From IMG/VR virus record IMGVR_UViG_3300027320_000003, positions 1 through 64,000 of that record: a DNA stretch of 64,000 nucleotides, one strand, 5' to 3'. How positions within the stretch are numbered: position 1 is the stretch's first letter; each line of letters starts with the position of its first letter. Source of the DNA: a virus. The position numbers and the translations under genes are program-made. Shown in pieces: positions 1 through 64,000 of this stretch. The notes under the pieces were generated by a model. That model made no database searches. It saw nothing but the letters and a program-made list of their open reading frames with translations, and was not told where the DNA came from.

Positions 1-110
1 AATCCAACGAGTTACCTGGTGGCATGACTGGAACTGCGGACTATCTCAATAATCCAGTTACCATGACTGTTGATACCACCAGGCGCGAGGTTCGCCGGTA
101 TGACGCATAG
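1..110 (+). CDS. C-terminal end of an unidentified protein cut by the window edge
   Basis: The frame starting at base 3 is open from the window edge to a TAG at 108-110, giving 35 residues ending RRYDA. The stop lies 18 bases before the gp53-like gene and just before a late-promoter box, so this is probably the end of a late baseplate or neck gene. No family can be named from so short a piece. Confidence 0.55.
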   Translation, partial: SNELPGGMTGTADYLNNPVTMTVDTTRREVRRYDA

Positions 111-118
111 CTCCGCCG

Positions 119-128
119 TAGTTATTGC
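119..128 (+). promoter_or_regulatory. Late-promoter box TAGTTAT before the gp53-like gene
   Basis: TAGTTAT (119-125) is followed by three bases and the ATG at 129. Near-identical boxes stand before other structural genes (4118, 9412, 26499, 37777, 58567, 63569). With a usual -10 to start distance the transcript would begin at or next to the ATG. Confidence 0.6.
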
Positions 129-440
129 ATGGCCGCAGTCATCAATCTACCAACGTACACGATGTATGTTACGACACCGATCTACGAGATTAATGGTGAT
201 TACGTTTTTGGTCAACGAGTACCTGAGATTCCGCAGGACGACACTGACCGTCTCTACCAAGTAACCCAACCAAATAGTGGTCGACTGGACCTTATAGCTA
301 AGGAGATGTATGGAACAGAGGAACTATGGTGGGTTATCTGTGATGCCAACCTTATGACAGATCCAATGACCGAGGCCACAACCGGTTCAAAAATTCGAAT
401 TCCACTCCAGTCAAGAATTAACCAAATACTACGAGTTTAA
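129..440 (+). CDS. Baseplate wedge protein, gp53/LysM-like
   Basis: A 103-residue protein. Residues 43-92 carry the pattern of small phage LysM-like baseplate proteins: Y43, the GRLDLIA stretch at 51-57, YG at 61-62, a Trp pair at 67-68, an Asn at 74, and a Gly followed by an IRIP strand at 86-92. T4 gp53, which joins neighbouring baseplate wedges, has such a domain but is longer, so this is a short version. The start is the ATG directly after a late box. It opens a block of baseplate and fibre genes. Assignment to the LysM/gp53 group is fairly secure; the exact wedge role is inferred. Confidence 0.7.
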   Translation: MAAVINLPTYTMYVTTPIYEINGDYVFGQRVPEIPQDDTDRLYQVTQPNSGRLDLIAKEMYGTEELWWVICDANLMTDPMTEATTGSKIRIPLQSRINQILRV

Positions 441-441
441 T

Positions 442-900
442 ATGTCACAGCTTAGCATCTCAAGTCCATCAACAACCATTCGAGCCGCTAATTGGATACC
501 GATCGGTGCATTCGTGGTTGAAACAGGTCGGCAGGCAGTAATCAGTGGCGCAACGGTGCTGATATCTGCGATGGCCAGTGACTCATCTGATCCGTGTGCC
601 GGTGTTGGTAAAAACGAGATTAACACTGACACCTCTAGTGCTAGTCTAGCCTACCTCGCGATACTCCGTGATTTTGATTCATCGACAGCTCCGTTTCTCC
701 AGCAGTACTCTGAGATTCTTCTAGCGCCAGCCGATTTCAACACCGCAGACACAGCAAGCGCTCCAATCTTTAGCTCTAAAGTAACAGCAGCCACGACTAT
801 CGTTGATCCTGGTGTCTACCACGTGATCCTTGTTAATAACACCACTAATCGTAAGCTGCAATGCAGTGCCACCGTTAGCGCTGACATTATTGAAGTGTGA
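442..900 (+). CDS. Virion-type protein of unknown function, paralogue of the 955 gene
   Basis: A 152-residue protein rich in Ser, Thr and Ala, predicted mostly beta. Its last 30 residues (pattern DPGVYHVILVNNTTNRK then a short strand) match the end of the next gene, so the two are diverged tandem copies. It starts one base after the gp53-like stop, behind a TTTAAT box. Its place between a wedge gene and a 925-residue baseplate protein argues for a baseplate or tail accessory role. No catalytic motif is visible. Confidence 0.6.
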   Translation: MSQLSISSPSTTIRAANWIPIGAFVVETGRQAVISGATVLISAMASDSSDPCAGVGKNEINTDTSSASLAYLAILRDFDSSTAPFLQQYSEILLAPADFNTADTASAPIFSSKVTAATTIVDPGVYHVILVNNTTNRKLQCSATVSADIIEV

Positions 901-954
901 AAAACAGACCTGCGAGGATGGGTATAGTCAATTCGCGGTTGTTCTTAGACTAGC

Positions 955-1350
955 ATGCTAATCGCGACTTCATTGCCACGAACACTTGTCGAAGGTGGCC
1001 TAACATCTGTCCAACTATGGAATGGAGAATTAACCACAGGCCAGAAATTGCGCCTTGGCATAAGCTATGTAACTCTATACGGTTTCTATGGTAATCTTTT
1101 TGATCTGTCTACCGTTAACACGGCCTGGCCGATCGTCTGTGCCAACCTATTCTACTCCGAGACTGTGACTGGTGATGGAATAGTCGGTGAACCAATATGG
1201 CAGTTTGGCCTGTCAATCTCCGGCACGAAGGAATATAAACCATCACAGGAGTATTTTAACACACCTGGCTTCTACCGGTTGCTCCTAACAAATAATAGCC
1301 GTAATAGCTCAGCGTATTCCGGTTTTACTGGAGGCGTTGAAATACTGTGA
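955..1350 (+). CDS. Virion-type protein of unknown function, paralogue of the 442 gene
   Basis: A 131-residue beta-rich protein. The C-terminus (NTPGFYRLLLTNNSRNSS) aligns with the end of the preceding protein, where residues read DPGVYHVILVNNTTNRK. It is preceded by CTTAGACTAGC, a degenerate form of the late box. The downstream 925-residue gene starts inside its stop (GTGA overlap), so the two are likely translationally coupled. Function unknown; a structural role is inferred from context. Confidence 0.6.
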   Translation: MLIATSLPRTLVEGGLTSVQLWNGELTTGQKLRLGISYVTLYGFYGNLFDLSTVNTAWPIVCANLFYSETVTGDGIVGEPIWQFGLSISGTKEYKPSQEYFNTPGFYRLLLTNNSRNSSAYSGFTGGVEIL

Positions 1351-4124
1351 TTCTGAGTGTCCTAGAACGGAAAGTTAACAACCTAATCACTGGCGGTGGA
1401 TTAACCGAGGGTGATGGACTACCAGCTTTTCCAGACAGCAAGCTAGACCTCAAGATCTTCGATGATCGCGACAGTACACTCATGTGGCGAGATCTTGTTG
1501 TGGCACTCGCATCTGCTGCATTCAGTGACAAACTAGAGGTTAGCACGGGTGTACGCCAGCGCCGGTTCTCCGTGCAGAATTCACCTGACACAGGATTTGA
1601 ATATTACCTTGACCTTGGGCTAGTTGGGTCTGGAACCATTACTACGAACGTTGGACCAGCGCGTCCTGGAACAATTAAGCTTGTGGTTGGTGAAGAGAAG
1701 ACGACTGATGATGGGTATGGCAATTTTATCGAGTCTAAGAGTTTCTCCTCTGGTACCATTGACTACGTGACCGGCGATCTAGAGATCAACATTCGTGGTA
1801 ACCTGCCAACTGACCATGTCTACTTTGTTGGAATTTCAGTTGTTCCATTGAACGACAGCGCTCTTGACATCTCATCGTCGATAAACACGCCGAACCATCG
1901 GGTACCTCTGATTGGATCGGATGTGCCTAGAACAGGCATAGAGGCAGATAGGCAGCTCTACACTCGCGATCTAATTCTGTGGAGTGTTATCGCACGGGCA
2001 TCACAGAGCTTTCACAAAATAGACCGCGACAACCGGCTAGGTGCGGTTCTCGCTGATCCAGTGGTTGTTGATTATCTGAGTTCGGCGGTTATCGATGATG
2101 CCTGGAGCGCCTACCCAACCTCGCCAACTAGGAAGACAGTCTATGACGGTGACCGTTTAACCCAGCTATCATTCAATGGACCAGACGACTACCTAGTCTA
2201 CCGAGACGTGGTTATCGCGAAGCTCGTCGCTGATACGGCCTACCAAGTTCAGAGTCTGAGATACCTCGACGGTGCTGACCGGGTGCTGCTCAGAGTCGTG
2301 AATAGGTCACAGGCTATACTCGAAACTGACGGTGGTGATAGTATATCCACAGACGACGGGCTTGACCTTGACACCAATTTAAACGCTGAATGGAAGATTG
2401 AGACCTCCGAGACAACGCTGGCTACTGAGAGCTACGAGCCTATTATCACGGAATCAACAGGTGAGGAGATTATTCTTGATTTCGCCAAGCGGTACGCTGA
2501 GAGTGGCGCATATGATTTGGAGCCAATTTACTACATTCTGTCTGACGAGACCAACGGTGTTCGCACTTTCGTGTCATCCGGAGGTAATAGCGATCGTGGA
2601 TCACTGATCTATGATAAGAAACTCCGAAAGATCGAGTATCGCGGTGGTCGTGAGGATGGTGCCAACGTTAGCGTTGATATTTCCCCAAGCTTTGTATCAC
2701 ATGGTAATTCGGTGGATCTATTGCTCTCTGTTGAGCCACCTGCCACCCTAGCGACAATTGATAACAGGCTAAGAGATAGGCAGGTTAGTGATGTTGAATT
2801 TCTAGATGCACCGATTAATATTGGCTCAATTGAACTCAGCAACGTCAGTGAGTATCTTGACGACGCTGGTAATCCAATCACGGTGTTGATGGATTCTTCC
2901 GACACCGTCACGTCACTCGACATGCAGACAGTGGATGAGATTCCATACTATGATGACATTCTCAAATACCGATGGTCATACCTGTTTCAGACGGTTAAAT
3001 CGGTTCACCTAAACAAGTCAGTTGTAACCGGTGTTGGTGCCAGCTATAACACCGGTACGTCTTATGTGGATCTAGACATTCCAAACAATAGCAACGTTGC
3101 CCAGAATATCACTAACACGCCGTACGCCGAGTTCACGATTAGACTCACCCCAGGGAGATGGACGATATACCCATCGTGGGTGGCATCTGGCCTAGGTGCG
3201 TGGAATATCACCGCACGGGTTGATGGAACTACAGTCTGGAATGGATTTACGGTGATTTCAGCGGCCAACCAGAGTTTTACATCGACCGCAATCCCAGTGC
3301 AAATCGCCGCTAGTGACTCAAAAATCTTGAGATTCACCGTTAACAGTGCTAGCAATAATACTGACCAACTGCAACTCTCGGATGTTAAGATACTGTTTGA
3401 CGGCCTAACTGGTCAGGCGGCGAGTTTTGCTATTCAAACCGTTTCAACAATAGACGGCGAATATCTCCTAACCGAAGATGGCGATAATCTTGAGAGCGAG
3501 GACGGGGAATTTCTAGCATTCAATGAACAGGGTGGAGTCGATGGAGTCGATGACACCTCTAACCTGACGGTTGACTCAGTCGGTGACTATATCTCCGTAA
3601 ATAGCACTTGGCTTGATGGTAACCAACTTAAGAATAGGCAGGATTTTAGTAGCAAATGCACGATGGTTCAAATCGGTGCGTATCCAGTTAGCTTTGTGGA
3701 TGTTGGATTAATGAGTAGCTATAAGCTAGTGCCGGTCGACACCGATAAATCTAGCAAGCAATATTTCCTAGCGCGAGTGGACCAGATGCTCGCGATTGAA
3801 TGGAAGCGTATCCTTAGTGTATACGATATCCCTACCGCGGTCAAATCTGAGACATGGACGGCGGACACCGTCTCAGACTGGTACGATTTTATCTCAACAG
3901 GTAAGCTGCGAATCATGGATGCCACCTTACCCGTAGGTGTCTCGATGATTGGTAAGCTTGGAATAATTCCAAGCGGTGTATGGCGCAGTGGCAGTGGGTA
4001 CGTTAGATTGCTAACCGCGGAGGAAACTGTTCCAACCGTTGGCATAATCCAACCATGGATGATTTTTGCTGGAATTCGCGCGCTGAACGAGAATTTCTGG
4101 ACCAACATCACGAACGGTAGTTAA
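1347..4124 (+). CDS. Large baseplate or tail structural protein (925 aa)
   Basis: A GTG start overlaps the previous TGA by three bases. The 925-residue product is acidic and Asp/Ser/Thr-rich. Around residues 335-360 and 700-730 it carries short Asp/Gly-rich motifs of the TEDGDNL and STDDGLDL kind, common in phage fibre and baseplate proteins. Residues near 590-690 look like a beta-sandwich, possibly carbohydrate-binding. It sits between wedge genes and the first fibre gene, the place where T4-like phages keep large wedge proteins, but I cannot match it to a particular T4 protein. Confidence 0.6.
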   Translation: MILSVLERKVNNLITGGGLTEGDGLPAFPDSKLDLKIFDDRDSTLMWRDLVVALASAAFSDKLEVSTGVRQRRFSVQNSPDTGFEYYLDLGLVGSGTITTNVGPARPGTIKLVVGEEKTTDDGYGNFIESKSFSSGTIDYVTGDLEINIRGNLPTDHVYFVGISVVPLNDSALDISSSINTPNHRVPLIGSDVPRTGIEADRQLYTRDLILWSVIARASQSFHKIDRDNRLGAVLADPVVVDYLSSAVIDDAWSAYPTSPTRKTVYDGDRLTQLSFNGPDDYLVYRDVVIAKLVADTAYQVQSLRYLDGADRVLLRVVNRSQAILETDGGDSISTDDGLDLDTNLNAEWKIETSETTLATESYEPIITESTGEEIILDFAKRYAESGAYDLEPIYYILSDETNGVRTFVSSGGNSDRGSLIYDKKLRKIEYRGGREDGANVSVDISPSFVSHGNSVDLLLSVEPPATLATIDNRLRDRQVSDVEFLDAPINIGSIELSNVSEYLDDAGNPITVLMDSSDTVTSLDMQTVDEIPYYDDILKYRWSYLFQTVKSVHLNKSVVTGVGASYNTGTSYVDLDIPNNSNVAQNITNTPYAEFTIRLTPGRWTIYPSWVASGLGAWNITARVDGTTVWNGFTVISAANQSFTSTAIPVQIAASDSKILRFTVNSASNNTDQLQLSDVKILFDGLTGQAASFAIQTVSTIDGEYLLTEDGDNLESEDGEFLAFNEQGGVDGVDDTSNLTVDSVGDYISVNSTWLDGNQLKNRQDFSSKCTMVQIGAYPVSFVDVGLMSSYKLVPVDTDKSSKQYFLARVDQMLAIEWKRILSVYDIPTAVKSETWTADTVSDWYDFISTGKLRIMDATLPVGVSMIGKLGIIPSGVWRSGSGYVRLLTAEETVPTVGIIQPWMIFAGIRALNENFWTNITNGS

Positions 4125-4128
4125 TCAA
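4118..4128 (+). promoter_or_regulatory. Late-promoter box TAGTTAAT before the fibre operon
   Basis: TAGTTAAT (4118-4125) overlaps the stop of the preceding gene and is followed by CAA and the ATG at 4129. The same 11-base arrangement, TAGTTAATCAA plus ATG, recurs exactly at 37777-37790. Confidence 0.7.
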
Positions 4129-4818
4129 ATGGCACGTAAGCTTTCACAATTAGAACTGCTCCTAACCACTCCAGGGAGTGATGCGGTGATTCTTGTCACC
4201 ACGAGCAATAAGAGTTATCGATATCCACTGTCATCGATTCTTAGCGACGTTCCAGACGGATCAATTACCTCGAGCAAGTTAGGTAGCGGCGCAGTAACAA
4301 ACATTAAGATTCTTGATACCTCGGTCTCAACAAGTAAAATAGCTGACGGCGCTGTTACTACTCCAAAGTATGCTGACCTATCGATCACGGGCGGTAAGAT
4401 CGCTGCAGGAACAATTACTGCCGATAAGTTAGACGCTAATGCACTCAACACCCTAACTCTTTCGTCGCTTAAGTCAACCTACACCCAAGCTGGTCATGGT
4501 TTCAACCCAGGTAGTTGCGTATTTCGTGGTGCGGCAGGTTGGCAAGGTTCACTCGCTAATAGCCTTACAACACTCGATGTTGATGGGGTTGTTGAAACCG
4601 TTAATGGGAACAGTTTCACTATCGTTACGCACGGTATCATCCTATTACCATCAACGCTGATTTCAGCAAACACAAAATGGTGGTTGTCAACCACGTCGCT
4701 AGGTCTTCTAACGAGCACAATGCCAAACACCCCTGGTTTCTGGCGTAAACAAATCCTGCGCAGTCTTACAGTCGGTGTAGGTATGGTTAACATCAGCCCA
4801 ATCGAAGAGGAGATCTAA
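4129..4818 (+). CDS. Tail fibre protein with SKIADGAVT-type repeats
   Basis: A 229-residue fibre. Residues about 40-105 are a run of ~14-residue repeats with the pattern [SA]-[IV]-[ST]-[TS]-[SP]-K-[IL/Y]-A-D-G, as in shafts of other phage fibres. The N-terminus (RKLSQLELL) resembles those of the fibres at 5318 and 6304 and probably attaches to the baseplate. The C-terminal half is a separate beta domain. It heads an operon of four fibre genes joined by TAATG overlaps. Likely host recognition; receptor unknown. Confidence 0.75.
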   Translation: MARKLSQLELLLTTPGSDAVILVTTSNKSYRYPLSSILSDVPDGSITSSKLGSGAVTNIKILDTSVSTSKIADGAVTTPKYADLSITGGKIAAGTITADKLDANALNTLTLSSLKSTYTQAGHGFNPGSCVFRGAAGWQGSLANSLTTLDVDGVVETVNGNSFTIVTHGIILLPSTLISANTKWWLSTTSLGLLTSTMPNTPGFWRKQILRSLTVGVGMVNISPIEEEI

Positions 4819-5318
4819 TGGTTATTTCACGTGGTAGCAAAATTACTGTTCTAAAGTACGAGGTGTCCTCAGGAACAGCGAGTGGATTCACGTTCCCAGT
4901 AAATACCTGGAATAGTGTCGCGTTTAACACCGTTAAATTAGACACTATCGGAGTTTCAATCGGTGGTAACGCTGTTTTATTGCCGGTTGGCCAGTACATT
5001 GCCAGGTTCTTTTCGTACGGAGTGTATAACACTTTGATTGGTGGAGTGGTGTCTAGAGTTAGAGCGTACAACGTAACCGCATCCTCAACAGCAGACACAG
5101 ATACTCAGAGTGTCGATGAACCTAACGGATTGATTGTCAGCAGTACGGCGGCGGTTTATACCTATGCCTACGGTGGTCAATCACGTTTTACATTATCATC
5201 GGCTGCGTCTATGTCATTTCAATGGAGATATGACGCTGGATCTATTACAACCATAGCACCCGCGTCCAATGCCGGTGTTAACGAGGTCTATTCAAACGTC
5301 ATAATTGAGAGGGTGTAA
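4818..5318 (+). CDS. Probable fibre tip or fibre-associated beta-sandwich protein
   Basis: A 166-residue protein whose ATG overlaps the previous stop (TAATG). The pattern FPVNTWNSVAFNT followed by VGQYIARFFSYG and a late aromatic strand is that of a C1q/TNF-like jelly roll, which in phage fibres forms the trimeric receptor-binding head. GAGGAG lies just before the start. It may form the tip of the fibre encoded upstream. The fold call rests on pattern recognition only. Confidence 0.55.
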   Translation: MVISRGSKITVLKYEVSSGTASGFTFPVNTWNSVAFNTVKLDTIGVSIGGNAVLLPVGQYIARFFSYGVYNTLIGGVVSRVRAYNVTASSTADTDTQSVDEPNGLIVSSTAAVYTYAYGGQSRFTLSSAASMSFQWRYDAGSITTIAPASNAGVNEVYSNVIIERV

Positions 5319-6295
5319 TGTCCGTTAGAATTACAGATTTGCCGGATTTGCCGAATGTAACAACAGATAGTTATGTCGTAGTGTCACAGGGCGGAGTATC
5401 ATATCGCTTTAAGATGTTCAGCTTTAACCCTGACATCATCCAAAGCAACACACTCGACGGTGCAAAGATCATCAACAACTCCTTAGCTGGCGCCAAAATC
5501 GCTGATAGCTCAATCACTACGAGTAAGATGGCATCAAGTGCTATCACATCCGATAAGATTGCCGACGGGTCGATCACTGGGTCAAAGATTCTTGATTTGG
5601 CTATTCTTGGCCAGAAGCTAGCTGACGGGACAATTACCGCGAGCAAATATGGTGCCAACTCTATCGGAACCTCAGCCTATGGTGATGGTTCAATAGCGAC
5701 TAACGCCTACGGCGATGGCACGATTACCTACGCTAAACTAGCGGCATCATTGCTCTCCCAAATCTACAGCGCACCAGAGATTCTTCCTGGTTTCCTTGTG
5801 CCAACGGCGAGGATATCTCCTCCAACTGGATATCTCATGTGCGATGGCGCCGCTGTTCTGCGAGCTACGTACTCGGATCTTTTTACGGCGATCGGTACGG
5901 CCTATGGTGCCGGCGATGGAACGACTACTTTTGGTGTTCCTGACTGCCGTGGACGTGGCCTAATTGGCGTAGGATCCTATGTTGACTCGGTTAGTGGTGC
6001 GATTACTCGCACATTAGGTCAGCAACTTGGTTCAGAGAAGCATCTATTGTTAATCAATGAACTCGCCCAGCATGCTCATGCCACAGGTTTCACAGGATAT
6101 GGAACGGCCCGTGGCGGTGATCTTCGACCTGGAACAGAGAGTGATGGGTCGCCGTCCGGCGGTGGAGCTGGCGGTGTTTCAACGAGAAGTGGAAGCGTGG
6201 TTAACCCAACCGGCGGAACCACTCTTGTTGGAGTAGACCAGGCTCACAATAACATGCCTCCGTCCATCGTAGTCAACTGGATGATTAAAACTTAA
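5318..6295 (+). CDS. Tail fibre with phage tail-collar domain
   Basis: A 325-residue protein. Residues ~25-145 are SITTSKMASSAIT-type shaft repeats. Residues ~155-215 match the phage tail collar domain, with PPTGYLMCDGAAV, then YSDLFTAIGTAYG, then GDGTTTFGVPDCRGR. The glycine-rich C-terminus ends HNNMPPSIVVNWMIKT, the usual end of collar fibres. TAATG overlap with the preceding gene. It is a paralogue of the next gene, so the phage carries two related adhesins. Confidence 0.85.
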   Translation: MSVRITDLPDLPNVTTDSYVVVSQGGVSYRFKMFSFNPDIIQSNTLDGAKIINNSLAGAKIADSSITTSKMASSAITSDKIADGSITGSKILDLAILGQKLADGTITASKYGANSIGTSAYGDGSIATNAYGDGTITYAKLAASLLSQIYSAPEILPGFLVPTARISPPTGYLMCDGAAVLRATYSDLFTAIGTAYGAGDGTTTFGVPDCRGRGLIGVGSYVDSVSGAITRTLGQQLGSEKHLLLINELAQHAHATGFTGYGTARGGDLRPGTESDGSPSGGGAGGVSTRSGSVVNPTGGTTLVGVDQAHNNMPPSIVVNWMIKT

Positions 6296-6303
6296 GGTAC
6301 ACA

Positions 6304-7269
6304 ATGGCAAGCATCCCTATTATCAATCTTCCAGTGCTCCCAGGTGGAGCGGTCAATAACACCTACATCCCAGTTACCTATAATGGCGTAACATACCGGA
6401 TGCCAGCGTTCTCGATGCCACCACAGATCCTAGCCGATAGCTCTATCACCGGCAATAAGATTATTGACCTTAACATTACCACCGCTAAACTAGCCGATCT
6501 CGCTGTTACATTAGCTAAGTTAGCTGTAAACAGCGTTGGTGAATCTAAGATTATTGACGGGGCAGTTTCAAATAGTAAACTCGCAGATGACGCTGTTAGC
6601 ACCGCTAAGATGCTCAACGCGGCTATTACCGCCGCTAAACTCGCGGATGGTAGCGTTGGTACATCCAAGCTCATTGACAATGCCGTAACTGCCGCTAAGA
6701 TTCTCGCTGACGCAATTACCACGAGCAAGATCGTAGACGCCGCTGTTACTACGAATAAGTTAGCTGACCAGAGTGTTACTGCCGCAAAACTAGCGCCGAG
6801 TGTTGGTCTTGCGATTCCAGCTGGTATTATATTCCCGTGGGCTACAGGAACTGCCCCTGGCGGATATCTGAGCTGTGATGGCGCGGCCGTATCACGGACA
6901 GGATTTTCAACGCTGTTTGGCGTGATTAGCACGTTATGGGGCCCTGGTGACGGTGTCTCTACCTTTAATCTTCCAAACCTCGCTGGTCGTACGCTGGTCG
7001 GTGCTGGAACATATACTGACCCGGTGAGTGGTTCAGTCACGCGAACGTTTGGTCAGAGCATTGGAGCTGAGAAGCACCAACTGACTGTGGCCGAGTTAGC
7101 GGCACATAGCCACTTCTACAGCGTTTGGAACAGTAATGGCGCCGCCGGTGGAAGTATTGAGGGAGCTACTCCGTATAATAGGCAATATCAAACGACAAAT
7201 GCCGGTGGTGATACTCCGCATAATAACATGCAGCCTTCCACCGTTATTACGTGGATCATTAAAACGTAG
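6304..7269 (+). CDS. Second tail fibre with phage tail-collar domain
   Basis: A 321-residue paralogue of the 5318 fibre. Residues ~40-165 form SKIADGAVT-type repeats. The collar domain follows at about 172-240 (APGGYLSCDGAAVSR, then WGPGDGVSTFNLPNL), and the end is HNNMQPSTVITWIIKT. An AAGG lies 7 bases before the ATG. The last 11 bases overlap the convergent HAD gene. The tips differ more than the collar domains, as expected for diversified host adhesins. Confidence 0.85.
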   Translation: MASIPIINLPVLPGGAVNNTYIPVTYNGVTYRMPAFSMPPQILADSSITGNKIIDLNITTAKLADLAVTLAKLAVNSVGESKIIDGAVSNSKLADDAVSTAKMLNAAITAAKLADGSVGTSKLIDNAVTAAKILADAITTSKIVDAAVTTNKLADQSVTAAKLAPSVGLAIPAGIIFPWATGTAPGGYLSCDGAAVSRTGFSTLFGVISTLWGPGDGVSTFNLPNLAGRTLVGAGTYTDPVSGSVTRTFGQSIGAEKHQLTVAELAAHSHFYSVWNSNGAAGGSIEGATPYNRQYQTTNAGGDTPHNNMQPSTVITWIIKT

Positions 7270-7747
7270 ACTCAATCCGCTCCAGAAATCCATCAAATCT
7301 AGAAATTACATCGGCGCGCAGTTCGGTGAATGTTAGGTAATCAAATCTGAAGTCGAACATCCGGCTCTCGTCAATCCCTAGGTAGGCAGCCTTTAATTTC
7401 AAGTTGCCGCTATGCCGGTCACCCCATGCCTCGTTATCTATTAGGATAGACTTTGGAGCCACGTCGTGCTCCTTAGCAGTAAAGTAATACCCTCCGTAGA
7501 TACCCGTCGTCTCTGTGTCCGTGAAATCTCCACGGGCTATAATCTCCGAGAATACGCCTGCGAAGTGTCTCCTCTCCATCTCAAGGGCCCGAGGGCGCGT
7601 AGACATGGTTATAACCCGGACATCGTAACCATGCCTCGTGCACATACCGACCATCTCCCAAGCGGTTGGGTTAAGGATAACCTCTCCGTTCCAGGTTGCA
7701 TCGGTGAGAAGTGTCTCATCCATATCAAAGTAAGCTATTTTGTTCAT
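7259..7747 (-). CDS. HAD-superfamily phosphatase
   Basis: A 162-residue hydrolase. Motif I is FDMDETLL, with D8 as the expected nucleophile and D10 as general acid. Motif II is the ITMST stretch near residue 48, and the acidic motif is ILIDNEAWGD near residue 103. Spacing and the short cap fit small HAD phosphatases such as phage 5'-nucleotidases. It converges on the fibre gene with an 11-base overlap. Substrate unknown; nucleotide salvage is a reasonable guess for a phage HAD. A second HAD gene lies at 29812. Confidence 0.8.
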   Translation of the reverse strand: MNKIAYFDMDETLLTDATWNGEVILNPTAWEMVGMCTRHGYDVRVITMSTRPRALEMERRHFAGVFSEIIARGDFTDTETTGIYGGYYFTAKEHDVAPKSILIDNEAWGDRHSGNLKLKAAYLGIDESRMFDFRFDYLTFTELRADVISRFDGFLERIESTF

Positions 7748-7754
7748 TTTCTAC

Positions 7755-7782
7755 TTTCCAAGGCCCATTGTTGATGTATTCT
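7755..7782 (+). promoter_or_regulatory. Class A promoter TTTCCA-N16-TATTCT (with a leader)
   Basis: TTTCCA 7755-7760, 16-base spacer, TATTCT 7777-7782. Unlike most copies of this promoter, the next gene starts 31 bases later and has a Shine-Dalgarno sequence, so this transcript has a real leader. Confidence 0.65.
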
Positions 7783-7813
7783 GCTACTATAACAACAAAA
7801 CAAAGGACCCAAA

Positions 7814-8410
7814 TTGAAAAAGCTAAACTTCGGTGAAGTCAAGGAAAAGAAATCGAAATCTGCCATCCCAGTAATAGATGGTGTCGACGCGTCTAAGCGG
7901 GCCATGGTGGATGCGTTAGTTCGCAACTCAACCACTATTGAGACTCTAACCAAGGCGGTTGATGACGCTAAGGAGCAACTAACGGGTCTAGCTCGTCCGT
8001 ATTGGTTTGAGCACAACAATGGTAAGAGCGAGATCTTCTCATCCGTGAAGATTAAGGGCAATAAAGAGGCCGTCATGATCACATTTAAAAATCAATACAA
8101 GGCCATCGATGAGGGTCTTGTAAAGGAAATCTTCCCGCGTGAACTCCAGGACAAACTGTTCGCCAACACTTTTGAAGTTAAGATCGATGGATCGTTGATC
8201 CCTGAGCTTAAGGCACAGGCAGTTGTTGACGATCTTAACAAGCTGATGGTTAAGCATGGAATTGAAGGTGCCATCTCTTTCAGCCAAAAGATCAAACCTA
8301 AGGCTGAATTCCACGAGATCCGACACAGCATGTTTGATACCAGTACCAATTTGCAACTACAGGAAATCCTGCCGGTTGCTTCCTCTGTCAAAGTCAAGGG
8401 AGTGGTGTAA
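7814..8410 (+). CDS. Unknown 198-residue protein with a proper ribosome-binding site
   Basis: The start is TTG at 7814, chosen because AAAGGA ends eight bases before it and the frame begins MKKLNFGEVKEKK. The protein is Lys/Glu-rich and largely helical, with a two-strand middle (FSSVKIKGNKEAVMITFKNQ). A strong promoter and a good ribosome-binding site suggest high expression. I do not recognise the family. Size and charge would suit an abundant accessory or nucleic-acid-associated protein, but no motif proves this. Confidence 0.65.
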   Translation: MKKLNFGEVKEKKSKSAIPVIDGVDASKRAMVDALVRNSTTIETLTKAVDDAKEQLTGLARPYWFEHNNGKSEIFSSVKIKGNKEAVMITFKNQYKAIDEGLVKEIFPRELQDKLFANTFEVKIDGSLIPELKAQAVVDDLNKLMVKHGIEGAISFSQKIKPKAEFHEIRHSMFDTSTNLQLQEILPVASSVKVKGVV

Positions 8411-8419
8411 ACCAGCACG

Positions 8420-8545
8420 AACCCTACTTAGGGAGATACCCTGACAGGTTGACGACCGACCTACCCGTGCGAAGGTAGGTCAGATTTGGTCTCCAGACCA
8501 CGCGCAACCGCCTAGCCGAACAACGGTTTTGGCGGTTGCGTCAAC
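8420..8545 (+). ncRNA. Hairpin-rich intergenic stretch, candidate structured RNA
   Basis: Between two genes lie at least three clean stems: 8458-8465 with 8474-8481 (8 bp), 8487-8491 with 8496-8500 (5 bp), and 8503-8512 with 8531-8540 (10 bp, perfect). A weaker CCCT/AGGG stem sits near 8422-8433. None is followed by a T run, so they are not ordinary terminators. They may be a small RNA or a processed untranslated region between 7814 and 8588. Confidence 0.5.
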
Positions 8546-8587
8546 CCAGAACACCGATATCACAACGCCTATGGAGTTCTAACCGAC

Positions 8588-8938
8588 ATGGGTATTAAAG
8601 ACATTCCGCTCCACGACCACAAGCATGGCAAGTACAGCCAGAAGGCTGTGGATAAACGGCGGCGCACCGACAAGGCACCCGTAGACCAGAGTCACGCCGC
8701 TGGCGGTAAGTCACTTGGATGGAAAACAACTTCGATAGGTGTGGTCAAGATGAGCAGTCTCGACCGGTACCTCACGAAATGGACCGGTCGACCATATAAC
8801 CTCCTTATGAGCCAACTCTCAATCGATAAGTCGCATAAGGGTCGTACCCTGCGAGAGGAGGTTCGTGAAGCCTTTCGTGGGAGGCATGCGAAATGGACCA
8901 CCGACAAGCAAGAACGTATCCAACGGAGAAAACAATGA
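8588..8938 (+). CDS. Small basic protein of unknown function
   Basis: A 116-residue, strongly basic protein. The N-terminus has HDHKHGKYSQKAVDKRRR and the C-terminus ends QERIQRRKQ, with a short hydrophobic centre (SLDRYLTKWTGRPYNLLMSQ). Its TGA overlaps the next start (ATGA). Charge and length suggest nucleic-acid binding or association with the ribosome or virion DNA. No known family recognised. Confidence 0.6.
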   Translation: MGIKDIPLHDHKHGKYSQKAVDKRRRTDKAPVDQSHAAGGKSLGWKTTSIGVVKMSSLDRYLTKWTGRPYNLLMSQLSIDKSHKGRTLREEVREAFRGRHAKWTTDKQERIQRRKQ

Positions 8939-9318
8939 AAATAGTAATGGCTATCATATCCGGAACAGACAAGAGTGGAGCAGTGCGTTCATTGGAACTT
9001 AACTCACCAGTCGCGTTATCGCCACACGCAATTGACACCTGGCTATACAAACATCCTACTATTGATACGTTTGATGCCATTGAGACGGTTCAGGATGCAT
9101 CCGTGAAATTTATCGAGCTTGAACCCGGAATGAAACCAAGCACGTTGGTCAAGGATGTTAACCGCCTGATTAAGAGATACGGTGATGTTCCTATCGACGT
9201 CACTGAGAGCTATGGAAATTTAAACATTCGCCCGAGAGTGTACAAGCAACAAAAAACATCGTATCAAGTAACGCGATCAATGAAACCTAATTGGGTTCCA
9301 ACCAAACGCTGGCCATAG
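8935..9318 (+). CDS. Unknown 127-residue protein coupled to the 8588 gene
   Basis: The start is set at ATG 8935, overlapping the upstream TGA (ATGA), because GGAG lies nine bases before it; an upstream GTG-type extension would run through the previous gene. The sequence begins MKIVMAIISGTDKSG and ends with a basic stretch. Residues ~50-90 look like an alpha/beta unit (VKFIELEPGMKPSTLVKDVN). Function unknown. Confidence 0.6.
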   Translation: MKIVMAIISGTDKSGAVRSLELNSPVALSPHAIDTWLYKHPTIDTFDAIETVQDASVKFIELEPGMKPSTLVKDVNRLIKRYGDVPIDVTESYGNLNIRPRVYKQQKTSYQVTRSMKPNWVPTKRWP

Positions 9319-9361
9319 TAACCTTATTCATTAAAATTGTGCTGCTTACTAAGCAATCAAT

Positions 9362-9383
9362 ATTTACTCCTTAGTAAATTTTA
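9362..9383 (+). terminator. Weak intrinsic terminator candidate
   Basis: ATTTACT (9362-9368), loop CCTT, AGTAAAT (9373-9379), then further T residues. The stem is 7 bp but AT-only apart from one pair. It falls between an early-type gene and a late promoter, where a stop is expected. Confidence 0.4.
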
Positions 9384-9411
9384 ACACCCGCAGTAAATAA
9401 CATCATTTTTG

Positions 9412-9421
9412 TAGTTAATAC
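9412..9421 (+). promoter_or_regulatory. Late-promoter box TAGTTAAT before the alginate-lyase-like gene
   Basis: TAGTTAAT at 9412-9419 is followed two bases later by the GTG start at 9422. The arrangement equals that before the fibre-type gene at 63579. Confidence 0.7.
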
Positions 9422-10333
9422 GTGAACACTGCACAAGCATTCCTAGACGCGCGCCTCTATTGGCTAACCTGGAGCCGCGATCGTAAGGCCACAGGCCGCA
9501 CCATGAACCGGATGTTTGCCTCTATCCCGAGAATTGGTGAAGGTCTACGCTTGGCCATTCCAGATGGGATTAGCACAAACCCACTCATGGTTCCGCGCCA
9601 TTTCGGTGCTGACGGTGGTGTGCAGGCTAAGATTTGTGATAAGCTACGAGCCCTGGTAAGTTGTATCAATTCTGATGCGGATCTAAATAGGTTGATGGAC
9701 GAGGTTGACAATCCGAGGGATGGCGGGTCGTTCACTGATTGTTTCATTGCCCGCGGAGCCGGTGATACGCCGATTGTCATTTGTGAGTTTATAACCTACG
9801 CTAACCTAAAGTATGTCCAGCTACCTTTATTGGATGTAAAAACCGCCGAGCGGTATCGAGAATGGACACGACGGATGCTAGCCTATGTTATCAAGTATCA
9901 ATCAGCTCAGCTCAATAACCACCTCACCTGGAAGGCGCTCTATATCGCATCTTGTGGATTAGTGCTAAGTGACACAGTTGCACTCGAGATTGCGAACTAC
10001 CTCTTTAACACCGCATGCTGGATGATTGACCATGATGGATCGATGCCACTCGAGCTAATGCGAGAGGACAAGTCAATGTCCTACACCCGCATGAACCTAG
10101 AGGCGCTGGTCTGGCTTGACCGCATCTTTGGCAAGCGGTGTGAGGTTACACTCGCCCTGCAGAATTTTGAAGGCATGTTGGACGATCCTCTGGGTTGGAT
10201 TAAGCGGTATGGCCTACCTGGCCAGCGTATGCCCGGTAACACCTCCAACTGGCGCTGGTTGCTATGGAGTCGTGATAACCGCAGCACCGCCAACGAGATG
10301 GACAGCTATATTTCGTCGTATCTTCGTGTGTAG
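9422..10333 (+). CDS. Alginate-lyase-like protein (PF05426/PL5-type fold)
   Basis: A 303-residue, largely helical protein starting at GTG behind a late box. It shows the landmarks of the alginate lyase superfamily, an alpha/alpha toroid: an N-terminal helix with Trp residues, a central LNNHLTW at ~164-170 corresponding to the family's catalytic NNHxxW, and DGSMPLELMRED then SYTRMNLEALVWL near 206-235, matching the family's GxxPxELxR and Y-x-x-x-NLEAL region. These enzymes cleave mannuronate-rich polysaccharide by beta-elimination. Late expression suggests a virion depolymerase or a release enzyme. There is no signal peptide. Substrate unknown. Confidence 0.65.
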   Translation: MNTAQAFLDARLYWLTWSRDRKATGRTMNRMFASIPRIGEGLRLAIPDGISTNPLMVPRHFGADGGVQAKICDKLRALVSCINSDADLNRLMDEVDNPRDGGSFTDCFIARGAGDTPIVICEFITYANLKYVQLPLLDVKTAERYREWTRRMLAYVIKYQSAQLNNHLTWKALYIASCGLVLSDTVALEIANYLFNTACWMIDHDGSMPLELMREDKSMSYTRMNLEALVWLDRIFGKRCEVTLALQNFEGMLDDPLGWIKRYGLPGQRMPGNTSNWRWLLWSRDNRSTANEMDSYISSYLRV

Positions 10334-10345
10334 TTATGGTATATC
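10331..10345 (+). promoter_or_regulatory. Late-promoter box TAGTTAT before the 10346 gene
   Basis: TAGTTAT at 10331-10337 contains the stop of the upstream gene and lies eight bases before the ATG, a longer gap than at other late boxes. Confidence 0.45.
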
Positions 10346-11080
10346 ATGGCAACCACACCATTTGACAAATCTCGCATTACCGTCTCGGAGGCGTGTAATA
10401 ACCTGTCGCAGATCAATGCTGGCCTAATAGACCAACTCCTAGGGCTACGCCGTCGATTGGCTGCTCTACAAAACGCTGCTGATCTACTTAAGAATTCCGC
10501 CAGCAATTACAACCTGCCAGATCTTAACCGCATGGTACCAGCGAAGGATGTAGGATTGGACACCTATAACAAGTTAAAGGCTGCATGTCCGGATATAAAT
10601 TTGCCAAATATCAACGGTATCGCCGATCTTAACGCGCTCTATCAAACCTTTAAGGATGCATACCGGGCGATTATTAACGCGCTTGACACGAGTCCACTAG
10701 GCATGCTCGCCCAATTGGAGGGACAGTTCATTAGCGCCATTCAGGATATGCTTAACAGTCTTGGCGGTAACGAATCGCTCCTGCATTGCCTATGTCAATC
10801 CGAGAACATCTATGCCCAATTTCCAACCTGGGACCAAAACAAACAGAATGCTATCGACACCTACAAATACTCCAAAGGAGTTGTTGATGGCAGCGAAAAC
10901 GGGCTGCTAAACAGTAACTTAAAGAGCAAGGTGCAGGACCTGAATAATACCAAACAGTTGCTAACCGGCCTGTCAGAGGCCAAGGTTGGTGAGGTTGGCA
11001 GCTATGACTCTGCCTCAAAGAAATCAACCGATCTCGTATCCACCGAGGTAGACAGTTTTAAGACTAAGGTTGGGTTTTAA
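10346..11080 (+). CDS. Helical late protein, probably virion-associated
   Basis: A 244-residue protein with long amphipathic helices and many Asn, Leu and Gln residues (for example QLLGLRRRLAALQNAADLL near 30-50). A short Cys pair occurs in LLHCLCQSEN near 148. It ends with a Lys/Ser-rich helix. It is preceded by a late box and sits next to the alginate-lyase-like gene, so it may be a virion or fibre-associated partner. No family recognised. Confidence 0.6.
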   Translation: MATTPFDKSRITVSEACNNLSQINAGLIDQLLGLRRRLAALQNAADLLKNSASNYNLPDLNRMVPAKDVGLDTYNKLKAACPDINLPNINGIADLNALYQTFKDAYRAIINALDTSPLGMLAQLEGQFISAIQDMLNSLGGNESLLHCLCQSENIYAQFPTWDQNKQNAIDTYKYSKGVVDGSENGLLNSNLKSKVQDLNNTKQLLTGLSEAKVGEVGSYDSASKKSTDLVSTEVDSFKTKVGF

Positions 11081-11099
11081 AATATTTTTAAAATAAAAC

Positions 11100-11127
11100 T
11101 TTCCACTCCGCGGGCACGGTGTACCTT
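11100..11127 (+). promoter_or_regulatory. Class A promoter TTTCCA-N16-TACCTT
   Basis: TTTCCA 11100-11105, 16-base spacer, TACCTT 11122-11127, six bases, ATG 11134. Same geometry as the other class A promoters, predicting a leaderless mRNA. Confidence 0.65.
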
Positions 11128-11133
11128 CCAAGT

Positions 11134-11358
11134 ATGAAAACGCTTTGGACGAAGACTTCGGATGGAAAAGTGGTGCTCCTCCTAGACGGACACCTGGTAG
11201 CATGGTATTGGGATAAGGATTGGTCTAAGACCCCTAAAGTTATACCGTGCTATATCTACGATAGAAAATGCACTGTTATTTGTGAACATCGGGCTATTGA
11301 ATTAGAGGTGGTTAAACGAACAACCTCTATTTTAGCTAAGCTAACCAACTACCTCTAA
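11134..11358 (+). CDS. Small unknown protein from a leaderless-type transcript
   Basis: A 74-residue protein; the start at ATG 11134 is chosen from the promoter six bases upstream rather than an earlier non-ATG codon. Trp-rich N-terminal part (LWTKTSDGKVVLLLDGHLVAWYWDK is split here as LWTKTSDGK then HLVAWYWDK), basic C-terminal part. The fold looks like a small beta unit. Function unknown; probably an early host-interaction protein. Confidence 0.6.
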   Translation: MKTLWTKTSDGKVVLLLDGHLVAWYWDKDWSKTPKVIPCYIYDRKCTVICEHRAIELEVVKRTTSILAKLTNYL

Positions 11359-11365
11359 GGCCAGT

Positions 11366-11602
11366 ATGAATCACGATAATGATCCCAAGAGAGTTAAGGT
11401 AACCGTAGATTTTGAACCGGCCACCTTTGACCAAGAGACTGGACAGATTCATTGGAAAAGATTGATGGGCACCATAACGTTCTCAATTCACGACAGTTGG
11501 AACTACTGGAGAGACAATAGCACCATCGAGGTTGATGGCAAGACGATTCGATTTGATAGACCGGTTCGTAAGGCTACTCGATTAGTACTGGGGCTCAGAT
11601 AG
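11366..11602 (+). CDS. Small unknown protein with WNYWRDNSTI motif
   Basis: A 78-residue, beta-rich protein starting seven bases after the previous stop. Near residues 44-53 it has SWNYWRDNSTI, very like CWNFWRSEVTI in the minus-strand gene at 40753-41016. The two are short and otherwise diverged, so they may share a small fold. Function unknown. Confidence 0.55.
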   Translation: MNHDNDPKRVKVTVDFEPATFDQETGQIHWKRLMGTITFSIHDSWNYWRDNSTIEVDGKTIRFDRPVRKATRLVLGLR

Positions 11603-11615
11603 AAGGCCTATTAAC

Positions 11616-11643
11616 TTTCCACCGTGCACCGCGTGTGTATTCT
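11616..11643 (+). promoter_or_regulatory. Class A promoter TTTCCA-N16-TATTCT
   Basis: TTTCCA 11616-11621, 16-base spacer, TATTCT 11638-11643, five bases, ATG 11649. Confidence 0.75.
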
Positions 11644-11648
11644 TCCTT

Positions 11649-12248
11649 ATGACAGCTATTCTTAAATTCATTGGTGGTTTTATAGTTTTTACGCTGCTGC
11701 TTGCGGTGTCTGGACTATGGTGGGTTTTTACCGACGCTCGCCGGTACATCGTAGATGTTAACTTTTGGAAGGCACCCGTAAACTCCGCATGTGCTATTCT
11801 AATCATCGCTCTTATGTCGGCGGTTGGAGCTTTCTTTCCTATCATCATAGTAACGTTGTGCAGCGGTTCAGACATCGCCTTTACAACGTATCCCGCAATT
11901 GCCGGTTCTATTTTTGTCCTAGGAATAATCAGATCGGTATACACTACGGCTAGGGTTAGATTAGCCGTATGGAAAAATCCAATCTCTTTTGCACCATTTG
12001 ATTCGTTATCGGCTAAGTTACTTGGTTGGAATGACTTTGACGACTACGTGATGTACCGTGAATGGTACAGAGGTAGGCTTGGAGTAGACGATGTTCTTCG
12101 CCTCGGTGGAAGCATCGCTAAGTGGAAATCAACCATGAAATTTATGGGAATAGACCATGAACCATGCCGGTTAACCAATGCCGTAAAGAGTACAGAACTT
12201 GTTGAGGTTATCGTGGGAAACATCCAGTCCAATCACGGGTTGAATTAA
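11649..12248 (+). CDS. Membrane protein with three predicted transmembrane segments
   Basis: A 199-residue protein. Hydrophobic segments fall at about 5-26 (ILKFIGGFIVFTLLLAVSGL), 47-70 (CAILIIALMSAVGAFFPIII) and 80-98 (TYPAIAGSIFVLGIIRS), followed by a charged cytoplasmic-type domain of ~100 residues. It is driven by a class A promoter with no leader. It is not a classical holin size or pattern. It may remodel the host membrane early in infection. Function unknown. Confidence 0.65.
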   Translation: MTAILKFIGGFIVFTLLLAVSGLWWVFTDARRYIVDVNFWKAPVNSACAILIIALMSAVGAFFPIIIVTLCSGSDIAFTTYPAIAGSIFVLGIIRSVYTTARVRLAVWKNPISFAPFDSLSAKLLGWNDFDDYVMYREWYRGRLGVDDVLRLGGSIAKWKSTMKFMGIDHEPCRLTNAVKSTELVEVIVGNIQSNHGLN

Positions 12249-12249
12249 T

Positions 12250-12456
12250 ATGAGACGAATTCACCGGAATATCTATGGAAATTGGAATGGATACAGCGGT
12301 TCACGCAAAATCGTGGAATTTGGAACACGGGAGCGTGATGCTAGAACATGGCTCGCCTGGAACGGTGGAACACCGGGTGAGGATGGACCACGCGACCAGC
12401 TTAGTCGAAGCTGTTGGAAGAGGAATTGTGAGCGCCTGTCACCGTCCAATAGGTAA
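12250..12456 (+). CDS. Small Arg/Trp/Gly-rich protein
   Basis: A 68-residue product starting one base after the previous stop. Composition is unusual: many Arg, Trp, Gly and Asn (NIYGNWNGYSGSRK, later RTWLAWNGG). A second, overlapping ORF starts at 12275 in another frame; this one is preferred because it joins directly to the upstream gene. Real but short; function unknown. Confidence 0.45.
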   Translation: MRRIHRNIYGNWNGYSGSRKIVEFGTRERDARTWLAWNGGTPGEDGPRDQLSRSCWKRNCERLSPSNR

Positions 12457-12471
12457 ACTCGCGGAGACGCT

Positions 12472-12744
12472 ATGAAAAATATCTATATCGTAGTGAACGA
12501 TAGACATCATGACTATCTTGAAGTAATAGCCGTTTGTGAAGATGGCGCGGTGGTTTGCGGCCACGTTTGCTCAAACAGCGAGTGGATCAACCATGACATG
12601 GGAATAACATCCACGAAAAAACATGAATACTATGATCGTCATTGCGGAGTTGGTAATTGGAAGCTTGAGTACGTGCCAAATATTCAGGAGCACGAGGAAC
12701 TTAAGAGAATACGTGATGCTGGTCTTAGGCTCGTAGACATTTAA
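12472..12744 (+). CDS. Small unknown protein, probably metal-binding
   Basis: A 90-residue protein rich in His, Asp and Cys (NDRHHDYLEV, CGHVCSN, KKHEYYDRHCG). The sequence looks like a compact alpha/beta protein of a type common in small phage early genes. His/Cys spacing could bind zinc, but no standard finger pattern is complete. It belongs to the early cluster started by the 11616 promoter. Confidence 0.55.
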   Translation: MKNIYIVVNDRHHDYLEVIAVCEDGAVVCGHVCSNSEWINHDMGITSTKKHEYYDRHCGVGNWKLEYVPNIQEHEELKRIRDAGLRLVDI

Positions 12745-12763
12745 CAACCGGATAGACCGCCGT

Positions 12764-13174
12764 ATGAAATATAATTTATCAGCCACGAATGAACGAACTA
12801 GAACAGCTAAGATACTACGCTTATTTGAACATGGTCAAATAAGCTGCCGTAAGGCCGTAGATTTATTACTAGAACTCGGTCGTGGAGCATACTTTCTGTA
12901 TATCGATGAGGACGTAGCTAACCTGGAGCAACATCTTAGACGTCTAGGTTATAGCGTTAGAACTATTCCAAAAGGATCTCCTGATCAGCTTCTAAAGAGG
13001 TGCGCTTGTGGAAATCTAATCGTTGACTTCGTGATCCAACAGCGTGTAACCTACCGCATCAACGAGATTGTCACGTTTTTTCGAGTTACACTGCCTGACC
13101 AACTTCATAGCTGCCATCATCCGACAAACAAGACTCCCAGACACCTCCACGTCTTGCTGGTTATGGGCCGATAA
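12764..13174 (+). CDS. Unknown helical protein with a long antisense overlap
   Basis: Begins ATG 12764. The first ~84 residues look like a real helical protein (ILRLFEHGQISCRKAVDLL), and lie outside any other gene. The last 158 bases run antisense through the end of the 13016-13756 gene, where this frame looks random. The real protein may once have ended earlier and lost its stop. Function unknown. Confidence 0.45.
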   Translation: MKYNLSATNERTRTAKILRLFEHGQISCRKAVDLLLELGRGAYFLYIDEDVANLEQHLRRLGYSVRTIPKGSPDQLLKRCACGNLIVDFVIQQRVTYRINEIVTFFRVTLPDQLHSCHHPTNKTPRHLHVLLVMGR

Positions 13175-13756
13175 CAGGGCCTCCCACGTCCGAGCAACAT
13201 GTTTCATGGAGGTAGAGGCGCTTCCGTAGGACTGGTGACGCTCACCACCGACGATTGACCGTGCCTCCTCCTCGATTGGACCCTGGTAGTTTATCGCGTC
13301 AGACTGGCGTTGATACCAGACCGTAAGGCCAAGACACATTGCCATGTCATGCTCTAGGCGCGCTCCTCGGCTATTCTTCCATCCATCTAGCATGTACAGA
13401 TGAGATGACCCAAGCACCTGTTCAATCGATTTACGGATGTATGTTTCGTAGGACAGGTCTAGTCTACCATCAAAATTCTCAGCTGGGTTGATAACATGCT
13501 CGATGTGAAGAGTTTCGCGCCATTGAGCTGCGGCCTCATTAAACTTCGGCCTATTATAATTCTCAATCCCTGTCATTGGGCCAGCGATGTAGATCCTCTT
13601 GATGCCGGGAAAAACCTTTGACCGTGCAGTATCACGCAGCATATCACCTTGGCAGTCAAATAGGTGAATTAAAAGTAGGTTGTTGACTACACCTCGCCAT
13701 GGGCCAAACTCCTCTGGCCCAGCAGTTAAACTGGATTCAAATAGCCTCTTAGCCAT
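13016..13756 (-). CDS. DUF4406-like nucleotide-hydrolase domain plus DUF6378-like domain
   Basis: A 246-residue protein. Residues ~52-140 start with RIYIAGPMTGIENYN, the mark of the DUF4406 group (Rossmann-like relatives of nucleoside 2-deoxyribosyltransferases). Residues ~190-246 (ARTWEALLSAHNQQ ... KRDNLVDAVGYTLL) resemble the phage DUF6378 domain. The role is probably nucleotide metabolism. AGAGG lies four bases before the start, which overlaps the endolysin end by 31 bases. The N-terminus MAKRLFESS resembles a T4-type prohead-protease site (LFE followed by S). Confidence 0.7.
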   Translation of the reverse strand: MAKRLFESSLTAGPEEFGPWRGVVNNLLLIHLFDCQGDMLRDTARSKVFPGIKRIYIAGPMTGIENYNRPKFNEAAAQWRETLHIEHVINPAENFDGRLDLSYETYIRKSIEQVLGSSHLYMLDGWKNSRGARLEHDMAMCLGLTVWYQRQSDAINYQGPIEEEARSIVGGERHQSYGSASTSMKHVARTWEALLSAHNQQDVEVSGSLVCRMMAAMKLVRQCNSKKRDNLVDAVGYTLLDHEVND

Positions 13757-14502
13757 AAACCTCTGCTTGTTGGTACTGGTGAAACGTACCGGGTTTTAGC
13801 GTAGAACCCATCTCCCTCACGGTCACTCTCGGTGGTGCCAGGTTGTGGGCTAGTATTACCTTCAATCGTGTCGATTCGTGTCTCCCCGTTCCACCTGACC
13901 ACTATTCCACAATGGCCAAGCGCCGTTCCACCATTTTGCATGAAGAAAATTGCGCCAGGTCTTGGACTCTGTGATATAAGACCTAGACCACGGAAATTGT
14001 TGAACGAGTCCATTACGGATGGGTTCATGTTATCGACGAAAAACTTCGGCACGCTTGGACCGTACGCTACCATCCATGCCATCCTAGCAGCGGATGCGCA
14101 ATATGGCCAACCAGGTTGCCAACCACCATATCTCTGCAGGTTAGTAGCTAGAAGTTTGGCACGTTCATCTAGACCTGGAGTAGCCGGGTCGTCCCATACG
14201 CGGTTATTTTTAACCTCCTCTAGACCAACAAATTGGTGTGCAACATCTATAATTTTAGACCCGATTCCGGTGATTGAGACGGTTGGAACTGGCGCGTCTA
14301 CCTTTTTTGCACTGGTCGACAATATTCTTGACCAAGTCGCCGGACCAACAATACCATCAGATGTTAGGCCATTCTTAAGCTGGTACGTCTTAACAGCGGA
14401 GTATGTCGCTGGTCCGTAATCACCGTCAGCCTTAATACCGAGGCGAGTTTGGAGCTCAGCAACAGCTGCTCCAGTGCTACCAATTCTGAGAATACCCGTC
14501 AT
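13726..14502 (-). CDS. Endolysin: peptidoglycan-binding domain plus CHAP peptidase
   Basis: A 258-residue lysin. Residues ~8-62 are a PG_binding_1 domain (TGAAVAELQTRLG, DGDYGPATYSAVK, DGIVGPATW). After a linker, residues ~85-258 are CHAP-like, with the catalytic Cys in WPYCASAARM, the His in LGHCGIVVRW and the Asn-containing strand TIEGNTS. CHAP enzymes cut peptide bonds in the murein stem or bridge. There is no signal peptide, so it needs a holin or other exit route. It sits in a minus-strand operon with a RuvC-like resolvase, fitting late expression. Confidence 0.88.
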   Translation of the reverse strand: MTGILRIGSTGAAVAELQTRLGIKADGDYGPATYSAVKTYQLKNGLTSDGIVGPATWSRILSTSAKKVDAPVPTVSITGIGSKIIDVAHQFVGLEEVKNNRVWDDPATPGLDERAKLLATNLQRYGGWQPGWPYCASAARMAWMVAYGPSVPKFFVDNMNPSVMDSFNNFRGLGLISQSPRPGAIFFMQNGGTALGHCGIVVRWNGETRIDTIEGNTSPQPGTTESDREGDGFYAKTRYVSPVPTSRGLWLRGYLNPV

Positions 14503-14504
14503 GG

Positions 14505-15299
14505 TTACACCTGAGGTTCGTCAGACGGTTGATCTTTGCTCTTACGGCGACGGCGTTTCTTACCGGTCTCCTCAATAGCAACCATAGGTGTTGGTTCAAC
14601 CGAGGCTGGTGAAACTGGGATCGCCTGTTCAACTGGCTTAGTAGTTCCAAGAGCTTTGCCGAGCAGTGCACTCATGTCGGTAGTAATTGGAACGTCGTCA
14701 ATCTCCTGTGCCTCTTCGACTATAGGTTGCGGTGCGCTAATGGCCCTCTCTTTCAATCCGGAGTATGGGTTAGCTTTCGCTTGGCGAGGTACGTTTCGTG
14801 ATGTACCTGTTTGAATGTCTCGTGGGTTGCTTGATCCATTGTCTTGGTTTGCTTCAAATCCGATTGGAGCGTTAATCAGGCCAGCATTCACCGCTTCATT
14901 CACCGTGAATCCCTTAACAGGGTTGCCAAGTTGGCGTCCGTCCTCTACCTTTGTTTGAGCGTTTGGCATGGTTGGGCGAAGCGCCTCACCATGGACATCA
15001 ATAAACACGTTCTGCGATCCACTGATGACAGAGGTACCGCGTTCACGGTTAGGTTTAACCGGGCGGCGTAGATGGTTGATTGGTACAAGCTGACCATTCG
15101 GAGATTTCTCAGCGGCGAGTAATCCTACGCCAACGTGCTTAGCGAGCTCAGGATCGTTAACCTTTAGGCCATCAGAATCGATGATGTGCTTCTTTGATCC
15201 AACGTTGAATTGGAGTCCAAGTCGACCCGTGGAAATTTGAATTGGATAATCATTTGGGTTAAAATAACCCAACACATCGGTTTGTATGGCATTTGACAT
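14505..15299 (-). CDS. Unknown late protein with basic C-terminus
   Basis: A 264-residue protein. The N-terminal third is beta-rich (GYFNPNDYPIQISTGRLG), the rest low-complexity, ending in a KKRRRRKSK cluster that could bind nucleic acid. It stops two bases before the endolysin gene. A TGTTCT element stands seven bases before its ATG. Function unknown; virion or packaging-related is possible. Confidence 0.6.
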   Translation of the reverse strand: MSNAIQTDVLGYFNPNDYPIQISTGRLGLQFNVGSKKHIIDSDGLKVNDPELAKHVGVGLLAAEKSPNGQLVPINHLRRPVKPNRERGTSVISGSQNVFIDVHGEALRPTMPNAQTKVEDGRQLGNPVKGFTVNEAVNAGLINAPIGFEANQDNGSSNPRDIQTGTSRNVPRQAKANPYSGLKERAISAPQPIVEEAQEIDDVPITTDMSALLGKALGTTKPVEQAIPVSPASVEPTPMVAIEETGKKRRRRKSKDQPSDEPQV

Positions 15300-15322
15300 G
15301 CACGGTAGAACACCATGGGGCG

Positions 15323-15940
15323 TCAGAATAGGAAGTTTTTTAGGCGAGTGGGGTGTGTGGCGTTCAGGTCTATCCGGTTCTTTGCTAGGAGATATGTTAC
15401 CGCCGCCGAAAGTGCATCACTCATGGCCCAGGCGGTTGACTCATCAATCTTATCTGGCTGGTCCTTGGGTGGACGTTTCATCCTTGGCCACACGATACCA
15501 GGCCATAGCTTGGATATAGACCGCAGCACCGTGTTCTTGTCACCATCAGCGGCGTGCCAATTCGTAATACCAGTGCTGTTCTTCTTGCTATTCAACGGCG
15601 TTACTGGATAAACCTCTAGATTAGCGTCAAAGAGATGCTTAATGCAGGCGACAGAGGCCGCCGTAAATGCCGTACTCATCGCCATACCACGAATAGCACC
15701 AGCGCTCATTGCACCACCTGTTGGGTATTCAATAACAATCGTCTCTGGTCGCCATTCCTTATAGAGCTCAAGGATGCGCACCGCATGCTCAGAGATACGG
15801 CCAACATTAAAACCTGTTACGCCATCCTTCTTATCCTTGTACTTTGGACGAAAGCATTCAAGGTGTACAACGGCTAGCGTCTGGCTGTCTAGCACCGCAA
15901 TACCTGGTGCGGTAAGACCGGCATCAATGGCAAGTATCAT
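15323..15940 (-). CDS. RuvC-like Holliday junction resolvase
   Basis: A 205-residue RNase-H-fold nuclease. AIDAGLTAPGIAV at 4-16 holds the first catalytic Asp, VIEYPTGG near 70 the catalytic Glu, and DESTAWAMSDALSAAV near 170-185 the C-terminal acidic pair on a helix. This layout is that of RuvC-type resolvases, which cut four-way junctions left by replication and recombination before packaging. Its start overlaps the upstream gene by four bases. Confidence 0.82.
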   Translation of the reverse strand: MILAIDAGLTAPGIAVLDSQTLAVVHLECFRPKYKDKKDGVTGFNVGRISEHAVRILELYKEWRPETIVIEYPTGGAMSAGAIRGMAMSTAFTAASVACIKHLFDANLEVYPVTPLNSKKNSTGITNWHAADGDKNTVLRSISKLWPGIVWPRMKRPPKDQPDKIDESTAWAMSDALSAAVTYLLAKNRIDLNATHPTRLKNFLF

Positions 15941-16344
15941 GATTGTGCAGTGCCTAGCGCGGATCGCAGAAGTTCAGCTGCTTCGCTGCCGGTGAGTTTT
16001 TTCATTGTGGATAGGCTATCAGCTAGCTTTGATATAACTTCAGCATCGGTTTGATTTACCTGTGCGGTTATCGTGGATGAGCTGTGTGCGAATGAAAGAA
16101 TTGACTTAACCCAGTCGCTCTCCATCTCCTTAAGGTTGCCAGAGGCAAGCAGAAGATTGGCAATTGCCTCAATCTGATTTAACCTGCTCTCCCGTGAGTG
16201 CACCTCCGTAATAGGCACATAGTCGTGTCCAAGGTTGCTATCGAACAGATAGGAGGCCAGAGTACCTGTGAGGTTGTCTCTTAACGCGGCGAATCTTCGC
16301 TGTAAATCGTCATATTTTCCGTTGCAGGTGCAGTTTTCAGGCAT
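15937..16344 (-). CDS. Helical protein of unknown function, first gene of the resolvase-endolysin operon
   Basis: A 135-residue helical protein with a CTCNGKYDDLQRRF N-terminus and heptad-like helices further on. It overlaps the RuvC-like gene by ATGA, so the two are probably translated together and may interact. It follows a late-type box (TATTTAAT) two bases before the ATG. No family recognised. Confidence 0.6.
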   Translation of the reverse strand: MPENCTCNGKYDDLQRRFAALRDNLTGTLASYLFDSNLGHDYVPITEVHSRESRLNQIEAIANLLLASGNLKEMESDWVKSILSFAHSSSTITAQVNQTDAEVISKLADSLSTMKKLTGSEAAELLRSALGTAQS

Positions 16345-16354
16345 AGATTAAATA
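16345..16354 (-). promoter_or_regulatory. Late-type box TATTTAAT for the resolvase-endolysin operon
   Basis: Read on the minus strand: TATTTAAT (16347-16354), CT, ATG. It belongs to a CTGTATTTA context also found before the minus-strand genes starting at 37501 and 41532. Confidence 0.5.
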
Positions 16355-16398
16355 CAGAACCCCATGCATCTATTTTTAGGTTTATTGGTTCTAGCGAT

Positions 16399-16830
16399 AT
16401 GGACGATAGTCATCCAAGAAATTACTGGGCTGCGGCGGAGGCGAGCAACGAGCCTGTCCCGGTTATCATATACTGCAGTTCGGATAGCTCGCCAACCAGA
16501 CCGCTGGCCATAAACAATTACTATCCAGGTTACACCCACCACAAAACATACGACCTGTCCTGTGGAACGTGCGAATTTGCAACTCTGGTTATTAGTCGCA
16601 AAGACGTGTCGGTGAGGTTAAACATCACCGGCGGTAGAACAGCGTTTGAAGGGCCATTTGGTGGTTGCTATATGAGCATACTGCCCGTAGGTCGGTGGTG
16701 TGAACTAGGCGGGATGCACTGGCTGGTCGCTGTTCCAAAGACTAAGGTTAAGAACCTATGCAAATTAGGTGTTCGTAGTTTCAACCGCTATCAACGCCGT
16801 CTAGCCGAACAGGAGTTGCTCGGTGAGTAA
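16399..16830 (+). CDS. Unknown protein ending in an ELLGE motif
   Basis: A 143-residue protein with scattered Cys residues (YDLSCGTCEF, KNLCKLG) and a C-terminus LAEQELLGE directly at the stop. That end resembles the [ILVM]-x-E ends of the repeat-domain family, though the rest differs. A TTCT element six bases before the ATG is a weak promoter. Function unknown. Confidence 0.55.
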   Translation: MDDSHPRNYWAAAEASNEPVPVIIYCSSDSSPTRPLAINNYYPGYTHHKTYDLSCGTCEFATLVISRKDVSVRLNITGGRTAFEGPFGGCYMSILPVGRWCELGGMHWLVAVPKTKVKNLCKLGVRSFNRYQRRLAEQELLGE

Positions 16831-17278
16831 GATGAAGGTTAATACCCCGGTGGACCTGGTATTGTCATCCTACCAGGCTCTAAGCTCAATTGAGCAACGG
16901 GCTCTCGTCGAGAGGATGAGTAAGTTTTCGTTACCATCTGACGACTACTTTACGGCAGTGTTAACACGGATTGACGAGCGTGGTAACATTGACGCAGTAA
17001 GTCAGTGCACTGTTAAGGTTGGCGAATCTCACTGGATTGCATCTGGAAACGTGACTATTGGCGAAAACCTGCGTGCTAGATATATCGTAACCTCCAGTAA
17101 TCGCAAGATTAGGTTAATGGTGCGGTCAAATAGGTTTGTAAAATATGGGACCCTTTGGTACTACCTGTCCATACACCGAGTAAAGAGTCTTAATCTCGAC
17201 ATGTTGCGGAAACGTGTGTCTAGGTTATTCAAAAGAATGATGTCACGAGAGGCCAACAAAGTTATCCTCAGCGAGTAA
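16823..17278 (+). CDS. Unknown protein ending in a VILSE motif
   Basis: A 151-residue protein. The start may be GTG 16823, overlapping the previous stop, or ATG 16832, which has a GGTGAG before it. The N-terminal half is helical, the C-terminal half basic (RLFKRMMSREANKVILSE at the very end). The terminal I-L-S-E is of the prohead-protease-site type seen in many genes here. Function unknown. Confidence 0.55.
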   Translation: MSKMKVNTPVDLVLSSYQALSSIEQRALVERMSKFSLPSDDYFTAVLTRIDERGNIDAVSQCTVKVGESHWIASGNVTIGENLRARYIVTSSNRKIRLMVRSNRFVKYGTLWYYLSIHRVKSLNLDMLRKRVSRLFKRMMSREANKVILSE

Positions 17279-17359
17279 CAATTGGCCCAAGGATTTGATC
17301 CTCTAGTCCATATATAATCCTCTGCACGCCATATATGGCATGGCAGTACTTAACCTCCC

Positions 17360-17683
17360 ATGCCCTATAAGTTTCGTATCGTAGTTGCTATTTCTAAATC
17401 AAAATCCGGTGACAATTGGCACCACTCCACGTTTCATCTCAAGTCAGACACAACGTCTAGGTGCAGTGTAACAGGGTTGCGCGCCATCAATGCTAATGGG
17501 CGCGTGGTTGTTACCCATCATGGTCGCAAGCTAAAGCACATCGTTCCAAATGATACCACTGAACAAACCGTATCATATGCAGCAGTTGACCCGGCAAAAC
17601 GTCCGCGGCACACCATTTCACGAGTTGCTGCGGCACTTCGGTATGCGGCAAGTCGCAGATCAAGATTAGAGGTTGTCATTTAA
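17360..17683 (+). CDS. Small basic unknown protein
   Basis: A 107-residue, basic, beta-then-helix protein, ending in an Arg/Ala-rich helix (SRVAAALRYAASRRSRLE). A TACTTAAC box lies just before the ATG and a CCATATATGG palindrome ~30 bases further up. It is the last protein gene before the large RNA. Function unknown. Confidence 0.5.
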   Translation: MPYKFRIVVAISKSKSGDNWHHSTFHLKSDTTSRCSVTGLRAINANGRVVVTHHGRKLKHIVPNDTTEQTVSYAAVDPAKRPRHTISRVAAALRYAASRRSRLEVVI

Positions 17684-17715
17684 AGAGTTTCCAACACACC
17701 TTGTATTCTTACATC

Positions 17716-18430
17716 AAGGATCAACTATCCCCTGAGGAGTTGCAGTACAATGAGACTGGCCTATGCCATACTGAGAATGGACCCGGTGCAGATCTCCCCG
17801 TCAGTCTACCCAGGACAAAATGTTATCCCTCCAAATCACTACATCGCCTAACCGATGTAATAGCTGAATTGAGTATTGCATAAACGCTGCTCAGTTCGAG
17901 ACCACCTCAACGGTGAATCGGCCCGGTCTCAGTTAGAACAAACGTAAGGCATAGGCTGCCCAAATGGGACTATGCTGTAGCTATGGGTGTCGAGAACATA
18001 CACCCACTATTAATCTTTAGGGCACCAGTAACATGGTGATCTCGCTAGGTCAGGCACTCGTGCCAGTCAAGTTCTCGTGGATATGGATCTACAGTGATAC
18101 GTTTGTTGGGAGCCGAAAGTCTAGCACAGCGTAGTGCTAGGTAGTAGAAGGATGAGTATCGGATAGTGATTCGCCGAATATGGAGACTAGGCATACCTCC
18201 AACCAGCCGTGAAAAAGGAAGACGAAGAGTCGTCGGCTACGTGAATCATGCTGCTCAGCTACTAGCCGTGTCATCTATACGATGCAAGCCCACGGACAAC
18301 TAAGGTTGCCCTTAAGGGCAACCGAGCCAGCAGCTATAGGTTCATACCTCCGCGGCATGGTAACACCTCCACGTCCACCGGGTAAATGCCAACCGTACTT
18401 CCTCCATGAGGACCTCTAGGCGCACCGTTG
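17716..18430 (+). ncRNA. Large structured non-coding RNA candidate (~700 nt, GOLLD/ROOL-like in character)
   Basis: No credible ORF fills this stretch, but it is dense with complementary stems. Clear ones: 17743-17747/17769-17773 with an inner GGC/GCC; 17840-17846/17853-17859; 17898-17903/17925-17930; 17949-17954/17970-17975 with inner CCC/GGG; 17984-17990/18000-18006; 18023-18027/18034-18038; 18053-18056/18061-18064; 18121-18127/18134-18140; 18205-18208/18235-18238 enclosing 18221-18225/18230-18234; 18266-18270/18291-18295; 18304-18311/18316-18323; and a long-range stem 18250-18255/18329-18334. A TATTCT at 17704-17709 may be its -10 element. GOLLD, ROOL and OLE are known large bacterial or phage RNAs of similar size; identity with any of them is not shown. 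Confidence 0.65.
18304..18323 (+). repeat. Perfect 20-base palindrome inside the RNA
   Basis: GGTTGCCC, loop TTAA, GGGCAACC. The whole element is self-complementary, so two RNA copies could also pair with each other. It is not followed by T residues and so is not a terminator. Confidence 0.75.
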
Positions 18431-18494
18431 AACATACGTTCGAAGCTTGGGCCACAGGGCAGGCCATATCCCATTAACAGCATGTTCTACTAAT

Positions 18495-18845
18495 ATGGGT
18501 ACGGATAAACCACGCAACAATTTAACGGCCGACCAATTAGCTGTAGTAGAGGGTATAGGCATACTTGACCTAGCTGTGGATGTCGTCATAAACAGTGCTG
18601 GAGACATCCTGTTCACGGTAGAGAATAGACGATACTACCTAGGCATGCTCAAGAATGGAAAGATACACTTCCTACAGAGATGGGTGGTAGGACGGAACGC
18701 TGTAGAAACCGATGGCCATACCACCTATGTTAATATTGGCATGCCACGTGCCTCCGGAGATATAGCCATGGATATGGTGGTAGAGAGCGTCCGTGCCATG
18801 ATATTCCCGGGGGTGGCCGCTGACCTCGAGATTATGACTGAGTAG
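18495..18845 (+). CDS. Repeat-family protein, single domain, C-terminus EIMTE
   Basis: The start is ATG 18495, six bases after TGTTCT; the in-frame upstream ATG at 18447 would extend back towards the structured RNA. The 116-residue product has the family pattern: an N-terminal helix with GIGILD, a beta sheet (ILFTVENRRYYLGML), a C-terminal helix, and the signature FPGVAADLEIMTE ending exactly at the stop. Single copies occur throughout 18.5-33 kb. Function unknown; see the family findings. Confidence 0.7.
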   Translation: MGTDKPRNNLTADQLAVVEGIGILDLAVDVVINSAGDILFTVENRRYYLGMLKNGKIHFLQRWVVGRNAVETDGHTTYVNIGMPRASGDIAMDMVVESVRAMIFPGVAADLEIMTE

Positions 18846-18848
18846 CCT

Positions 18849-19031
18849 ATGGAACTGGCCTACAGAGTACGTTACACGGCCGGCAGTAGGGAGCATGCCA
18901 GGCGAGGCACGGTTTGGGCCTATACACCACGGCAGGGTATGATCCGACTGGTGCGGGTGTTACGGAGATACCGACATGAGGGTCAGGTGGTGGTTATACA
19001 TGGGATAGATTTGGTGATAGTTAGTCCGTGA
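18849..19031 (+). CDS. Small basic beta-rich protein
   Basis: A 60-residue product, Arg-rich (LVRVLRRYRHEGQ), beginning three bases after the upstream TAG and overlapping the next GTG start by four bases. If the UAG at 18843-18845 were read through, it would be an in-frame C-terminal extension of the repeat-family protein. Function unknown. Confidence 0.45.
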   Translation: MELAYRVRYTAGSREHARRGTVWAYTPRQGMIRLVRVLRRYRHEGQVVVIHGIDLVIVSP

Positions 19032-19747
19032 ACAAGAATGAATGGATAGGTCATTATGTGAAGAGATACGCCGTGGAGGCCCATGTATCACTGGGGGTTG
19101 CGGATACCGAGCTACGGATAATCTATGATGAGATGTATGCTTTTTTGGCCACGGATGATGGTGGCATGGGGTTAGGTAGGGCTGGGGCCTCGGAGTTACT
19201 GGCCGATAGGAATCTGTCCATGGATCTAATCCGTTACGTCAGAGATGTGTATGGTACGGCTAAGGACATGGTTGATGCATTCAATGATGGTGGTGATGCT
19301 CCGCAGGCCTACAACCTAGACAGCACAGGGTGGGCCTTTATATTACCCTATGTGGAGCGGTATCATGGTAGAAAGGCGGATGATTCGGTTATGTCGGAGT
19401 CAGCAGGCAAGTACCGGATAACAGAGAAGAACGTTGGCCCTGCACGTTGGAGGACACTTGGTTGGCTTGGGTTACAGGACAAATGCATATACCACGGCAA
19501 AGTTTCACCAAAGCCACGCGACACCATAATATCAGTGCAGTTCAAGGTCGGCGGAAATTACTACCGGTTAAGGCTTATGCACCACGGCCAGGTGTTAATG
19601 ATGTACGCATATAGGGATTTACTCTGGCAGGCAGTGACAGGTTACCGCCCGTCAGACGAGGAAGTATTCGCTATTTTACACCCTGGTGAAGCCGCTAATA
19701 GCGAGATTATGGCTGAGGCCCTAGTCCAGAGGTATCTAAACCGCTAG
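19028..19747 (+). CDS. Two-domain repeat-family protein
   Basis: A 239-residue protein with GTG start. Residues 1-~122 are a helical domain ending VMSES that is homologous to the C-terminal part of the gene at 21469-22227 (shared YDE, DLDSTGWAFILPYVERY-type region). Residues ~130-230 are the repeat-family domain with NVGPARWRTL, YYRLRLMHHG and the HPGEAANSEIMAE signature, here followed by 8 residues (ALVQRYLNR). Both domain ends look like protease-type sites followed by S or A. Function unknown. Confidence 0.65.
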   Translation: MNKNEWIGHYVKRYAVEAHVSLGVADTELRIIYDEMYAFLATDDGGMGLGRAGASELLADRNLSMDLIRYVRDVYGTAKDMVDAFNDGGDAPQAYNLDSTGWAFILPYVERYHGRKADDSVMSESAGKYRITEKNVGPARWRTLGWLGLQDKCIYHGKVSPKPRDTIISVQFKVGGNYYRLRLMHHGQVLMMYAYRDLLWQAVTGYRPSDEEVFAILHPGEAANSEIMAEALVQRYLNR

Positions 19748-19772
19748 GTCGTGATTTGTGGTTCTATGGAGG

Positions 19773-20072
19773 ATGAAGCTTATTATCAAATATGTGTCCA
19801 AGGAACTACTGGACAGTCTCGGAGTTACCGGGTTAAATTACATCTATAGTCCAACAACCAAGGTTGGCGATAGGCTGTATATCTGTTGCGTTCGCAGATT
19901 CGGTGGAGTTGCTGACCTGCTAAAGTACATCCGTGAGCAGGTTGGTGATCTATACATTCTTGACATAGTACGGCCAGACATCAACGCTATTATTCCCGAG
20001 GTATCTAGCCAGGAGGAAGGTGTCAATTATTACATGTCCTGTTTTACCGTTAAGGGTACACCGTCCAAATAG
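19773..20072 (+). CDS. Unknown small alpha/beta protein
   Basis: A 99-residue protein. ATG 19773 is preferred over a GTG 15 bases earlier because it follows GGAGG directly and the product begins MKLIIKYVSKELL. Alternating strands and helices (YILDIVRPDINAIIPEV) suggest a compact fold. It ends without the family glutamate. Function unknown. Confidence 0.5.
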   Translation: MKLIIKYVSKELLDSLGVTGLNYIYSPTTKVGDRLYICCVRRFGGVADLLKYIREQVGDLYILDIVRPDINAIIPEVSSQEEGVNYYMSCFTVKGTPSK

Positions 20073-20078
20073 GCCTGC

Positions 20079-20106
20079 TTTCCATGCGACGGACGCGATG
20101 TACTCT
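20079..20106 (+). promoter_or_regulatory. Class A promoter TTTCCA-N16-TACTCT
   Basis: TTTCCA 20079-20084, 16-base spacer, TACTCT 20101-20106, five bases, ATG 20112. Confidence 0.7.
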
Positions 20107-20111
20107 ACCGT

Positions 20112-20438
20112 ATGACAGAGAACATGGAACGGCTGAGTTGCCTCAGCAAGGAGCAGTACGACACAGTACGTGCATGCGGTATCCTAGAGGCAACGGACGT
20201 CACGGTTGAGATGACGGGAGAGTTTGCGAACGTTTATTTCACGGCCGTAACGGAGCAGCACTATCTCTTCGTCAGCAAGCGTGGTGGGATACTCGCCCTA
20301 TATAGGTGGCCAACGTCACCGGATGAGTACTGGGATAAACCGCACTGGCAAATCGTAACCGTAAAAGATAGCGCGGCTGATATCAAGTTGCACCTCTTCC
20401 CATGGTTAGCAGCCAACGAGGCATTGTTAAATGAGTGA
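20112..20438 (+). CDS. Repeat-family protein, single domain, C-terminus ALLNE
   Basis: A 108-residue product. Begins with a helix holding the ACGILEATD motif (compare GIGILD at 18495), continues with beta strands (ANVYFTAVTEQHYLFV) and ends FPWLAANEALLNE at the stop. Transcribed from its own leaderless-type promoter. The downstream family copy starts inside its last codons. Confidence 0.68.
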   Translation: MTENMERLSCLSKEQYDTVRACGILEATDVTVEMTGEFANVYFTAVTEQHYLFVSKRGGILALYRWPTSPDEYWDKPHWQIVTVKDSAADIKLHLFPWLAANEALLNE

Positions 20439-20793
20439 ACCTGACATAATCCAAGGTGGAACGCCATTCACGGACTGGTCCTATAGCCGCTTCATCGACG
20501 AACTCAAGATATTTGCCACGAGAATAGAGGGACTCGGGTTCAAATACGACGCCTACCGGACGACTGTGATAGTTCAGGTTTTTGTCTACGCACGCCTAGA
20601 CGATGGCCGGAAAGAATCCGTGGAGGTGGTGTATGACCGTGGATGTGAGTGGATCACCATATTGCGAACTGGTGGTCTTGACACTGTTACGCTGGCCTGC
20701 AATGGCCCAGGAAAGTATGCGGTAACTTTTAGGATGGCCATTACGGCGTTGGACCCAGGTACTGAGGCCCAAAGGAGTGTCATAGATGAATAG
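20431..20793 (+). CDS. Repeat-family protein, diverged, C-terminus SVIDE
   Basis: A 120-residue product overlapping the previous gene by eight bases. The core shows the same strand-turn-strand pattern (VFVYARLDDGRKESVEVVY) and it ends DPGTEAQRSVIDE, a relaxed form of the signature. Its own end overlaps the next copy by eight bases (ATGAATAG), so three copies are read as one operon. Confidence 0.6.
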   Translation: MSEPDIIQGGTPFTDWSYSRFIDELKIFATRIEGLGFKYDAYRTTVIVQVFVYARLDDGRKESVEVVYDRGCEWITILRTGGLDTVTLACNGPGKYAVTFRMAITALDPGTEAQRSVIDE

Positions 20794-21163
20794 GGTGCCA
20801 ACCAAATCCGGTGATGTATTGACGCCAGTTGGCCTTGAAAATCTTACCACTGAGGAGCACGAGGTGGTTAGAAGGATTGGTATATTGGATTCGGCGGCCG
20901 TATATGGCATAATTGCCTCGATTCGTAGTTCAACGTACCTCCATCACAGGCGCGTGGCTAAGGTTACGTTCCACGTCGGGGAGGATCTTTTCAAGGCGGA
21001 AATTACGTCCATTAGTCCAGTGGCGCGGATAAATCTGTTCGTTTTTGCCCTGCACACGGCAGGCACTACCTGGAAACCGCTGCACGTCTCTGGCGCACCT
21101 GAGGCCATCCGATCAACGCTATTCCCAACCGAGGTCGCGGAGAGCTCGATTATGGACGAATAA
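20786..21163 (+). CDS. Repeat-family protein, single domain, C-terminus SIMDE
   Basis: A 125-residue product beginning within the previous gene's last codons. It has RRIGILDSAAV near residue 30 (shared with 18495 and 24975), central strands (AKVTFHVGEDLFKAEI) and the end FPTEVAESSIMDE. It is followed by a further copy in another frame. Confidence 0.68.
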   Translation: MNRVPTKSGDVLTPVGLENLTTEEHEVVRRIGILDSAAVYGIIASIRSSTYLHHRRVAKVTFHVGEDLFKAEITSISPVARINLFVFALHTAGTTWKPLHVSGAPEAIRSTLFPTEVAESSIMDE

Positions 21164-21170
21164 CCCTACG

Positions 21171-21461
21171 ATTCTCCCAAAGACCTTTATTAGCAAGGTG
21201 CACAGGGCCACCTTAGATAGAATTGGCATCACCAGACTAGACACGTTGGAAACGAGGTCCGGGTCGTCAGTGATGGGTACCTGGATTGACTTCAGCGCGC
21301 AGGATGTATGTTGGTGCATAAACCTGGACGGGCGTGGAAAAGTTATTAGCCTCCACTCCATGGGTGCAAGAATGACCTACCTCAGTGAGCCGACGGACGA
21401 GATGATTCTAGCGCACCTCTACCCGACAATGACCGCGGAGGGTGCCATCTCACAGGAATAG
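21171..21461 (+). CDS. Repeat-family protein without a standard start codon, C-terminus AISQE
   Basis: The family-like sequence runs from about 21171 to the TAG at 21459-21461: TFISKVHRATLDRIGITRLD, then strands, then YPTMTAEGAISQE. No ATG or TTG opens this frame near the right place; ATT at 21171 and GTG at 21198 are the only options. Upstream in-frame sequence is a shadow of the previous gene. It may use a rare start, or be a decayed or frameshifted part of the 20786 gene. Confidence 0.5.
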   Translation: MLPKTFISKVHRATLDRIGITRLDTLETRSGSSVMGTWIDFSAQDVCWCINLDGRGKVISLHSMGARMTYLSEPTDEMILAHLYPTMTAEGAISQE

Positions 21462-21468
21462 TTAGCCC

Positions 21469-22227
21469 ATAGAAGATTTGAAACCAATATCGCAGGCGAA
21501 CCTTGGACCGCGGCGGTGGAAGACGATTACGGATCTGGATCTACAGGACATTGGAAAAGTAGTCTCATAATCTGCACCTAGTGTTACCAGTGGCGTCCAA
21601 TTCTCCCTGGATGGAAAGCTATACCGCCTTCGGATGTACCATACCGGTATGATAATGGCGCTAACCACATGGCGAGATAACGCGTGGTACATCGTAATTG
21701 GCATGGATCCATCGGTTGAGGATGTTTGGACGGCCCTATATCCTGGACGGGCAGCTGAGACCGAGCTGTTGTCGGAGTTAACCGGAGTATTTAAACCTAT
21801 GAAGAGTCGCCACATTTTAAGTAAGATCATCAACGAGTCGCACAAGAGCATTGGATGGGCCAAGTTCGCGCAGCCAACATACAGCGCTATTAGGGCGAAT
21901 AAGGACGAAATTGCTCTCGCTAGATTATATGATGAGGTTCTCGGTCTTCTCGTTGAGAAGGACATGGACGGGTCGGGTATCGCCTTCACACAGGCCGAAG
22001 CAGAGAAATTCCTTAACTTTACACCGCATGTTGAGGCCATTCTTAAGGGAATCATTCTTGTTTACGGGTCCGTTGAGAACGCTCTTGAGGACTGGTTGAA
22101 CAACGGCGCTCCAGCTGCTCACGACCTCGACAACACCGCATTTAAGGGATTGCTTCCTCTTATCAATCGATTCGAACGTGCCAACGGTATCCGCAGAGAC
22201 GCTGACGGATACCGCGTCGCTCGGTAG
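21469..22227 (+). pseudogene. Repeat-family gene interrupted by an in-frame TAA, fused to a second domain
   Basis: One frame reads from ~21469 through a TAA at 21568-21570 and on to TAG at 22225-22227. Before the TAA, NLGPRRWKTITDLDLQD matches NVGPARWRTLGWLGLQD of the 19028 protein; after it, GKLYRLRMYHTGMIMALTTW matches the following part, and YPGRAAETELLSE is the signature. The remaining residues are the helical domain found N-terminally in 19028. There is no ATG before the TAA; ATG 21634 would give a truncated 197-residue protein. Broken gene or stop readthrough. Confidence 0.6.
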
Positions 22228-22250
22228 CATTCTGTCTAACCGGCTTAATC

Positions 22251-22278
22251 TTTCCACATTCCATTGGAGGTGTATTCT
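22251..22278 (+). promoter_or_regulatory. Class A promoter TTTCCA-N16-TATTCT
   Basis: TTTCCA 22251-22256, 16-base spacer, TATTCT 22273-22278, six bases, ATG 22285. Confidence 0.78.
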
Positions 22279-22284
22279 ACTGGC

Positions 22285-22563
22285 ATGAACAAGCCATCCT
22301 TCCATCTCCCTATTCCAATGCTAACACGGGTAGTAACGTTTAGATGGAGTGAGCTTATGGATGGCAAAAATGGAACAGTTTACGGTATATCCAGCGAAGG
22401 CGTCATCTTCAATTACATTGTTCACCTGGACTCGCCAGTGTTAGTTAACGGCGAGATGCATCTTGCCCTGTCCGTACCTGGTACTAATCTTATGGGTGTT
22501 GATGGAACTGATTACCGCCTTCACGAAGCCCATCCTTCTCGCCCCAGTCAACGGGCTTCATAA
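22285..22563 (+). CDS. Small unknown beta-rich protein
   Basis: A 92-residue protein; start chosen from the promoter six bases before the ATG. Beta-strand pattern (RVVTFRWSELMDGKNGTVYG) like a small SH3-type barrel. Stops just before the next class A promoter, so it is a single-gene transcription unit. Function unknown. Confidence 0.6.
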   Translation: MNKPSFHLPIPMLTRVVTFRWSELMDGKNGTVYGISSEGVIFNYIVHLDSPVLVNGEMHLALSVPGTNLMGVDGTDYRLHEAHPSRPSQRAS

Positions 22564-22568
22564 TGTTC

Positions 22569-22596
22569 TTTCCACCACCGATGAGCGGTGTATTCT
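22569..22596 (+). promoter_or_regulatory. Class A promoter TTTCCA-N16-TATTCT
   Basis: TTTCCA 22569-22574, 16-base spacer, TATTCT 22591-22596, six bases, ATG 22603. The spacer contains a perfect CACCG/CGGTG dyad. Confidence 0.78.
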
Positions 22597-22602
22597 ACCT
22601 CC

Positions 22603-22782
22603 ATGGACTACCTTGTAATATTTGAAGACGGCACATTGCTGCTAATGGAGACGGTATCCGCTGAGGATTTAGCCGCCTCGAACGACGGAATTATCACCAT
22701 TGTCTACCTTAAGGATCGTACCGTCCATCGTGGTGGTACTACTTGGGATCCTATTAAAGAGTACACCGCGGAGAAACCATGA
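22603..22782 (+). CDS. Small acidic unknown protein
   Basis: A 59-residue protein beginning MDYLVIFEDGTLLL, a small beta-hairpin-plus-helix type often seen among phage early genes. First gene of a run (22603, 22779, 23054, 23306) joined by ATGA overlaps or no gap. Function unknown. Confidence 0.6.
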   Translation: MDYLVIFEDGTLLLMETVSAEDLAASNDGIITIVYLKDRTVHRGGTTWDPIKEYTAEKP

Positions 22783-23057
22783 GTGGCTTTAACTTTGCTG
22801 AGGCCGACAAGGACCTCTCAGATATGTACCGGTTCTCAGTTGGCGACGGTGTTGCCGAATCTATGGCCGCCAAGATTAACCTACTGGTCTTGAAGGCCAG
22901 GCAGGCGGGTGCAGATGAGGCCCGAGCTAGCATGCGCTGTGATACTTGTGTTGACTACTGGGAGTCGAGTCACGGATCAAAGCATTGCCTGCGATACGCC
23001 CGCACAATGCCGGAAAATTTCGGCTGCATAAACCACGCACTAAAAGGAACACCATGA
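22779..23057 (+). CDS. Small protein with a Cys-rich probable zinc site
   Basis: A 92-residue protein. After a helical N-terminus it has MRCDTCVDYW, then HCLRYAR and a final GCINH. The CxxC plus C plus C spacing fits one zinc ion. It overlaps the gene on each side by four bases. It may bind nucleic acid or act as an adaptor; not recognised. Confidence 0.6.
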   Translation: MSGFNFAEADKDLSDMYRFSVGDGVAESMAAKINLLVLKARQAGADEARASMRCDTCVDYWESSHGSKHCLRYARTMPENFGCINHALKGTP

Positions 23058-23305
23058 GCAAATACGATTCAGAGGCTGCGAAACTATTGAAGCTAATCGA
23101 AGAGGCGCAGGAGACTGAGATGGTCGATGACTACGTTGACGTCTGCTGCCACGCTATCCGCAAATTTCTCGACCAGAACCGTGCATTTGATGTACGGTTC
23201 ATGGAGTGGATGTTAAACAACACGGCGATGGTCGCGCTCAAGTTTGACAATAACCCGATAAAGGCGAAAGAGTACTGGTTGGCCAATGTTCACATGGAGA
23301 GCTAG
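23054..23305 (+). CDS. Small helical unknown protein
   Basis: An 83-residue protein. ATG 23054 is preferred: it overlaps the previous TGA and has AAGGA seven bases before it. Helical and acidic (AAKLLKLIEEAQETEMVDDY), with a Cys pair. The stop TAG is followed at once by the next ATG. Function unknown. Confidence 0.6.
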   Translation: MSKYDSEAAKLLKLIEEAQETEMVDDYVDVCCHAIRKFLDQNRAFDVRFMEWMLNNTAMVALKFDNNPIKAKEYWLANVHMES

Positions 23306-23977
23306 ATGATCATCAACTCTGACTTTAAGGATTACTACGACAAGGCAGCCTCCTACGGCATCGATAAAACCGTGGCATGGAACAGACGGAGTGTTAAGTA
23401 TTTCCACGTTCGGCGAGGAGACGGACCAGCGGAAGGACTAAACAGAATTACAGACAAGAAAATAACCACCGCCGCAGATCTACTAGGCTTTCGGCACATT
23501 GAGAGCCACGAGTTATCTGACACACTTCTATTCTGCGGTGAAATATGGGTGATTGTCTATGACACCACCAGCGATCTCGTTAGAATTATCTCCGAGAAGG
23601 AGGCTGAGGCGGTATCCACCCGAAAAATCAAGAGCAGGAAACTATCTTGGATGTACGGTCCATGGGGTGGTGGATACGGTGCCCGTCATGCTGCTGCTGA
23701 TCTTATTCACAAGGCGTACGAATCTCCAGTAATACTGGTCGCCGGTTGGCGACATGGATCGTCAAGCATTACCGTAAACCCGTCACTACGAAAGATCGGT
23801 TTCTACCAGGATGCCTCAATGATCTTCTCAAAGATTCACAGCTACCTGTCGCCTAAGGATAAGGAGACCGTTAAGGTAGCCGACAAATACCGGATCGCCG
23901 CCCACGGATACGATAAAGACAGCTTTCGCCATGAACCTGGTGGACCAGCACGGAAACGTAAGAAAGCCGCCGGTTAG
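23306..23977 (+). CDS. Unknown 223-residue phage protein
   Basis: Starts at the base after the previous TAG. Begins MIINSDFKDYYDKAASYG, followed by an alpha/beta body and a Lys/Arg-rich tail (GGPARKRKKAAG). The N-terminal pattern is one I associate with a conserved phage hypothetical protein, but I cannot name a function. No catalytic motif is obvious. Confidence 0.65.
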   Translation: MIINSDFKDYYDKAASYGIDKTVAWNRRSVKYFHVRRGDGPAEGLNRITDKKITTAADLLGFRHIESHELSDTLLFCGEIWVIVYDTTSDLVRIISEKEAEAVSTRKIKSRKLSWMYGPWGGGYGARHAAADLIHKAYESPVILVAGWRHGSSSITVNPSLRKIGFYQDASMIFSKIHSYLSPKDKETVKVADKYRIAAHGYDKDSFRHEPGGPARKRKKAAG

Positions 23978-23985
23978 GAGAGCGT

Positions 23986-24420
23986 ATGCCTATCAGTAGA
24001 GCGCCAATAGAGCTTCTGAAAGACGATTTTAAACGCGGAACTTTCTTCGGCAACTCGTCATATACGACTAAGGCGCTGATCGGGTCTATTCCAGTCGTGT
24101 TTAAGGAATGGAACTTTGGACCGGATGACCAGGCCCAATCTCACCTGCCGCATAAATACCAGCTTGGTGAGCACCTTCGCGGGTGCAAGCACTGGGATGA
24201 TGGAATCGCTAACATGAAGATTCACTCCATAGACACGTTTGACACGGTTCTTCTCAGGTATGTCGCAGTGTGCAGCGTTACCATTAGAGGTAAGTATATC
24301 GAACAAACCAGTAAAGTGTTCACAATGGACACGGCGGATCGCATTGACGAGATATTCAATTGGGTGCATGCCACGCTTGAACCATCTGAAAGCGCCGAGA
24401 CCGAGGTGCTAACCGAGTAG
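23986..24420 (+). CDS. Repeat-family protein, single domain, C-terminus EVLTE
   Basis: A 144-residue product, somewhat longer than most copies at its N-terminus. The central strands (VLLRYVAVCSVTIRGKYI) and the end EPSESAETEVLTE at the stop fit the family; PSESAE is shared with the first domain of the 35264-36307 polyprotein. Function unknown. Confidence 0.66.
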   Translation: MPISRAPIELLKDDFKRGTFFGNSSYTTKALIGSIPVVFKEWNFGPDDQAQSHLPHKYQLGEHLRGCKHWDDGIANMKIHSIDTFDTVLLRYVAVCSVTIRGKYIEQTSKVFTMDTADRIDEIFNWVHATLEPSESAETEVLTE

Positions 24421-24433
24421 ACTGATTTACATC

Positions 24434-24982
24434 ATGAACACGTTCTTTACCTCAGACACCCACTTCTGTCACGATAACATCATTCGGTATTGCAAACGCC
24501 CGTTTAAGCATGTTACCGAGATGGACGAGACTCTGATCGCAAATTGGAATGCTCGAGTTGGATTGAAGGATCACGTCTACCACCTCGGAGATTTCGCGCT
24601 TGGAGACGCTGAAAAGGCCAGAAACATCCTCCATCGATTAAACGGCAGGATTCATCTCGTCGAAGGCAATCATGACTCAATTGCCCGTAAATTAGCCTCT
24701 AAATTTGCAAGCTATCGCGCCGGTTTCATTGAGATCAGGATTAACCGGCAGCGTCTTACTCTTGGACATTACGCGATGAAGGTCTGGAACAAGTCACATA
24801 GCGGTGCATGGCACCTCTATGGGCACAGCCACGGTACATTGAAGGATGACATACATTCCCTATCATTCGACTGCGGAGTAGACTGCCACAACTACGCTCC
24901 AATTCACTTTGACGAGGTAGGTGCAATTATGGCGAAGAAGAACTGGAGACGCGTTGACCATCACGGTGATGACGATGAATAG
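24434..24982 (+). CDS. Calcineurin-like metallophosphoesterase
   Basis: A 182-residue enzyme with the full motif set: SDTHFCH at 7-13, LGDFALGD near 52, EGNHD near 76, an LGHYAMK His near 113, and YGHSHG near 130. These bind two metal ions and the phosphate. Small phage members act on phosphodiesters or phosphomonoesters of unknown identity. The end overlaps the next family gene by eight bases (ATGAATAG). Confidence 0.85.
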   Translation: MNTFFTSDTHFCHDNIIRYCKRPFKHVTEMDETLIANWNARVGLKDHVYHLGDFALGDAEKARNILHRLNGRIHLVEGNHDSIARKLASKFASYRAGFIEIRINRQRLTLGHYAMKVWNKSHSGAWHLYGHSHGTLKDDIHSLSFDCGVDCHNYAPIHFDEVGAIMAKKNWRRVDHHGDDDE

Positions 24983-25316
24983 CGCCGATTCTCCACCAGT
25001 CACCACCGATCAGGTTGGTGTTGACAATTGGCGGGTAATCTACCGCCTCGGTATCCTAAACTCGGAGTTAGTTACTGGCGTAGAGGTTGTAGAAGCAAAT
25101 AGCCGATGTGGGATGACAGTGGATTTCATTCACCACGGGCTAAAGTACCGGTTAGGTGTACAGCGTGCCAATCATGACCGTTGGCCGGTAATGTTCCTGT
25201 GGGAACATACGGGCCGCGGTGGATACATAACTCGGTGCACAGACACCACTCTAGACGCAGTTAAATCGTGGTTATTTCCATCACTGGCTGCGAGTGATGC
25301 CATAATCGTTGAGTAA
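24975..25316 (+). CDS. Repeat-family protein, single domain, C-terminus AIIVE
   Basis: Start ATG 24975 chosen for its ATGAATAG overlap with the phosphoesterase stop, the same geometry as at 20786. The 113-residue product has YRLGILNSELV near residue 25, strands (GMTVDFIHHGLKYRLGV), and ends FPSLAASDAIIVE. The N-terminal GILNS is shared with 18495 and 20786 (GILD). Confidence 0.65.
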   Translation: MNSADSPPVTTDQVGVDNWRVIYRLGILNSELVTGVEVVEANSRCGMTVDFIHHGLKYRLGVQRANHDRWPVMFLWEHTGRGGYITRCTDTTLDAVKSWLFPSLAASDAIIVE

Positions 25317-25412
25317 CCACCAAACTGCTAACCCGCTGGCCGCTAGGTGCACGGAGCATCATAACTGCCATATGATTGGCAATAACCTGGATAAGCATGG
25401 ATCTTCTATGGT

Positions 25413-25817
25413 CTAGGATTGGCACATCGTCACGTGGGAGTCCAGCATACCAGATTTGTCAAGGCGCTTAAATAATTCAACGCGATCAGAGACTGCTTGG
25501 ACGTACTCAGCGGCGCCATTCTCAACCATAGGCACATCGGGATAGATAAGTTGAAGGGCGCGCAGAAGCACGTTGTTCTCTGAGTGCGCTGAAACGATGA
25601 GATATAGCAACCACCCATGATCCGCGGAACGTCTGGACACCCTCCATCCTATGTATAGCGGAGTGCATGGCTCGTCGAGAAGATTATCATGGGCGTAGCA
25701 GAAGTTATGAACGTCGCGCGACTCCTCTTGTGTAGTATCTAGAGTCTCGAATCCGGGTAGTTTTTCAGCCATCAGACGTTTAATTTCGTTGATGATAGGG
25801 TGGTCGATAGCTTTCAT
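25413..25817 (-). CDS. Unknown helical protein
   Basis: A 134-residue protein. N-terminal helix with RLMAEKLPGF, a central Trp/Arg-rich strand region (IGWRVSRRSADHGWLLY) and helical end. A TTCT element lies seven bases before the ATG. It is divergent from the 25862 gene. The central WLLYLIVSAH strand and YPDVP segment faintly recall the repeat family, but the terminal signature is missing. Confidence 0.5.
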   Translation of the reverse strand: MKAIDHPIINEIKRLMAEKLPGFETLDTTQEESRDVHNFCYAHDNLLDEPCTPLYIGWRVSRRSADHGWLLYLIVSAHSENNVLLRALQLIYPDVPMVENGAAEYVQAVSDRVELFKRLDKSGMLDSHVTMCQS

Positions 25818-25861
25818 GCCAGGTAGAACTCTGTTGGTGAACGATAGGTGTTCTTACTACT

Positions 25862-26398
25862 ATGGCAGATCCACACCACTGGTCCACAACGCAAAAAGGC
25901 ATGTTTCTAGTACTCGAGGCGTACCAGGATCCCGAGAATGAATTGACGTTTGAGCCGGCTGTTTTGTCGCACTCCGACCATATCTCGTGCATAAAAGCAG
26001 TTGTCTCTGACAGCCGAGGCCCTGTTCTTGAGGTGATGTACTTCCTGTCAGTGAACAACCACACAACGCAAATCGCGCATATCTATCCAGCCACTAGTGC
26101 GAATCGCGCGGTGCCAGTTTGGTCGAATAGTGGACGTGAGGATGCCGCCGGAGTAGATTTTGGATTTAAGGCCGTAAAATGGCTCTTTAAGAAGATTAAA
26201 GCTGACGCTGCTTCAAGAGGGTACGTCGTGCATCGCTGGATGTCTAACACTCGGGTATCCGGTGCGTATGGCAAAACGGCTCACATGTTTGGCGACGTAT
26301 CCAGCGCTAAAACGAAGTTTGGTAGGCTAGAGAATGTTCGATTTGACATCTCTGACGATAAGGCCGAGATGTTAGTTGAGTTCTTGCTAGATAGTTAA
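25862..26398 (+). CDS. Unknown alpha/beta protein
   Basis: A 178-residue protein with a regular alpha/beta pattern; residues ~90-178 (AVKWLFKKIKADAASRGY, HRWMSNTRVSGAYGKT) are basic, and the pattern is faintly like an acyltransferase or nuclease domain, but no decisive motif is seen. TGTTCT stands seven bases before the ATG. Its stop is seven bases before the tRNA-Thr gene. Confidence 0.5.
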   Translation: MADPHHWSTTQKGMFLVLEAYQDPENELTFEPAVLSHSDHISCIKAVVSDSRGPVLEVMYFLSVNNHTTQIAHIYPATSANRAVPVWSNSGREDAAGVDFGFKAVKWLFKKIKADAASRGYVVHRWMSNTRVSGAYGKTAHMFGDVSSAKTKFGRLENVRFDISDDKAEMLVEFLLDS

Positions 26399-26405
26399 TC
26401 TTTAC

Positions 26406-26486
26406 GCCGGTGTAATTCAGTGGTAGAATAGCGGTTTTGTAAACCGGATACGAAAGTCGCCGTTTCGATTACGGCCACCGGCTCCA
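26406..26486 (+). tRNA. tRNA-Thr (anticodon TGT), CCA encoded
   Basis: Acceptor GCCGGTG (26406-26412) pairs with CACCGGC (26476-26482); discriminator T and encoded CCA at 26483-26486. D stem ATTC/GAAT, anticodon loop TTTGTAA with TGT at 26438-26440, T loop TTCGATT. Oddities: a G-G mismatch at the base of the anticodon stem and an 11-base variable arm with a small AC-GAAA-GT hairpin. Threonine is assigned from the anticodon. Confidence 0.88.
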
Positions 26487-26498
26487 CTCCATATCGTG

Positions 26499-26508
26499 TA
26501 GTTATTCC
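26499..26508 (+). promoter_or_regulatory. Late-promoter box TAGTTAT
   Basis: TAGTTAT at 26499-26505, three bases, ATG 26509; marks the next gene as late. Confidence 0.6.
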
Positions 26509-27711
26509 ATGAACCGCTCATGCCAGATTATTGAACAGCTTTTTGAATCCACCGAGAAGGTTGGAACGCTATACATCACTATTCCTAAGGAGGCTGGCAC
26601 AAAGATCAACGACGTCGAGAGGGACAGCAAAGCTGGTCTCTACGAGATCGAACTGCCCGCTAAGTTGAACGGCAAAGAGTTTAGACTTTACACCCGCTAC
26701 ACCTGCGACAAGGGTATCACAAAACAATACATCGCCGTAGCAATGCATGACCAGTATAAGAAGTTGGTCTATGACAAGATCAAGATTGACGGTTCATTGG
26801 TTAGGCCAAAGACTGGGAAGGAAGAGACCGCGCCCAAGCAGCTTGTCAGTAGGTTGCTTGGAGAATCAGACGCGACCGTTCGGTGGTTAACTCCGCCGAG
26901 TGACGACGAGATGTACACTTTTGCCGCCATCGTTGAGACCGGTGGAAACATATACTCCATTCGCAGCTCAGAGACTGGGGCGAGTGAATCAACGACAACG
27001 GTTGTGGCCGTGTCCAAGGACGGTAAAACCATTCCAGCGCCAGCCGGCACCGACTTTGATGCAATTATTAAAATTGCTAGGTTGGACGCCGAAGAGAATT
27101 TTGGCCAGGATGTTGGCTCCCAGGTTGGCGGTGGTTGGGGTAACCCAATTGACGACAGATCGACCGGCACTCGATACGAGGTTGTCTGGTCCCAGCATGA
27201 CGAAGAGGCCGCTCTCGAGGAGGCATGTGGACCTGGAGAATCTATTGACTCCTACGATGAGGTAGATGACTTGGATGAGCCTGTTAAGCTGGCCGACGGT
27301 TGTGGCACCGTTACTAAATGTGCCATGGTTACCGGAGACGGGTATGTTAAGGTTGGTCTTGTCTCGCCTGATGGCAAGAAGGTTATCCATACCGTTATGG
27401 TTGATTTTGATGATGACGGCGAAGGTCTTGCTGCTAGTGATGCGGCTCAGGATGCAAAGCACCAATCAATAGCCCTAGCCGCGAAGCGTGCCATTGGCGA
27501 GTCCAAAAATGCCAAGAAAGTAGCCAGAGATTTCTTCAATAAACTCATCAACGACAAGGTGGTTTGGTCCTACGCCAAGCGCAATTCTGATGACTCGGTT
27601 GACCGCATTGTCCTAATGCATCAGCAACGCTGGACTGAGAAGTTTGGTACTGACATGCCAAGCGATGTTGAGGAACACATTCAGCAGTTAGTATACGACG
27701 GCATTTTCTAG
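26509..27711 (+). CDS. Late 400-residue protein, possible internal head protein
   Basis: An acidic, mostly beta protein behind a late box. The first residues MNRSCQIIEQLFES look like a short helix ending in a T4-type prohead-protease site (L-F-E then S), as in the targeting peptides of T4 internal proteins. A second possible site is SRLLGESDATV near residue 115. The middle has strand repeats and an acidic segment (YDEVDDLDEPV), and the C-terminal ~80 residues are helical. Packaging into the head is an inference from these motifs. Confidence 0.6.
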   Translation: MNRSCQIIEQLFESTEKVGTLYITIPKEAGTKINDVERDSKAGLYEIELPAKLNGKEFRLYTRYTCDKGITKQYIAVAMHDQYKKLVYDKIKIDGSLVRPKTGKEETAPKQLVSRLLGESDATVRWLTPPSDDEMYTFAAIVETGGNIYSIRSSETGASESTTTVVAVSKDGKTIPAPAGTDFDAIIKIARLDAEENFGQDVGSQVGGGWGNPIDDRSTGTRYEVVWSQHDEEAALEEACGPGESIDSYDEVDDLDEPVKLADGCGTVTKCAMVTGDGYVKVGLVSPDGKKVIHTVMVDFDDDGEGLAASDAAQDAKHQSIALAAKRAIGESKNAKKVARDFFNKLINDKVVWSYAKRNSDDSVDRIVLMHQQRWTEKFGTDMPSDVEEHIQQLVYDGIF

Positions 27712-27739
27712 TTTCCACCATGCGCGGTGCATGTATTCT
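27712..27739 (+). promoter_or_regulatory. Class A promoter TTTCCA-N16-TATTCT
   Basis: TTTCCA 27712-27717, 16-base spacer, TATTCT 27734-27739, five bases, ATG 27745. The spacer holds a CATGC/GCATG dyad. Confidence 0.78.
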
Positions 27740-27744
27740 CTACT

Positions 27745-28449
27745 ATGCACCTACCCAAAACCTTAGCGCTGTTGTTAGCCATCTCCACGGTGGCCATTTC
27801 CCAAACAGTCGCGGTTCGTATCAACCAGGCCATCCCGAACGGTGGATCTGAAACCCAATCCGAGCATCAACGGTCCATTAAGACGGTTGGCGATTCTATC
27901 CCGTCAAACAACCCATTCGTCATACCACAGCAGGTATCTGGACGTGGTGGTGAACGACTGGAGACCGCCTCAAACCGCACGTTTGCACCTGAGACATTGG
28001 ACTTCTCCAGCAACGAACCAGAGGTTAGGTCAATCATTGAATCACTTCTATCTGAGAACGGTTACACGGTAATCAGTCGGGATATCGTAAAAATTGTGAA
28101 GACGGAATCACTCGAGGTTCAGTCCGGGTTTATCACGCCAGTTCAATCTGATAGCCGCAAGCGAGATGCACAGGCCTTCCAGTCTGCCGAGTACGACCTA
28201 GATGTCACCGTCTCTCCATACTCCGTAACCTACGAGACGGTTGAAGGTAGCCGATCAGAGGTACGACCAGCCTACACCATGAGACTAATCCGCATCGCCG
28301 ACGGAGCAATTCTCGCCACCGCCACGTCCTTTGAGGTCTATAAACTTCGCGAGTACCGATCACCACTGAAACGTGAGTACGCCAGATCGACACCTGAGGA
28401 GACTGCCAACCGGGTAGTTGGTGCGCTGCTCGGCAAGGTTAAACGATAA
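27745..28449 (+). CDS. Secreted protein with N-terminal signal peptide
   Basis: Start at ATG 27745 from the promoter position. Residues 1-~23 (LPKTLALLLAISTVAISQ) form a signal peptide with no lipobox Cys, so export and cleavage near the TVA-V site are expected. The mature ~210 residues include a domain (~95-230) with EYDLDVTVSPYSVTYETV and TMRLIRIADGAILATAT, resembling periplasmic lipoprotein-type domains. It may act in the cell envelope, perhaps in superinfection exclusion. Function unknown. Confidence 0.62.
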   Translation: MHLPKTLALLLAISTVAISQTVAVRINQAIPNGGSETQSEHQRSIKTVGDSIPSNNPFVIPQQVSGRGGERLETASNRTFAPETLDFSSNEPEVRSIIESLLSENGYTVISRDIVKIVKTESLEVQSGFITPVQSDSRKRDAQAFQSAEYDLDVTVSPYSVTYETVEGSRSEVRPAYTMRLIRIADGAILATATSFEVYKLREYRSPLKREYARSTPEETANRVVGALLGKVKR

Positions 28450-28453
28450 CCAT

Positions 28454-28786
28454 ATGTTTACGATACTCGAATTAGCCAGGCGGATAGCCGCCGCCCACAG
28501 CCTACACCTTGATTACACCCGCATGTTTAGTTCTAGCCTGTGCCTGCGCCAGCATCCCACGGAGGCGAACCCGCCGGAAGGTAGCATAAAAATAGACATA
28601 GACCGCTCCGATGGTGGAGTGGTCCTCCTAACGGTGTTTAAATTTAGCCCATATTTCGACAACTACGACGGTACAGCATCCATCAGAATCGTACCACACG
28701 CCGAAGATTTAGACGTGATTCTAGGTAAAGTTTTGTCCGTATTAGATCCTACCGCTGCCGCTAACCAGGCGATCGTAGGCGAGTAG
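28454..28786 (+). CDS. Repeat-family protein, single domain, C-terminus AIVGE
   Basis: Start ATG 28454, four bases after the previous stop; an upstream non-ATG start would overlap that gene. The 110-residue product begins with a helix (ILELARRIAAAHSLHLDY), has central strands (GVVLLTVFKFSPYF) and ends DPTAAANQAIVGE at the stop, one of the clearest forms of the signature. Confidence 0.68.
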   Translation: MFTILELARRIAAAHSLHLDYTRMFSSSLCLRQHPTEANPPEGSIKIDIDRSDGGVVLLTVFKFSPYFDNYDGTASIRIVPHAEDLDVILGKVLSVLDPTAAANQAIVGE

Positions 28787-28808
28787 AGTTCCACTAAAAC
28801 AAGGAGAC

Positions 28809-28991
28809 ATGAAAACCATCTTAATACTAGCGGTGTTAGCCGTTCAACAACCAACACGACCAATTACCTTCATGGAGTCTGAGGTAGTGTTTAATGCAAT
28901 GTGGAGCGACCAGGAGGAGCAGAAGGAACGACCGTTTATGTCCTATGACGAAGACGGCACGGTTGTCTTCTCCGCCAAGCTTCGACGCTAA
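28809..28991 (+). CDS. Small membrane-anchored or exported peptide
   Basis: A 60-residue product with AAGGAG five bases before the ATG, one of the few strong Shine-Dalgarno sites here. Residues 1-~12 are hydrophobic (ILILAVLAVQQ), the rest acidic. May be a short signal-anchor protein. It lies between a family gene and the amber-reading tRNA. Confidence 0.5.
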   Translation: MKTILILAVLAVQQPTRPITFMESEVVFNAMWSDQEEQKERPFMSYDEDGTVVFSAKLRR

Positions 28992-29005
28992 TGTTCTAAT
29001 TTTAC

Positions 29006-29077
29006 GAGCCTGTAGCATAATGGTAATGCACCGAATTCTAACCTCGGCATATGCGCGTTCAACCCGCGTCAGGCTCT
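29006..29077 (+). tRNA. tRNA with anticodon CTA, amber suppressor
   Basis: Acceptor GAGCCTG (29006-29012) pairs with CAGGCTC (29070-29076), discriminator T, next bases CCT so CCA is not encoded. D stem GCAT/ATGC, anticodon stem CCGA/TCGG with one A-C closing mismatch, seven-base loop TTCTAAC with CTA at 29038-29040, five-base variable loop, T stem GCGCG/CGCGT, T loop TTCAACC. Shifting the loop to read TCT (Arg) destroys the stem. It should pair with UAG. The amino acid cannot be told from sequence alone. Confidence 0.85.
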
Positions 29078-29085
29078 CCTAACTT

Positions 29086-29436
29086 ATGATTGTAACGACC
29101 GGAGAAATGATCCGCATAAGGGACGAGTTGCTGGCCGGTCCGTGCGACGGTTGGAAGAGGTCAACCGCTGATGGTTTTCCAGCGCTTCTCCAGTTTCTAT
29201 GTATAAGACATGAAAGACCGAATGGTAGCATGCTGATTCAATTTCAGCAGTTTATGGATAGTCACATAACAATAGGCACGTACGTGTGGAACATGGCCGA
29301 AGGGTGTTGGAACTCTGGTTCTGAACTGGCGGTAGTGGCAGATGTCGTCGATTACGATTACAGCCTGGTGGTTGACCACGTCTGGTCTACTATTGACCCA
29401 GAACGAGGTGCTAATAACGCTGCTATGGCGGAGTAA
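29086..29436 (+). CDS. Repeat-family protein, single domain, C-terminus AAMAE
   Basis: A 116-residue product starting nine bases after the suppressor tRNA. N-terminal helix (EMIRIRDELL), central strands (SMLIQFQQFMDSHITIGTYV) and end DPERGANNAAMAE. It runs with the next copy (three-base gap). Confidence 0.66.
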   Translation: MIVTTGEMIRIRDELLAGPCDGWKRSTADGFPALLQFLCIRHERPNGSMLIQFQQFMDSHITIGTYVWNMAEGCWNSGSELAVVADVVDYDYSLVVDHVWSTIDPERGANNAAMAE

Positions 29437-29439
29437 CTT

Positions 29440-29793
29440 ATGCCAATTATACCAGATGAGGTTGCCGTACAAAAGGACGTCAGTGCTGTGCTATCGAAGT
29501 TTTTTGGCTTGGCCACAGTATCCCACCACGCCAGTGCACAGACGTGCCTCTGGCATTGCCACCTACCGATGAGCTTGATGTCAGAAAATCGTCTCAAGAT
29601 CTATATCGACCGCGCCGCTAATTTCCATCACGAGGTGTCGATCCTTAGTTGGTACTCTGCCTGGAACCGGTATAGACCAGTTGGATCGTTCGCCTACGAT
29701 TGGCGCACCACCTCACCAGAAGAAGTTGTTATGAAGACACTGGCTATAGTAGATCCGACTCGCGCCGCCGACATGTCCATCCTCGCCGAATAG
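29440..29793 (+). CDS. Repeat-family protein, single domain, C-terminus SILAE
   Basis: A 117-residue product. N-terminal helix, strands RLKIYIDRAANFHHEVSILS, and the end DPTRAADMSILAE at the stop. Read in one operon with the copy before it and the HAD gene after it. Confidence 0.66.
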   Translation: MPIIPDEVAVQKDVSAVLSKFFGLATVSHHASAQTCLWHCHLPMSLMSENRLKIYIDRAANFHHEVSILSWYSAWNRYRPVGSFAYDWRTTSPEEVVMKTLAIVDPTRAADMSILAE

Positions 29794-29811
29794 AGTTCTA
29801 CGAGATACCTT

Positions 29812-30240
29812 ATGATCGATCCATATTCAAGCACCATCGTAGCCTCTAACCGCCTGCGTGAGCAGTACACCAAGACGCCGAAGCTTATTATCGCCGTAGA
29901 TCACGATGACACGGTTTTTGACTTCCATAGGAAGGGCCACATCTACGATAGGGCCATTGGCCTCGTCCGTGAATGCCGTGCCGCTGGTTTCTATGTCGTA
30001 ATCTTTACCGCGTCTCCAGAGCACCGGTACGGCGAGATCTACGAATACTGGCGCAGCTACATTGGAGTTACTCCTGACGGCATTAACCGTAACCCAGTTG
30101 ACCTGCCATACGGTCAAACAGGTAAAATATTCTACAACCTGCTGCTTGACGACCGTGCTGGACTTGGTCAGGCCATGGACATACTGGAAAATCTTTTCGC
30201 TCAAATCGAAGAAAATAAAAACCAACCGGTGTTCTTATAA
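29812..30240 (+). CDS. HAD-superfamily phosphatase
   Basis: A 142-residue enzyme with motif I AVDHDDTVFDF near residue 30 (first Asp as nucleophile), motif II VIFTASPEH near 64, and LLLDDRAGLGQ near 113. Short cap, as in phage 5'-nucleotidase-like HADs. Its TAA is followed after one base by the amber-interrupted PTH2 gene. A paralogue lies at 7259-7747. Substrate unknown. Confidence 0.8.
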   Translation: MIDPYSSTIVASNRLREQYTKTPKLIIAVDHDDTVFDFHRKGHIYDRAIGLVRECRAAGFYVVIFTASPEHRYGEIYEYWRSYIGVTPDGINRNPVDLPYGQTGKIFYNLLLDDRAGLGQAMDILENLFAQIEENKNQPVFL

Positions 30241-30241
30241 C

Positions 30242-30694
30242 ATGCAACACGTTCGACCATAGATCGCAAGAGACCCTGATCCACTCAGACTTTACGCCAT
30301 TGTGCGGTCTGATCTTCCAATGAATTCTGGGAAGGTGGCGTCACAAGCTGGTCACTCATATTTAGACTCCTACCTTAATTGTCTAAAAGATGACCCATAG
30401 ATTGCCGCTGAATATCGTGGCGATTCACATGGCATTAAAGTCTGCCTTGCCGCTCCATCACTAGACCACCTCCTCCTTGCCTATGCACAGGCCCAGAGAC
30501 TTGGACTGCCATGTGCACTCATAACGGACCTTGGGTACACTGTTTTCAACGGAGTCAGTACCATCACAGCTTTAGGCATCGGCCCTTGTAGAAAGGCGCA
30601 GGTGCACACCATAACCAAACGATTCAGTCTATTCACTGAATCAAAAAGAAAGGAAACCCATGACACTAAAAGAATACATCACAGTAACAACTAG
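30242..30694 (+). CDS. pth2: Peptidyl-tRNA hydrolase (PTH2 type) with two in-frame TAG codons
   Basis: From ATG 30242 one frame is open to TAG 30692-30694 except for TAG at 30260-30262 (codon 7) and 30398-30400 (codon 53). It has the PTH2 hallmarks: YAIVRSDLPMNSGKVASQAG (Arg, Lys-Val-Ala-x-Gln, then His), GIKVCLAAPSLDHLL, LGLPCALITDLGYTVF and the ITALGIGP strand. PTH2 frees tRNA from dropped-off peptidyl-tRNA. The second TAG replaces a residue that is often Glu or similar after Asn/Asp-Pro. An amber-reading tRNA lies 1.2 kb upstream. Without suppression there is no product; decay is the alternative. Confidence 0.8.
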
Positions 30695-31124
30695 CGAAGA
30701 CAAGGAAAAGAAGGTAGACATCGCCTTCCACTGGCACAGCAACATCGCCTTCCAGAGCAAGAAGAATTACCTAGACTTCGTGGAGCAATGGAAGAGCCTA
30801 TACCGGAGGTATAGCGAGGCGACACGAGTCATGAAGCGGCATGAACGCAATCATCAGAGCAACTATGACAAGAACAGGAACCTTGGCGTTGATCTGTTGA
30901 AGGATGCTGACGTCCTGCGGAAATTAGCCTCGGATGCGCAGGAAGAATGGAACAAGGTGGTCGATGAATGTGTTGAGGCATTAGGGTATAGCTCGTGGGA
31001 GCATGGCCATGTGTTGAAACTATCGGTACCAACGCTCATGCTACTCGTGAGAACTAGGGGTAAGCGGCAATCGTGGGAGGAAAAACAGTTGGAGGCAGCT
31101 ACCCAGCGAACGCTACTCGTCTAG
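30660..31124 (+). CDS. Unknown helical protein, ending in tandem TAG codons
   Basis: A 154-residue, highly charged helical protein with AGGA six bases before its ATG. Coiled-coil-like stretch at ~45-105 (YRRYSEATRVMKRHERNHQS). The stop is a TAG followed at once by a second in-frame TAG (31122-31127). Its start lies inside the end of the PTH2 frame. Function unknown. Confidence 0.6.
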   Translation: MTLKEYITVTTSEDKEKKVDIAFHWHSNIAFQSKKNYLDFVEQWKSLYRRYSEATRVMKRHERNHQSNYDKNRNLGVDLLKDADVLRKLASDAQEEWNKVVDECVEALGYSSWEHGHVLKLSVPTLMLLVRTRGKRQSWEEKQLEAATQRTLLV

Positions 31125-31451
31125 TAGCGTGAGGTTAGCAGCCAACTCAGGGTTGATCACCGGCAGAATGCTGCCTATTATCGCCTTCGCTCCATCGCGC
31201 ATTGGTACATTCGCGGTGTGTATAACCGCGAGACGGTAAACTGGACGATGCCATTCGCTTTGCATTTGGCCTCGACGTAATGTAACAAAGTATTGATACC
31301 ACCGTTCACTGTTCTCGACGTTTACTCTATACAACGATCCGCTGAAATAGAACTCCGCCCAGAAATCTTCCTCCGCGCGCACCGTGATGGCGATGCGCTC
31401 GGCGCCAAAATTCTTTAGTCCAAGCTCCATGTCATCCGTCAGCGCTATCAT
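31113..31451 (-). CDS. Repeat-family protein, single domain, C-terminus TLLDE
   Basis: Start set at the ATG at 31451-31449 (MIALTDDMELGL), six bases after a minus-strand TATTCT; the longer in-frame version would begin within the promoter. The 112-residue product has strands (FWAEFYFSGSLYRVNV), a His/Arg-rich middle and the end NPELAANLTLLDE. It overlaps the 30660 gene tail to tail by 12 bases. Confidence 0.66.
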   Translation of the reverse strand: MIALTDDMELGLKNFGAERIAITVRAEEDFWAEFYFSGSLYRVNVENSERWYQYFVTLRRGQMQSEWHRPVYRLAVIHTANVPMRDGAKAIIGSILPVINPELAANLTLLDE

Positions 31452-31457
31452 AGGTGG

Positions 31458-31485
31458 AGAATACACGGGCCAGGACCCATGGAAA
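31458..31485 (-). promoter_or_regulatory. Class A promoter, minus strand
   Basis: Read on the minus strand: TTTCCA (31480-31485), 16-base spacer, TATTCT (31458-31463), six bases, ATG. Divergent to the promoter at 31493-31520; the two -35 boxes are seven bases apart. Confidence 0.75.
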
Positions 31486-31492
31486 GACTCTC

Positions 31493-31520
31493 TTTCCACA
31501 CGGCGCCTATGGTGTACTCT
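31493..31520 (+). promoter_or_regulatory. Class A promoter TTTCCA-N16-TACTCT
   Basis: TTTCCA 31493-31498, 16-base spacer, TACTCT 31515-31520, five bases, ATG 31526. Confidence 0.75.
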
Positions 31521-31525
31521 ACGAT

Positions 31526-31888
31526 ATGCAATATCGTGTAAATCATATCGCGGCTCATGGCATCAAATGCCGGATGAGTGAAAGTGCTAGGAATAAGATC
31601 GGTGTTAAACCTGGACAGAGTGTCTCCATCACCATTGGAAATCAGAGATTGGTTCGCGAGGTGTCAAGAATACCGGCTGAGCTCCTTGAAATTTGCTCGA
31701 GGAGAGGATGTGGAGATATTCTAGACGGCACAGTTATTCTACCCACGTCAGTTCTTCAGGCGCTTGGAATAGAACCTGGTGACTTTGTTGATGTTAAGCC
31801 AGTGGTATCACTGGAGCACCCATCTACGAGAAGCCGGTTGGTCTCGCGGTTGAAGCTTAGTGCAGGCAAAATTAAGGCGTTGAAATGA
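31526..31888 (+). CDS. Small protein with two AbrB/double-psi-like units
   Basis: Start at ATG 31526 from the promoter. The 120-residue product has NKIGVKPGQSVSITIGNQRL and later LQALGIEPGDFVDVKPV. The repeated L/G-I-x-PG-x-x-V strand pattern is that of AbrB-like or Cdc48-N-type barrels. Such folds bind DNA or protein. Basic tail (RLVSRLKLSAGKIKALK). A regulator is possible but unproven. Confidence 0.55.
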   Translation: MQYRVNHIAAHGIKCRMSESARNKIGVKPGQSVSITIGNQRLVREVSRIPAELLEICSRRGCGDILDGTVILPTSVLQALGIEPGDFVDVKPVVSLEHPSTRSRLVSRLKLSAGKIKALK

Positions 31889-32091
31889 ATTTCATCCGCA
31901 GAATGTTTTGCAAACACAATTGGTTTTTTGTCCGTGAGTGGACGGAGTGGAAGCAGGACACTCACAACGAGTTGCACATCTATGTATGCACGACGTGCGG
32001 TGCACAAAAACGAGACGTCGTAGCCACGGTTAAGACGTTCGCTGAGGTTGATAAGCAAATTTCGACTATAAAGAACATGAATAAATTATGA
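31885..32091 (+). CDS. Small zinc-ribbon-like protein
   Basis: A 68-residue product overlapping the previous stop by four bases. Possible zinc ligands are C9, H11 and the CTTCG pair near 35-38 (FCKHNWFF ... YVCTTCGAQK). Likely a single zinc ribbon. Function unknown. Confidence 0.6.
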   Translation: MNFIRRMFCKHNWFFVREWTEWKQDTHNELHIYVCTTCGAQKRDVVATVKTFAEVDKQISTIKNMNKL

Positions 32092-32100
32092 GGATCCCAT

Positions 32101-32643
32101 ATGCCAGCACGCCAACAACCACGAAGAATCGAGTGTACCACCGCCGCCATACGGATGGCCCAGTATTCAGCGCACCAGCAGCCACGAATAATTGGTCAGA
32201 CCACCGCGGATGCAACGAGGATCGCTCCACTATTTGACACTATGGCATCAAATATACAGGGCTATAGTCCAGACGGTAATAAGCAAATCATCCAGTATCA
32301 CTCCCTCACCGCAGACAACCTCGCCAGCGTGCTTACGCGCGATTGGCTACGAGCCACAGGTGAGGAGTTACGGGACGACAAGCTACACCCGATAAGAACG
32401 CAGGGATGTGCATGGTTCTGTGAGGTTGAGGGCGACGGTGGTCGGTGGTTCATATCCATCGATATTGTCATAGATCTTGGGCCTGGTCCAAATAACATGT
32501 GCACCAAGCTAGTCACAAACCTGCGCCGCAAGGATGGTGAGTTGCTCTACGTCCTAGAGGTTTGGAAGTCTAACGCTGAGGAGATCCTAAAGAAGATTAG
32601 ACCAAGGATGATGGCCGAGGCAGCACTAATGGCGGAGGCATAA
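32101..32643 (+). CDS. Repeat-family protein with an N-terminal extension, C-terminus ALMAEA
   Basis: A 180-residue product. Residues 1-~45 contain a duplicated pattern (ARQQPRRIECTTAA, then AHQQPRIIGQTTAD). The family domain follows, with WFCEVEGDGGRWFISIDIVI and the end RPRMMAEAALMAEA. Here one Ala follows the glutamate, so it is one of the copies where the putative site is not at the stop. Confidence 0.65.
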   Translation: MPARQQPRRIECTTAAIRMAQYSAHQQPRIIGQTTADATRIAPLFDTMASNIQGYSPDGNKQIIQYHSLTADNLASVLTRDWLRATGEELRDDKLHPIRTQGCAWFCEVEGDGGRWFISIDIVIDLGPGPNNMCTKLVTNLRRKDGELLYVLEVWKSNAEEILKKIRPRMMAEAALMAEA

Positions 32644-32644
32644 C

Positions 32645-32995
32645 GTGCCAGATCTTCGACCATGGTTCAATCTAGTTTGGAGCATGATACCGCACTGTAA
32701 GCAGGACATGCATGAATTCCTTATTACCCAACGTGAAGACGATGCCAAGGTCTCCAGCGAAAGATTGGCGAAGCGCGTGACGATTGTTACCCGGAGAATC
32801 CGTGTAAGGGTCCATAAGGGCCAGTGGTCCATGGTGACCTCCATCTCAAATAGCGACAATACTGGCATGGAAACCTCAGAGACAGAGTTTGTCGCCAATG
32901 AAACCTCCGCAGACTCGTGGAAGCTGGAGGTGAACAAAGTCATTGCACTAGTCAACCCACGGGAATTAGCTGATGAAGCGATGCTTGAGGAATAA
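32645..32995 (+). CDS. Repeat-family protein, single domain, C-terminus AMLEE
   Basis: A 116-residue product with GTG start one base after the previous stop. N-terminal helix, basic strands (RVTIVTRRIRVRVHKGQWSM) and the end NPRELADEAMLEE. Its stop is directly followed by a class A promoter. Confidence 0.65.
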   Translation: MPDLRPWFNLVWSMIPHCKQDMHEFLITQREDDAKVSSERLAKRVTIVTRRIRVRVHKGQWSMVTSISNSDNTGMETSETEFVANETSADSWKLEVNKVIALVNPRELADEAMLEE

Positions 32996-32996
32996 C

Positions 32997-33024
32997 TTAC
33001 CAATACTGCACTAGCGTGTATCCT
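32997..33024 (+). promoter_or_regulatory. Class A promoter variant TTACCA-N16-TATCCT
   Basis: TTACCA 32997-33002, 16-base spacer, TATCCT 33019-33024, five bases, ATG 33030. One mismatch in each box, geometry kept. Confidence 0.65.
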
Positions 33025-33029
33025 ACTGT

Positions 33030-33794
33030 ATGAAAGAAGCTATGACAATTGAGCGAGACCTAATCGAGAAACTGTTCCATATGAGAACCTACTCAGGTTG
33101 TGAGGAGGCAATGGTTCAGTGGATTATTAACGCTGTGCACACCAGACTGCCTGGTTGCAGTGTGCAACGGGATGAGATAGGCAATATTCTCGTAACTCGC
33201 GGACCTGGTCCATGGCCAATGGTTTGCTGCCACACGGACACCGTATTTAAGGAACCACCGAAGGAAGTTGTTTGGATTGGCTCAACCGCCACTGGATTAG
33301 GTGAAACTGGCAGGCCTTGCGGATTAGGTGCAGACGATAAGTGCGGAATTTACGCCTGCCTTAAACTTCTCGAGTCGCATGATAACATCAAGGCCGCATT
33401 TTTTGTCGGCGAAGAAATCTACTGCATTGGGTCAAAGGCCGCACCAGAGGAGTGGTTTAAAGGTGTTCAGTACGCTATTGAGTACGACAGTCCTGGTATT
33501 GACACCGTGTCAATCTCAAACGACGGCACGATGCTATCTGATCCCGATGGAGAATTCTGGAGAATTGTACACCCACAGCTCGTCGGGTTTGGCATTACTA
33601 ACTTCGCTCACCATCCGTGGACAGATACCGCAATCGTTCGTCGTCGTACCGGAGTGGCCTGCATTAATCTTCCCGCTGCCTACTATTACTATCATACCAA
33701 GCATGAGACCATGGATATTAACGAACTTCACAGGTCAATCGAACTCGGGTCAAATCTCATTGGTCTGCTTGGTAACCATACGGAGTACCGGTAA
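33030..33794 (+). CDS. M20-type zinc metallopeptidase
   Basis: A 254-residue protein with M20 landmarks: VCCHTDTVF near 66-74 (His and Asp ligand), GLGADDKCGIYACLKLLE near 98-115 (bridging Asp), FFVGEEIYCIGS near 125-136 (catalytic Glu pair), and a final YHTKHETMDINEL His. M20 enzymes are two-zinc exopeptidases for small peptides. It is shorter than bacterial members, lacking the dimerisation domain. Its own leaderless-type promoter points to early or middle expression. Substrate unknown. Confidence 0.8.
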   Translation: MKEAMTIERDLIEKLFHMRTYSGCEEAMVQWIINAVHTRLPGCSVQRDEIGNILVTRGPGPWPMVCCHTDTVFKEPPKEVVWIGSTATGLGETGRPCGLGADDKCGIYACLKLLESHDNIKAAFFVGEEIYCIGSKAAPEEWFKGVQYAIEYDSPGIDTVSISNDGTMLSDPDGEFWRIVHPQLVGFGITNFAHHPWTDTAIVRRRTGVACINLPAAYYYYHTKHETMDINELHRSIELGSNLIGLLGNHTEYR

Positions 33795-33797
33795 CCC

Positions 33798-34139
33798 GTG
33801 AAAAAGACGAAGAAGTTACCAATTGAGATTACCCGCAAGGGCAGGGTATCAATTAACACGGAGCATGCGGTGCTGCTCTATCGATCTAAGAAGGTTATCC
33901 TATGCGATATTGACATCAAATCCAAGAATGCGGAGACAGGCGGGATTTGCTATGACCGTGGTTACGGACCAGAGATATTCCTAGATTGCGGCGAATACAC
34001 TACGAACATGGACAAGAGGTACGCCTGTGGCTATACAGCCATCTATTTTCCAACGTTGGTTGGTTGGACCATTCGTGGATTTCAAATATCAGGCTACACC
34101 GTGCAATTGACATTTATTTCGCAAGAGATTGAGCGCTAG
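33798..34139 (+). CDS. Unknown beta-rich protein
   Basis: A 113-residue product with GTG start three bases after the previous stop. Basic N-terminus (KKTKKLPIEITRKGR), then beta strands and Cys residues (GGICYDRGYG, YACGY). Its end overlaps the late box for the gp26-like gene. Function unknown. Confidence 0.55.
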   Translation: MKKTKKLPIEITRKGRVSINTEHAVLLYRSKKVILCDIDIKSKNAETGGICYDRGYGPEIFLDCGEYTTNMDKRYACGYTAIYFPTLVGWTIRGFQISGYTVQLTFISQEIER

Positions 34140-34144
34140 TTAGT
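34137..34144 (+). promoter_or_regulatory. Late-promoter box TAGTTAGT
   Basis: TAGTTAGT nine bases before the ATG at 34154; overlaps the stop of the upstream gene. Confidence 0.45.
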
Positions 34145-34153
34145 TCTACCACC

Positions 34154-35092
34154 ATGGCGATCAAAAGTAACATCTCAGATTTCAGTCCATCCCGCGAGAA
34201 ATACAAGCGCGATATCGATATTCCAAGCGGCCTATGGTACGCTAAGGACAAATTTCCAGACGGCAAGTTAACCGTGTTTCCATGGGACATGGACGTCAAC
34301 AACCGTTTTATGAAGATTCTTAACCGGGTTAAGTCCAGTTCAATCCGCTGGCAGATTGAGATGATGCCACTCCTCGCCGATCTTAAGGGTCTTGAGCCGA
34401 AGAATTTTCTGGCCAATGAAACCGCCTTGGTAATGATGATTTCGCGCGCTCTTGTCGGCAACGGTAAGATTGAGGTTGAGATGACCTGCCCAGAGTGTGG
34501 ACACGTTAACAAAGCAAAGCTAGACATCCCTGATAACCTTGAGCGCATTGGCGCAAAGCCGGCAGGTTACATTGGCTATGATGTTATCAGGCTTCCAAGC
34601 TGCGGTGACTATGTCGCTATTCGCCCACAAACGCTTGGGGATATTCTCGCCTGTGAGGAACGTGATACGCTCGGTGACTCTCTAAAGGGTGTTCAGATGC
34701 CACAGCCAGTCCTACAGAAGTTATACTGTGTCTATGGTGTTGGCACCTCAGCCGATGACCTCGGACGCCCAGACAATATCACCGAAGTTTTAAAATGGTT
34801 TAATAGCCTACCGCCATCTGATGCCGAGTGTTATTCAACCTCGTTTGAGGAGGTTCAACCAGGAGTATCGAGCGAGGTTAACTGGACCTGCGATTCGTGC
34901 GGTCACGAATTTACACATCGGCTAGAATTGAACCGCGACTTTTTTCGTCGACGCGTCACTCGGCCAGAGACTAGGGCACTGGACGAGGTTGTTCAACCTA
35001 GCGCAAATGAGCGAGGGAGCACTGACAGTGGAGTTGACGAGAGTACCAGCGGACGTCGTCGATCATTATCACGACCTCCAACTCGAGCTTAA
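34154..35092 (+). CDS. gp26-like baseplate hub assembly protein with zinc-ribbon pairs; likely frame change near the end
   Basis: A protein similar to the T4 gp26 baseplate chaperone group. It has CPECGHVNKAKLDI near 115 and CDSCGHEFTHRLEL near 250, two CxxC pairs that would form one zinc site, and the usual helical body between them. After NRDFF at about residue 265 this frame turns Arg/Ser-rich and random-looking, while the +1 frame reads on as normal protein (see the 35007 entry). A six-T run at 34940-34945 lies exactly at the change. So the true end is either close to NRDFFR or a +1 frameshifted product. Confidence 0.7.
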   Translation: MAIKSNISDFSPSREKYKRDIDIPSGLWYAKDKFPDGKLTVFPWDMDVNNRFMKILNRVKSSSIRWQIEMMPLLADLKGLEPKNFLANETALVMMISRALVGNGKIEVEMTCPECGHVNKAKLDIPDNLERIGAKPAGYIGYDVIRLPSCGDYVAIRPQTLGDILACEERDTLGDSLKGVQMPQPVLQKLYCVYGVGTSADDLGRPDNITEVLKWFNSLPPSDAECYSTSFEEVQPGVSSEVNWTCDSCGHEFTHRLELNRDFFRRRVTRPETRALDEVVQPSANERGSTDSGVDESTSGRRRSLSRPPTRA

Positions 35093-35132
35093 CAAATACC
35101 GTGAACAGGAGCGCCGTAAGGCTGGATTATGA
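35007..35132 (+). CDS. Small protein or frameshift extension of the gp26-like gene
   Basis: In the frame +1 to 34154, ATG 35007 opens 41 residues: MSEGALTVELTRVPADVV then DHYHDLQLELNKYREQERR. The same frame is open and protein-like back to the T run at 34940 (LGQRLGHWTRLFNLAQ). It may be a separate small gene like T4's small baseplate chaperones, or the C-terminal part reached by +1 frameshifting. It ends within the next gene's ATG. Confidence 0.55.
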   Translation: MSEGALTVELTRVPADVVDHYHDLQLELNKYREQERRKAGL

Positions 35133-35281
35133 TGAGACACGAAAGACTGATTATTGAACTAGAGAACCTCTATCACAAACGGTCTGAATCAGCCGTCGGT
35201 ACACCCGAGCGTGAAATCACTGAGACTGCCATTCACGAGAAACTCCGTGAACTTCGCGACGAGTTAATTAAGATTTTGTAG
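35132..35281 (+). CDS. Small coiled-coil protein
   Basis: A 49-residue product (start 35132; ATG 35129 is an alternative) overlapping the previous TGA. It is nearly all helix: RLIIELENLYHKR and IHEKLRELRDELIKIL. Likely a short dimerising coiled coil in the same baseplate operon. It overlaps the convergent polyprotein gene by 18 bases. Confidence 0.5.
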   Translation: MRHERLIIELENLYHKRSESAVGTPEREITETAIHEKLRELRDELIKIL

Positions 35282-36307
35282 GAGTTTTTTGACAAGGCGT
35301 TTTGCTTCGTCAAGTACCGCCTTGTCAGCCACTTGCTGCGGGTATAGAATAGACAGCATCGTTCTAACATTTCTATCGATGTGGTGGTCGGTGATATTAA
35401 AGCCAACATTAAACTTAGCGCCTGAAACGCTGCGGCTATGCCGTACTGGTTGAACATAGATGATGTCACTGATTGAGGCGAAATGAATCCAAGTGCCATC
35501 GTCGATGGTTACTTCATAGTCCATGATGTTATACTCGCAACTCATTCCAAATGGCCTAACCTGATCAGCGATGCTTCTGGCGATTCTAGCGTAGATCTCC
35601 GATGCGATACTTGCCTCCGTCATTACGGCGCTACTCGAGGTCTCATCTGGATAGGTCTCTGCGATAATTTTGTCTATTGCCGCTTGAATCGTCAAGGCGT
35701 TATCAGTTCCATATATCGTAATGAACTTGTTTTCAAGCGCTAATTTTCCATCCCTCTGGGATTGGACATAGACATTCGATCCAACAGGTGTTAAGAAAAC
35801 CGCGGATCCATCATTTATCATAACAGCCATACAGCTTGAATTCTCCGACGACTCAACACGGTCTATTTCAATTCCAGCGGCTATCATCGTTGTTTTAATC
35901 ATCTCAAGGATCAACAGTACACGATCCTCCATCGGATTCATATGCCTCAGTTCTACGCCTTCAGCCATGATCTCGTGCTCCGCTGACTCGCTTGGAGCTA
36001 TGACGGGTATCACCTTGTTCGCCCACGTCTCGTAGGATTTAGGATTGATCAAGAACGCGGCATTCGATATTGGTCGGCTATTAAAATTGTCGCCTAGATT
36101 CTTGTAAACATCTATGTAACCAACGGTTTGAAGTTGCATGATGCATACTTCGTACTCATTAACATGTAAGATATTCTCGTAGCTGGTAGGCGATTCCGGT
36201 TCGACGGCGGTGAATTTTATCCCGAGCTGGGACATCCTGTCGGTCAAATAGTCAACAAATCGTTGCTTGACTGGCTCGGACTCTAGAATTGATTTGCTGG
36301 ACCTCAT
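35264..36307 (-). CDS. Three-domain repeat-family polyprotein
   Basis: A 347-residue protein of three family domains, residues 1-116, 117-231 and 232-334, plus a 13-residue basic tail. The domains end APSESAEHEIMAE, YPDETSSSAVMTE and YPQQVADKAVLDE, followed by G, A and A. Those junctions are [ILVM]-x-E before a small residue, the form cut by T4-type prohead proteases. An extra ILESE stretch sits at residues 7-11. Single-domain relatives in the window stop right after this glutamate. Function unknown; processing is inferred. Confidence 0.7.
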   Translation of the reverse strand: MRSSKSILESEPVKQRFVDYLTDRMSQLGIKFTAVEPESPTSYENILHVNEYEVCIMQLQTVGYIDVYKNLGDNFNSRPISNAAFLINPKSYETWANKVIPVIAPSESAEHEIMAEGVELRHMNPMEDRVLLILEMIKTTMIAAGIEIDRVESSENSSCMAVMINDGSAVFLTPVGSNVYVQSQRDGKLALENKFITIYGTDNALTIQAAIDKIIAETYPDETSSSAVMTEASIASEIYARIARSIADQVRPFGMSCEYNIMDYEVTIDDGTWIHFASISDIIYVQPVRHSRSVSGAKFNVGFNITDHHIDRNVRTMLSILYPQQVADKAVLDEAKRLVKKLLQNLN

Positions 36308-36323
36308 ATTTCCAGCGGTGGTA

Positions 36324-36575
36324 TTATTTAACGCGATAGAGCACGTTCAAGGACATATTGTACTTGGCGCCGTTTGCCAATTCAACTTCACCAACGTTTC
36401 CATTGATGGATTTGATCTTACCCTTAACTCCAGCGATCTGGTAGGTAGGATCGTCAGCAACACAAACTTCATCACCAACTTTAAAGTTGATACCAACGCT
36501 TTCATTCATTGCGCGCTCGACTGAGGCGGCGTCGTTAGGTTTCACTGTTTTGATGATTTCTAAAATGTTGTTCAT
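36324..36575 (-). CDS. Small SH3/KOW-like protein
   Basis: An 83-residue product. Residues ~30-83 (FKVGDEVCVADDPTYQIAG, then KGKIKSINGNVGEVELANG) have the strand and turn pattern of a small SH3-like barrel, as in KOW domains that bind RNA or RNA polymerase. A helical N-terminal part precedes it. A GAG lies seven bases before the ATG and a TATAAT 18 bases before it, so this mRNA has a short leader. Confidence 0.6.
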   Translation of the reverse strand: MNNILEIIKTVKPNDAASVERAMNESVGINFKVGDEVCVADDPTYQIAGVKGKIKSINGNVGEVELANGAKYNMSLNVLYRVK

Positions 36576-36587
36576 ATGATGTCTCTT

Positions 36588-36599
36588 GTTATAATTATA
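36588..36599 (-). promoter_or_regulatory. TATAAT/TATAAC element with a short leader
   Basis: Minus strand TATAAT (36594-36599) directly followed by TATAAC (36588-36593), then AAGAG and the ATG at 36575. A like TATAAC-AAGAGG run precedes the minus-strand gene starting at 41532. Confidence 0.45.
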
Positions 36600-37002
36600 C
36601 CAGTTGTTGTTTCTCTTCCACCTCGGAACACATTTTCACAATACGGTTCAAGGATTCTATGCTCCGTCTCTTGCTTAGGATAAGATCAAATTTATAGTAG
36701 TTGTAGTACGGTAAGAAATCGTCATCTTCGCTACCTGTAAATAGGACGGTCACAGCGTTTGGATCGCTCTCCTTAATCATCAATCCGAGAATCTCACCAC
36801 CGATGCTGCCGGGCATGACGAGGTCAATAATAAAGACGTGGAACCTCTCAGGAGCGTCATGGAGAACGTTGAGTGCATCTTTTGCGCAATTCACCGCGCA
36901 CACCTCGGCTCTGCCGCTAAATTTGCTCCTGATCATCTGTTCAAGCATGTCACGACAACCATTGTCGTCATCAACAATCATGACTCTCATCTTAGGATCC
37001 AA
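36595..37002 (-). CDS. CheY-like response-regulator receiver domain
   Basis: A 135-residue single receiver domain. VMIVDDDNGCRD carries the acidic pair near 10-12, VFIIDLVMPGSIGG the phospho-acceptor Asp near 61, VLFTGSEDD the Thr near 88, and LILSKRRS the conserved Lys near 109. There is no output domain, so it would act by binding a partner. It shares 11 bases with the membrane coiled-coil gene upstream. No histidine kinase is in the window; host kinases could phosphorylate it. Confidence 0.82.
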   Translation of the reverse strand: MDPKMRVMIVDDDNGCRDMLEQMIRSKFSGRAEVCAVNCAKDALNVLHDAPERFHVFIIDLVMPGSIGGEILGLMIKESDPNAVTVLFTGSEDDDFLPYYNYYKFDLILSKRRSIESLNRIVKMCSEVEEKQQLV

Positions 37003-37501
37003 TTTGTCGCATCTTCTCGCGGATGCTCTCTATTTCGCTGTTAAGGTTAGCGCGGCGATCGTCGGCTTCGCCGCAAACACGGTAAACCTCTTCGATCTTA
37101 TCCTCGCGTTTAAATTGTCTATAAACTTCAATGAGCTGCGTACGTAGGAATGAGCTGGTCTCGTTGACGACAGCGGACTCAATCTGTGATATCTCCATCA
37201 TCTTACTAAGAAGAGTATTCTTTGCGTTTACCTTCTCGATTGTTCCTTGGAGCGTCAAGATGAGCTTCTTTGCAACCTCTAACTCGTCCTTAGTGGATTT
37301 AAGATCCCGCCGTATTTCATCTCTAAACTCGGCGTTGGCCTTCATGATGCTTGAGAATTGGTCTAGTTGTGTAACGGCCTGGTCACGCTTCTCCTCCTTT
37401 GCTACTGTCTTAGATGTTGCTCGATAGGCAAACGCCCCGCCTGCGACCCCTACGATCAACGTAACAACTTGTCCAGCAATAGCACTCCACTCTTCATTCA
37501 T
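36992..37501 (-). CDS. Membrane-anchored coiled-coil protein
   Basis: A 169-residue protein. Residues 8-26 (IAGQVVTLIVGVAGGAFAY) form one transmembrane helix. The rest is charged coiled coil (KSTKDELEVAKKLILTLQG). It overlaps the receiver gene by 11 bases, suggesting coexpression and possibly contact with it. A spanin or holin-like role cannot be excluded but the long coiled coil speaks against a holin. Confidence 0.6.
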   Translation of the reverse strand: MNEEWSAIAGQVVTLIVGVAGGAFAYRATSKTVAKEEKRDQAVTQLDQFSSIMKANAEFRDEIRRDLKSTKDELEVAKKLILTLQGTIEKVNAKNTLLSKMMEISQIESAVVNETSSFLRTQLIEVYRQFKREDKIEEVYRVCGEADDRRANLNSEIESIREKMRQIGS

Positions 37502-37539
37502 TCTGGTTTAAATACAGTCGCAGAAGTGTTCTTTTGTAT

Positions 37540-37779
37540 ATGAACGACCAAAGCGATAACAGCGTAGAAATAATGGCACAGACAGAGCGTCTTCAGGCGC
37601 GCAACCTCCAACTAGCGCGCATAGGATATCCACTGTGCGATATAGCAAAGGTTCTCAAAGACTCGCTAGACCTTAACGCCGAGTACGCCAGGCATACCAT
37701 ATCCCTACACGGAGTTATAGCGTCACAGGTTGACCAGTCCCATGTGAATCTCGGCCAAGTTCCAATGTCCGCGCCGTAG
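37540..37779 (+). CDS. Small helical unknown protein
   Basis: ATG 37540 follows TGTTCT by seven bases. The 79-residue product is helical (ERLQARNLQLARIGYPLCDI). It stops two bases before the end of the late box for the next gene, so it is a short unit between early and late control. Function unknown. Confidence 0.5.
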   Translation: MNDQSDNSVEIMAQTERLQARNLQLARIGYPLCDIAKVLKDSLDLNAEYARHTISLHGVIASQVDQSHVNLGQVPMSAP

Positions 37780-37787
37780 TTAATCAA
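37777..37787 (+). promoter_or_regulatory. Late-promoter box TAGTTAAT
   Basis: TAGTTAAT (37777-37784), CAA, ATG 37788. Identical to the arrangement at 4118-4131. Confidence 0.7.
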
Positions 37788-38585
37788 ATGCCGAATTACC
37801 AATCAACTGAATTACCAATCACGATCATCGGTAATCCAGGACGTCGACCACTAACCAACAGTAGCCTATCGCCAGATAGTCTACCGCAAAAAGGTTATAC
37901 CGTTGACCAATTGGCAGCGTATATCATCCGGCAACTCGGTGGACCAGTGTGGACTGTGGAACTGACAAAGCAGCAGATTGTTGATTGCATTCTTGACTCA
38001 CTTAACATGTACAGCATTTGGCGTCCACAGATTGGCTGGACAGCCTGCCAATTGCGCCGTGACTCAACATCCTACCTCATTGGCGTTGACGTTGGCCAGG
38101 GTGTAGTCAGAGTTGATTTCGTCGAAACGCGACCAGCTCCAACTGAAATTTTCTATGGTAACCTAATCTCGCCGGCACCGGTGATGGTTCGTGGTATGGA
38201 CGACTATGACACCTTCCTACGCTGGCGATCAACATGGATGCGCGTTACCTCCATTAAACCTGATTGGACATACGATGATATTGAAGGTTGTCTCCGGATT
38301 CATAACCCAATCGAGAAATACACCGCCGGAATTCAATGTTACTACTCCTACTCTGAGACCTCGTGGTTGGATGACTACGGTGCAGTGTGGGTAAAGGACA
38401 TGGCTCTCGAGAAATCACGCTATCTCTATGGTGAAATTATCATGAAGTATAGCGGATCCCTACCAGGGCCGGCCAAAGATATTCAGATGGATCAGCAGAA
38501 ACGCCAGATTGCCCAGGAGCGCATGGACAAACTTACCGCCCAGCTCCAAGGTGCCCAAATTAGCACCCCAGCACAAACCGATTAA
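37788..38585 (+). CDS. Neck or head-completion-type structural protein
   Basis: A 265-residue protein. The N-terminal helix-turn (VELTKQQIVDCILDSLNMY) and the C-terminal part (WVKDMALEKSRYLYGEIIMK, KYSGSLPGP, then an amphipathic QKRQIAQERMDKL helix) match the layout of a structural protein found in many T4-like phages, where a D-WVK ... KYxG-LPGG pattern precedes a final helix. It has its own late box. Neck assignment is by resemblance only. Confidence 0.6.
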   Translation: MPNYQSTELPITIIGNPGRRPLTNSSLSPDSLPQKGYTVDQLAAYIIRQLGGPVWTVELTKQQIVDCILDSLNMYSIWRPQIGWTACQLRRDSTSYLIGVDVGQGVVRVDFVETRPAPTEIFYGNLISPAPVMVRGMDDYDTFLRWRSTWMRVTSIKPDWTYDDIEGCLRIHNPIEKYTAGIQCYYSYSETSWLDDYGAVWVKDMALEKSRYLYGEIIMKYSGSLPGPAKDIQMDQQKRQIAQERMDKLTAQLQGAQISTPAQTD

Positions 38586-38590
38586 GAAGC

Positions 38591-38618
38591 TTTCCACGGA
38601 TCATGGCCCGTGTATTCT
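38591..38618 (+). promoter_or_regulatory. Class A promoter TTTCCA-N16-TATTCT
   Basis: TTTCCA 38591-38596, 16-base spacer, TATTCT 38613-38618, six bases, ATG 38625. Spacer dyad CACGG/CCGTG. Confidence 0.78.
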
Positions 38619-38624
38619 CCAGCC

Positions 38625-39182
38625 ATGCAATTCTTCGCTGAAATCAATGGTAACAGCCTTGGGACATACGATAACCCTGTTCCAATCTGGGAAAAGATTA
38701 AAAACCGGCGCTCAAGCAACGGCACCACCTACAACCTCGCCGTTAAAGAGAACCTGGACGATCCAGAGCGAATCAACCTAGTTGCCCTATGGCACAAGAG
38801 CGTTAAGCATCTCTCAGGCATGATTGGCGAAGCTCCAACCAGTAACCGCAACAGGATTTGGCAGAGGTATATGAAGCGGGTGGTTGACAGCGAGCATGAC
38901 GAAGCTGATGTTGATGTAAATCTCATCATCAACAATTACCTTGGCCAGAATGACATCTGGCTGCAATGGGACCAACAGAACGATGCTTGGTGCATACCAT
39001 ATGCATATAGCACACCAGACCAGGCCATGGCAGTATATCTCCGGCTTGTTAACAGCATTGAATGGGTTAAACGGTACACCGGTGGAACACGCCTCAGTGG
39101 AAATAGCCACATCTCCAAGAGGAATTTCGACGCTATTACGCTGAAGATTGAGAATCCAATCGTGGTTAAGAGAAGGTTCTAG
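38625..39182 (+). CDS. Unknown 185-residue early protein
   Basis: Start at ATG 38625 from the promoter; upstream in-frame codons fall in the promoter itself. Mixed alpha/beta, with KHLSGMIGEAPTSNRNRIW and an aromatic-rich QNDIWLQWDQQNDAW stretch. First gene of a run ending with the Fpg-type glycosylase. Function unknown. Confidence 0.58.
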   Translation: MQFFAEINGNSLGTYDNPVPIWEKIKNRRSSNGTTYNLAVKENLDDPERINLVALWHKSVKHLSGMIGEAPTSNRNRIWQRYMKRVVDSEHDEADVDVNLIINNYLGQNDIWLQWDQQNDAWCIPYAYSTPDQAMAVYLRLVNSIEWVKRYTGGTRLSGNSHISKRNFDAITLKIENPIVVKRRF

Positions 39183-39186
39183 TCAC

Positions 39187-39381
39187 ATGAAATATTACAC
39201 GCCGTTCTTAGTTCCAACGCTGCTGATGTCGCTGCTTAAAATCGGCGGTTATCTTAGCCTAGGTTGGAAGTGGGTGCTACTACCAATTCTTATTCCCATC
39301 GCTGTTCAACTGTCCTTCCTGGCGATAGGGGTGCTCGTGCTCGTCGCTATGATGGTCCTTGTCTATTTTAACGAGTTATAA
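39187..39381 (+). CDS. Small two-helix membrane protein
   Basis: A 64-residue product starting four bases after the previous stop. Two hydrophobic segments (VPTLLMSLLKIGGYLSL and PIAVQLSFLAIGVLVLVAMM) with few charges. Size would suit a small holin-like or membrane-remodelling protein, but it lies far from the endolysin and behind an early promoter. Confidence 0.55.
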   Translation: MKYYTPFLVPTLLMSLLKIGGYLSLGWKWVLLPILIPIAVQLSFLAIGVLVLVAMMVLVYFNEL

Positions 39382-39384
39382 CCT

Positions 39385-39567
39385 ATGGACGAAAAACCAC
39401 GACACATTTGCAAGATCTTCTGGAAGGGTCAGGATCGAATCATCGACTCCCACGAGGACTCAAATGCCATATTGATTACCGCTAATGGCATACCACTAGA
39501 CCATAACGACCAGCTCTTTCAATATCTCATGAAGGAAGGTTTTCTGGACGGAGTCACGGATGCCTGA
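39385..39567 (+). CDS. Small unknown protein
   Basis: A 60-residue acidic product (HICKIFWKGQDRIIDSHED). It starts three bases after the previous TAA and overlaps the Fpg-type gene by eight bases. Function unknown. Confidence 0.5.
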   Translation: MDEKPRHICKIFWKGQDRIIDSHEDSNAILITANGIPLDHNDQLFQYLMKEGFLDGVTDA

Positions 39568-40342
39568 GGTAGCTGAGGCGGCGTGTTTCGCGGACAAGGT
39601 TAGATCGTTCAATGGTTGCACATTAGACAGTGTCCAATACGGTGCTCTATATTCGCGACCAAAATCTGACCGAGGTCGTACCGTACGGGCCGGCTGGAAA
39701 ATAAGCTCCATCTTCTCGTACGGTAAATCAGTCTATATCTGTAGCGAAGACGACGATATTCTGACGATCCGGTGGAACATTCGATTTCAATTTGGCATGA
39801 GTGGTAGCCTAGCGGTTATTGCACCAGACCAGTTTCTTCCAATTCATACCCATGCCATTCTCTATTTCAGTGATGGTCAGAGAATCGCCTACGTTGATCC
39901 ACGCCGGTTTGGCCGAGTGTCATATACGCAGACTCCGAAGACGGTATTTCGCCTTGTCGCATGCCCACTTCATGATAAGGCAACAGACTTATTTTCAAGG
40001 TTAGCGGCGGCCCAAACATACCGGCCGCACTATTCGATATCTAGAGCGCTGATGAGCCAGAGGTATGTCTACTGTGGAAACTATATGAAGAGTGACGCGC
40101 TGGCCATAGCTGACATCCACCCGTCTACTAATGTATCAGACATCGATGATAGACGCCTTATGAATCTAGCGCATGCGTTAGTGGAGGTTACAAGGAAGAG
40201 TTATGAGGCAGGCGGGCACACCATCCATACCTACAGAGGTGGAGGTTACGAGCCCGTGATTTACGGGAGAAAAGAATATAGGGGTGTTGCCGTCAAAAAA
40301 TTAAAGACCGATGACGGTCGGTCTAGTTACACAATTCTCTAG
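39560..40342 (+). CDS. Fpg/Nei-type DNA glycosylase with a cysteine-free finger
   Basis: A 260-residue protein beginning MPEVAEAACFADKV, so after Met removal the catalytic N-terminal Pro2 and Glu3 are in place. Further landmarks: SYGKSVYI, RFQFGMSGSL, YVDPRRFGRV, and the H2TH region YCGNYMKSDALAIADIHPS. The C-terminal finger (VIYGRKEYRGVAVKK, then GRSSYTIL) keeps the strand and final Arg-Ser pattern but lacks the four zinc cysteines, as in zincless-finger Nei-like enzymes. It would remove oxidised bases and nick DNA. Confidence 0.82.
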   Translation: MPEVAEAACFADKVRSFNGCTLDSVQYGALYSRPKSDRGRTVRAGWKISSIFSYGKSVYICSEDDDILTIRWNIRFQFGMSGSLAVIAPDQFLPIHTHAILYFSDGQRIAYVDPRRFGRVSYTQTPKTVFRLVACPLHDKATDLFSRLAAAQTYRPHYSISRALMSQRYVYCGNYMKSDALAIADIHPSTNVSDIDDRRLMNLAHALVEVTRKSYEAGGHTIHTYRGGGYEPVIYGRKEYRGVAVKKLKTDDGRSSYTIL

Positions 40343-40461
40343 CGTTTCTGGTCTCCGCTCTTCGAACTTACTTTTTGCATCTCATTCGCGAGTACACGGA
40401 GTTTGGGCTCCGTAACGGGAACTTTGAAGGTTTCGTACAGATGGCGCAGGTCTTTTAACAT
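40339..40461 (-). CDS. Small helical protein, convergent with the glycosylase
   Basis: A 40-residue product (MLKDLRHLYETFKVPVTEP, ending KVSSKSGDQKR). GGA lies six bases before the ATG. The stop shares a CTAG palindrome with the stop of the glycosylase gene on the other strand. It follows the 40481 gene after 19 bases. Short but well placed. Confidence 0.4.
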   Translation of the reverse strand: MLKDLRHLYETFKVPVTEPKLRVLANEMQKVSSKSGDQKR

Positions 40462-40480
40462 ATGGATTCCTTTGGTTGGG

Positions 40481-40756
40481 CTATCCAGCCAGATAGGCTG
40501 ATATTAAGAGTTTCCTACTCCTCTGCTCCGATCGGAGTTGCTTGACATAGGAAACAAAAAGAGCGTTGCTAGTGCCAGACATAGATCTGGCTATCGAAGT
40601 GATTCCGCGGTTAATGGCGTCTGGCATACTCTTAGCGTAGAACGCCTTTCGGAGAATTTCTTTGCCGTTTTTTCTGGCGACAACCACCCAGGGATCAGTG
40701 GATGAATCGCCGGGCATGTCGAATCCAGGTTGCGCGTCACCTTCTAGGATCTTCAT
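40481..40756 (-). CDS. Small unknown protein
   Basis: A 91-residue alpha/beta product (WVVVARKNGKEILRKAFYAK), basic towards the end. Overlaps the upstream gene by ATGA. Function unknown. Confidence 0.55.
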   Translation of the reverse strand: MKILEGDAQPGFDMPGDSSTDPWVVVARKNGKEILRKAFYAKSMPDAINRGITSIARSMSGTSNALFVSYVKQLRSEQRSRKLLISAYLAG

Positions 40757-41016
40757 ATGGTTGGGTCATCCGCACGTTTTACTCGAATATCGCGGTAATT
40801 CTTAATCGTTACTTCACTCCGCCAAAAATTCCAGCAATCGTCGAGTGCATTCTCAACTACATCCATATTGGCACCACGAAGCCTGAACCATTGCCGGCAT
40901 TCCTCGGCGTCAAGATCAAAGACTTCACCATTCTCGAGTGTCAGCTCAACCGTCTCACCACCCGGACAACCAGGCTCGCGGTACATCTTAACAAGCATTG
41001 GTCCGGTAGTGCTCAT
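40753..41016 (-). CDS. Small unknown protein with WNFWRSEVTI motif
   Basis: An 87-residue product starting directly after the TAG of the 41017 gene. Acidic centre (VFDLDAEECRQWFRL) and CWNFWRSEVTI near the C-terminus, like SWNYWRDNSTI of the 11366 gene. Function unknown. Confidence 0.55.
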   Translation of the reverse strand: MSTTGPMLVKMYREPGCPGGETVELTLENGEVFDLDAEECRQWFRLRGANMDVVENALDDCWNFWRSEVTIKNYRDIRVKRADDPTI

Positions 41017-41532
41017 CTAGTTTCCGAGTAGGTTTCTCATCGCAGAGCATACGGTGTGCGAACTCTTTGGATTAAAGTGGTATTTCGTCTCAAGGCTAGC
41101 AATCGATGCTGGATCAAAACTCGTGATTAAACTGCCATCCGCGCCGGCTCCCATCGACTCCATAGTTCTCTTGGCCAATTCAACAGGGTTAACGTTTGGA
41201 ACGGGTGATGGATTTTGAACTGTTCGCGTCGGTGTTTGTGGGTTATTTCTACCGAGAACAGTGTCAAGAGCAGGACTATGAACAACAGTCTGCGCTGGCG
41301 CCAATGGAACATCCCAGCTTGGTGTGCAATTCGGTGGTGACAGGCTCCAGGTTGTGCTCATCAGATCCGGGGTAGTTGGACGTTCGTCCTTCTTAAATTC
41401 CTGGTCGTTACTCAATCCAATGGCCTGATCCGCTAATTCAACACCCTTAACCTCAGCCGCGTCATTTGGGATAATAGACGTCTTTTTACTGCCGGTGGCG
41501 TTTTCGCAAAGTTTTTTAATTAAATCACTCAC
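41017..41532 (-). CDS. Low-complexity Pro/Thr/Asn-rich protein
   Basis: A 171-residue product with GTG start and AGAGG eight bases before it. The centre is Pro-rich and disordered (PPNCTPSWDVPLAPAQ, NPQTPTRTVQNPSPVP). Short helical ends; N-terminus SDLIKKLCENATG. It may be a linker or scaffold-like virion protein. First gene of a four-gene minus-strand unit down to 40339. Confidence 0.52.
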   Translation of the reverse strand: MSDLIKKLCENATGSKKTSIIPNDAAEVKGVELADQAIGLSNDQEFKKDERPTTPDLMSTTWSLSPPNCTPSWDVPLAPAQTVVHSPALDTVLGRNNPQTPTRTVQNPSPVPNVNPVELAKRTMESMGAGADGSLITSFDPASIASLETKYHFNPKSSHTVCSAMRNLLGN

Positions 41533-41566
41533 ATTGTACCTCTTGTTATAAATACAGCGCGCTATG

Positions 41567-41572
41567 TATTCT
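41567..41572 (+). promoter_or_regulatory. TATTCT element before the glycosyltransferase gene
   Basis: TATTCT followed by six bases and ATG 41579, as in class A promoters, but no good TTTCCA stands 16 bases upstream. Confidence 0.45.
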
Positions 41573-41578
41573 TAAGGT

Positions 41579-42364
41579 ATGTCGCGCCTCTTATCTATCT
41601 TGACCTACAACCGATATAGTTCATTAGACCACCTGCTTGACACGGTGCCAAAGGGTTACTACGACGAGGTTAGAATCTACGACGACGCATCTTTTCAGGA
41701 AAATGGGCAATCTCATTACCGTAAAGAACCGCCGATTCACATTGGATATAATTACGAGCTATGGAATTACCGTGGAGCAACCATCCGGTTAAACCTGACT
41801 AATGTAGGCGTGGCTGGCAATAGCAACCTAGCCCTGAAGGATTGGAGCCTATCAGACCATAACGAGATTCACCTCCTAAACGACGACATCGAATTTATTG
41901 GTGTTCCACGTAGGATAGACTACTCCGAGTGCAAACTGTGGCTATTGAACCAAACAGCGTTTGAGGCTGAGGAGGACCACGGAGATTACATTATACCGAC
42001 ACAGATATTCGGTGGCGCTCTCCTGATGACCCGAGAGGTGCTTGACTGCATTGGGTACATGGATACAAAATTTGGCCGATTTGGCTTTGAGCACATTGAT
42101 TATACAAACCGTGCAATGTTCTCTGGGCTAACAAACATTAATGGAGTTTCACGGCGTGGCCCAAGCCTAAAGGATGGCGAGAGCGGATTCAGATATACCG
42201 ATGTTCAACCGTCTGTCCTTGGAGATGAGCGGCTGTCACTCGAGGATCATAGCAGACGGGCTATGCAATCCACCGATTACATCACCTCTGGTTTCTACCG
42301 TGCATGCCGATTCTACCCGGAGATCATCGCCGGCAATAGTTGTCGCGCCGTAGCCTCCGCCTAA
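41579..42364 (+). CDS. GT-A type glycosyltransferase
   Basis: A 261-residue protein with a family-2-like fold: ILTYNRYSSLDHLLDTV at the N-terminus, RIYDDAS near 30, LTNVGVAGNSNLALKDW near 75-90, and LLNDDIEFIG near 100 with the metal-binding Asp pair. FGGALLMTREVLDCIGYMD near 143-160 and the HIDYTNRA stretch form the acceptor side. It probably glycosylates phage DNA, virion proteins or host surface sugars. It stands alone before a two-way terminator. Confidence 0.75.
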   Translation: MSRLLSILTYNRYSSLDHLLDTVPKGYYDEVRIYDDASFQENGQSHYRKEPPIHIGYNYELWNYRGATIRLNLTNVGVAGNSNLALKDWSLSDHNEIHLLNDDIEFIGVPRRIDYSECKLWLLNQTAFEAEEDHGDYIIPTQIFGGALLMTREVLDCIGYMDTKFGRFGFEHIDYTNRAMFSGLTNINGVSRRGPSLKDGESGFRYTDVQPSVLGDERLSLEDHSRRAMQSTDYITSGFYRACRFYPEIIAGNSCRAVASA

Positions 42365-42370
42365 CAAAAA

Positions 42371-42394
42371 TAGCCCAATCAACCGATTGGGCTA
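42371..42394. terminator. Bidirectional intrinsic terminator
   Basis: TAGCCCAATC, loop AACC, GATTGGGCTA: a perfect 10-bp stem, with an A run before it and CTATT after it. It lies between two convergent genes and would stop transcripts from both sides. Confidence 0.8.
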
Positions 42395-42418
42395 CTATTC
42401 GCCGTGGAGGAGCAGAAA

Positions 42419-42832
42419 TTAACGTAGGATTGAAGGATAGCTAGTATCTTCACGATCAAAGGATTCAGTTGCCCATGCATTGTTTGAATTAAACAACAGG
42501 GTAACTTGTCCTTTATTCAGAGTACCACGAACCTCTAGGAAGTATTTCGAGCTATTGAACGTTGTTACAATTTGACCGTTAGGTTTGATTGTGTATGTGG
42601 CAATTTGCGTGCGAGTACCGGATGATGTGATATCGTCTGTTTCGTCAATAGCGAATCCGATGTCGTTGGCCGTATCATTGAAAGCTGTCATTGAGACTAG
42701 GTCAAGATTGGTGCTACGTCCAACAGCATTATCCTGCAGGGACGAGAAACGCATTGTACGTGATCCGATATAGACTTGTCCACGCGCACTCCAGCTACGA
42801 GGATTAGGGGATGGATAGACTGATGCATTCAT
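42419..42832 (-). CDS. Unknown beta-rich virion-type protein
   Basis: A 137-residue product starting three bases after the previous stop (TAACCCATG). Strand-rich with QVYIGSRTMRFSSLQDNA and TATYTIKPNGQ-type turns (here QIATYTIKPNGQ). The block around it is structural, so a capsid-decoration or fibre role is possible. No family recognised. Confidence 0.55.
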   Translation of the reverse strand: MNASVYPSPNPRSWSARGQVYIGSRTMRFSSLQDNAVGRSTNLDLVSMTAFNDTANDIGFAIDETDDITSSGTRTQIATYTIKPNGQIVTTFNSSKYFLEVRGTLNKGQVTLLFNSNNAWATESFDREDTSYPSILR

Positions 42833-42835
42833 GGG

Positions 42836-44344
42836 TTATGCCTTTTCCAATTCAAGTTCATCTGACTCTTCTTCCTTGCCTGTCTCTTCGTCCGAGGACT
42901 CTTCATCCTCATTTTCCTCTTCATCCTTTGGAACAGGAGGCAATTCAAGCTTCTCATCCTCGTCCTCTGGAACCGTAGGTTCAGTGGCAGTTGAGTTTAG
43001 GTCAACAAGCGCTGCAAGGAGTTCTTTAATCGACTGAAGCAACTCGAGTGCTGCATCACCCTGTTGGTCCTCTACGGCCAATGGTTCGGCTTGCACAATG
43101 TTGTCAACGACTTGAATCTCTTCTTCGAATAGTGGTTTCATATCTCTTTTTTCCTTGTAATAACTACTGCCTAAACTCTCCTGCGCCCGCGTTGGTGCTG
43201 GCGGCGGAGATCCTACTGAACTGTTACCTGCGACTGGCACTGGTGGAGGAGTCGGTGTGTGAACAGTTCCACCGATATTCTGCGGTCGCTGCTGCCGATA
43301 GGCGGCTCCACCAACGTTACCCGGACCAATTGACACTGATGGATTATTCTTAACAAGTCGTCCAAGACGGCGACTATCCTCTGGAGTTGTTCCAGGGAAC
43401 TGCGAAATGGTACCAAAAATGTAGTTTCGCAGGGCCAGAAGATGTTTGCAAAGGCCTGGGCGGCTACCTGGATTGGTGATCCGTGGCGCGCGATTCAACG
43501 ATTTATTTGCACTACCCTGTCCAACCTTACCGCTACCACGTTGCTTGTTGGCCCATGCCCAACGGAATTTATAGTCTGGGCAAGTGCAGTCAACTTCGCA
43601 CTCAACCTTGTCTAATGGATTGTTTGGGTTGCGTGGCTTAAAGAACCGGATGTAACCCTTCTGCCGTTGACCGGTGGTGCTATCCATCGATTTGAAATTG
43701 AAGAAATAATACATGGTGCCTTCATAGGCCTCCACGTCGAGGCTAGGACCACGGACATTATTAGCACGAAGTAACCGCTTTGGTTCACTAACCCGGAAGA
43801 GCTCGCGGTATGAAAGGCGCTCGCAGATCAGTTTAGAAGCAATCTTGCTGGATTCACCGAGTACCGAGTCAACCGCAGTCGTCGTGTGCCAACTGGCCAG
43901 CAACTCCTCCTTCGGAACCGGGTTGTCGCCGCAGTAGAAATCGCCACCTACGCTGGCGGGTCCGCTTGTGAGGCTGGTAAGCTGGTTGTTAGTGCAGTAG
44001 AAATTGCCGCCTACGGTGGTGGGTGCGCCTGTGAGGCTGATGAGCCCGTTGTAGTGGCAGTTGAAATCGCCACCTACGGTGGTGGGTCCGCCTGTGAGGC
44101 TAGTAAGTTTGTTGTCGTCGCAGTAGAAATCGCCACCTACGGTGGTGGGTGCGCCTGTGAGGCTAGTGAGCCGGTTGTCGTCGCAGCTGAAATCGCCGGT
44201 TACCTTGCGGAAGCGCACTGGTAGGGCGGTTAGCCTAAGACCGCTAAAATCAACATCTCCATCAACTGAAACCGTGCCATCGTCATGGTAGGTGATTATA
44301 CCTTCGATAAGCTTAAGGTATTTTGGTGGAATTTCAGCTTTCAT
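42836..44344 (-). CDS. LRR-like repeat plus SWIM zinc finger protein with acidic tail
   Basis: A 502-residue protein. Residues ~50-140 are four and a part copies of a 21-residue repeat (GDF-x-C-x-x-N-x-L-TSLTG-x-P-TTVG), a leucine-rich-repeat variant. DSVLGESS near 158 resembles a T4-type protease site. CTCPDYKFRW near 258 and GLCKHLLALR near 298 give the CxC...CxH of a SWIM zinc finger. Then a Pro/Gly-rich linker and a Glu/Asp tail of ~55 residues. It has its own late box. It could be a core or scaffold-associated head protein; this is inference. Confidence 0.65.
   Translation of the reverse strand: MKAEIPPKYLKLIEGIITYHDDGTVSVDGDVDFSGLRLTALPVRFRKVTGDFSCDDNRLTSLTGAPTTVGGDFYCDDNKLTSLTGGPTTVGGDFNCHYNGLISLTGAPTTVGGNFYCTNNQLTSLTSGPASVGGDFYCGDNPVPKEELLASWHTTTAVDSVLGESSKIASKLICERLSYRELFRVSEPKRLLRANNVRGPSLDVEAYEGTMYYFFNFKSMDSTTGQRQKGYIRFFKPRNPNNPLDKVECEVDCTCPDYKFRWAWANKQRGSGKVGQGSANKSLNRAPRITNPGSRPGLCKHLLALRNYIFGTISQFPGTTPEDSRRLGRLVKNNPSVSIGPGNVGGAAYRQQRPQNIGGTVHTPTPPPVPVAGNSSVGSPPPAPTRAQESLGSSYYKEKRDMKPLFEEEIQVVDNIVQAEPLAVEDQQGDAALELLQSIKELLAALVDLNSTATEPTVPEDEDEKLELPPVPKDEEENEDEESSDEETGKEEESDELELEKA
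43920..44197 (-). repeat. 63-bp tandem repeats coding 21-residue LRR-like units
   Basis: Near-identical DNA units with GCCACCTACGGTGGTGGG blocks repeated at a 63-bp period. The repeats keep frame and code for the GDFxC...TTVG units, so they are coding repeats with recent duplication. Confidence 0.8.
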
Positions 44345-44347
44345 CTG

Positions 44348-44356
44348 CTATAACTA
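44348..44356 (-). promoter_or_regulatory. Late-promoter box TAGTTATAG, minus strand
   Basis: Minus strand TAGTTATAG, three bases, ATG at 44344. It matches the late class and lies within the last codons of the upstream gene. Confidence 0.55.
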
Positions 44357-45805
44357 CGACGCAATAACCGTTACTGTTGTGTTACGGATGGTTGTCCGTG
44401 AAGGGATCTCCGAGTCTACCACCGTGAGAATTACTGAGTAGGTTCCAGGGCTAACGGACGATAGCGTACGGTTGATTTGAACCACACCCTTTCCAGTAGC
44501 CAATGTTCCAGACTCAACGTAGCCATCCCAGAACTGCCACGAGTAATCAATAGAACGGCCATGCGTATCATATACACCGGCCTGAAGGATAACCTCGTCG
44601 TTCTGTCCAATCGTTAAGTCGTGGCTCTGAATAAAACGGAGTGGAGATTCAAACGTTAGCGCCTCACCGGAGGCCTGCAGGACGTAGGTTTTACCGGCGT
44701 TGCTTAGCCCAGACTTAATTCGAGTAGATGCTCCAGAGACTAGATCGGTGCTCTCGCTTAGGGTTACGCTGCGCGGCCAGTATAATTGAAAGCTAACACG
44801 CTGACCGACAGTTGCCGTCCAATTGTTGACGACGCACTCGGTGAGCGTAATTTGGCAAACTCCAGATCCAATCGTCTTCGTCAGAATCGTACCGTCTATT
44901 GAGGCCAACCCGAGCGATAGTCGTAGCTTGCGATCCGTAAGGTATACCTCACTGAGATAATCCGTGGCATCAACCAGCTGCGCACCAGCATAGAGTTGCA
45001 CATTGATCGACAGGTACACCACTCCGAAGGAGGTGATAACCACATTGAATTGCCCAGCCGAAATCAACGGTTGATAGTCAGAGGCCAGTACCGTCGTTCT
45101 AGCATCGTAGAGACCGTTGGTTCGTTCATCGGTTTGGCCAACCAGCGCTACTCGCATTGGTGAGGCTGGTAATAACCTGGAGAGAACTACCGCCGAGTCA
45201 TCCGATAGATCTACGCCATCGACGCTTGCTACACTTCCAACCGGTGTAACGTCCGTTGTGGAGGCTACATTTGCGTCCTTAATCCAAATCGTCGGTGCCA
45301 CCACCACGCGCGAGGATTCTATCGACGACACTTCGATTGGCTTTGGTGATATTCCGTAGAGGTTAAAGAAGCTCGTAGTCGTTGCACCTGTTGCACTAGC
45401 GGCAATAACTTCAAAACGAATAACAGGCCTATCAACCACGATCGAGATACTGCCGGCGGTTGAATACGTAACTCCGTCAATTTTCCATGTCGTGGAGACG
45501 ACAGCCACTGAGTTGTCAAATTCAGCAGACAGGAGTGACGAGTATGGAATAACCTCCCAGTTTCTGGTTGGAACAATTCCAGTGAAAATTGGAACTGGAC
45601 TCACCGAGATGTTAAAGCTCTCTGACGCACTAGAGCCGTCCGGTTGAACAGCGACTACCGTATATGATAGCGAGCCAGACCGGGTGAGTGTCTTCTCCGT
45701 GACAGGGATGTTAGTTGTCTTATTCTGTCCATCCCAAAAGCTCCATACATAGACCGCGCCAGCAACGGTAGTAGCTGTTAATGTTACGGTATCACCGACG
45801 TTCAT
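44354..45805 (-). CDS. Beta-sandwich (Ig/PKD-like) structural protein
   Basis: A 483-residue protein. The first ~75 residues have VTLTATTVAGAVYVWSFWDG and the C-terminal ~90 have DEVILQAGVYDTHGRSIDYS, then WQFWDGYVESGTL and a VVDSE strand: two PKD-like domains with the family's W-x-F-x-D-G turn. Domains between are strand-rich. The start overlaps the 1600-residue gene by ATGA and has GGAG before it. Probably fibre or baseplate decoration binding sugars or protein. Confidence 0.65.
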   Translation of the reverse strand: MNVGDTVTLTATTVAGAVYVWSFWDGQNKTTNIPVTEKTLTRSGSLSYTVVAVQPDGSSASESFNISVSPVPIFTGIVPTRNWEVIPYSSLLSAEFDNSVAVVSTTWKIDGVTYSTAGSISIVVDRPVIRFEVIAASATGATTTSFFNLYGISPKPIEVSSIESSRVVVAPTIWIKDANVASTTDVTPVGSVASVDGVDLSDDSAVVLSRLLPASPMRVALVGQTDERTNGLYDARTTVLASDYQPLISAGQFNVVITSFGVVYLSINVQLYAGAQLVDATDYLSEVYLTDRKLRLSLGLASIDGTILTKTIGSGVCQITLTECVVNNWTATVGQRVSFQLYWPRSVTLSESTDLVSGASTRIKSGLSNAGKTYVLQASGEALTFESPLRFIQSHDLTIGQNDEVILQAGVYDTHGRSIDYSWQFWDGYVESGTLATGKGVVQINRTLSSVSPGTYSVILTVVDSEIPSRTTIRNTTVTVIAS

Positions 45806-48800
45806 GAGAGCTCCAAGGAATTTTGTTTTTCATTCGTACTCATGGTTAACAACAGCGCTGTCGGAGATTTGCTTGAATTAAAATTTTGTTCAGCGTACAA
45901 GGTTGACTCGTGATTTGATTCAACATTGCCATCCAAATCCCACTGGCTGCGCCATCCGCCAGGTACAGCTGAGTCATAACCAGCGTCAGGGTCAATAACC
46001 TGGCTTGCTCGAACAGGGTTGTAATCAATCTTATAGATCACTGCCTTGCGTTGGTTTACTTTGATCCCGTGCAACAGCAGGGTACGTCGCTCCACTCCAT
46101 TAATGCGCAGCGAATTGCTCCAGTAGATATTGGTTGTCCACGAGCCACCAGTTGACCCACCGATGGTGACGTCAAATCGGTAAACAGTACGTCTAAGAGA
46201 AATCATGAACGACGCTTGGGTTGACGCACCACCAACCACGACGTCTGTAACCTGCGCATCCATACCATCGATAGTTGGTAACTCCCTAAATCCAACCTGC
46301 AACCAGCGGTAGGTGTATGGTCCACCAAGACGATTATTACCGATGAGTTCAAGTCCGCCTGCCTCCACCACCGCTGGCATCGAGTTAAGCCGTGTTAGGA
46401 GTTCAAGACCGGAGATGTTTGCGTCATACGCTTGACTTCTATCCGTCTTCCATGAGAAGATGAAACTCTGATTGCCATCGCGTAGGGCCGTCTTAGTTAC
46501 CACATGGTTACTGTCGATTGTTACCTCGAGATTAAATCCAAAGAAATCTTCGTCTGGAGTGCCGTACAACGATAGGTCAAGCTCAACAACGTATCTACCG
46601 GGCGATAAGATTCCAGTACCTGCGATGGAGATATTCCCAGATGTGTCGCGTGCCACGGCTCCGAGCGCTAATCCAACGGTGGTTGGATTAATCCAGATGC
46701 TTGAATTGTTTGCGACGGAGGCGTCATTTAGCGTTAAACTCTGCTTTCCAACATACTCTCCATAGAGGAATACCGGTGGAGGCGTGGTGGCTAGTGCTGC
46801 TCCATCACCAACAACAGGTGTGCCAGAGGACTCTGTGACAACGAGGCTGCCTGAGGTGTCACCGAGAATCGTGGTACCAATGCTTCTATACTCCTTCAAT
46901 TGGAGACTCTGTGCAGCACTTGGCGACAACCAGCGAAGACTACCGCTGTCATTTTGAACCGCGGCCCGTTCAGCATAGAGATATGGAATAGGGTCGGTAG
47001 TTACGCCGATCGCGTATACAACATCACCCTGTTTGTGGTAAACACGTCGGCGAATTGGGTTGGTTGCTCCAACCGCGTAGGTGCCAAGAGAACCAGGAAC
47101 GTATTGCCATACGTCGTTATCGTAGAACCAGGATCCCTCGTTGTCCTCGTCAAGACCACCAAAATACCAGCTACTCTCAGCCTGTAGTAATGCCAGCGTA
47201 GAGACCGCCGGTGTAGGAAATGCTTGGGTTGACTCAACCGGTATTCCTGGCCAATTGTAGGTGTTACGCTTATAACCAGAGACACTGGAGTTCCGCCACT
47301 TTAGGCTTGACTCTGGATAGACGGAGGAAATGGTGCAGGTGTTCTCCGCCCACCCGCCATCAACCTGCAGACCATCAACCATCCCAAGTGTGCGGCTCTC
47401 CGCTCGCACCGGTCCATCGCCAAGTCCAACGCGTTCAGAGTCATCGTGTCCAGAGAACTCGGCGATTGGGGTGTAGCGAAGTTGCTCGCCAGTAAAAATG
47501 TACCCATAATCAAAGGTGTCTAGTGATGGGTAGACGTACCCGTACGGCGTTGTTTCGAGGCGGTAACGAACACCGCCGGAGACTTCACCAACCTCGGCGT
47601 ATGCCTCGGCAATCATAATCGGTCTAACGTTTGGACGGCGAACAACGTCCATCTGGGCCGTTGTTTTTGCCACTCGCCAAATCATAAGGTCAGAGAAAAG
47701 GTTTAATCCATAGGATGTAGTGACAACCGGTGATGCCGTTTCGTCGGTGATAAGAACGCTGTTTTGAACAGGGGTGTGATCCGTGTACGCACTGACATAA
47801 CCACCGGTCTTGTAGCTCCAGGTGTGACTAACCGAGGACATCACAACGGGGTTGATTGAGATTAGGCGAAGCAGCTCTTCACCATCAGAAACGAGAGCGC
47901 CAGCGGTTGCTCTCCACGAGGATGAGATTGGCACCCAAACGCCAGAGTTAACAGAGTAGATGTCATTCTCAATTGAGTTGGTCTGCCCGTACGCAAGAAC
48001 ACGATCACCACTACCGAGTCCAACAGGTATGCCAGAGAGTGTAACATTCGATGAATACGACCGCTTTATGTCAACAGTTGAACTTACGTCAACAGGAGAG
48101 ATGGAGAGATATACGTGTTTCCAAACATCCACTGTTAGCGTTGTTGACAGCAGGTATGTGTTATCGTATTTCAACGATAGCGACGTACCGGCGAGCACCC
48201 ATTCCCATTTCCCATAGGATGCAACCGTACCACTACTGGATGATAAGGTTTTTGGGCGAATCCAAAAAGCAAAAGTCCATGATGGAGTAATTTCCTGCGG
48301 CAAATATCGTATTGCCCGCCCATCCTGCGCCGACACAACCCAACCGCGGTCCTCATCCCAAACCCGGTCACTCTCAATAACTGTGCTCTGATAGAGACCG
48401 GAGCTAAGATCCTCGGGCGTAACCGCGTGGGTTCCAAGATCCTCAACGATAAATCCGTCATCCGGATGATCACCGAACCGCAACCAGGTGTCAAGTCCTT
48501 CCTGAAATGGTGCGGAGGTAAAACTCAGCGCGTCAGCAACTAGGGTGCGCCCGATGGCGTATGGTTTAAATCCGTCGACAGTTACTCTTTTCTCACAGAT
48601 ACCGCCTGCTGTGGATGTAATCAAACGTGGTCGTCGACCCTGACTATTAATCGCCAGAATTTGGGAGCTACCACCTAGACCGTCAACAGTTAGCGTTTGA
48701 CTGTGCTGGACATACTCGCTATCAATATTGTCATATGAATACCCGGTGTCCATCCCGTCAAGACGAATAGGGCGGACGGTTATGATCCCATCCTTTAGAC

Positions 48801-50604
48801 CGAGGTCAGTCTCTGTCTGGCCGTCCTCTGGTCCGCATAGATACCCAACCTCTAAAATGTTTGCACCTATCACAGGTTCAACTCTAACCGTTTCATACTC
48901 TAACACCATGGCGCACAGTCTAAAACTCCAACCAGTATAATTTACACTTGGGTTAATAAAATATGAGCCAGTCTCATAATTCCACCAACCAGTAATGTCC
49001 TGTCCGACCAGGTTCACTCGTCCAGAGATAACTGGGTCACTCTCAGCTGAGACCTGGTACGTCGTAACACCATTCGTGATGTGAAAACTGGCGGTGTATG
49101 ACCCAACTGGTACGTCAGTCCCATCACCGGCGACAGTCCCAGAGATTGGAACTGCGCCGAGTGACGTGATACTGACAAGCTCTGGGTAGGCTGCCCATTG
49201 TAATTGGTCAGTAACGGAGAAACCAGTGGTGAATTTTCGTACAGATCGCGTGGCTGGTCGAATGTCATCTATCTTTCCATAGACTAGTCGTCCATCCTCG
49301 TTTAGAGGATCAATATTAACCTGTCTATTAGCACCAGCGCTCTGTGAACGACCGGTGACTGCGCCCTGAGCAGTGTTCACCACTCGCGCTGGCCATAGGT
49401 CGATATCTGCTGCGGTGCTTGTTCCGCCGGTCCATGGGCGGTATGGACTAACCGAGGTTCCATCCGTGGTTAAATCTGGAGAGTTTTGAAGATCAGGATT
49501 CGAGGCAACAACGTCGGTCCATAGTAGGGCGTATGCATCGTAATCCTGGCGATATGACAGATCAAATAGGCTGCTAAGGTATTTGATAAGGCTAAGGCTA
49601 TGCGATGCTTGGATGTCAAAAGTGGTAGCACTATCGCCGGAGATAATGATTCGGAGACCGTTCATTGCTGCGCCGGTTGAAATGCTCTCAATTGTCATCC
49701 CAGATGGAGCTCCGGCACCATTCAACGGAGAAATGCTGGCCGCGACGTTCTCATCGCCGCCGGCGAGATAATAGAAGCCATTCGCTGGTCGACTAAGAAT
49801 GCCGGTTAATACCACCTTTATGTATGGGTTATCACCATTAATCTTCAGGCTAAGATAGGATGTGCTGCTTGGCACAATGCTTAGGCCAGTTGCCGTCCAT
49901 GTATACGCTGGACCATCCGCGATATCCTTTGGATTGTACGCTGGTGAATCAACAGGCATCTCAGGTTTGTCCCTGAGATCACTTGCATTGCTTTGGTCTA
50001 GTAAATCTGCCGGGTTGCGAACAGATAACCTGCTCCACAGCGGGGTGTAGACGGTGTCCGAAAAACCATGGAGTCTACCGAGGATGTCGTAGCTCTTCTC
50101 TGTTCCTTTAATCTTGAGCCGCGTGAACATGCTACGAAGCATTCGGCGTTGCGAGGCGATTCGCTCTGACTCGGTAAGCCTATCACTAACTGAAATATTT
50201 TGTCCGTAGGTCTGGGCTACGACACCCAGAATATTGGTGACGCTATCATACGCATCGTCGTAGTTCCAGCAGGCTGATCCGAATGCGTCAGCCTCAATAC
50301 CGAGAGTCTGTATGGCCCAAGCGTCAAGATCATCTCCCTCAAGGTCAGGTGTGCTATCATCCGGGATAAGACTCTTAGTGATTACATTACCATTTGATAT
50401 TGAATAGGTTGCTTGAATGCTATTCTCCGCGCGCTTCAACGAGAAGTCAACGTATCCGGTCATCCCGTTAATAAGGGCGCGTAACTCATCTTCCTTATCC
50501 TGAAATGCGCTCATCACCGCCTCAACTAGGAAGCGAGAATCATCGCCTTGTGCACCCTGTGGGATTTTATTATAGATGAAATTTTCAACGAGCTGGCGAA
50601 GCAT
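45802..50604 (-). CDS. Giant baseplate/tail fibre protein with a LamG-like domain (1600 aa)
   Basis: The largest gene in the window. The N-terminal ~200 residues (LVENFIYNKIPQGAQGDD, then RMLRSMFTRLKIKGTEKSYD and ILGRLHGFSDTVYTPLW) look like the attachment part of phage baseplate/tail P2-gpI-like or wedge proteins. Near 760-880, SWTFAFWIRPKTLSSSSG and VDVWKHVYLSISP mark a concanavalin/LamG-type sugar-binding domain. Many further beta domains follow. The minus-strand start is preceded by TAATTAAG, a late-type box. Likely a long host-contact fibre. Confidence 0.7.
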   Translation of the reverse strand: MLRQLVENFIYNKIPQGAQGDDSRFLVEAVMSAFQDKEDELRALINGMTGYVDFSLKRAENSIQATYSISNGNVITKSLIPDDSTPDLEGDDLDAWAIQTLGIEADAFGSACWNYDDAYDSVTNILGVVAQTYGQNISVSDRLTESERIASQRRMLRSMFTRLKIKGTEKSYDILGRLHGFSDTVYTPLWSRLSVRNPADLLDQSNASDLRDKPEMPVDSPAYNPKDIADGPAYTWTATGLSIVPSSTSYLSLKINGDNPYIKVVLTGILSRPANGFYYLAGGDENVAASISPLNGAGAPSGMTIESISTGAAMNGLRIIISGDSATTFDIQASHSLSLIKYLSSLFDLSYRQDYDAYALLWTDVVASNPDLQNSPDLTTDGTSVSPYRPWTGGTSTAADIDLWPARVVNTAQGAVTGRSQSAGANRQVNIDPLNEDGRLVYGKIDDIRPATRSVRKFTTGFSVTDQLQWAAYPELVSITSLGAVPISGTVAGDGTDVPVGSYTASFHITNGVTTYQVSAESDPVISGRVNLVGQDITGWWNYETGSYFINPSVNYTGWSFRLCAMVLEYETVRVEPVIGANILEVGYLCGPEDGQTETDLGLKDGIITVRPIRLDGMDTGYSYDNIDSEYVQHSQTLTVDGLGGSSQILAINSQGRRPRLITSTAGGICEKRVTVDGFKPYAIGRTLVADALSFTSAPFQEGLDTWLRFGDHPDDGFIVEDLGTHAVTPEDLSSGLYQSTVIESDRVWDEDRGWVVSAQDGRAIRYLPQEITPSWTFAFWIRPKTLSSSSGTVASYGKWEWVLAGTSLSLKYDNTYLLSTTLTVDVWKHVYLSISPVDVSSTVDIKRSYSSNVTLSGIPVGLGSGDRVLAYGQTNSIENDIYSVNSGVWVPISSSWRATAGALVSDGEELLRLISINPVVMSSVSHTWSYKTGGYVSAYTDHTPVQNSVLITDETASPVVTTSYGLNLFSDLMIWRVAKTTAQMDVVRRPNVRPIMIAEAYAEVGEVSGGVRYRLETTPYGYVYPSLDTFDYGYIFTGEQLRYTPIAEFSGHDDSERVGLGDGPVRAESRTLGMVDGLQVDGGWAENTCTISSVYPESSLKWRNSSVSGYKRNTYNWPGIPVESTQAFPTPAVSTLALLQAESSWYFGGLDEDNEGSWFYDNDVWQYVPGSLGTYAVGATNPIRRRVYHKQGDVVYAIGVTTDPIPYLYAERAAVQNDSGSLRWLSPSAAQSLQLKEYRSIGTTILGDTSGSLVVTESSGTPVVGDGAALATTPPPVFLYGEYVGKQSLTLNDASVANNSSIWINPTTVGLALGAVARDTSGNISIAGTGILSPGRYVVELDLSLYGTPDEDFFGFNLEVTIDSNHVVTKTALRDGNQSFIFSWKTDRSQAYDANISGLELLTRLNSMPAVVEAGGLELIGNNRLGGPYTYRWLQVGFRELPTIDGMDAQVTDVVVGGASTQASFMISLRRTVYRFDVTIGGSTGGSWTTNIYWSNSLRINGVERRTLLLHGIKVNQRKAVIYKIDYNPVRASQVIDPDAGYDSAVPGGWRSQWDLDGNVESNHESTLYAEQNFNSSKSPTALLLTMSTNEKQNSLELS

Positions 50605-50656
50605 GTCTTAATTACACTTAGGCGGTGTCTACGTCCTAAGAGATTGTAAAAAAGAC

Positions 50657-50685
50657 TATCCAAAATAACTGGACGAGTGTATTCT
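50657..50685 (+). promoter_or_regulatory. Class A promoter variant TATCCA-N17-TATTCT
   Basis: TATCCA 50657-50662, 17-base spacer, TATTCT 50680-50685, six bases, ATG 50692. Confidence 0.6.
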
Positions 50686-50691
50686 TAATCT

Positions 50692-51024
50692 ATGAACATA
50701 GATAATGAGTCGTGCATGGAACGCACGGTTTACCCGATACTAGTTATTAGTGGTGACACGGAGTGGAATGGATACATTGAGAAGAGTGGTGATAGCCTGT
50801 TCTACGATAGCCTCGGTCATCGAAAACAATGGCGACCGGGTGAAATTGATAAGATACGACACATTTTGAACCTTGACATGCTTGATAGGCAGAATTGGAA
50901 CATTCATCTTATACTGCCACCATCCGTGGTGAATAGCCTGTCCGGAGATTTTGTGGTTGACAGCTCCCTAATAACCGATTGGATGACATCGCACGGTGTT
51001 AATCTAGAGGCGATTAGAAGCTAG
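50692..51024 (+). CDS. Unknown small early protein
   Basis: A 110-residue product with several Trp-containing strands (GDTEWNGYIEKSGDSLFY, QNWNIHLILPPSVV). It has its own promoter in the middle of structural genes. Its stop overlaps the convergent 51021 gene by four bases. Function unknown. Confidence 0.58.
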   Translation: MNIDNESCMERTVYPILVISGDTEWNGYIEKSGDSLFYDSLGHRKQWRPGEIDKIRHILNLDMLDRQNWNIHLILPPSVVNSLSGDFVVDSSLITDWMTSHGVNLEAIRS

Positions 51025-51302
51025 CGAATCGCGGAGTCTCGCCAAATGTTCTTGCGGTTGCCAACAAGGGCGAGAAATCCGCCAAGTACATCGGCGGATA
51101 GTTTTTTGATTACTTCTTCCGATTCGTCAGATTTAAGGCATTTCTTAACCTGGGACTGAATATACTCCTCGAGATCGTTCTTAACAACACGTTTAACGAT
51201 TCTGGCTATTTCATCCTTATCCGACTTCTCAAGCGCCTCTGATACTGGAACACCAGCAAGATAGTAGGCTGAAATCTCTTTAATTGTCTCATTTAACACC
51301 AT
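51021..51302 (-). CDS. Small helical late protein
   Basis: A 93-residue, charged, helical product (SDKDEIARIVKRVVKNDLEE) ending NRKNIWRDSAIR. A TACTTAGA box lies two bases before the ATG on the minus strand, so it is probably late. It converges on 50692. Function unknown. Confidence 0.55.
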   Translation of the reverse strand: MVLNETIKEISAYYLAGVPVSEALEKSDKDEIARIVKRVVKNDLEEYIQSQVKKCLKSDESEEVIKKLSADVLGGFLALVGNRKNIWRDSAIR

Positions 51303-51339
51303 AGTCTAAGTATAGATGGTGACGTGTTGTTTTTAATCC

Positions 51340-52605
51340 GTGGCGCGTGAAATTCAATTTAATTCCGGTACGGCAACCGTTCAACTCGCCTTTGAGCGTG
51401 GTGCAGGTGAAACCGGGTTGTCATCGCTCGAGGAGGTAACCCACCTACGAAGCGTGATTAAGAAGCAACTAAACGGGTATAAAACGGCGGTTCACATTGT
51501 TAAGGCCTCAAGCAAGGACTATGTAGACCGGGTTATTCTTCCGTTTCTTAAGGACCAGATCTACCCGCAGATACGGTATCGGGTTGGCATTAAGACTAAG
51601 GACAAGTTCATCTACGATAGCTGGGAGCAGCACTACGTTAAGAATTACCAGGTAATGGAGAGTCCAGACACCACGAGCGCACCAACAGTAATTTTTACCA
51701 CGGTTGATTTTATATCGGTGTTGGACACCGTGCAACGCACCTACGCCTGGTCTGGCACTCCGAGTGAAATAGTATCACAAATTTGGAAGAAATACAACGC
51801 CACAGGCACCACCGTCATTGAACCAACCGACGGGCAAAATAAGGTCTATTACCAGTGTCAACTATCGCACCTGGACTTTATTCGAAACCGTCTCATCCCA
51901 CGCAGCGCTAACAAACAGGGTGTTACGAATTACAATCTCTATATTAGCAATAACGAGTTGCACTACCACACCCCTGGGTATGGAGTAACCGAAAACCGTA
52001 AAATATATCTTAGTTGGAGCAACGGATCAGCGCCAACAGATAGGATGATTATCGTGGACAACACTGTGGATAACATCAAATCTGGCGCTGGCGGTGTTAT
52101 AACACAGGTTTTTGACCCGCTAGAGGGAAACGGCAAGTATCAGAGCAGCGATTTTAGCAAGGTTCGTCCATGGGCAGTAACAAAGAACGAGGCCATTGAG
52201 TACCTCGTGTTGCGTGGGCATATCGGCCAGAACGGTGTCAGCGACGAGCGCACCATCACTCAGTATTTCTACAATGTCTCCTGGGATTACAACTACGTTC
52301 TCAAGTTTATGGTTGGTAGCACTATTGATTTACGTATTGGCGATATTCTCGTAGCTGATGTACGCAAGAGCAAGAGTGCACCGAGTGCTTTCTCCGGCGA
52401 GTGGCATGTATTTGCACTCACAGAGACTATTGTCACCGGAAAACTCATGACCGCTGTTGAGGCACATCGAGGTGGGTATAACGGATCACGCGAGCGGTCA
52501 ACACTACCAAGCAACGGATTTGAGTCAGTCTCAGGCATACCAGCAGTTAGAGGAATTGCATCAAACATTTCAACCGGTGTCACCCGCCGGGTTACCGCTC
52601 AGTAA
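51340..52605 (+). CDS. Baseplate hub-like tail protein
   Basis: A 421-residue protein with GTG start just after TTTTTAATCC, a late-type box. The pattern, an N-terminal beta part (REIQFNSGTATVQLAF), a central DFISVLDTVQRTYAWSG-type region with SQLSHLDFIRNRLIPRS, and a later ITQYFYNVSWDYNYVLKF barrel, is that of hub proteins of the gp27/gpD type, which link the tail tube to the spike. It opens the hub-portal-wedge block. Assigned by overall pattern, not by one motif. Confidence 0.6.
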   Translation: MAREIQFNSGTATVQLAFERGAGETGLSSLEEVTHLRSVIKKQLNGYKTAVHIVKASSKDYVDRVILPFLKDQIYPQIRYRVGIKTKDKFIYDSWEQHYVKNYQVMESPDTTSAPTVIFTTVDFISVLDTVQRTYAWSGTPSEIVSQIWKKYNATGTTVIEPTDGQNKVYYQCQLSHLDFIRNRLIPRSANKQGVTNYNLYISNNELHYHTPGYGVTENRKIYLSWSNGSAPTDRMIIVDNTVDNIKSGAGGVITQVFDPLEGNGKYQSSDFSKVRPWAVTKNEAIEYLVLRGHIGQNGVSDERTITQYFYNVSWDYNYVLKFMVGSTIDLRIGDILVADVRKSKSAPSAFSGEWHVFALTETIVTGKLMTAVEAHRGGYNGSRERSTLPSNGFESVSGIPAVRGIASNISTGVTRRVTAQ

Positions 52606-52608
52606 CCT

Positions 52609-52950
52609 ATGAACTTCCACGATGTTATCATGTCGGCACTAGATAACGCCGTGCTCCTACCTGTATCACCAGAGGCACACCGAGTTTTTATGGACGCGCT
52701 GATGAGGTGGTGGGAACGGACTGACCGCCGCACGAATGATAATCGAACACGGTACCTCACCATCCTGTTCTCAGACATTCTTACTGGTGCTGTCTATAAC
52801 CCAAAGACCGGAAATGTCGTGCTCTCTGCTCGCGGCATGGAGGCGTACCAGTCTCTCAAGATTGGCGGATTAGACTTCAGAGCGTGGACGGATGTCGATA
52901 AAAATTTAGCATCCGCCTTAGGGATAGAGCGTTCTGTAATTAACCTATGA
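52609..52950 (+). CDS. Small unknown structural-block protein
   Basis: A 113-residue product between hub-like and portal genes. Helical N-terminus (VFMDALMRWWERTDRR), a strand pair (YNPKTGNVVLSARG) and a helical end. It overlaps the portal start by four bases (ATGA). Could be a tail or head assembly factor. Confidence 0.55.
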   Translation: MNFHDVIMSALDNAVLLPVSPEAHRVFMDALMRWWERTDRRTNDNRTRYLTILFSDILTGAVYNPKTGNVVLSARGMEAYQSLKIGGLDFRAWTDVDKNLASALGIERSVINL

Positions 52951-54755
52951 GCGTTGCCTCCAAATTATTCGATATTTTTGCCCTTACAGGCAGCACCAAC
53001 CTAAATCCATTCGGTGTTACAAAGAACACCCAACCAGAGCAGGAGCAGCAGTTCCGGCAGGCCGGAGAGCTTGCCAACCCTGATATCTGGAATGCCTATA
53101 ATCAGGCAATGAAGCAACCGGCGAGCATGGAGAGCGCCTACGCCCTGTGGGATGAAATGGCTGGTTGGGATCTTATGGCAGCTGCTCTAAACGAGGTGGT
53201 TGAAGAAACCGTGCAGCGTGATTCAGACAGCCCAGGTAGCCTGTGGTACAGTTGCAACGACGCCAAAGTTGAGGAAGATATCAACAACATGCTGCGAGAC
53301 GTGCGGATGGAGGATATTATTAGTAGCCAAGCATGGCATGAAGTCGCATTTGGTAATAATTTTGAGAAGATTGACTATGAGAAGGGTCAAGGTGTTAAAG
53401 GACTTTCATTCGTTCATCCTGTGGCAATGCGCCGATACTGGCTGCAACGTAACCGCCAATGCGTAGGTTACCGTTGGATGGGTCATACACCCGGTTCAGA
53501 GGGCTATGGTGATAAATCACGAGCAAAAATCACGATTTCAAATAACTCAACGGAGGATCTGTGGTATCCATGGGATTTTATGCATACGCGCCGTATGCAC
53601 CGCAACCGTACTACCGAACACGGTGAACCACTCTTCGTAGATGCATCATCGGTTTACAAGAAGATTCGCATCGCACTTGATCAAATGGTTGTTTACCGTG
53701 CTCAGATTCAACCTGACAGATATGTTGTCAACATTGATACCAAGGATATGCCACCATCCGAGAGCATGAAAACAGTGCAACGCTGGAAGCAGAGTCTGCG
53801 CAGCCGGATGAGCTATGGCAATGACAAATCAGGTCTTGGTATCGCTGAGGAGTTTAAAAGCTTCTATAACGCATGGGCGCTCGATAGTGTACTCTGGATC
53901 GCGAAACCACGTGAATTTGCGCATAGCATTGAGAAGCTTGCCGGTACCACCGCTGTGCCTGACATATATGATGTTGAACTTCTGATGGGAGTCTTCTTCT
54001 CGGTGCTTGGCATGCCACGCAGCTGGATTGGTGTAAACGGTGGTGATACTGAGAAACCGACAAGCGGTAAGGCTCTCCTAGCACAGGACATGCGTTTCTT
54101 ACGCAAGATCAAGAGCGTACGTGCACCGCTGATTAATTCCTATGAGTGGTTGGCCTATTTCCATTGCGCGCTAAAGGACCAGGATGTCTCTAGTTTAAAG
54201 ATTCAGGCCCACATGAGTCCAATCGGTAGCCTTGAGGATAACCTTAAGATGGAGGTGCTCAAGACGCAGGTTGAGATTCTTAACTCGCTTGGTGATGTCA
54301 TGGACAAGTATCAATTGCCACGTGAGCTGTGGATTGAGCTCGTCTTTAAACGGTATATGAAACTGCCGGCAGACGTGGTCAATATCATGCTAACCTCGCT
54401 TCCGCCTGAGGCTAACAACCAGAGCGAGTCAATTAAACCTCGCGAGTCGTATAGCAAGAAGAAGGTGATGGAGGACATTGTTAACCGCCTCGGACCAGGG
54501 CAGGAGCATTACGCAGATGCTCTCAACGACGTGATGAGCGGCAATCTACCAAAGATTAGGCGCTCACCGTATCGGTCAGTCAACGAGGTGCTTAACTATC
54601 AGGCAATCAACACCGGCGATATTGTCAGCTCTGGTTGGGATGGCGAAGATCTACTAGAGGGTGCTAAACTGTCCCAGGGTCACCAGTCAGCATCAGAGAA
54701 GCTATTTGAGAGCGACCAATATCGTAAAGTAATGAGTCAACACATCGTACGGTAA
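52947..54755 (+). CDS. 20: Portal vertex protein, gp20 type
   Basis: A 602-residue protein of normal gp20 length class. Diagnostic stretches: EETVQRDSDSPGSLWY near 88, VEEDINNMLRDV near 108, a wing-to-stem region with VVYRAQIQPDRYVVNIDT near 250, and the long helix with IRIALDQMVVYR. The portal is the 12-fold ring through which DNA is packaged. The tail end has SASEKLFESDQYRKV, again an L-x-E-S pattern. ATGA overlap with the upstream gene, TAATG with the next. Confidence 0.82.
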   Translation: MSVASKLFDIFALTGSTNLNPFGVTKNTQPEQEQQFRQAGELANPDIWNAYNQAMKQPASMESAYALWDEMAGWDLMAAALNEVVEETVQRDSDSPGSLWYSCNDAKVEEDINNMLRDVRMEDIISSQAWHEVAFGNNFEKIDYEKGQGVKGLSFVHPVAMRRYWLQRNRQCVGYRWMGHTPGSEGYGDKSRAKITISNNSTEDLWYPWDFMHTRRMHRNRTTEHGEPLFVDASSVYKKIRIALDQMVVYRAQIQPDRYVVNIDTKDMPPSESMKTVQRWKQSLRSRMSYGNDKSGLGIAEEFKSFYNAWALDSVLWIAKPREFAHSIEKLAGTTAVPDIYDVELLMGVFFSVLGMPRSWIGVNGGDTEKPTSGKALLAQDMRFLRKIKSVRAPLINSYEWLAYFHCALKDQDVSSLKIQAHMSPIGSLEDNLKMEVLKTQVEILNSLGDVMDKYQLPRELWIELVFKRYMKLPADVVNIMLTSLPPEANNQSESIKPRESYSKKKVMEDIVNRLGPGQEHYADALNDVMSGNLPKIRRSPYRSVNEVLNYQAINTGDIVSSGWDGEDLLEGAKLSQGHQSASEKLFESDQYRKVMSQHIVR

Positions 54756-55504
54756 TGCTCACCTCAAGCCTCCTAATCACTAGCATCCAAAACGTCTCGA
54801 ACGAGAGGTTTAAGGTTGTTGTTGCGGTTGAGGTTAAGGAGGATGCCACAGACCTCACTGACCAGCTCATCTCTGCCTCCATTAATTGGGGTGATGGTGA
54901 CGTTAATACCGAGTCGGTTCGCAGCGCTAACGGCGCTGGGTATGTATCAGACATCGATGGCAAACCAGCCTATAGCGGAACTATCGCTAATGAGTATCTT
55001 CACAACTACGGCGTTGGAACATATCGAATTAGATTAATTTCCCATAACTATCGCAGCCCTGTGCAGGATAAATTAGTAAGCAGCTACGTTGTCACCCTAA
55101 AGGGATTACAATCAACCATTACTGAGGACACGATCATTGTTGGTCCTATTTCACCGAGTGATGCTGGTTTTCCAAATAGCGATCAGTGGAGCCTAGACAT
55201 CGATAAAAATCTTAAGCTGCTAGCCTCGAACGTAAAAAATGTGCTTACAACCGGGGTTGGCGAGAGAACGATGGAGCCAACATTCGGTACGAATATACGC
55301 CGCATGATTTTCAATCCATTAGATGCGCCATCCATTGGAGAGATTGAAACGGAGATTCGCAGAGCGCTGTCAATCTGGGAACCGCGAGTACGCGTAAATA
55401 GCATTCAGCGCCGCACCTCTGGTAATTCTGTCTACTTAAATCTTGATCTGGTTAGTTTGCTAGATCGACAAAACTTTAAACTAGACGTTCAGTTCTCCCA
55501 ATGA
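54755..55504 (+). CDS. 25: Fusion of a PKD-like domain with a gp25 baseplate wedge domain
   Basis: A 249-residue protein. Residues ~1-120 have SINWGDGDVNTESV and YLHNYGVGTYRIRLISHN, the W-G-D-G and Y-x-x-x-G-x-Y marks of PKD folds. Residues ~140-249 are GPW/gp25-like: WSLDIDKNLKLLASNVKNVL, EPTFGTNIRRMIFNPLDAP, and IETEIRRALSIWEPRV. gp25 forms the wedge part that starts sheath assembly and is normally a short stand-alone protein, so the added N-terminal domain is unusual. Confidence 0.75.
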   Translation: MLTSSLLITSIQNVSNERFKVVVAVEVKEDATDLTDQLISASINWGDGDVNTESVRSANGAGYVSDIDGKPAYSGTIANEYLHNYGVGTYRIRLISHNYRSPVQDKLVSSYVVTLKGLQSTITEDTIIVGPISPSDAGFPNSDQWSLDIDKNLKLLASNVKNVLTTGVGERTMEPTFGTNIRRMIFNPLDAPSIGEIETEIRRALSIWEPRVRVNSIQRRTSGNSVYLNLDLVSLLDRQNFKLDVQFSQ

Positions 55505-55851
55505 CAACCACCAAAAACACTGTTGACCGCCGCGAATTTCTAAGACGGCTGCACGCTGATTGCGACATCCCGTATGGTAAGGCAATACAGGTCTATGATT
55601 GCGTCAATAACATCATTGCCGACGCCATCGTCAACGGCAGCAAGATTAAGATTGGTACCGTGATGAGCATTAAGCCAACATGGAGCAAGCCACGGGCTAT
55701 TCATATGGGCTTTAAGAACGAGAAAAACCAGACGAAGAAGGCATCGCGGATCTATTATAAGGGTCGTAGTCTGAAGTTTAAGGTTAATGTCTACAAGGAT
55801 TTTATGTCACGCTGCCGGTTAAACTGGTTCTCGGGTGACGAACGAATCTAA
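55501..55851 (+). CDS. HU/IHF-like small basic protein
   Basis: A 116-residue basic product overlapping the wedge gene by four bases. REFLRRLHADCDIPYGKAIQ, then IIADAIVNGSKIKIGTVMSI and the later KASRIYYKGRSLKFKVNVYK, follow the helix-helix-strand order of HU/IHF folds. The usual Pro tip of the DNA-binding arm is replaced by a PRAIHMGFKNEKNQ arm. It could bend DNA, or be a virion protein using the same fold as some phage head-tail proteins do. Confidence 0.6.
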   Translation: MTTTKNTVDRREFLRRLHADCDIPYGKAIQVYDCVNNIIADAIVNGSKIKIGTVMSIKPTWSKPRAIHMGFKNEKNQTKKASRIYYKGRSLKFKVNVYKDFMSRCRLNWFSGDERI

Positions 55852-55867
55852 AAACCGTACTTAAGCC

Positions 55868-57415
55868 ATGGCCCAGAAAATTACTCCAATCGTACCACCA
55901 CGAGTATCGCATCTCTCGTCATCCTCGGATGTGTCGTCTAATACAATTTCAAACACTACGCAGCAACTTGACCGCAGCATACAGGCTGTCGCGAGTAAAG
56001 TAAATGAAGTTGTCGGTGAGGCGAATAACCGTGAGAACTACAATTACGTCAACCCGCCGCTGAGCACACTCGCACCTAGCGAGACTAAGATTCTCACCAA
56101 TGTGCGCATACCGGTAGGTTTTGAGGCGCGTATCGTCACCGGTACGGTTTCAAGTCTACCAACACCTAAGACAGTTGAGCTTAAGGTTATGCACAATGCC
56201 GGTACCTACGGATCAGTTACCGGTACTACGATTGTTGATACACTCGGTGAGGGTACATCTGGCACCGCATATAGCCCAGCCGGTGAATTTATTGTTGAGG
56301 TTACGAATAACACTACAAAAACAGCAACCTACGTTACCTCCATCGTTGTTGCGATGCGCCCGCTTGGATTTGAAAGTGGTAGCCTATCTGCACCTGCCCT
56401 GAAGGAACGCGTTATTTCTGCGCCGCCTGGACCATCTGGCGCAACCGGACCATTTGGTGTTACCGGAGCGACTGGCGCACAAGGTACGCCTGGCGGAGCA
56501 ACTGGTGCTACCGGTGTCGCTGGGACCGTCGGTGTTACTGGCGCAACCGGAGTAATTGGCGCAACTGGTCCGCAGGGTCCAAGCGGTCCACAAGGCGTGA
56601 TCGGTGCAACCGGAGTTACTGGTTCACTCGGTGTTACTGGAGCGACTGGTGCCGGTGGAGCTATTGGCGCCACTGGTGCGACAGGTGTCGGCGCTACCGG
56701 AGCAACAGGCCCACTCGGAGCGACCGGCCTACAGGGTACACCGGGTGGAGCAACTGGCGCAACCGGAGTTACTGGACCTGTCGGTCCAACCGGAGTTACC
56801 GGCCCAACTGGCGCTGGAGTAACCGGTGTTACTGGTGCGACTGGAGTACAAGGTGCAACTGGATTTTCAATTGTTGGCGCGACTGGAGTTGGAGTTACTG
56901 GAGTAACCGGTGTTACTGGTGCAACCGGCCCAGTTGGCGTTACAGGAGTTACTGGTGCCGGAGTTACTGGAGTAACCGGTGCAACTGGAGTCGCTGGTAC
57001 TGTCGGTGTTACTGGTGCAACTGGCCTTGGTGTCACCGGCGTTACAGGTGTCACCGGCGTTACAGGTGTTACTGGTGCAACTGGAGTGTCTGGAGCAGTG
57101 TTCGGTATTGGAACGGTGTCCGGTTTTTTTAATGGCATAGTCGTCGCTAAAACGATCGTGCTAGACGAGTACGCTAAATTCGCGTACACGATCAACGACA
57201 TAACTCACCGCACGCTAAGTGGAACAGCTACGTTTAGCGTTCAAATAAATGGAACAAACGTGACTAGTCTCGCGTCGCTTGGATCTAGCTCAACCCAAGC
57301 AACAGCGACAGCGACAGCGGCAAACACGGTTTCCATCGGAGGACGAGTTACTATGGTGATATCAGCAGTTTCTTCTTGCCAAGATTTGTCATTCACATTA
57401 AAATATACTAGATAA
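55868..57415 (+). CDS. Collagen-like fibre protein
   Basis: A 515-residue protein behind a TACTTAAG box. Residues 1-~60 are a Ser/Thr-rich helical start, ~65-175 a beta domain. Residues ~187-410 are about 75 Gly-x-y triplets (GATGVTG, GPVGVTG and like), a collagen-type triple helix rich in Thr rather than Pro. The last ~100 residues ([19 protein letters not shown]) form a C-terminal trimerising head. Probably a stalk fibre. Confidence 0.8.
56426..57090 (+). repeat. Gly-x-y coding repeat tract
   Basis: Nine-base-based repeats such as GGAGTTACTGGTGCAACT, coding GVTGAT. The antisense strand contains a long Pro/Val/Thr ORF that is only its shadow. Confidence 0.85.
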
Positions 57416-58569
57416 TGTCAGACCACATCGTATTCAACTATATTGGTGGTAATAACATATACACACCATTCGCTGCTCTATCCACCGCTGGAACTTCTGG
57501 ATCGGCTGGAAGCGTCATACAGAGAAATTATGTTTGGAACAATCTTAAGGTTGGTGGCGTAGATTACCCTCTAGATAACACGAAAATGCTACTATACGGT
57601 GGTGGAACAGTTCAAATTGTCAGCAAATCGACGTATACCGCCTCGGCGACGTCTTCTGTTACGACTTACACGAATTTTGCTGTTGGTGCCTCAACAATCG
57701 TTGGAGTAAGGGACAACGCTGGAAACAAGGTCATGGATCTCATGACATTTCCAAATCTGACGGTGACAGCCACATACGATCTAAACGATACATTTCTTAT
57801 TCCATTCTATGACGGTGGGTTCTACTACGTCGTTGGTGCTGGCCAAAGTCAGATAGTAAAACTAACTGAGGCTAGTCTTAGTGTTAGCAGCACTGACACG
57901 GCATCCCTTAACAAGGAAAGACCTATTATTGGAAGCAGAGTATTTTCCTTTACGAGTACGGCGTATGCATTCACGATGCAGAACCTGCCGTCTTTCTCCA
58001 CCGCGTATACTGGTGGGAGTATTCCAGCAAATGTTCTTAACACCGCGTTCTCCGACGACACAAATAACCACATCTATAATATCATCCCAGTAGGAGGAAG
58101 TGGAGCAAACGGAAGATACAACCTAGCTGCGGTATCGTCAAACGATTGGTCGTCATTCGGCGGAAATCCTCCATACGGAACAATCGCGCAGGATGCAACG
58201 AATCTATACTACGTCTCCGATTACAGCGTGGACGGATCTACGCCGATGAAGGTGCAGAAGATCACGAAGACAACCGGTGCCTTAGTTGGTACGTACAACT
58301 CTGTTCCGCAACAGACGTCTAATACTCAAAATTACGTGTGCCAATGCATTAGCGGTAATAGACTCGTTATCGGAGTTATTCAACCTGGGCCAGTATACAG
58401 AATCGCCGTGCACGACACCACCACGATGTCTCTTTTATCATGGAACCAAGTATACGCTCAGCCAACAGGTTTTTGGGAAGACACTGTAAATAAGATCCTC
58501 TGGGTGTATTCGAACACCAACAGCCAAGGTATTCTCGGAGCAGGGTGGATCACGTTATTTCAGTTATAG
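57415..58569 (+). CDS. Fibre-associated beta-rich protein
   Basis: A 384-residue product whose ATG overlaps the collagen-like gene's TAA. Repeated strand-turn units with Asn-Asn, Tyr-Tyr and Gly (NLYYVSDYSVDGSTPMKVQK; RLVIGVIQPGPVYRIAVHD) suggest a beta-propeller or similar. It may be the tip or a partner of the collagen-like fibre. No catalytic motif seen. Confidence 0.6.
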   Translation: MSDHIVFNYIGGNNIYTPFAALSTAGTSGSAGSVIQRNYVWNNLKVGGVDYPLDNTKMLLYGGGTVQIVSKSTYTASATSSVTTYTNFAVGASTIVGVRDNAGNKVMDLMTFPNLTVTATYDLNDTFLIPFYDGGFYYVVGAGQSQIVKLTEASLSVSSTDTASLNKERPIIGSRVFSFTSTAYAFTMQNLPSFSTAYTGGSIPANVLNTAFSDDTNNHIYNIIPVGGSGANGRYNLAAVSSNDWSSFGGNPPYGTIAQDATNLYYVSDYSVDGSTPMKVQKITKTTGALVGTYNSVPQQTSNTQNYVCQCISGNRLVIGVIQPGPVYRIAVHDTTTMSLLSWNQVYAQPTGFWEDTVNKILWVYSNTNSQGILGAGWITLFQL

Positions 58570-58576
58570 TTAATCC
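58567..58576 (+). promoter_or_regulatory. Late-promoter box TAGTTAAT
   Basis: TAGTTAAT 58567-58574 contains the stop of the fibre gene; two bases later ATG 58577. Confidence 0.68.
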
Positions 58577-58972
58577 ATGCATGAAAATAAGAATCTCTCC
58601 CAGATCCTCGCAACCGCAATGCTCGAAAACAGCGACGCAAGTATTGCTGGCAAGGTTGCCAGCATCCTATCCGCCAAAGCAAATCAAAAAGAAGGCGATA
58701 AAGTTGCCGGTTCGCCCAACAGGCTTGATAGAGCGGGTACGGTGCAGCCTGAGAAAATTCGGGATGTATCTGACACGGTAGAGGCGGCCGTTAAGAAGTA
58801 TCTCGCTAACGGCAAATTCAATTTCAATGCGGCTGTGGTATCACCAGGGCAGGCTGGCACCATCAATATCCACGTACCACAGAGTAGCGAGGCATCCGCG
58901 GCGTCAATTTCACACGGTGAGTCAATCACCCTCAACGTCGAGCTAGACGAGTTTACTGTTAAAGAGATTTAA
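58577..58972 (+). CDS. Unknown late protein
   Basis: A 131-residue product, helical at first (LATAMLENSDASIAGKVASI), then Ser/Ala-rich with strands. MLENSDAS has the same L-E-N form as RLLENAD in the next protein. Directly followed by the five-domain polyprotein, so it may share its fate. Function unknown. Confidence 0.55.
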   Translation: MHENKNLSQILATAMLENSDASIAGKVASILSAKANQKEGDKVAGSPNRLDRAGTVQPEKIRDVSDTVEAAVKKYLANGKFNFNAAVVSPGQAGTINIHVPQSSEASAASISHGESITLNVELDEFTVKEI

Positions 58973-58973
58973 C

Positions 58974-60920
58974 GTGGCCATAACTGACCTCCATCGCGCC
59001 TCCAAGAGGATAAACGCCGCATTAGAGCTGGTCAATCCTGCATTCAGCGGCATTGAATGGCGTCCTAGAGCATACGTCCTCATATCGAGCACGGTCGGTC
59101 GTCTTGAGGACTCTGACTATCGGATAGAGCTATACTACACCGGATCTGGCATCTACGCTGACGTCCTGGATGACCGGGGCACAATTTCAGCGCAGTACCG
59201 GGTCAACAATGCCGAGCAGATCGCCAAGTTCGCGGAGACGCTAGACGCCAAATTGTTCCCAGAGCACGCCGCCGTAGAAGCAATTCTACGCGAAACCTCT
59301 GGTAATACGATCATTACGTCCAGGGGAGAGCAGTTGACTAGGGCCATTCAAGAAATTGTTCCGTCCTTTAAACCTCCAACCTGGTTTAATGTATCCGCAA
59401 CGCACGCCACCACGGTGCCATTCAACGATGAACAGGGTAACGAATGGAGAATCGTCGTCATGAGACTCGGTGATGTCTACTATGCCACGTTGGCTCCAAA
59501 TAACGGAAATTGGGATATTCATACCACCGAAGGAACGCTGAAGGCAGCACGAGAGATGGCGGCTAAATTCTTTCCAAGCGAGGTCGCAAACGCTGCTGTT
59601 ATAGCCGAGAGCGAACTACCTGGATTCCATGATCTGTATTTAGACGAATTTACGCACCGTTTGGGTAAGGCTAACCCTGCATTTAGCGGGTTAAAGTGGA
59701 GCTCGTCTCGTCTCTTCGACATACAGAGTTCACCGATAATGCTCCAAGACGAATCAGAGGCTATAATCTATGCCGTCTTACGAGGACGTAGGGCAGGATA
59801 TGGTTTCCTTGTTGAACGAGACGGGGCTATCCAAGATCTCGACTCGTACGACCTCGAAGATGACATCGCCGTTGACTCTCTTATAGATAGGCTTAATGCC
59901 ATGCTATTTCCAACCGCTGCCGCGAATGACACGATTATGCAGGAAAACATCGAGGCTACAGCCGCCGCCAAGTCACTGCTCGCAGAATTTCAACGGGAGT
60001 TAGTAGCGGTTAATGACGCTTTCACCACTGTGGAATTCGGTCGGTGGCACAAGCTCGACCTTGGAAACGAGCCTGACGATGACACGCAAGGGTGTTTGTC
60101 TACACCAATAGTCGGAGACGATGGCCTAAAATACATCATCCACATTACGATATACCCTGACGCCCTATGGGTTGACATCGGGACCGCGGGTAGTAGCATT
60201 GACGATAACTCTGGATTTCCAATCAATTTCACGTCACAGATACGCACTGCGGCGGTAGGCATCAATACTATGCTATTTCCTGGCGCTGCCGCGGATACCG
60301 CCGTTATGGCTGAATCAGAAGCAGAGGATCCGGCCGTGGCCGGATGTAGACTGATCGCAAATCGTCTAATCGACGATCTGAGCGCGTTGAACCAGCGGTT
60401 TAGTGGAGTCACATGGCTGCACGTTCCAGGAATGGGACTAGTGTCGTCAGTTATATACCAAAATGAAAATCAGTACGAGATTGCCATTGACAACCGTCAT
60501 GAAGAGGTGAGCATCTCATTGGCAGTCAATGGAGTCAGCCCCGAAGAGAGGACGCGATCATTTAATCGATATAACGTCGTGGATGCGGCTAGATGGATTC
60601 ATGCACAGATGTTTCCAACTGCTGCCGCGAATGACGCTGTTATGCAAGAGATGACCAGCTGTGGATCATTCGGCGGTGGCGCTGAGATGCCACTCGGTAA
60701 CAATTTCGCAAAAAAACGAAAGAAGAAAAGGATGAAAACATTACATGAAAAAGCTCAGGACCTCGTTGATCGCCTATTGGAAAATGCTGACATCTGCCCT
60801 CAGTACATGTCATCGTCCGTCACCCGTAATCGTAGAGCCGCCATTGGCAAAGAAACCTGCACCGAAGAAACAGAAGAGAAAAGCGTCGAGAAAGACGCGG
60901 AAGCCAAAGCCGCTATGTAA
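58974..60920 (+). CDS. Five-domain repeat-family polyprotein
   Basis: A 648-residue protein with GTG start one base after the previous stop. Five family domains: residues 1-107, 108-212, 213-324, 325-447, 448-559. Each starts with a helix and NPAFSG[IL]xW-like strand and ends with the signature: FPEHAAVEAILRE, FPSEVANAAVIAE, FPTAAANDTIMQE, FPGAAADTAVMAE, FPTAAANDAVMQE. A basic tail follows (KKRKKKRMK, then DLVDRLLENAD). It lies in the late structural block behind a late box. If a prohead protease cuts after each Glu it would yield five units like the single-domain proteins at 18-33 kb. Confidence 0.75.
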   Translation: MAITDLHRASKRINAALELVNPAFSGIEWRPRAYVLISSTVGRLEDSDYRIELYYTGSGIYADVLDDRGTISAQYRVNNAEQIAKFAETLDAKLFPEHAAVEAILRETSGNTIITSRGEQLTRAIQEIVPSFKPPTWFNVSATHATTVPFNDEQGNEWRIVVMRLGDVYYATLAPNNGNWDIHTTEGTLKAAREMAAKFFPSEVANAAVIAESELPGFHDLYLDEFTHRLGKANPAFSGLKWSSSRLFDIQSSPIMLQDESEAIIYAVLRGRRAGYGFLVERDGAIQDLDSYDLEDDIAVDSLIDRLNAMLFPTAAANDTIMQENIEATAAAKSLLAEFQRELVAVNDAFTTVEFGRWHKLDLGNEPDDDTQGCLSTPIVGDDGLKYIIHITIYPDALWVDIGTAGSSIDDNSGFPINFTSQIRTAAVGINTMLFPGAAADTAVMAESEAEDPAVAGCRLIANRLIDDLSALNQRFSGVTWLHVPGMGLVSSVIYQNENQYEIAIDNRHEEVSISLAVNGVSPEERTRSFNRYNVVDAARWIHAQMFPTAAANDAVMQEMTSCGSFGGGAEMPLGNNFAKKRKKKRMKTLHEKAQDLVDRLLENADICPQYMSSSVTRNRRAAIGKETCTEETEEKSVEKDAEAKAAM

Positions 60921-60974
60921 CGGCGACAAGATTTAACGCGGTGTTATTATAATCAAGAAACTAAGGAAACTGCC

Positions 60975-61343
60975 GTGAAAATCAAAAAAGTCAACAACAC
61001 CTATAACGTTTACAGCATGGAGCTCTCATGGACAGAGCTCGAGGCTCTCCAAGCCCGTCTCGAGAAGGATCACTCCGGACCAGCTGCTGACGACCTCTAC
61101 CAAACAATTGATTGGTACTTGAAGAACAACCTTCCACAGCCAGGTGAAGATGACAAGAAGAAAGACGATGAAGCGCCAGCTGCCGGTGAAGTCGATAAGA
61201 TCCCTGACGACGAAATGCAACTCAACAGTGAATTGCCACCTATTGAAGATCCAGTACCTGAAATGCCCAAAGAATCACCGGAGGACGAAGAGTCCCTAGA
61301 GTATCGTCCTAGATTAAACCCGTTCGACGAATTCGAACGATAG
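60975..61343 (+). CDS. Acidic late protein
   Basis: A 122-residue product with GTG start; AAGGA lies seven bases before it and a TTATAAT element earlier, so it has a leader. Helical first half (SWTELEALQARLEKDHSG), then a Glu/Asp/Pro-rich disordered tail. The composition recalls phage scaffold or adaptor proteins. Function unknown. Confidence 0.55.
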   Translation: MKIKKVNNTYNVYSMELSWTELEALQARLEKDHSGPAADDLYQTIDWYLKNNLPQPGEDDKKKDDEAPAAGEVDKIPDDEMQLNSELPPIEDPVPEMPKESPEDEESLEYRPRLNPFDEFER

Positions 61344-61346
61344 GAA

Positions 61347-61374
61347 TTTCCACGATGAGCGCGCGGAGTATTCT
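61347..61374 (+). promoter_or_regulatory. Class A promoter TTTCCA-N16-TATTCT
   Basis: TTTCCA 61347-61352, 16-base spacer, TATTCT 61369-61374, seven bases, ATG 61382. Confidence 0.72.
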
Positions 61375-61381
61375 CTCCATT

Positions 61382-62437
61382 ATGGAGTTTGAAAAAGTTG
61401 AAGGTAGTGATCTCGTGCACGCGAGTCGCAAGGATGCACTTAAACGCGGTACACACAGCCTTGGCGGTAACCCAGGTGTCCCTGATGAGCTCCACAAAAT
61501 CTCAGCTGCTGAAGCCTTTGACCGACTCGAGAAACGTCTCGAGAAGTACACTGGAAGCCGAGTAACTGCTGGTAGCGCAAGACAGTTGCTAATGCAGGTA
61601 CGAACAGCGCTTGGAACATTGTCGCATATTGAACACGGTAAAGAGAAACGGTTAGAGGATCTAGCGGTTGAACTGGTTGAATCACTGCCAGAGTTTAAAT
61701 CCCTGGTGGATGCTCGCAACGCAGGTCACGTTGAACTCCGCCCAAAGATCACTGCCGACATCGACCTAAGTGATATCGCTAAGGCACCTGAGACCGAGGA
61801 GGAACAGGATGAGCTAGTGATGGAACTCGCCGCCATCGATGCTGAGCATAGCAAACGCCGCCTTATCAATTCAATGATCCAAGGTTCCGCAGTCTCCAAG
61901 AATTACGCGTTTGAGATGGTTAAGTCTGAACTCGACAAGATTGACCCACGGTTGATTAATCTCTATGGACTGCTTATGGCCGCCTCAGAGATTGGCTATT
62001 GGATGTTCCCAGACGAGATGATCCGCACTAGCGCCGGTGAAGTCGGTATCGGTAAATCACGGCTTGAAGTTAAGGATGGCAAGACGATCATCCACGCCAA
62101 GGGTATCTCATTCCCAGTGGTGGTGCAGGAATTGATTAAGGGTATCATGGAACTCGCCTCCTACTCTGGTATGCCAAAGGATAAGGCAACACGTGATAAG
62201 ATTCTCAAAACAGACTTTATTGACCACGAAACATGGGATATGATCCTCGGACCTGGGTTGTGGAAACGCTACCTAGATTCAATGGACCTCTCAGATCAGG
62301 AGCTCGCCATTAACATGTGGGACCTCCTGGTTCACAAACCAACCGAGGAGTTTGCCGCCGACATTAAGGTTATTCTCAAGGGTGGACCTGAGGCTAAGGC
62401 ACTCGCGAAGAAACTCATCGCCCAAGTCAAGGAATAA
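61382..62437 (+). CDS. Unknown 351-residue protein
   Basis: Start at ATG 61382, seven bases after TATTCT; an in-frame ATG at 61355 lies inside the promoter. Largely helical (AEAFDRLEKRLEKYTG), with a conserved-looking centre FPDEMIRTSAGEVGIGKSRL and KTIIHAKGISFPVVVQELIK. I have seen such a protein type in large phages but cannot name a function. Runs with 62441 in one unit. Confidence 0.6.
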   Translation: MEFEKVEGSDLVHASRKDALKRGTHSLGGNPGVPDELHKISAAEAFDRLEKRLEKYTGSRVTAGSARQLLMQVRTALGTLSHIEHGKEKRLEDLAVELVESLPEFKSLVDARNAGHVELRPKITADIDLSDIAKAPETEEEQDELVMELAAIDAEHSKRRLINSMIQGSAVSKNYAFEMVKSELDKIDPRLINLYGLLMAASEIGYWMFPDEMIRTSAGEVGIGKSRLEVKDGKTIIHAKGISFPVVVQELIKGIMELASYSGMPKDKATRDKILKTDFIDHETWDMILGPGLWKRYLDSMDLSDQELAINMWDLLVHKPTEEFAADIKVILKGGPEAKALAKKLIAQVKE

Positions 62438-62440
62438 TTT

Positions 62441-63568
62441 ATGACACCACGCCAACTCGTTGAAAAATTGCTAGACGGAACTATCCACCGTGAGAATCCT
62501 GCGTATTCTAGCCATCTAATGGAGAATGCTATGTGGAGTAATGGTAAAACAAAAGAATTTGTGCCGCAGATGGTTGCCTATCAGACCGAGATCACCGATA
62601 AGGATGGCACTAAGAAATTGATTCCACGGGCCGACGCCGTGACTAAGCGTCTCGGTGAATTTCGTGAGCTATTCGCTGATAGCTACGAGTTAGTCTACTG
62701 GGCAACCCAGATGTACCGTGTTACCATGCTCAACCTCGTCGGTAACAATGGTAACGCGAAGGCCGCAAAGAAATGTGCGGAGCTTGTCGCTGGATACACC
62801 GGTGGTGCGATATTTTTCAACTCTAATTTCAATTTCTGCCGCGGTGCTATCGGCCAAATCGCTACGACGATGGGTGAAATTAAGAAGACTATCGCCAAGA
62901 GTGAGAAAGCTAAGACAGCATTCTACGCCATCAAGGCCACCGATGATAACGGCAAGTTAATGGACCACTCAGTTCTCTACGACAAGCTGCATGGTATCAA
63001 CCAACTCATCTCCAGCATTGAAGCATTACCACAGGGTGAGCCAATCGTCGAGTTCCCAGACGGTAGCAAATGGGTAATACTTGATAAGCATGGTTGTGAA
63101 CAGGAAGGTAAACTCATGCGCCATTGCGGTAACAGTGGTGGCAACAAGGCTGACCGCCTGATGAGTTACCGTGAGCCAAGCGCCTCCTACGAAGGTTTAC
63201 TAGAGCCGAAGATGACATTCATCCTTGGTAGCAACGGTATGATTGGTGAGATGAAGGGCTACGCAAATAACAAGCCAGCCGCCAAATACCACGAGAAGAT
63301 TCTTGCACTGCTTGAGTTACCGATGATTAAGGGTACCAGTGGTAAAGGATACAAACCAGAGGCCAATTTCTCAATCGCTGATCTAAACGATGAACAGCGT
63401 CTCCGATTGGCTAAGAGTAAACCAGACTTTAAGAATACCGATGGTATGTTTGATTTTGAGGCCTTTAAGGCGAAGCATGGCGTTACTACTGGCGCTAAAA
63501 AAGTTGACCAGAAGGCTGAGCCCGCTGAAAAAGATGTTACCGTAGTAGACGACGAAGACATCGCTTAA
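62441..63568 (+). CDS. Unknown protein with a PcfJ-like Cys/His region
   Basis: A 375-residue product starting three bases after the previous stop. N-terminus TPRQLVEKLLDGTIHRE. Residues ~205-260 (KWVILDKHGCEQEG, KLMRHCGNSGGNK, LMSYRE) match the LxxHCG...SxR core of PcfJ-like domains, which occur in plasmid and phage proteins of unclear activity. The C-terminal ~50 residues are acidic and disordered. Its stop overlaps the late box for the last gene. Confidence 0.6.
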   Translation: MTPRQLVEKLLDGTIHRENPAYSSHLMENAMWSNGKTKEFVPQMVAYQTEITDKDGTKKLIPRADAVTKRLGEFRELFADSYELVYWATQMYRVTMLNLVGNNGNAKAAKKCAELVAGYTGGAIFFNSNFNFCRGAIGQIATTMGEIKKTIAKSEKAKTAFYAIKATDDNGKLMDHSVLYDKLHGINQLISSIEALPQGEPIVEFPDGSKWVILDKHGCEQEGKLMRHCGNSGGNKADRLMSYREPSASYEGLLEPKMTFILGSNGMIGEMKGYANNKPAAKYHEKILALLELPMIKGTSGKGYKPEANFSIADLNDEQRLRLAKSKPDFKNTDGMFDFEAFKAKHGVTTGAKKVDQKAEPAEKDVTVVDDEDIA

Positions 63569-63576
63569 TAGTTAGT
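63569..63576 (+). promoter_or_regulatory. Late-promoter box TAGTTAGT
   Basis: TAGTTAGT 63569-63576, AC, GTG 63579. Same two-base gap as at 9412 and 58567. Confidence 0.65.
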
Positions 63577-63578
63577 AC

Positions 63579-63989
63579 GTGCCGCTATCATCACTTACGA
63601 CCGATAAAACAGCCTCAGAGACAGCCGCTGCTATCTCAGATCTTCAAACGTACGTAAAAACGACGATTGAGCCAAACATCCCTGTCTATTCAATTTCAGA
63701 GCCAGACGCTACCGACCAGGGTAAGCCATGGATCAAACTCAACTCGGACGGTTCAATTGATGCAATCTACATCTATGATGTTGCTCAACAGGGGTGGTTT
63801 ACGCGCATGCCATCACCAATTGGAACTACGTCAGTTGTCCTATCCTCAGGTTCACTTGGTATTGGTTGGGAGGACACCGATCTACCTGGTTCGTTGAACG
63901 CAGGTTGGAAATATCAGACGTTCTCAGGTACCGGCCTCTCAGTCTCTGGAACTTTTGCCTATAAACGGCACACACAATCCTACCAATAG
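63579..63989 (+). CDS. Fibre or head-decoration-type late protein
   Basis: A 136-residue product with GTG start behind a late box. N-terminal helix (ETAAAISDLQTYVKTTIEP), then strands with GKPWIKLNSDGSIDAIYIYD and WFTRMPSP, a pattern common in small phage tail or capsid decoration proteins. The window ends 11 bases later. Confidence 0.6.
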   Translation: MPLSSLTTDKTASETAAAISDLQTYVKTTIEPNIPVYSISEPDATDQGKPWIKLNSDGSIDAIYIYDVAQQGWFTRMPSPIGTTSVVLSSGSLGIGWEDTDLPGSLNAGWKYQTFSGTGLSVSGTFAYKRHTQSYQ

Positions 63990-64000
63990 CAAGTTCTTTG

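Follow-up and report, generated by a model that had tools for sequence, protein, structure and literature searches.

The locus studied here raises the question of why a phage would keep a gene for a peptidyl-tRNA hydrolase (PTH2) that is interrupted by two in-frame TAG codons, and whether a nearby tRNA gene with the anticodon CTA provides the answer. The initial annotation had proposed that PTH2 is made only once this tRNA is present and charged. The virus record comprises 143,750 bp, and the window, which is the whole stretch of DNA that was analysed, covers its first 64 kb; the genes found include those for portal, tail sheath, family A DNA polymerase, topoisomerase and NAMPT.

The CTA tRNA and the interrupted PTH2 frame

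The tRNA gene was located by ARAGORN at positions 29006..29079 of the + strand and scored 54.7 bits with the Rfam model RF00005, for which the gathering score is 29. ARAGORN and Rfam thus show a tRNA fold whose anticodon would pair with a stop codon, with matched types across the relatives described below, and on this basis it is called a suppressor tRNA. The label tRNA-Pyl that ARAGORN attached to it reflects the CTA anticodon only. A tRNA-Thr gene was also found, at 26406-26486 (ARAGORN; 56.1 bits with the Rfam tRNA model).

The PTH2 frame extends from an ATG to a terminal TAG at 30242..30694 of the + strand, 1.16 kb downstream of the CTA tRNA, and its ATG is one base after the stop codon of the preceding gene (PHROG 1238; 29812..30240, + strand). 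The pairing of a CTA tRNA with a downstream PTH2-like frame that the initial annotation had described was thus borne out by ARAGORN, Rfam and Pfam. It was also correct that TAG at codons 7 (30260..30262, + strand) and 53 (30398..30400, + strand) is all that breaks the frame, as neither a further stop nor a frameshift was found before the terminal TAG (30692..30694, + strand), which is followed by C. Inspection of the sequence upstream of the ATG revealed no obvious Shine-Dalgarno sequence, and no ATG, GTG or TTG was found in the frame from codon 7 to the first strand of the protein fold. Because there is no start before the first strand and because codon 53 lies within the folded domain, initiation at a downstream codon cannot yield a complete enzyme, in line with the initial annotation.

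The translated frame matched the Pfam family PF01981 with 83 bits over 23 (E 2e-23), covering profile positions 2-115 of 115. An AlphaFold2 model, for which the TAG codons were read as Gln and the alignment included 29 relatives, had a pLDDT of 90.5. The best solved structure found for this model by Foldseek was that of the archaeal PTH2 MJ0051 (2zv3), with a TM-score to the target of 0.93, and the TM-score for human bit1 was 0.87; a profile search matched the MJ0051 PTH2 with an E value of 7.5e-25. The Lys and Asp residues of the family (K31 and D96), which have a role in catalysis, were invariant across 30 aligned sequences. By family profile and predicted fold, the window frame is a genuine PTH2. 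In the model, codon 7 falls in the disordered N-terminus, and codon 53 opens the second helix; consistent with the initial annotation, the relatives often have a polar residue there (E, Q, D, S, R or N).

Early stops in the PTH2 genes of related phages

Related loci were collected by profile scans for PTH2, which gave 44 viral loci (identified here by L numbers), as well as two phage-like loci, L156 and L157, from bacterial and archaeal contigs. Two matches of the first scan, L002 and L003, were rejected as false. Among isolate phages, no relatives were obtained by Megablast with 10 kb around the locus or by tblastn with two large proteins of the window, and single-protein scans with the neighbours of the window locus likewise gave no relatives.

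Counting one PTH2 gene per record, an early in-frame stop was found in 32 phage PTH2 genes. The arrangement of the window exceeds chance because it recurs in 31 other phage records, and the check proposed in the initial annotation, a search for the TAG positions in related phages, showed the early stop to be conserved across the clade. In 30 of the 32 genes the stop comes after only 2-7 sense codons (median 4), and stops at codons 13 and 24 also occur. Many of the early-stop genes in the relatives are preceded by a Shine-Dalgarno sequence, and in most of them the stretch from the stop to the enzyme core contains no usable start. For example, in Sinorhizobium phage Phosso the PTH2 gene lies behind a good Shine-Dalgarno sequence and begins with ATG AAG TAT TAG, and the leader of Agrobacterium phage Atu_ph07 is ATG ATT GGC GAA CAC TTT TGA; the public gene calls of both phages start too late, within the PTH2 core. 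Two TAG codons are present in the leaders of L122, L124 and L125. The second TAG of the window, which would act as a second gate, also has a counterpart: codon 39 of the PTH2 core in L131, a distant relative, is an internal TAG in the alignment column of window codon 53 (L083/L131).

Several loci depart from this pattern. The leader of L117 is in another frame, such that a frame change in a run of C would be needed, and this gene was left out of the 32; the PTH2 gene of L140 carries a frameshift. In L115, the intact gated PTH2 is preceded by another copy that is broken and has TAG at codon 10 (L115:5066-5827), and the contig IMGVR_UViG_3300031957_002643 (L151 and L129) contains one stop-gated PTH2 plus one open PTH2 of another branch.

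In a maximum-likelihood tree built from 51 PTH2 proteins, all early-stop genes clustered together; the group has 33 rows and support of 92/73 and includes a single open member, L156. Over nine pairs of PTH2 genes the dN/dS values were 0.05-0.16, with the stops retained. The PTH2 gene is under purifying selection.

Matching of stop codons and suppressor anticodons

A suppressor tRNA was present in 25 early-stop records, and its anticodon as determined by ARAGORN fits the stop codon in 25/25. The combination is TAG with CTA in 21 records (the window, Phosso, L112, L116, L118, L120, L121, L124, L125, L126, L127, L129, L130, L132, L134, L135, L136, L139, L140, L142 and L146), TGA with TCA in three (L113, L114 and Atu_ph07) and TAA with TTA in one (L137). 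Shuffling of the labels gave P of about 2e-5 for this match, a value that ignores relatedness and is a guide only. On the tree, TGA arose twice and TAA once; the type of stop changed three times, and the anticodon changed each time too. These three independent co-switches of stop and anticodon, as reconstructed from the tree, are the firmest point of the analysis. The proposal that PTH2 synthesis would depend on the phage's own suppressor tRNA has strong comparative support from the 25 matches and the three switches from TAG.

The suppressor tRNA lies on the same strand as PTH2 and within about 4.5 kb of its start in 24 of the 25 records, usually upstream; in L125 it is located 9 bases before the PTH2 start, and the TCA tRNA of Atu_ph07 is about 230 kb from PTH2. 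The tRNA bodies are highly diverse among the phages, and we therefore conclude that what is kept is the pairing and not a single tRNA lineage. No suppressor tRNA was found in eight early-stop records (L115, L117, L119, L122, L123, L131, L138 and L157), which may be fragments; the tRNA scans were near-complete, with not every tRNA candidate inspected.

At the control loci that have an open PTH2, 1/24 had a suppressor-like tRNA, and its sequence was odd. Neither of the two observations named beforehand as evidence that would count against the proposal, one of them an intact PTH2 without a CTA tRNA, was found in close relatives. L156 (a Variovorax contig), which is the sole member of the group lacking the stop, also lacks a suppressor tRNA within 6 kb. 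In XacN1 and in the L088/L150 contig, CTA tRNAs are located away from an open PTH2, which shows that suppressor tRNAs serve other purposes as well.

The base on the 3′ side of the gate stops was A or G in 34/37 cases, compared to 37/80 at terminal TAGs (Fisher p 1.4e-6, which like the matching P value ignores relatedness and serves as a guide only). A purine after a stop codon favours suppression over termination. Only 2/32 PTH2 genes end in a stop of the matched type, the window being one of these two.

Proposed mechanism and alternative explanations

Taken together, these comparisons indicate that a dedicated suppressor tRNA very probably gates PTH2 synthesis. Ribosomes would initiate at the PTH2 ATG and reach the stop 2-7 codons further on (in the window, six codons). 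When the phage tRNA is absent, termination would follow, with the release of a tiny peptide, whereas after the suppressor tRNA has been transcribed, matured and charged the stop would be read and full-length PTH2 made; in the window, the second TAG at codon 53 must be read too. The output of PTH2 should then track the ratio of charged suppressor tRNA to release factor. We infer from the sequence comparisons that in the cell the charged suppressor reads the stop, and that only then is PTH2 produced. As for the purpose, we prefer, although we are less sure of this, that the gate links an enzyme of peptidyl-tRNA recycling to the presence and load of the phage tRNA set, which would provide late onset and dose matching.

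A possible added layer of control, which would supplement the gate and not replace it, is that the leader of 2-7 codons behaves as a minigene from which a short peptidyl-tRNA drops off, coupling PTH2 output to hydrolase activity or to the supply of release factor. Minigene drop-off is established, as is the part that Pth plays in early elongation (PMC10192219 and references there). Such sensing would account for the narrow range of stop positions in 30/32 genes, whereas a plain gate could be anywhere, and the peptidyl-tRNA made by minigenes is the substrate of PTH2. However, sensing alone leaves the matching suppressor tRNA unexplained, an early stop is also simply cheap in that it spares the enzyme sequence, and the stops at codons 13 and 24 and the internal codon 53 are not minigene-like. 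We regard this addition as rather doubtful, albeit worth keeping in mind. With respect to what the gate is for, timing, dose matching and peptidyl-tRNA sensing fit equally well.

It is very improbable that the early stop merely closes a small upstream ORF and that PTH2 starts later, by non-AUG or downstream initiation, with the suppressor irrelevant to PTH2. A possible start codon past the stop was seen in five loci: GTG directly follows the TGA in L113 and L114, an ATG is situated just 5′ of the first strand in L139, and L121 and L127 have weak candidates. In addition, a TTG after the stop is plausible in the Pseudomonas phages Astolliot and Milchi, which are outside the early-stop clade. Yet in most of the genes no start codon separates the stop from the core, and the triplet that follows the stop (ATC, GTT, AAC, CTG, GAA or GAC) does not resemble a start. 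Moreover, downstream initiation leaves the match of stop and anticodon unexplained and cannot account for the TAG at codon 53 of the window or the internal TAG of L131.

TAG as a terminator and stops in other genes

Another reading is that the whole phage uses a changed code in which TAG specifies an amino acid, as in code 15, and that PTH2 is one of many recoded genes. A CTA tRNA is indeed present, and recoded phages that have CTA suppressors are known (PMC13037316). However, TAG terminates 47/160 ORFs of at least 100 aa in the window record, and it is at or near the expected end of the DNA polymerase, the topoisomerase large subunit and the ligase. A screen of 499 kb of related DNA for early-stop genes yielded 15 candidates other than PTH2, mostly resembling non-coding frames; in a BLAST screen for further genes with an interrupting stop, shadow frames from close pairs drowned out other matches, and only hand-checked cases are reported. 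Genome-wide reassignment of TAG was rejected on these grounds; TAG is an ordinary terminator elsewhere in the genome of the window, and a changed code is very improbable. Because TAG ends so many ORFs, an efficient suppressor would extend many proteins, and suppression by the gate tRNA is bound to be weak or late, or else to depend on a favourable context.

A few other stop-interrupted frames were observed close to PTH2. The gene behind PTH2, which is conserved, contains the motif YHDCGKP and has no Pfam match, has an early TAG in L123:7507-8058 (ATG ACT ATG TAG) and a mid-gene TAG in L157:6347-6949, and it is intact in L127, L129 and L130. A small conserved protein downstream of PTH2 (FHFNKKHLEFPxVPMWVLK) has an in-frame TAG in L139 (L139:6759-6989) only, with no stop there in ten other phages. 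Soon after PTH2 in L121 (L121:7137-7478), a Shine-Dalgarno sequence and ATG TCT TAG are followed by 110 open codons; no homologue of this frame was found among the loci, and it is possibly a further gated gene. Matched stops in neighbours of PTH2 would fit with suppression being active when the region is expressed.

The hexamer CCATAG, which contains both PTH2 TAGs, is over-represented in the window (51 compared to 28.4 expected). The idea of a CCATAG motif or a polishing error was dropped, as the preceding CCA is not conserved in the relatives. That PTH2 is a decaying pseudogene or that the TAGs are sequencing errors, with the tRNA a coincidence, is suggested by two premature stops within one gene of a metagenome record, but it is scarcely credible for the window and is refuted for the whole clade by conservation that includes two isolate records (Phosso and Atu_ph07), by the dN/dS values, by the intact predicted fold and by the matched suppressor.

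A HisRS-like gene in two frames

A HisRS-like gene was found to be split over two frames in Phosso, the L115 and L135 phages, L284, L285, L288, L289 and L292. About the first 28 codons of this catalytic-core gene are in one frame and the remainder is in the +1 frame; the loci are L283:320-420 (Phosso), L286, L287, L284, L285, L288, L289 and L292/L293, about 10-100 bases before position 2001. The shift site is (G/C)TT CA(C/T), usually with TGA directly after (in Phosso, CTT CAT CGA AGC TGA), and a histidine codon is there in each case. More distant HisRS-like homologues are in a single frame. The arrangement resembles programmed +1 frameshifting with a hungry histidine codon as its site, which suggests that output of the putative enzyme senses histidyl-tRNA, and control of translation genes by the state of tRNA looks like a theme in these phages. 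As a separate observation, L006:4394-7888 encodes a family A DNA polymerase with a weak match to a uracil-DNA glycosylase domain and an intein-like segment.

A broader view, which we offer tentatively and as falling short of an even chance, is that of a lock and key, in which a private suppressor tRNA would be the trans-acting key for one gene of translation quality. Stop and anticodon would co-evolve through all three stop codons, the leader of 2-7 codons would add feedback by way of the enzyme's own substrate, and together with the putative HisRS-like +1 frameshift this would form a class of phage tRNA-state switches.

Significance and comparison with known systems

Jumbo phages often carry suppressor tRNAs with targets that were previously unknown, and PTH2 appears to be one conserved target, for which the stop codon and the anticodon are seen to evolve together. 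If true, tRNA-controlled expression of a single gene would be a real natural mechanism, and the annotated starts of some phage PTH2 genes would be truncated. The group includes isolated phages, Phosso (Sinorhizobium) and Atu_ph07, and so the mechanism is testable.

In the open-access literature we found no description of PTH2 gating and none that ties phage suppressor tRNAs to PTH2. The paper on Atu_ph07, a member of the early-stop group, reports a UCA (opal) suppressor tRNA and putative peptidyl-tRNA hydrolases and names no target (PMC6102473), and a paper on a Sinorhizobium jumbo phage reports a CUA tRNA, called Pyl (PMC11242549). Targets of the CUA suppressors of XacN1 were sought and none were found (PMC5852040); because the XacN1 PTH2 is open and on another branch of the tree, its suppressors are there for other reasons.

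The proposed gate resembles the use of code 15 in crAss-like and Lak phages, in that TAG codons within phage genes would be read by a suppressor tRNA that the phage itself encodes. Borges et al. reportedly proposed in 2022 that genome-wide stop recoding regulates phage genes. In contrast to the code 15 phages, the matched stop here still serves for normal termination, interrupts essentially a single gene with a neighbour now and then, is located just past the start codon, and has TGA/TCA and TAA/TTA counterparts. As in pyrrolysine and selenocysteine decoding and in the leaky readthrough of RNA phages, a longer product would arise when an in-frame stop is decoded, either by a dedicated tRNA or at low efficiency; unlike pyrrolysine and selenocysteine, the tRNA bodies are diverse and one type of stop can replace another, and where the stop lies points to an on/off gate and not to the incorporation of a special residue. 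There is also a likeness to the autoregulation of RF2 (prfB) and of minigenes, where an early stop in a gene for a translation factor makes output follow the state of the translation machinery. The PTH2 genes differ from prfB in having an in-frame stop and a suppressor tRNA with no frameshift, and the quantity sensed appears to be the phage tRNA.
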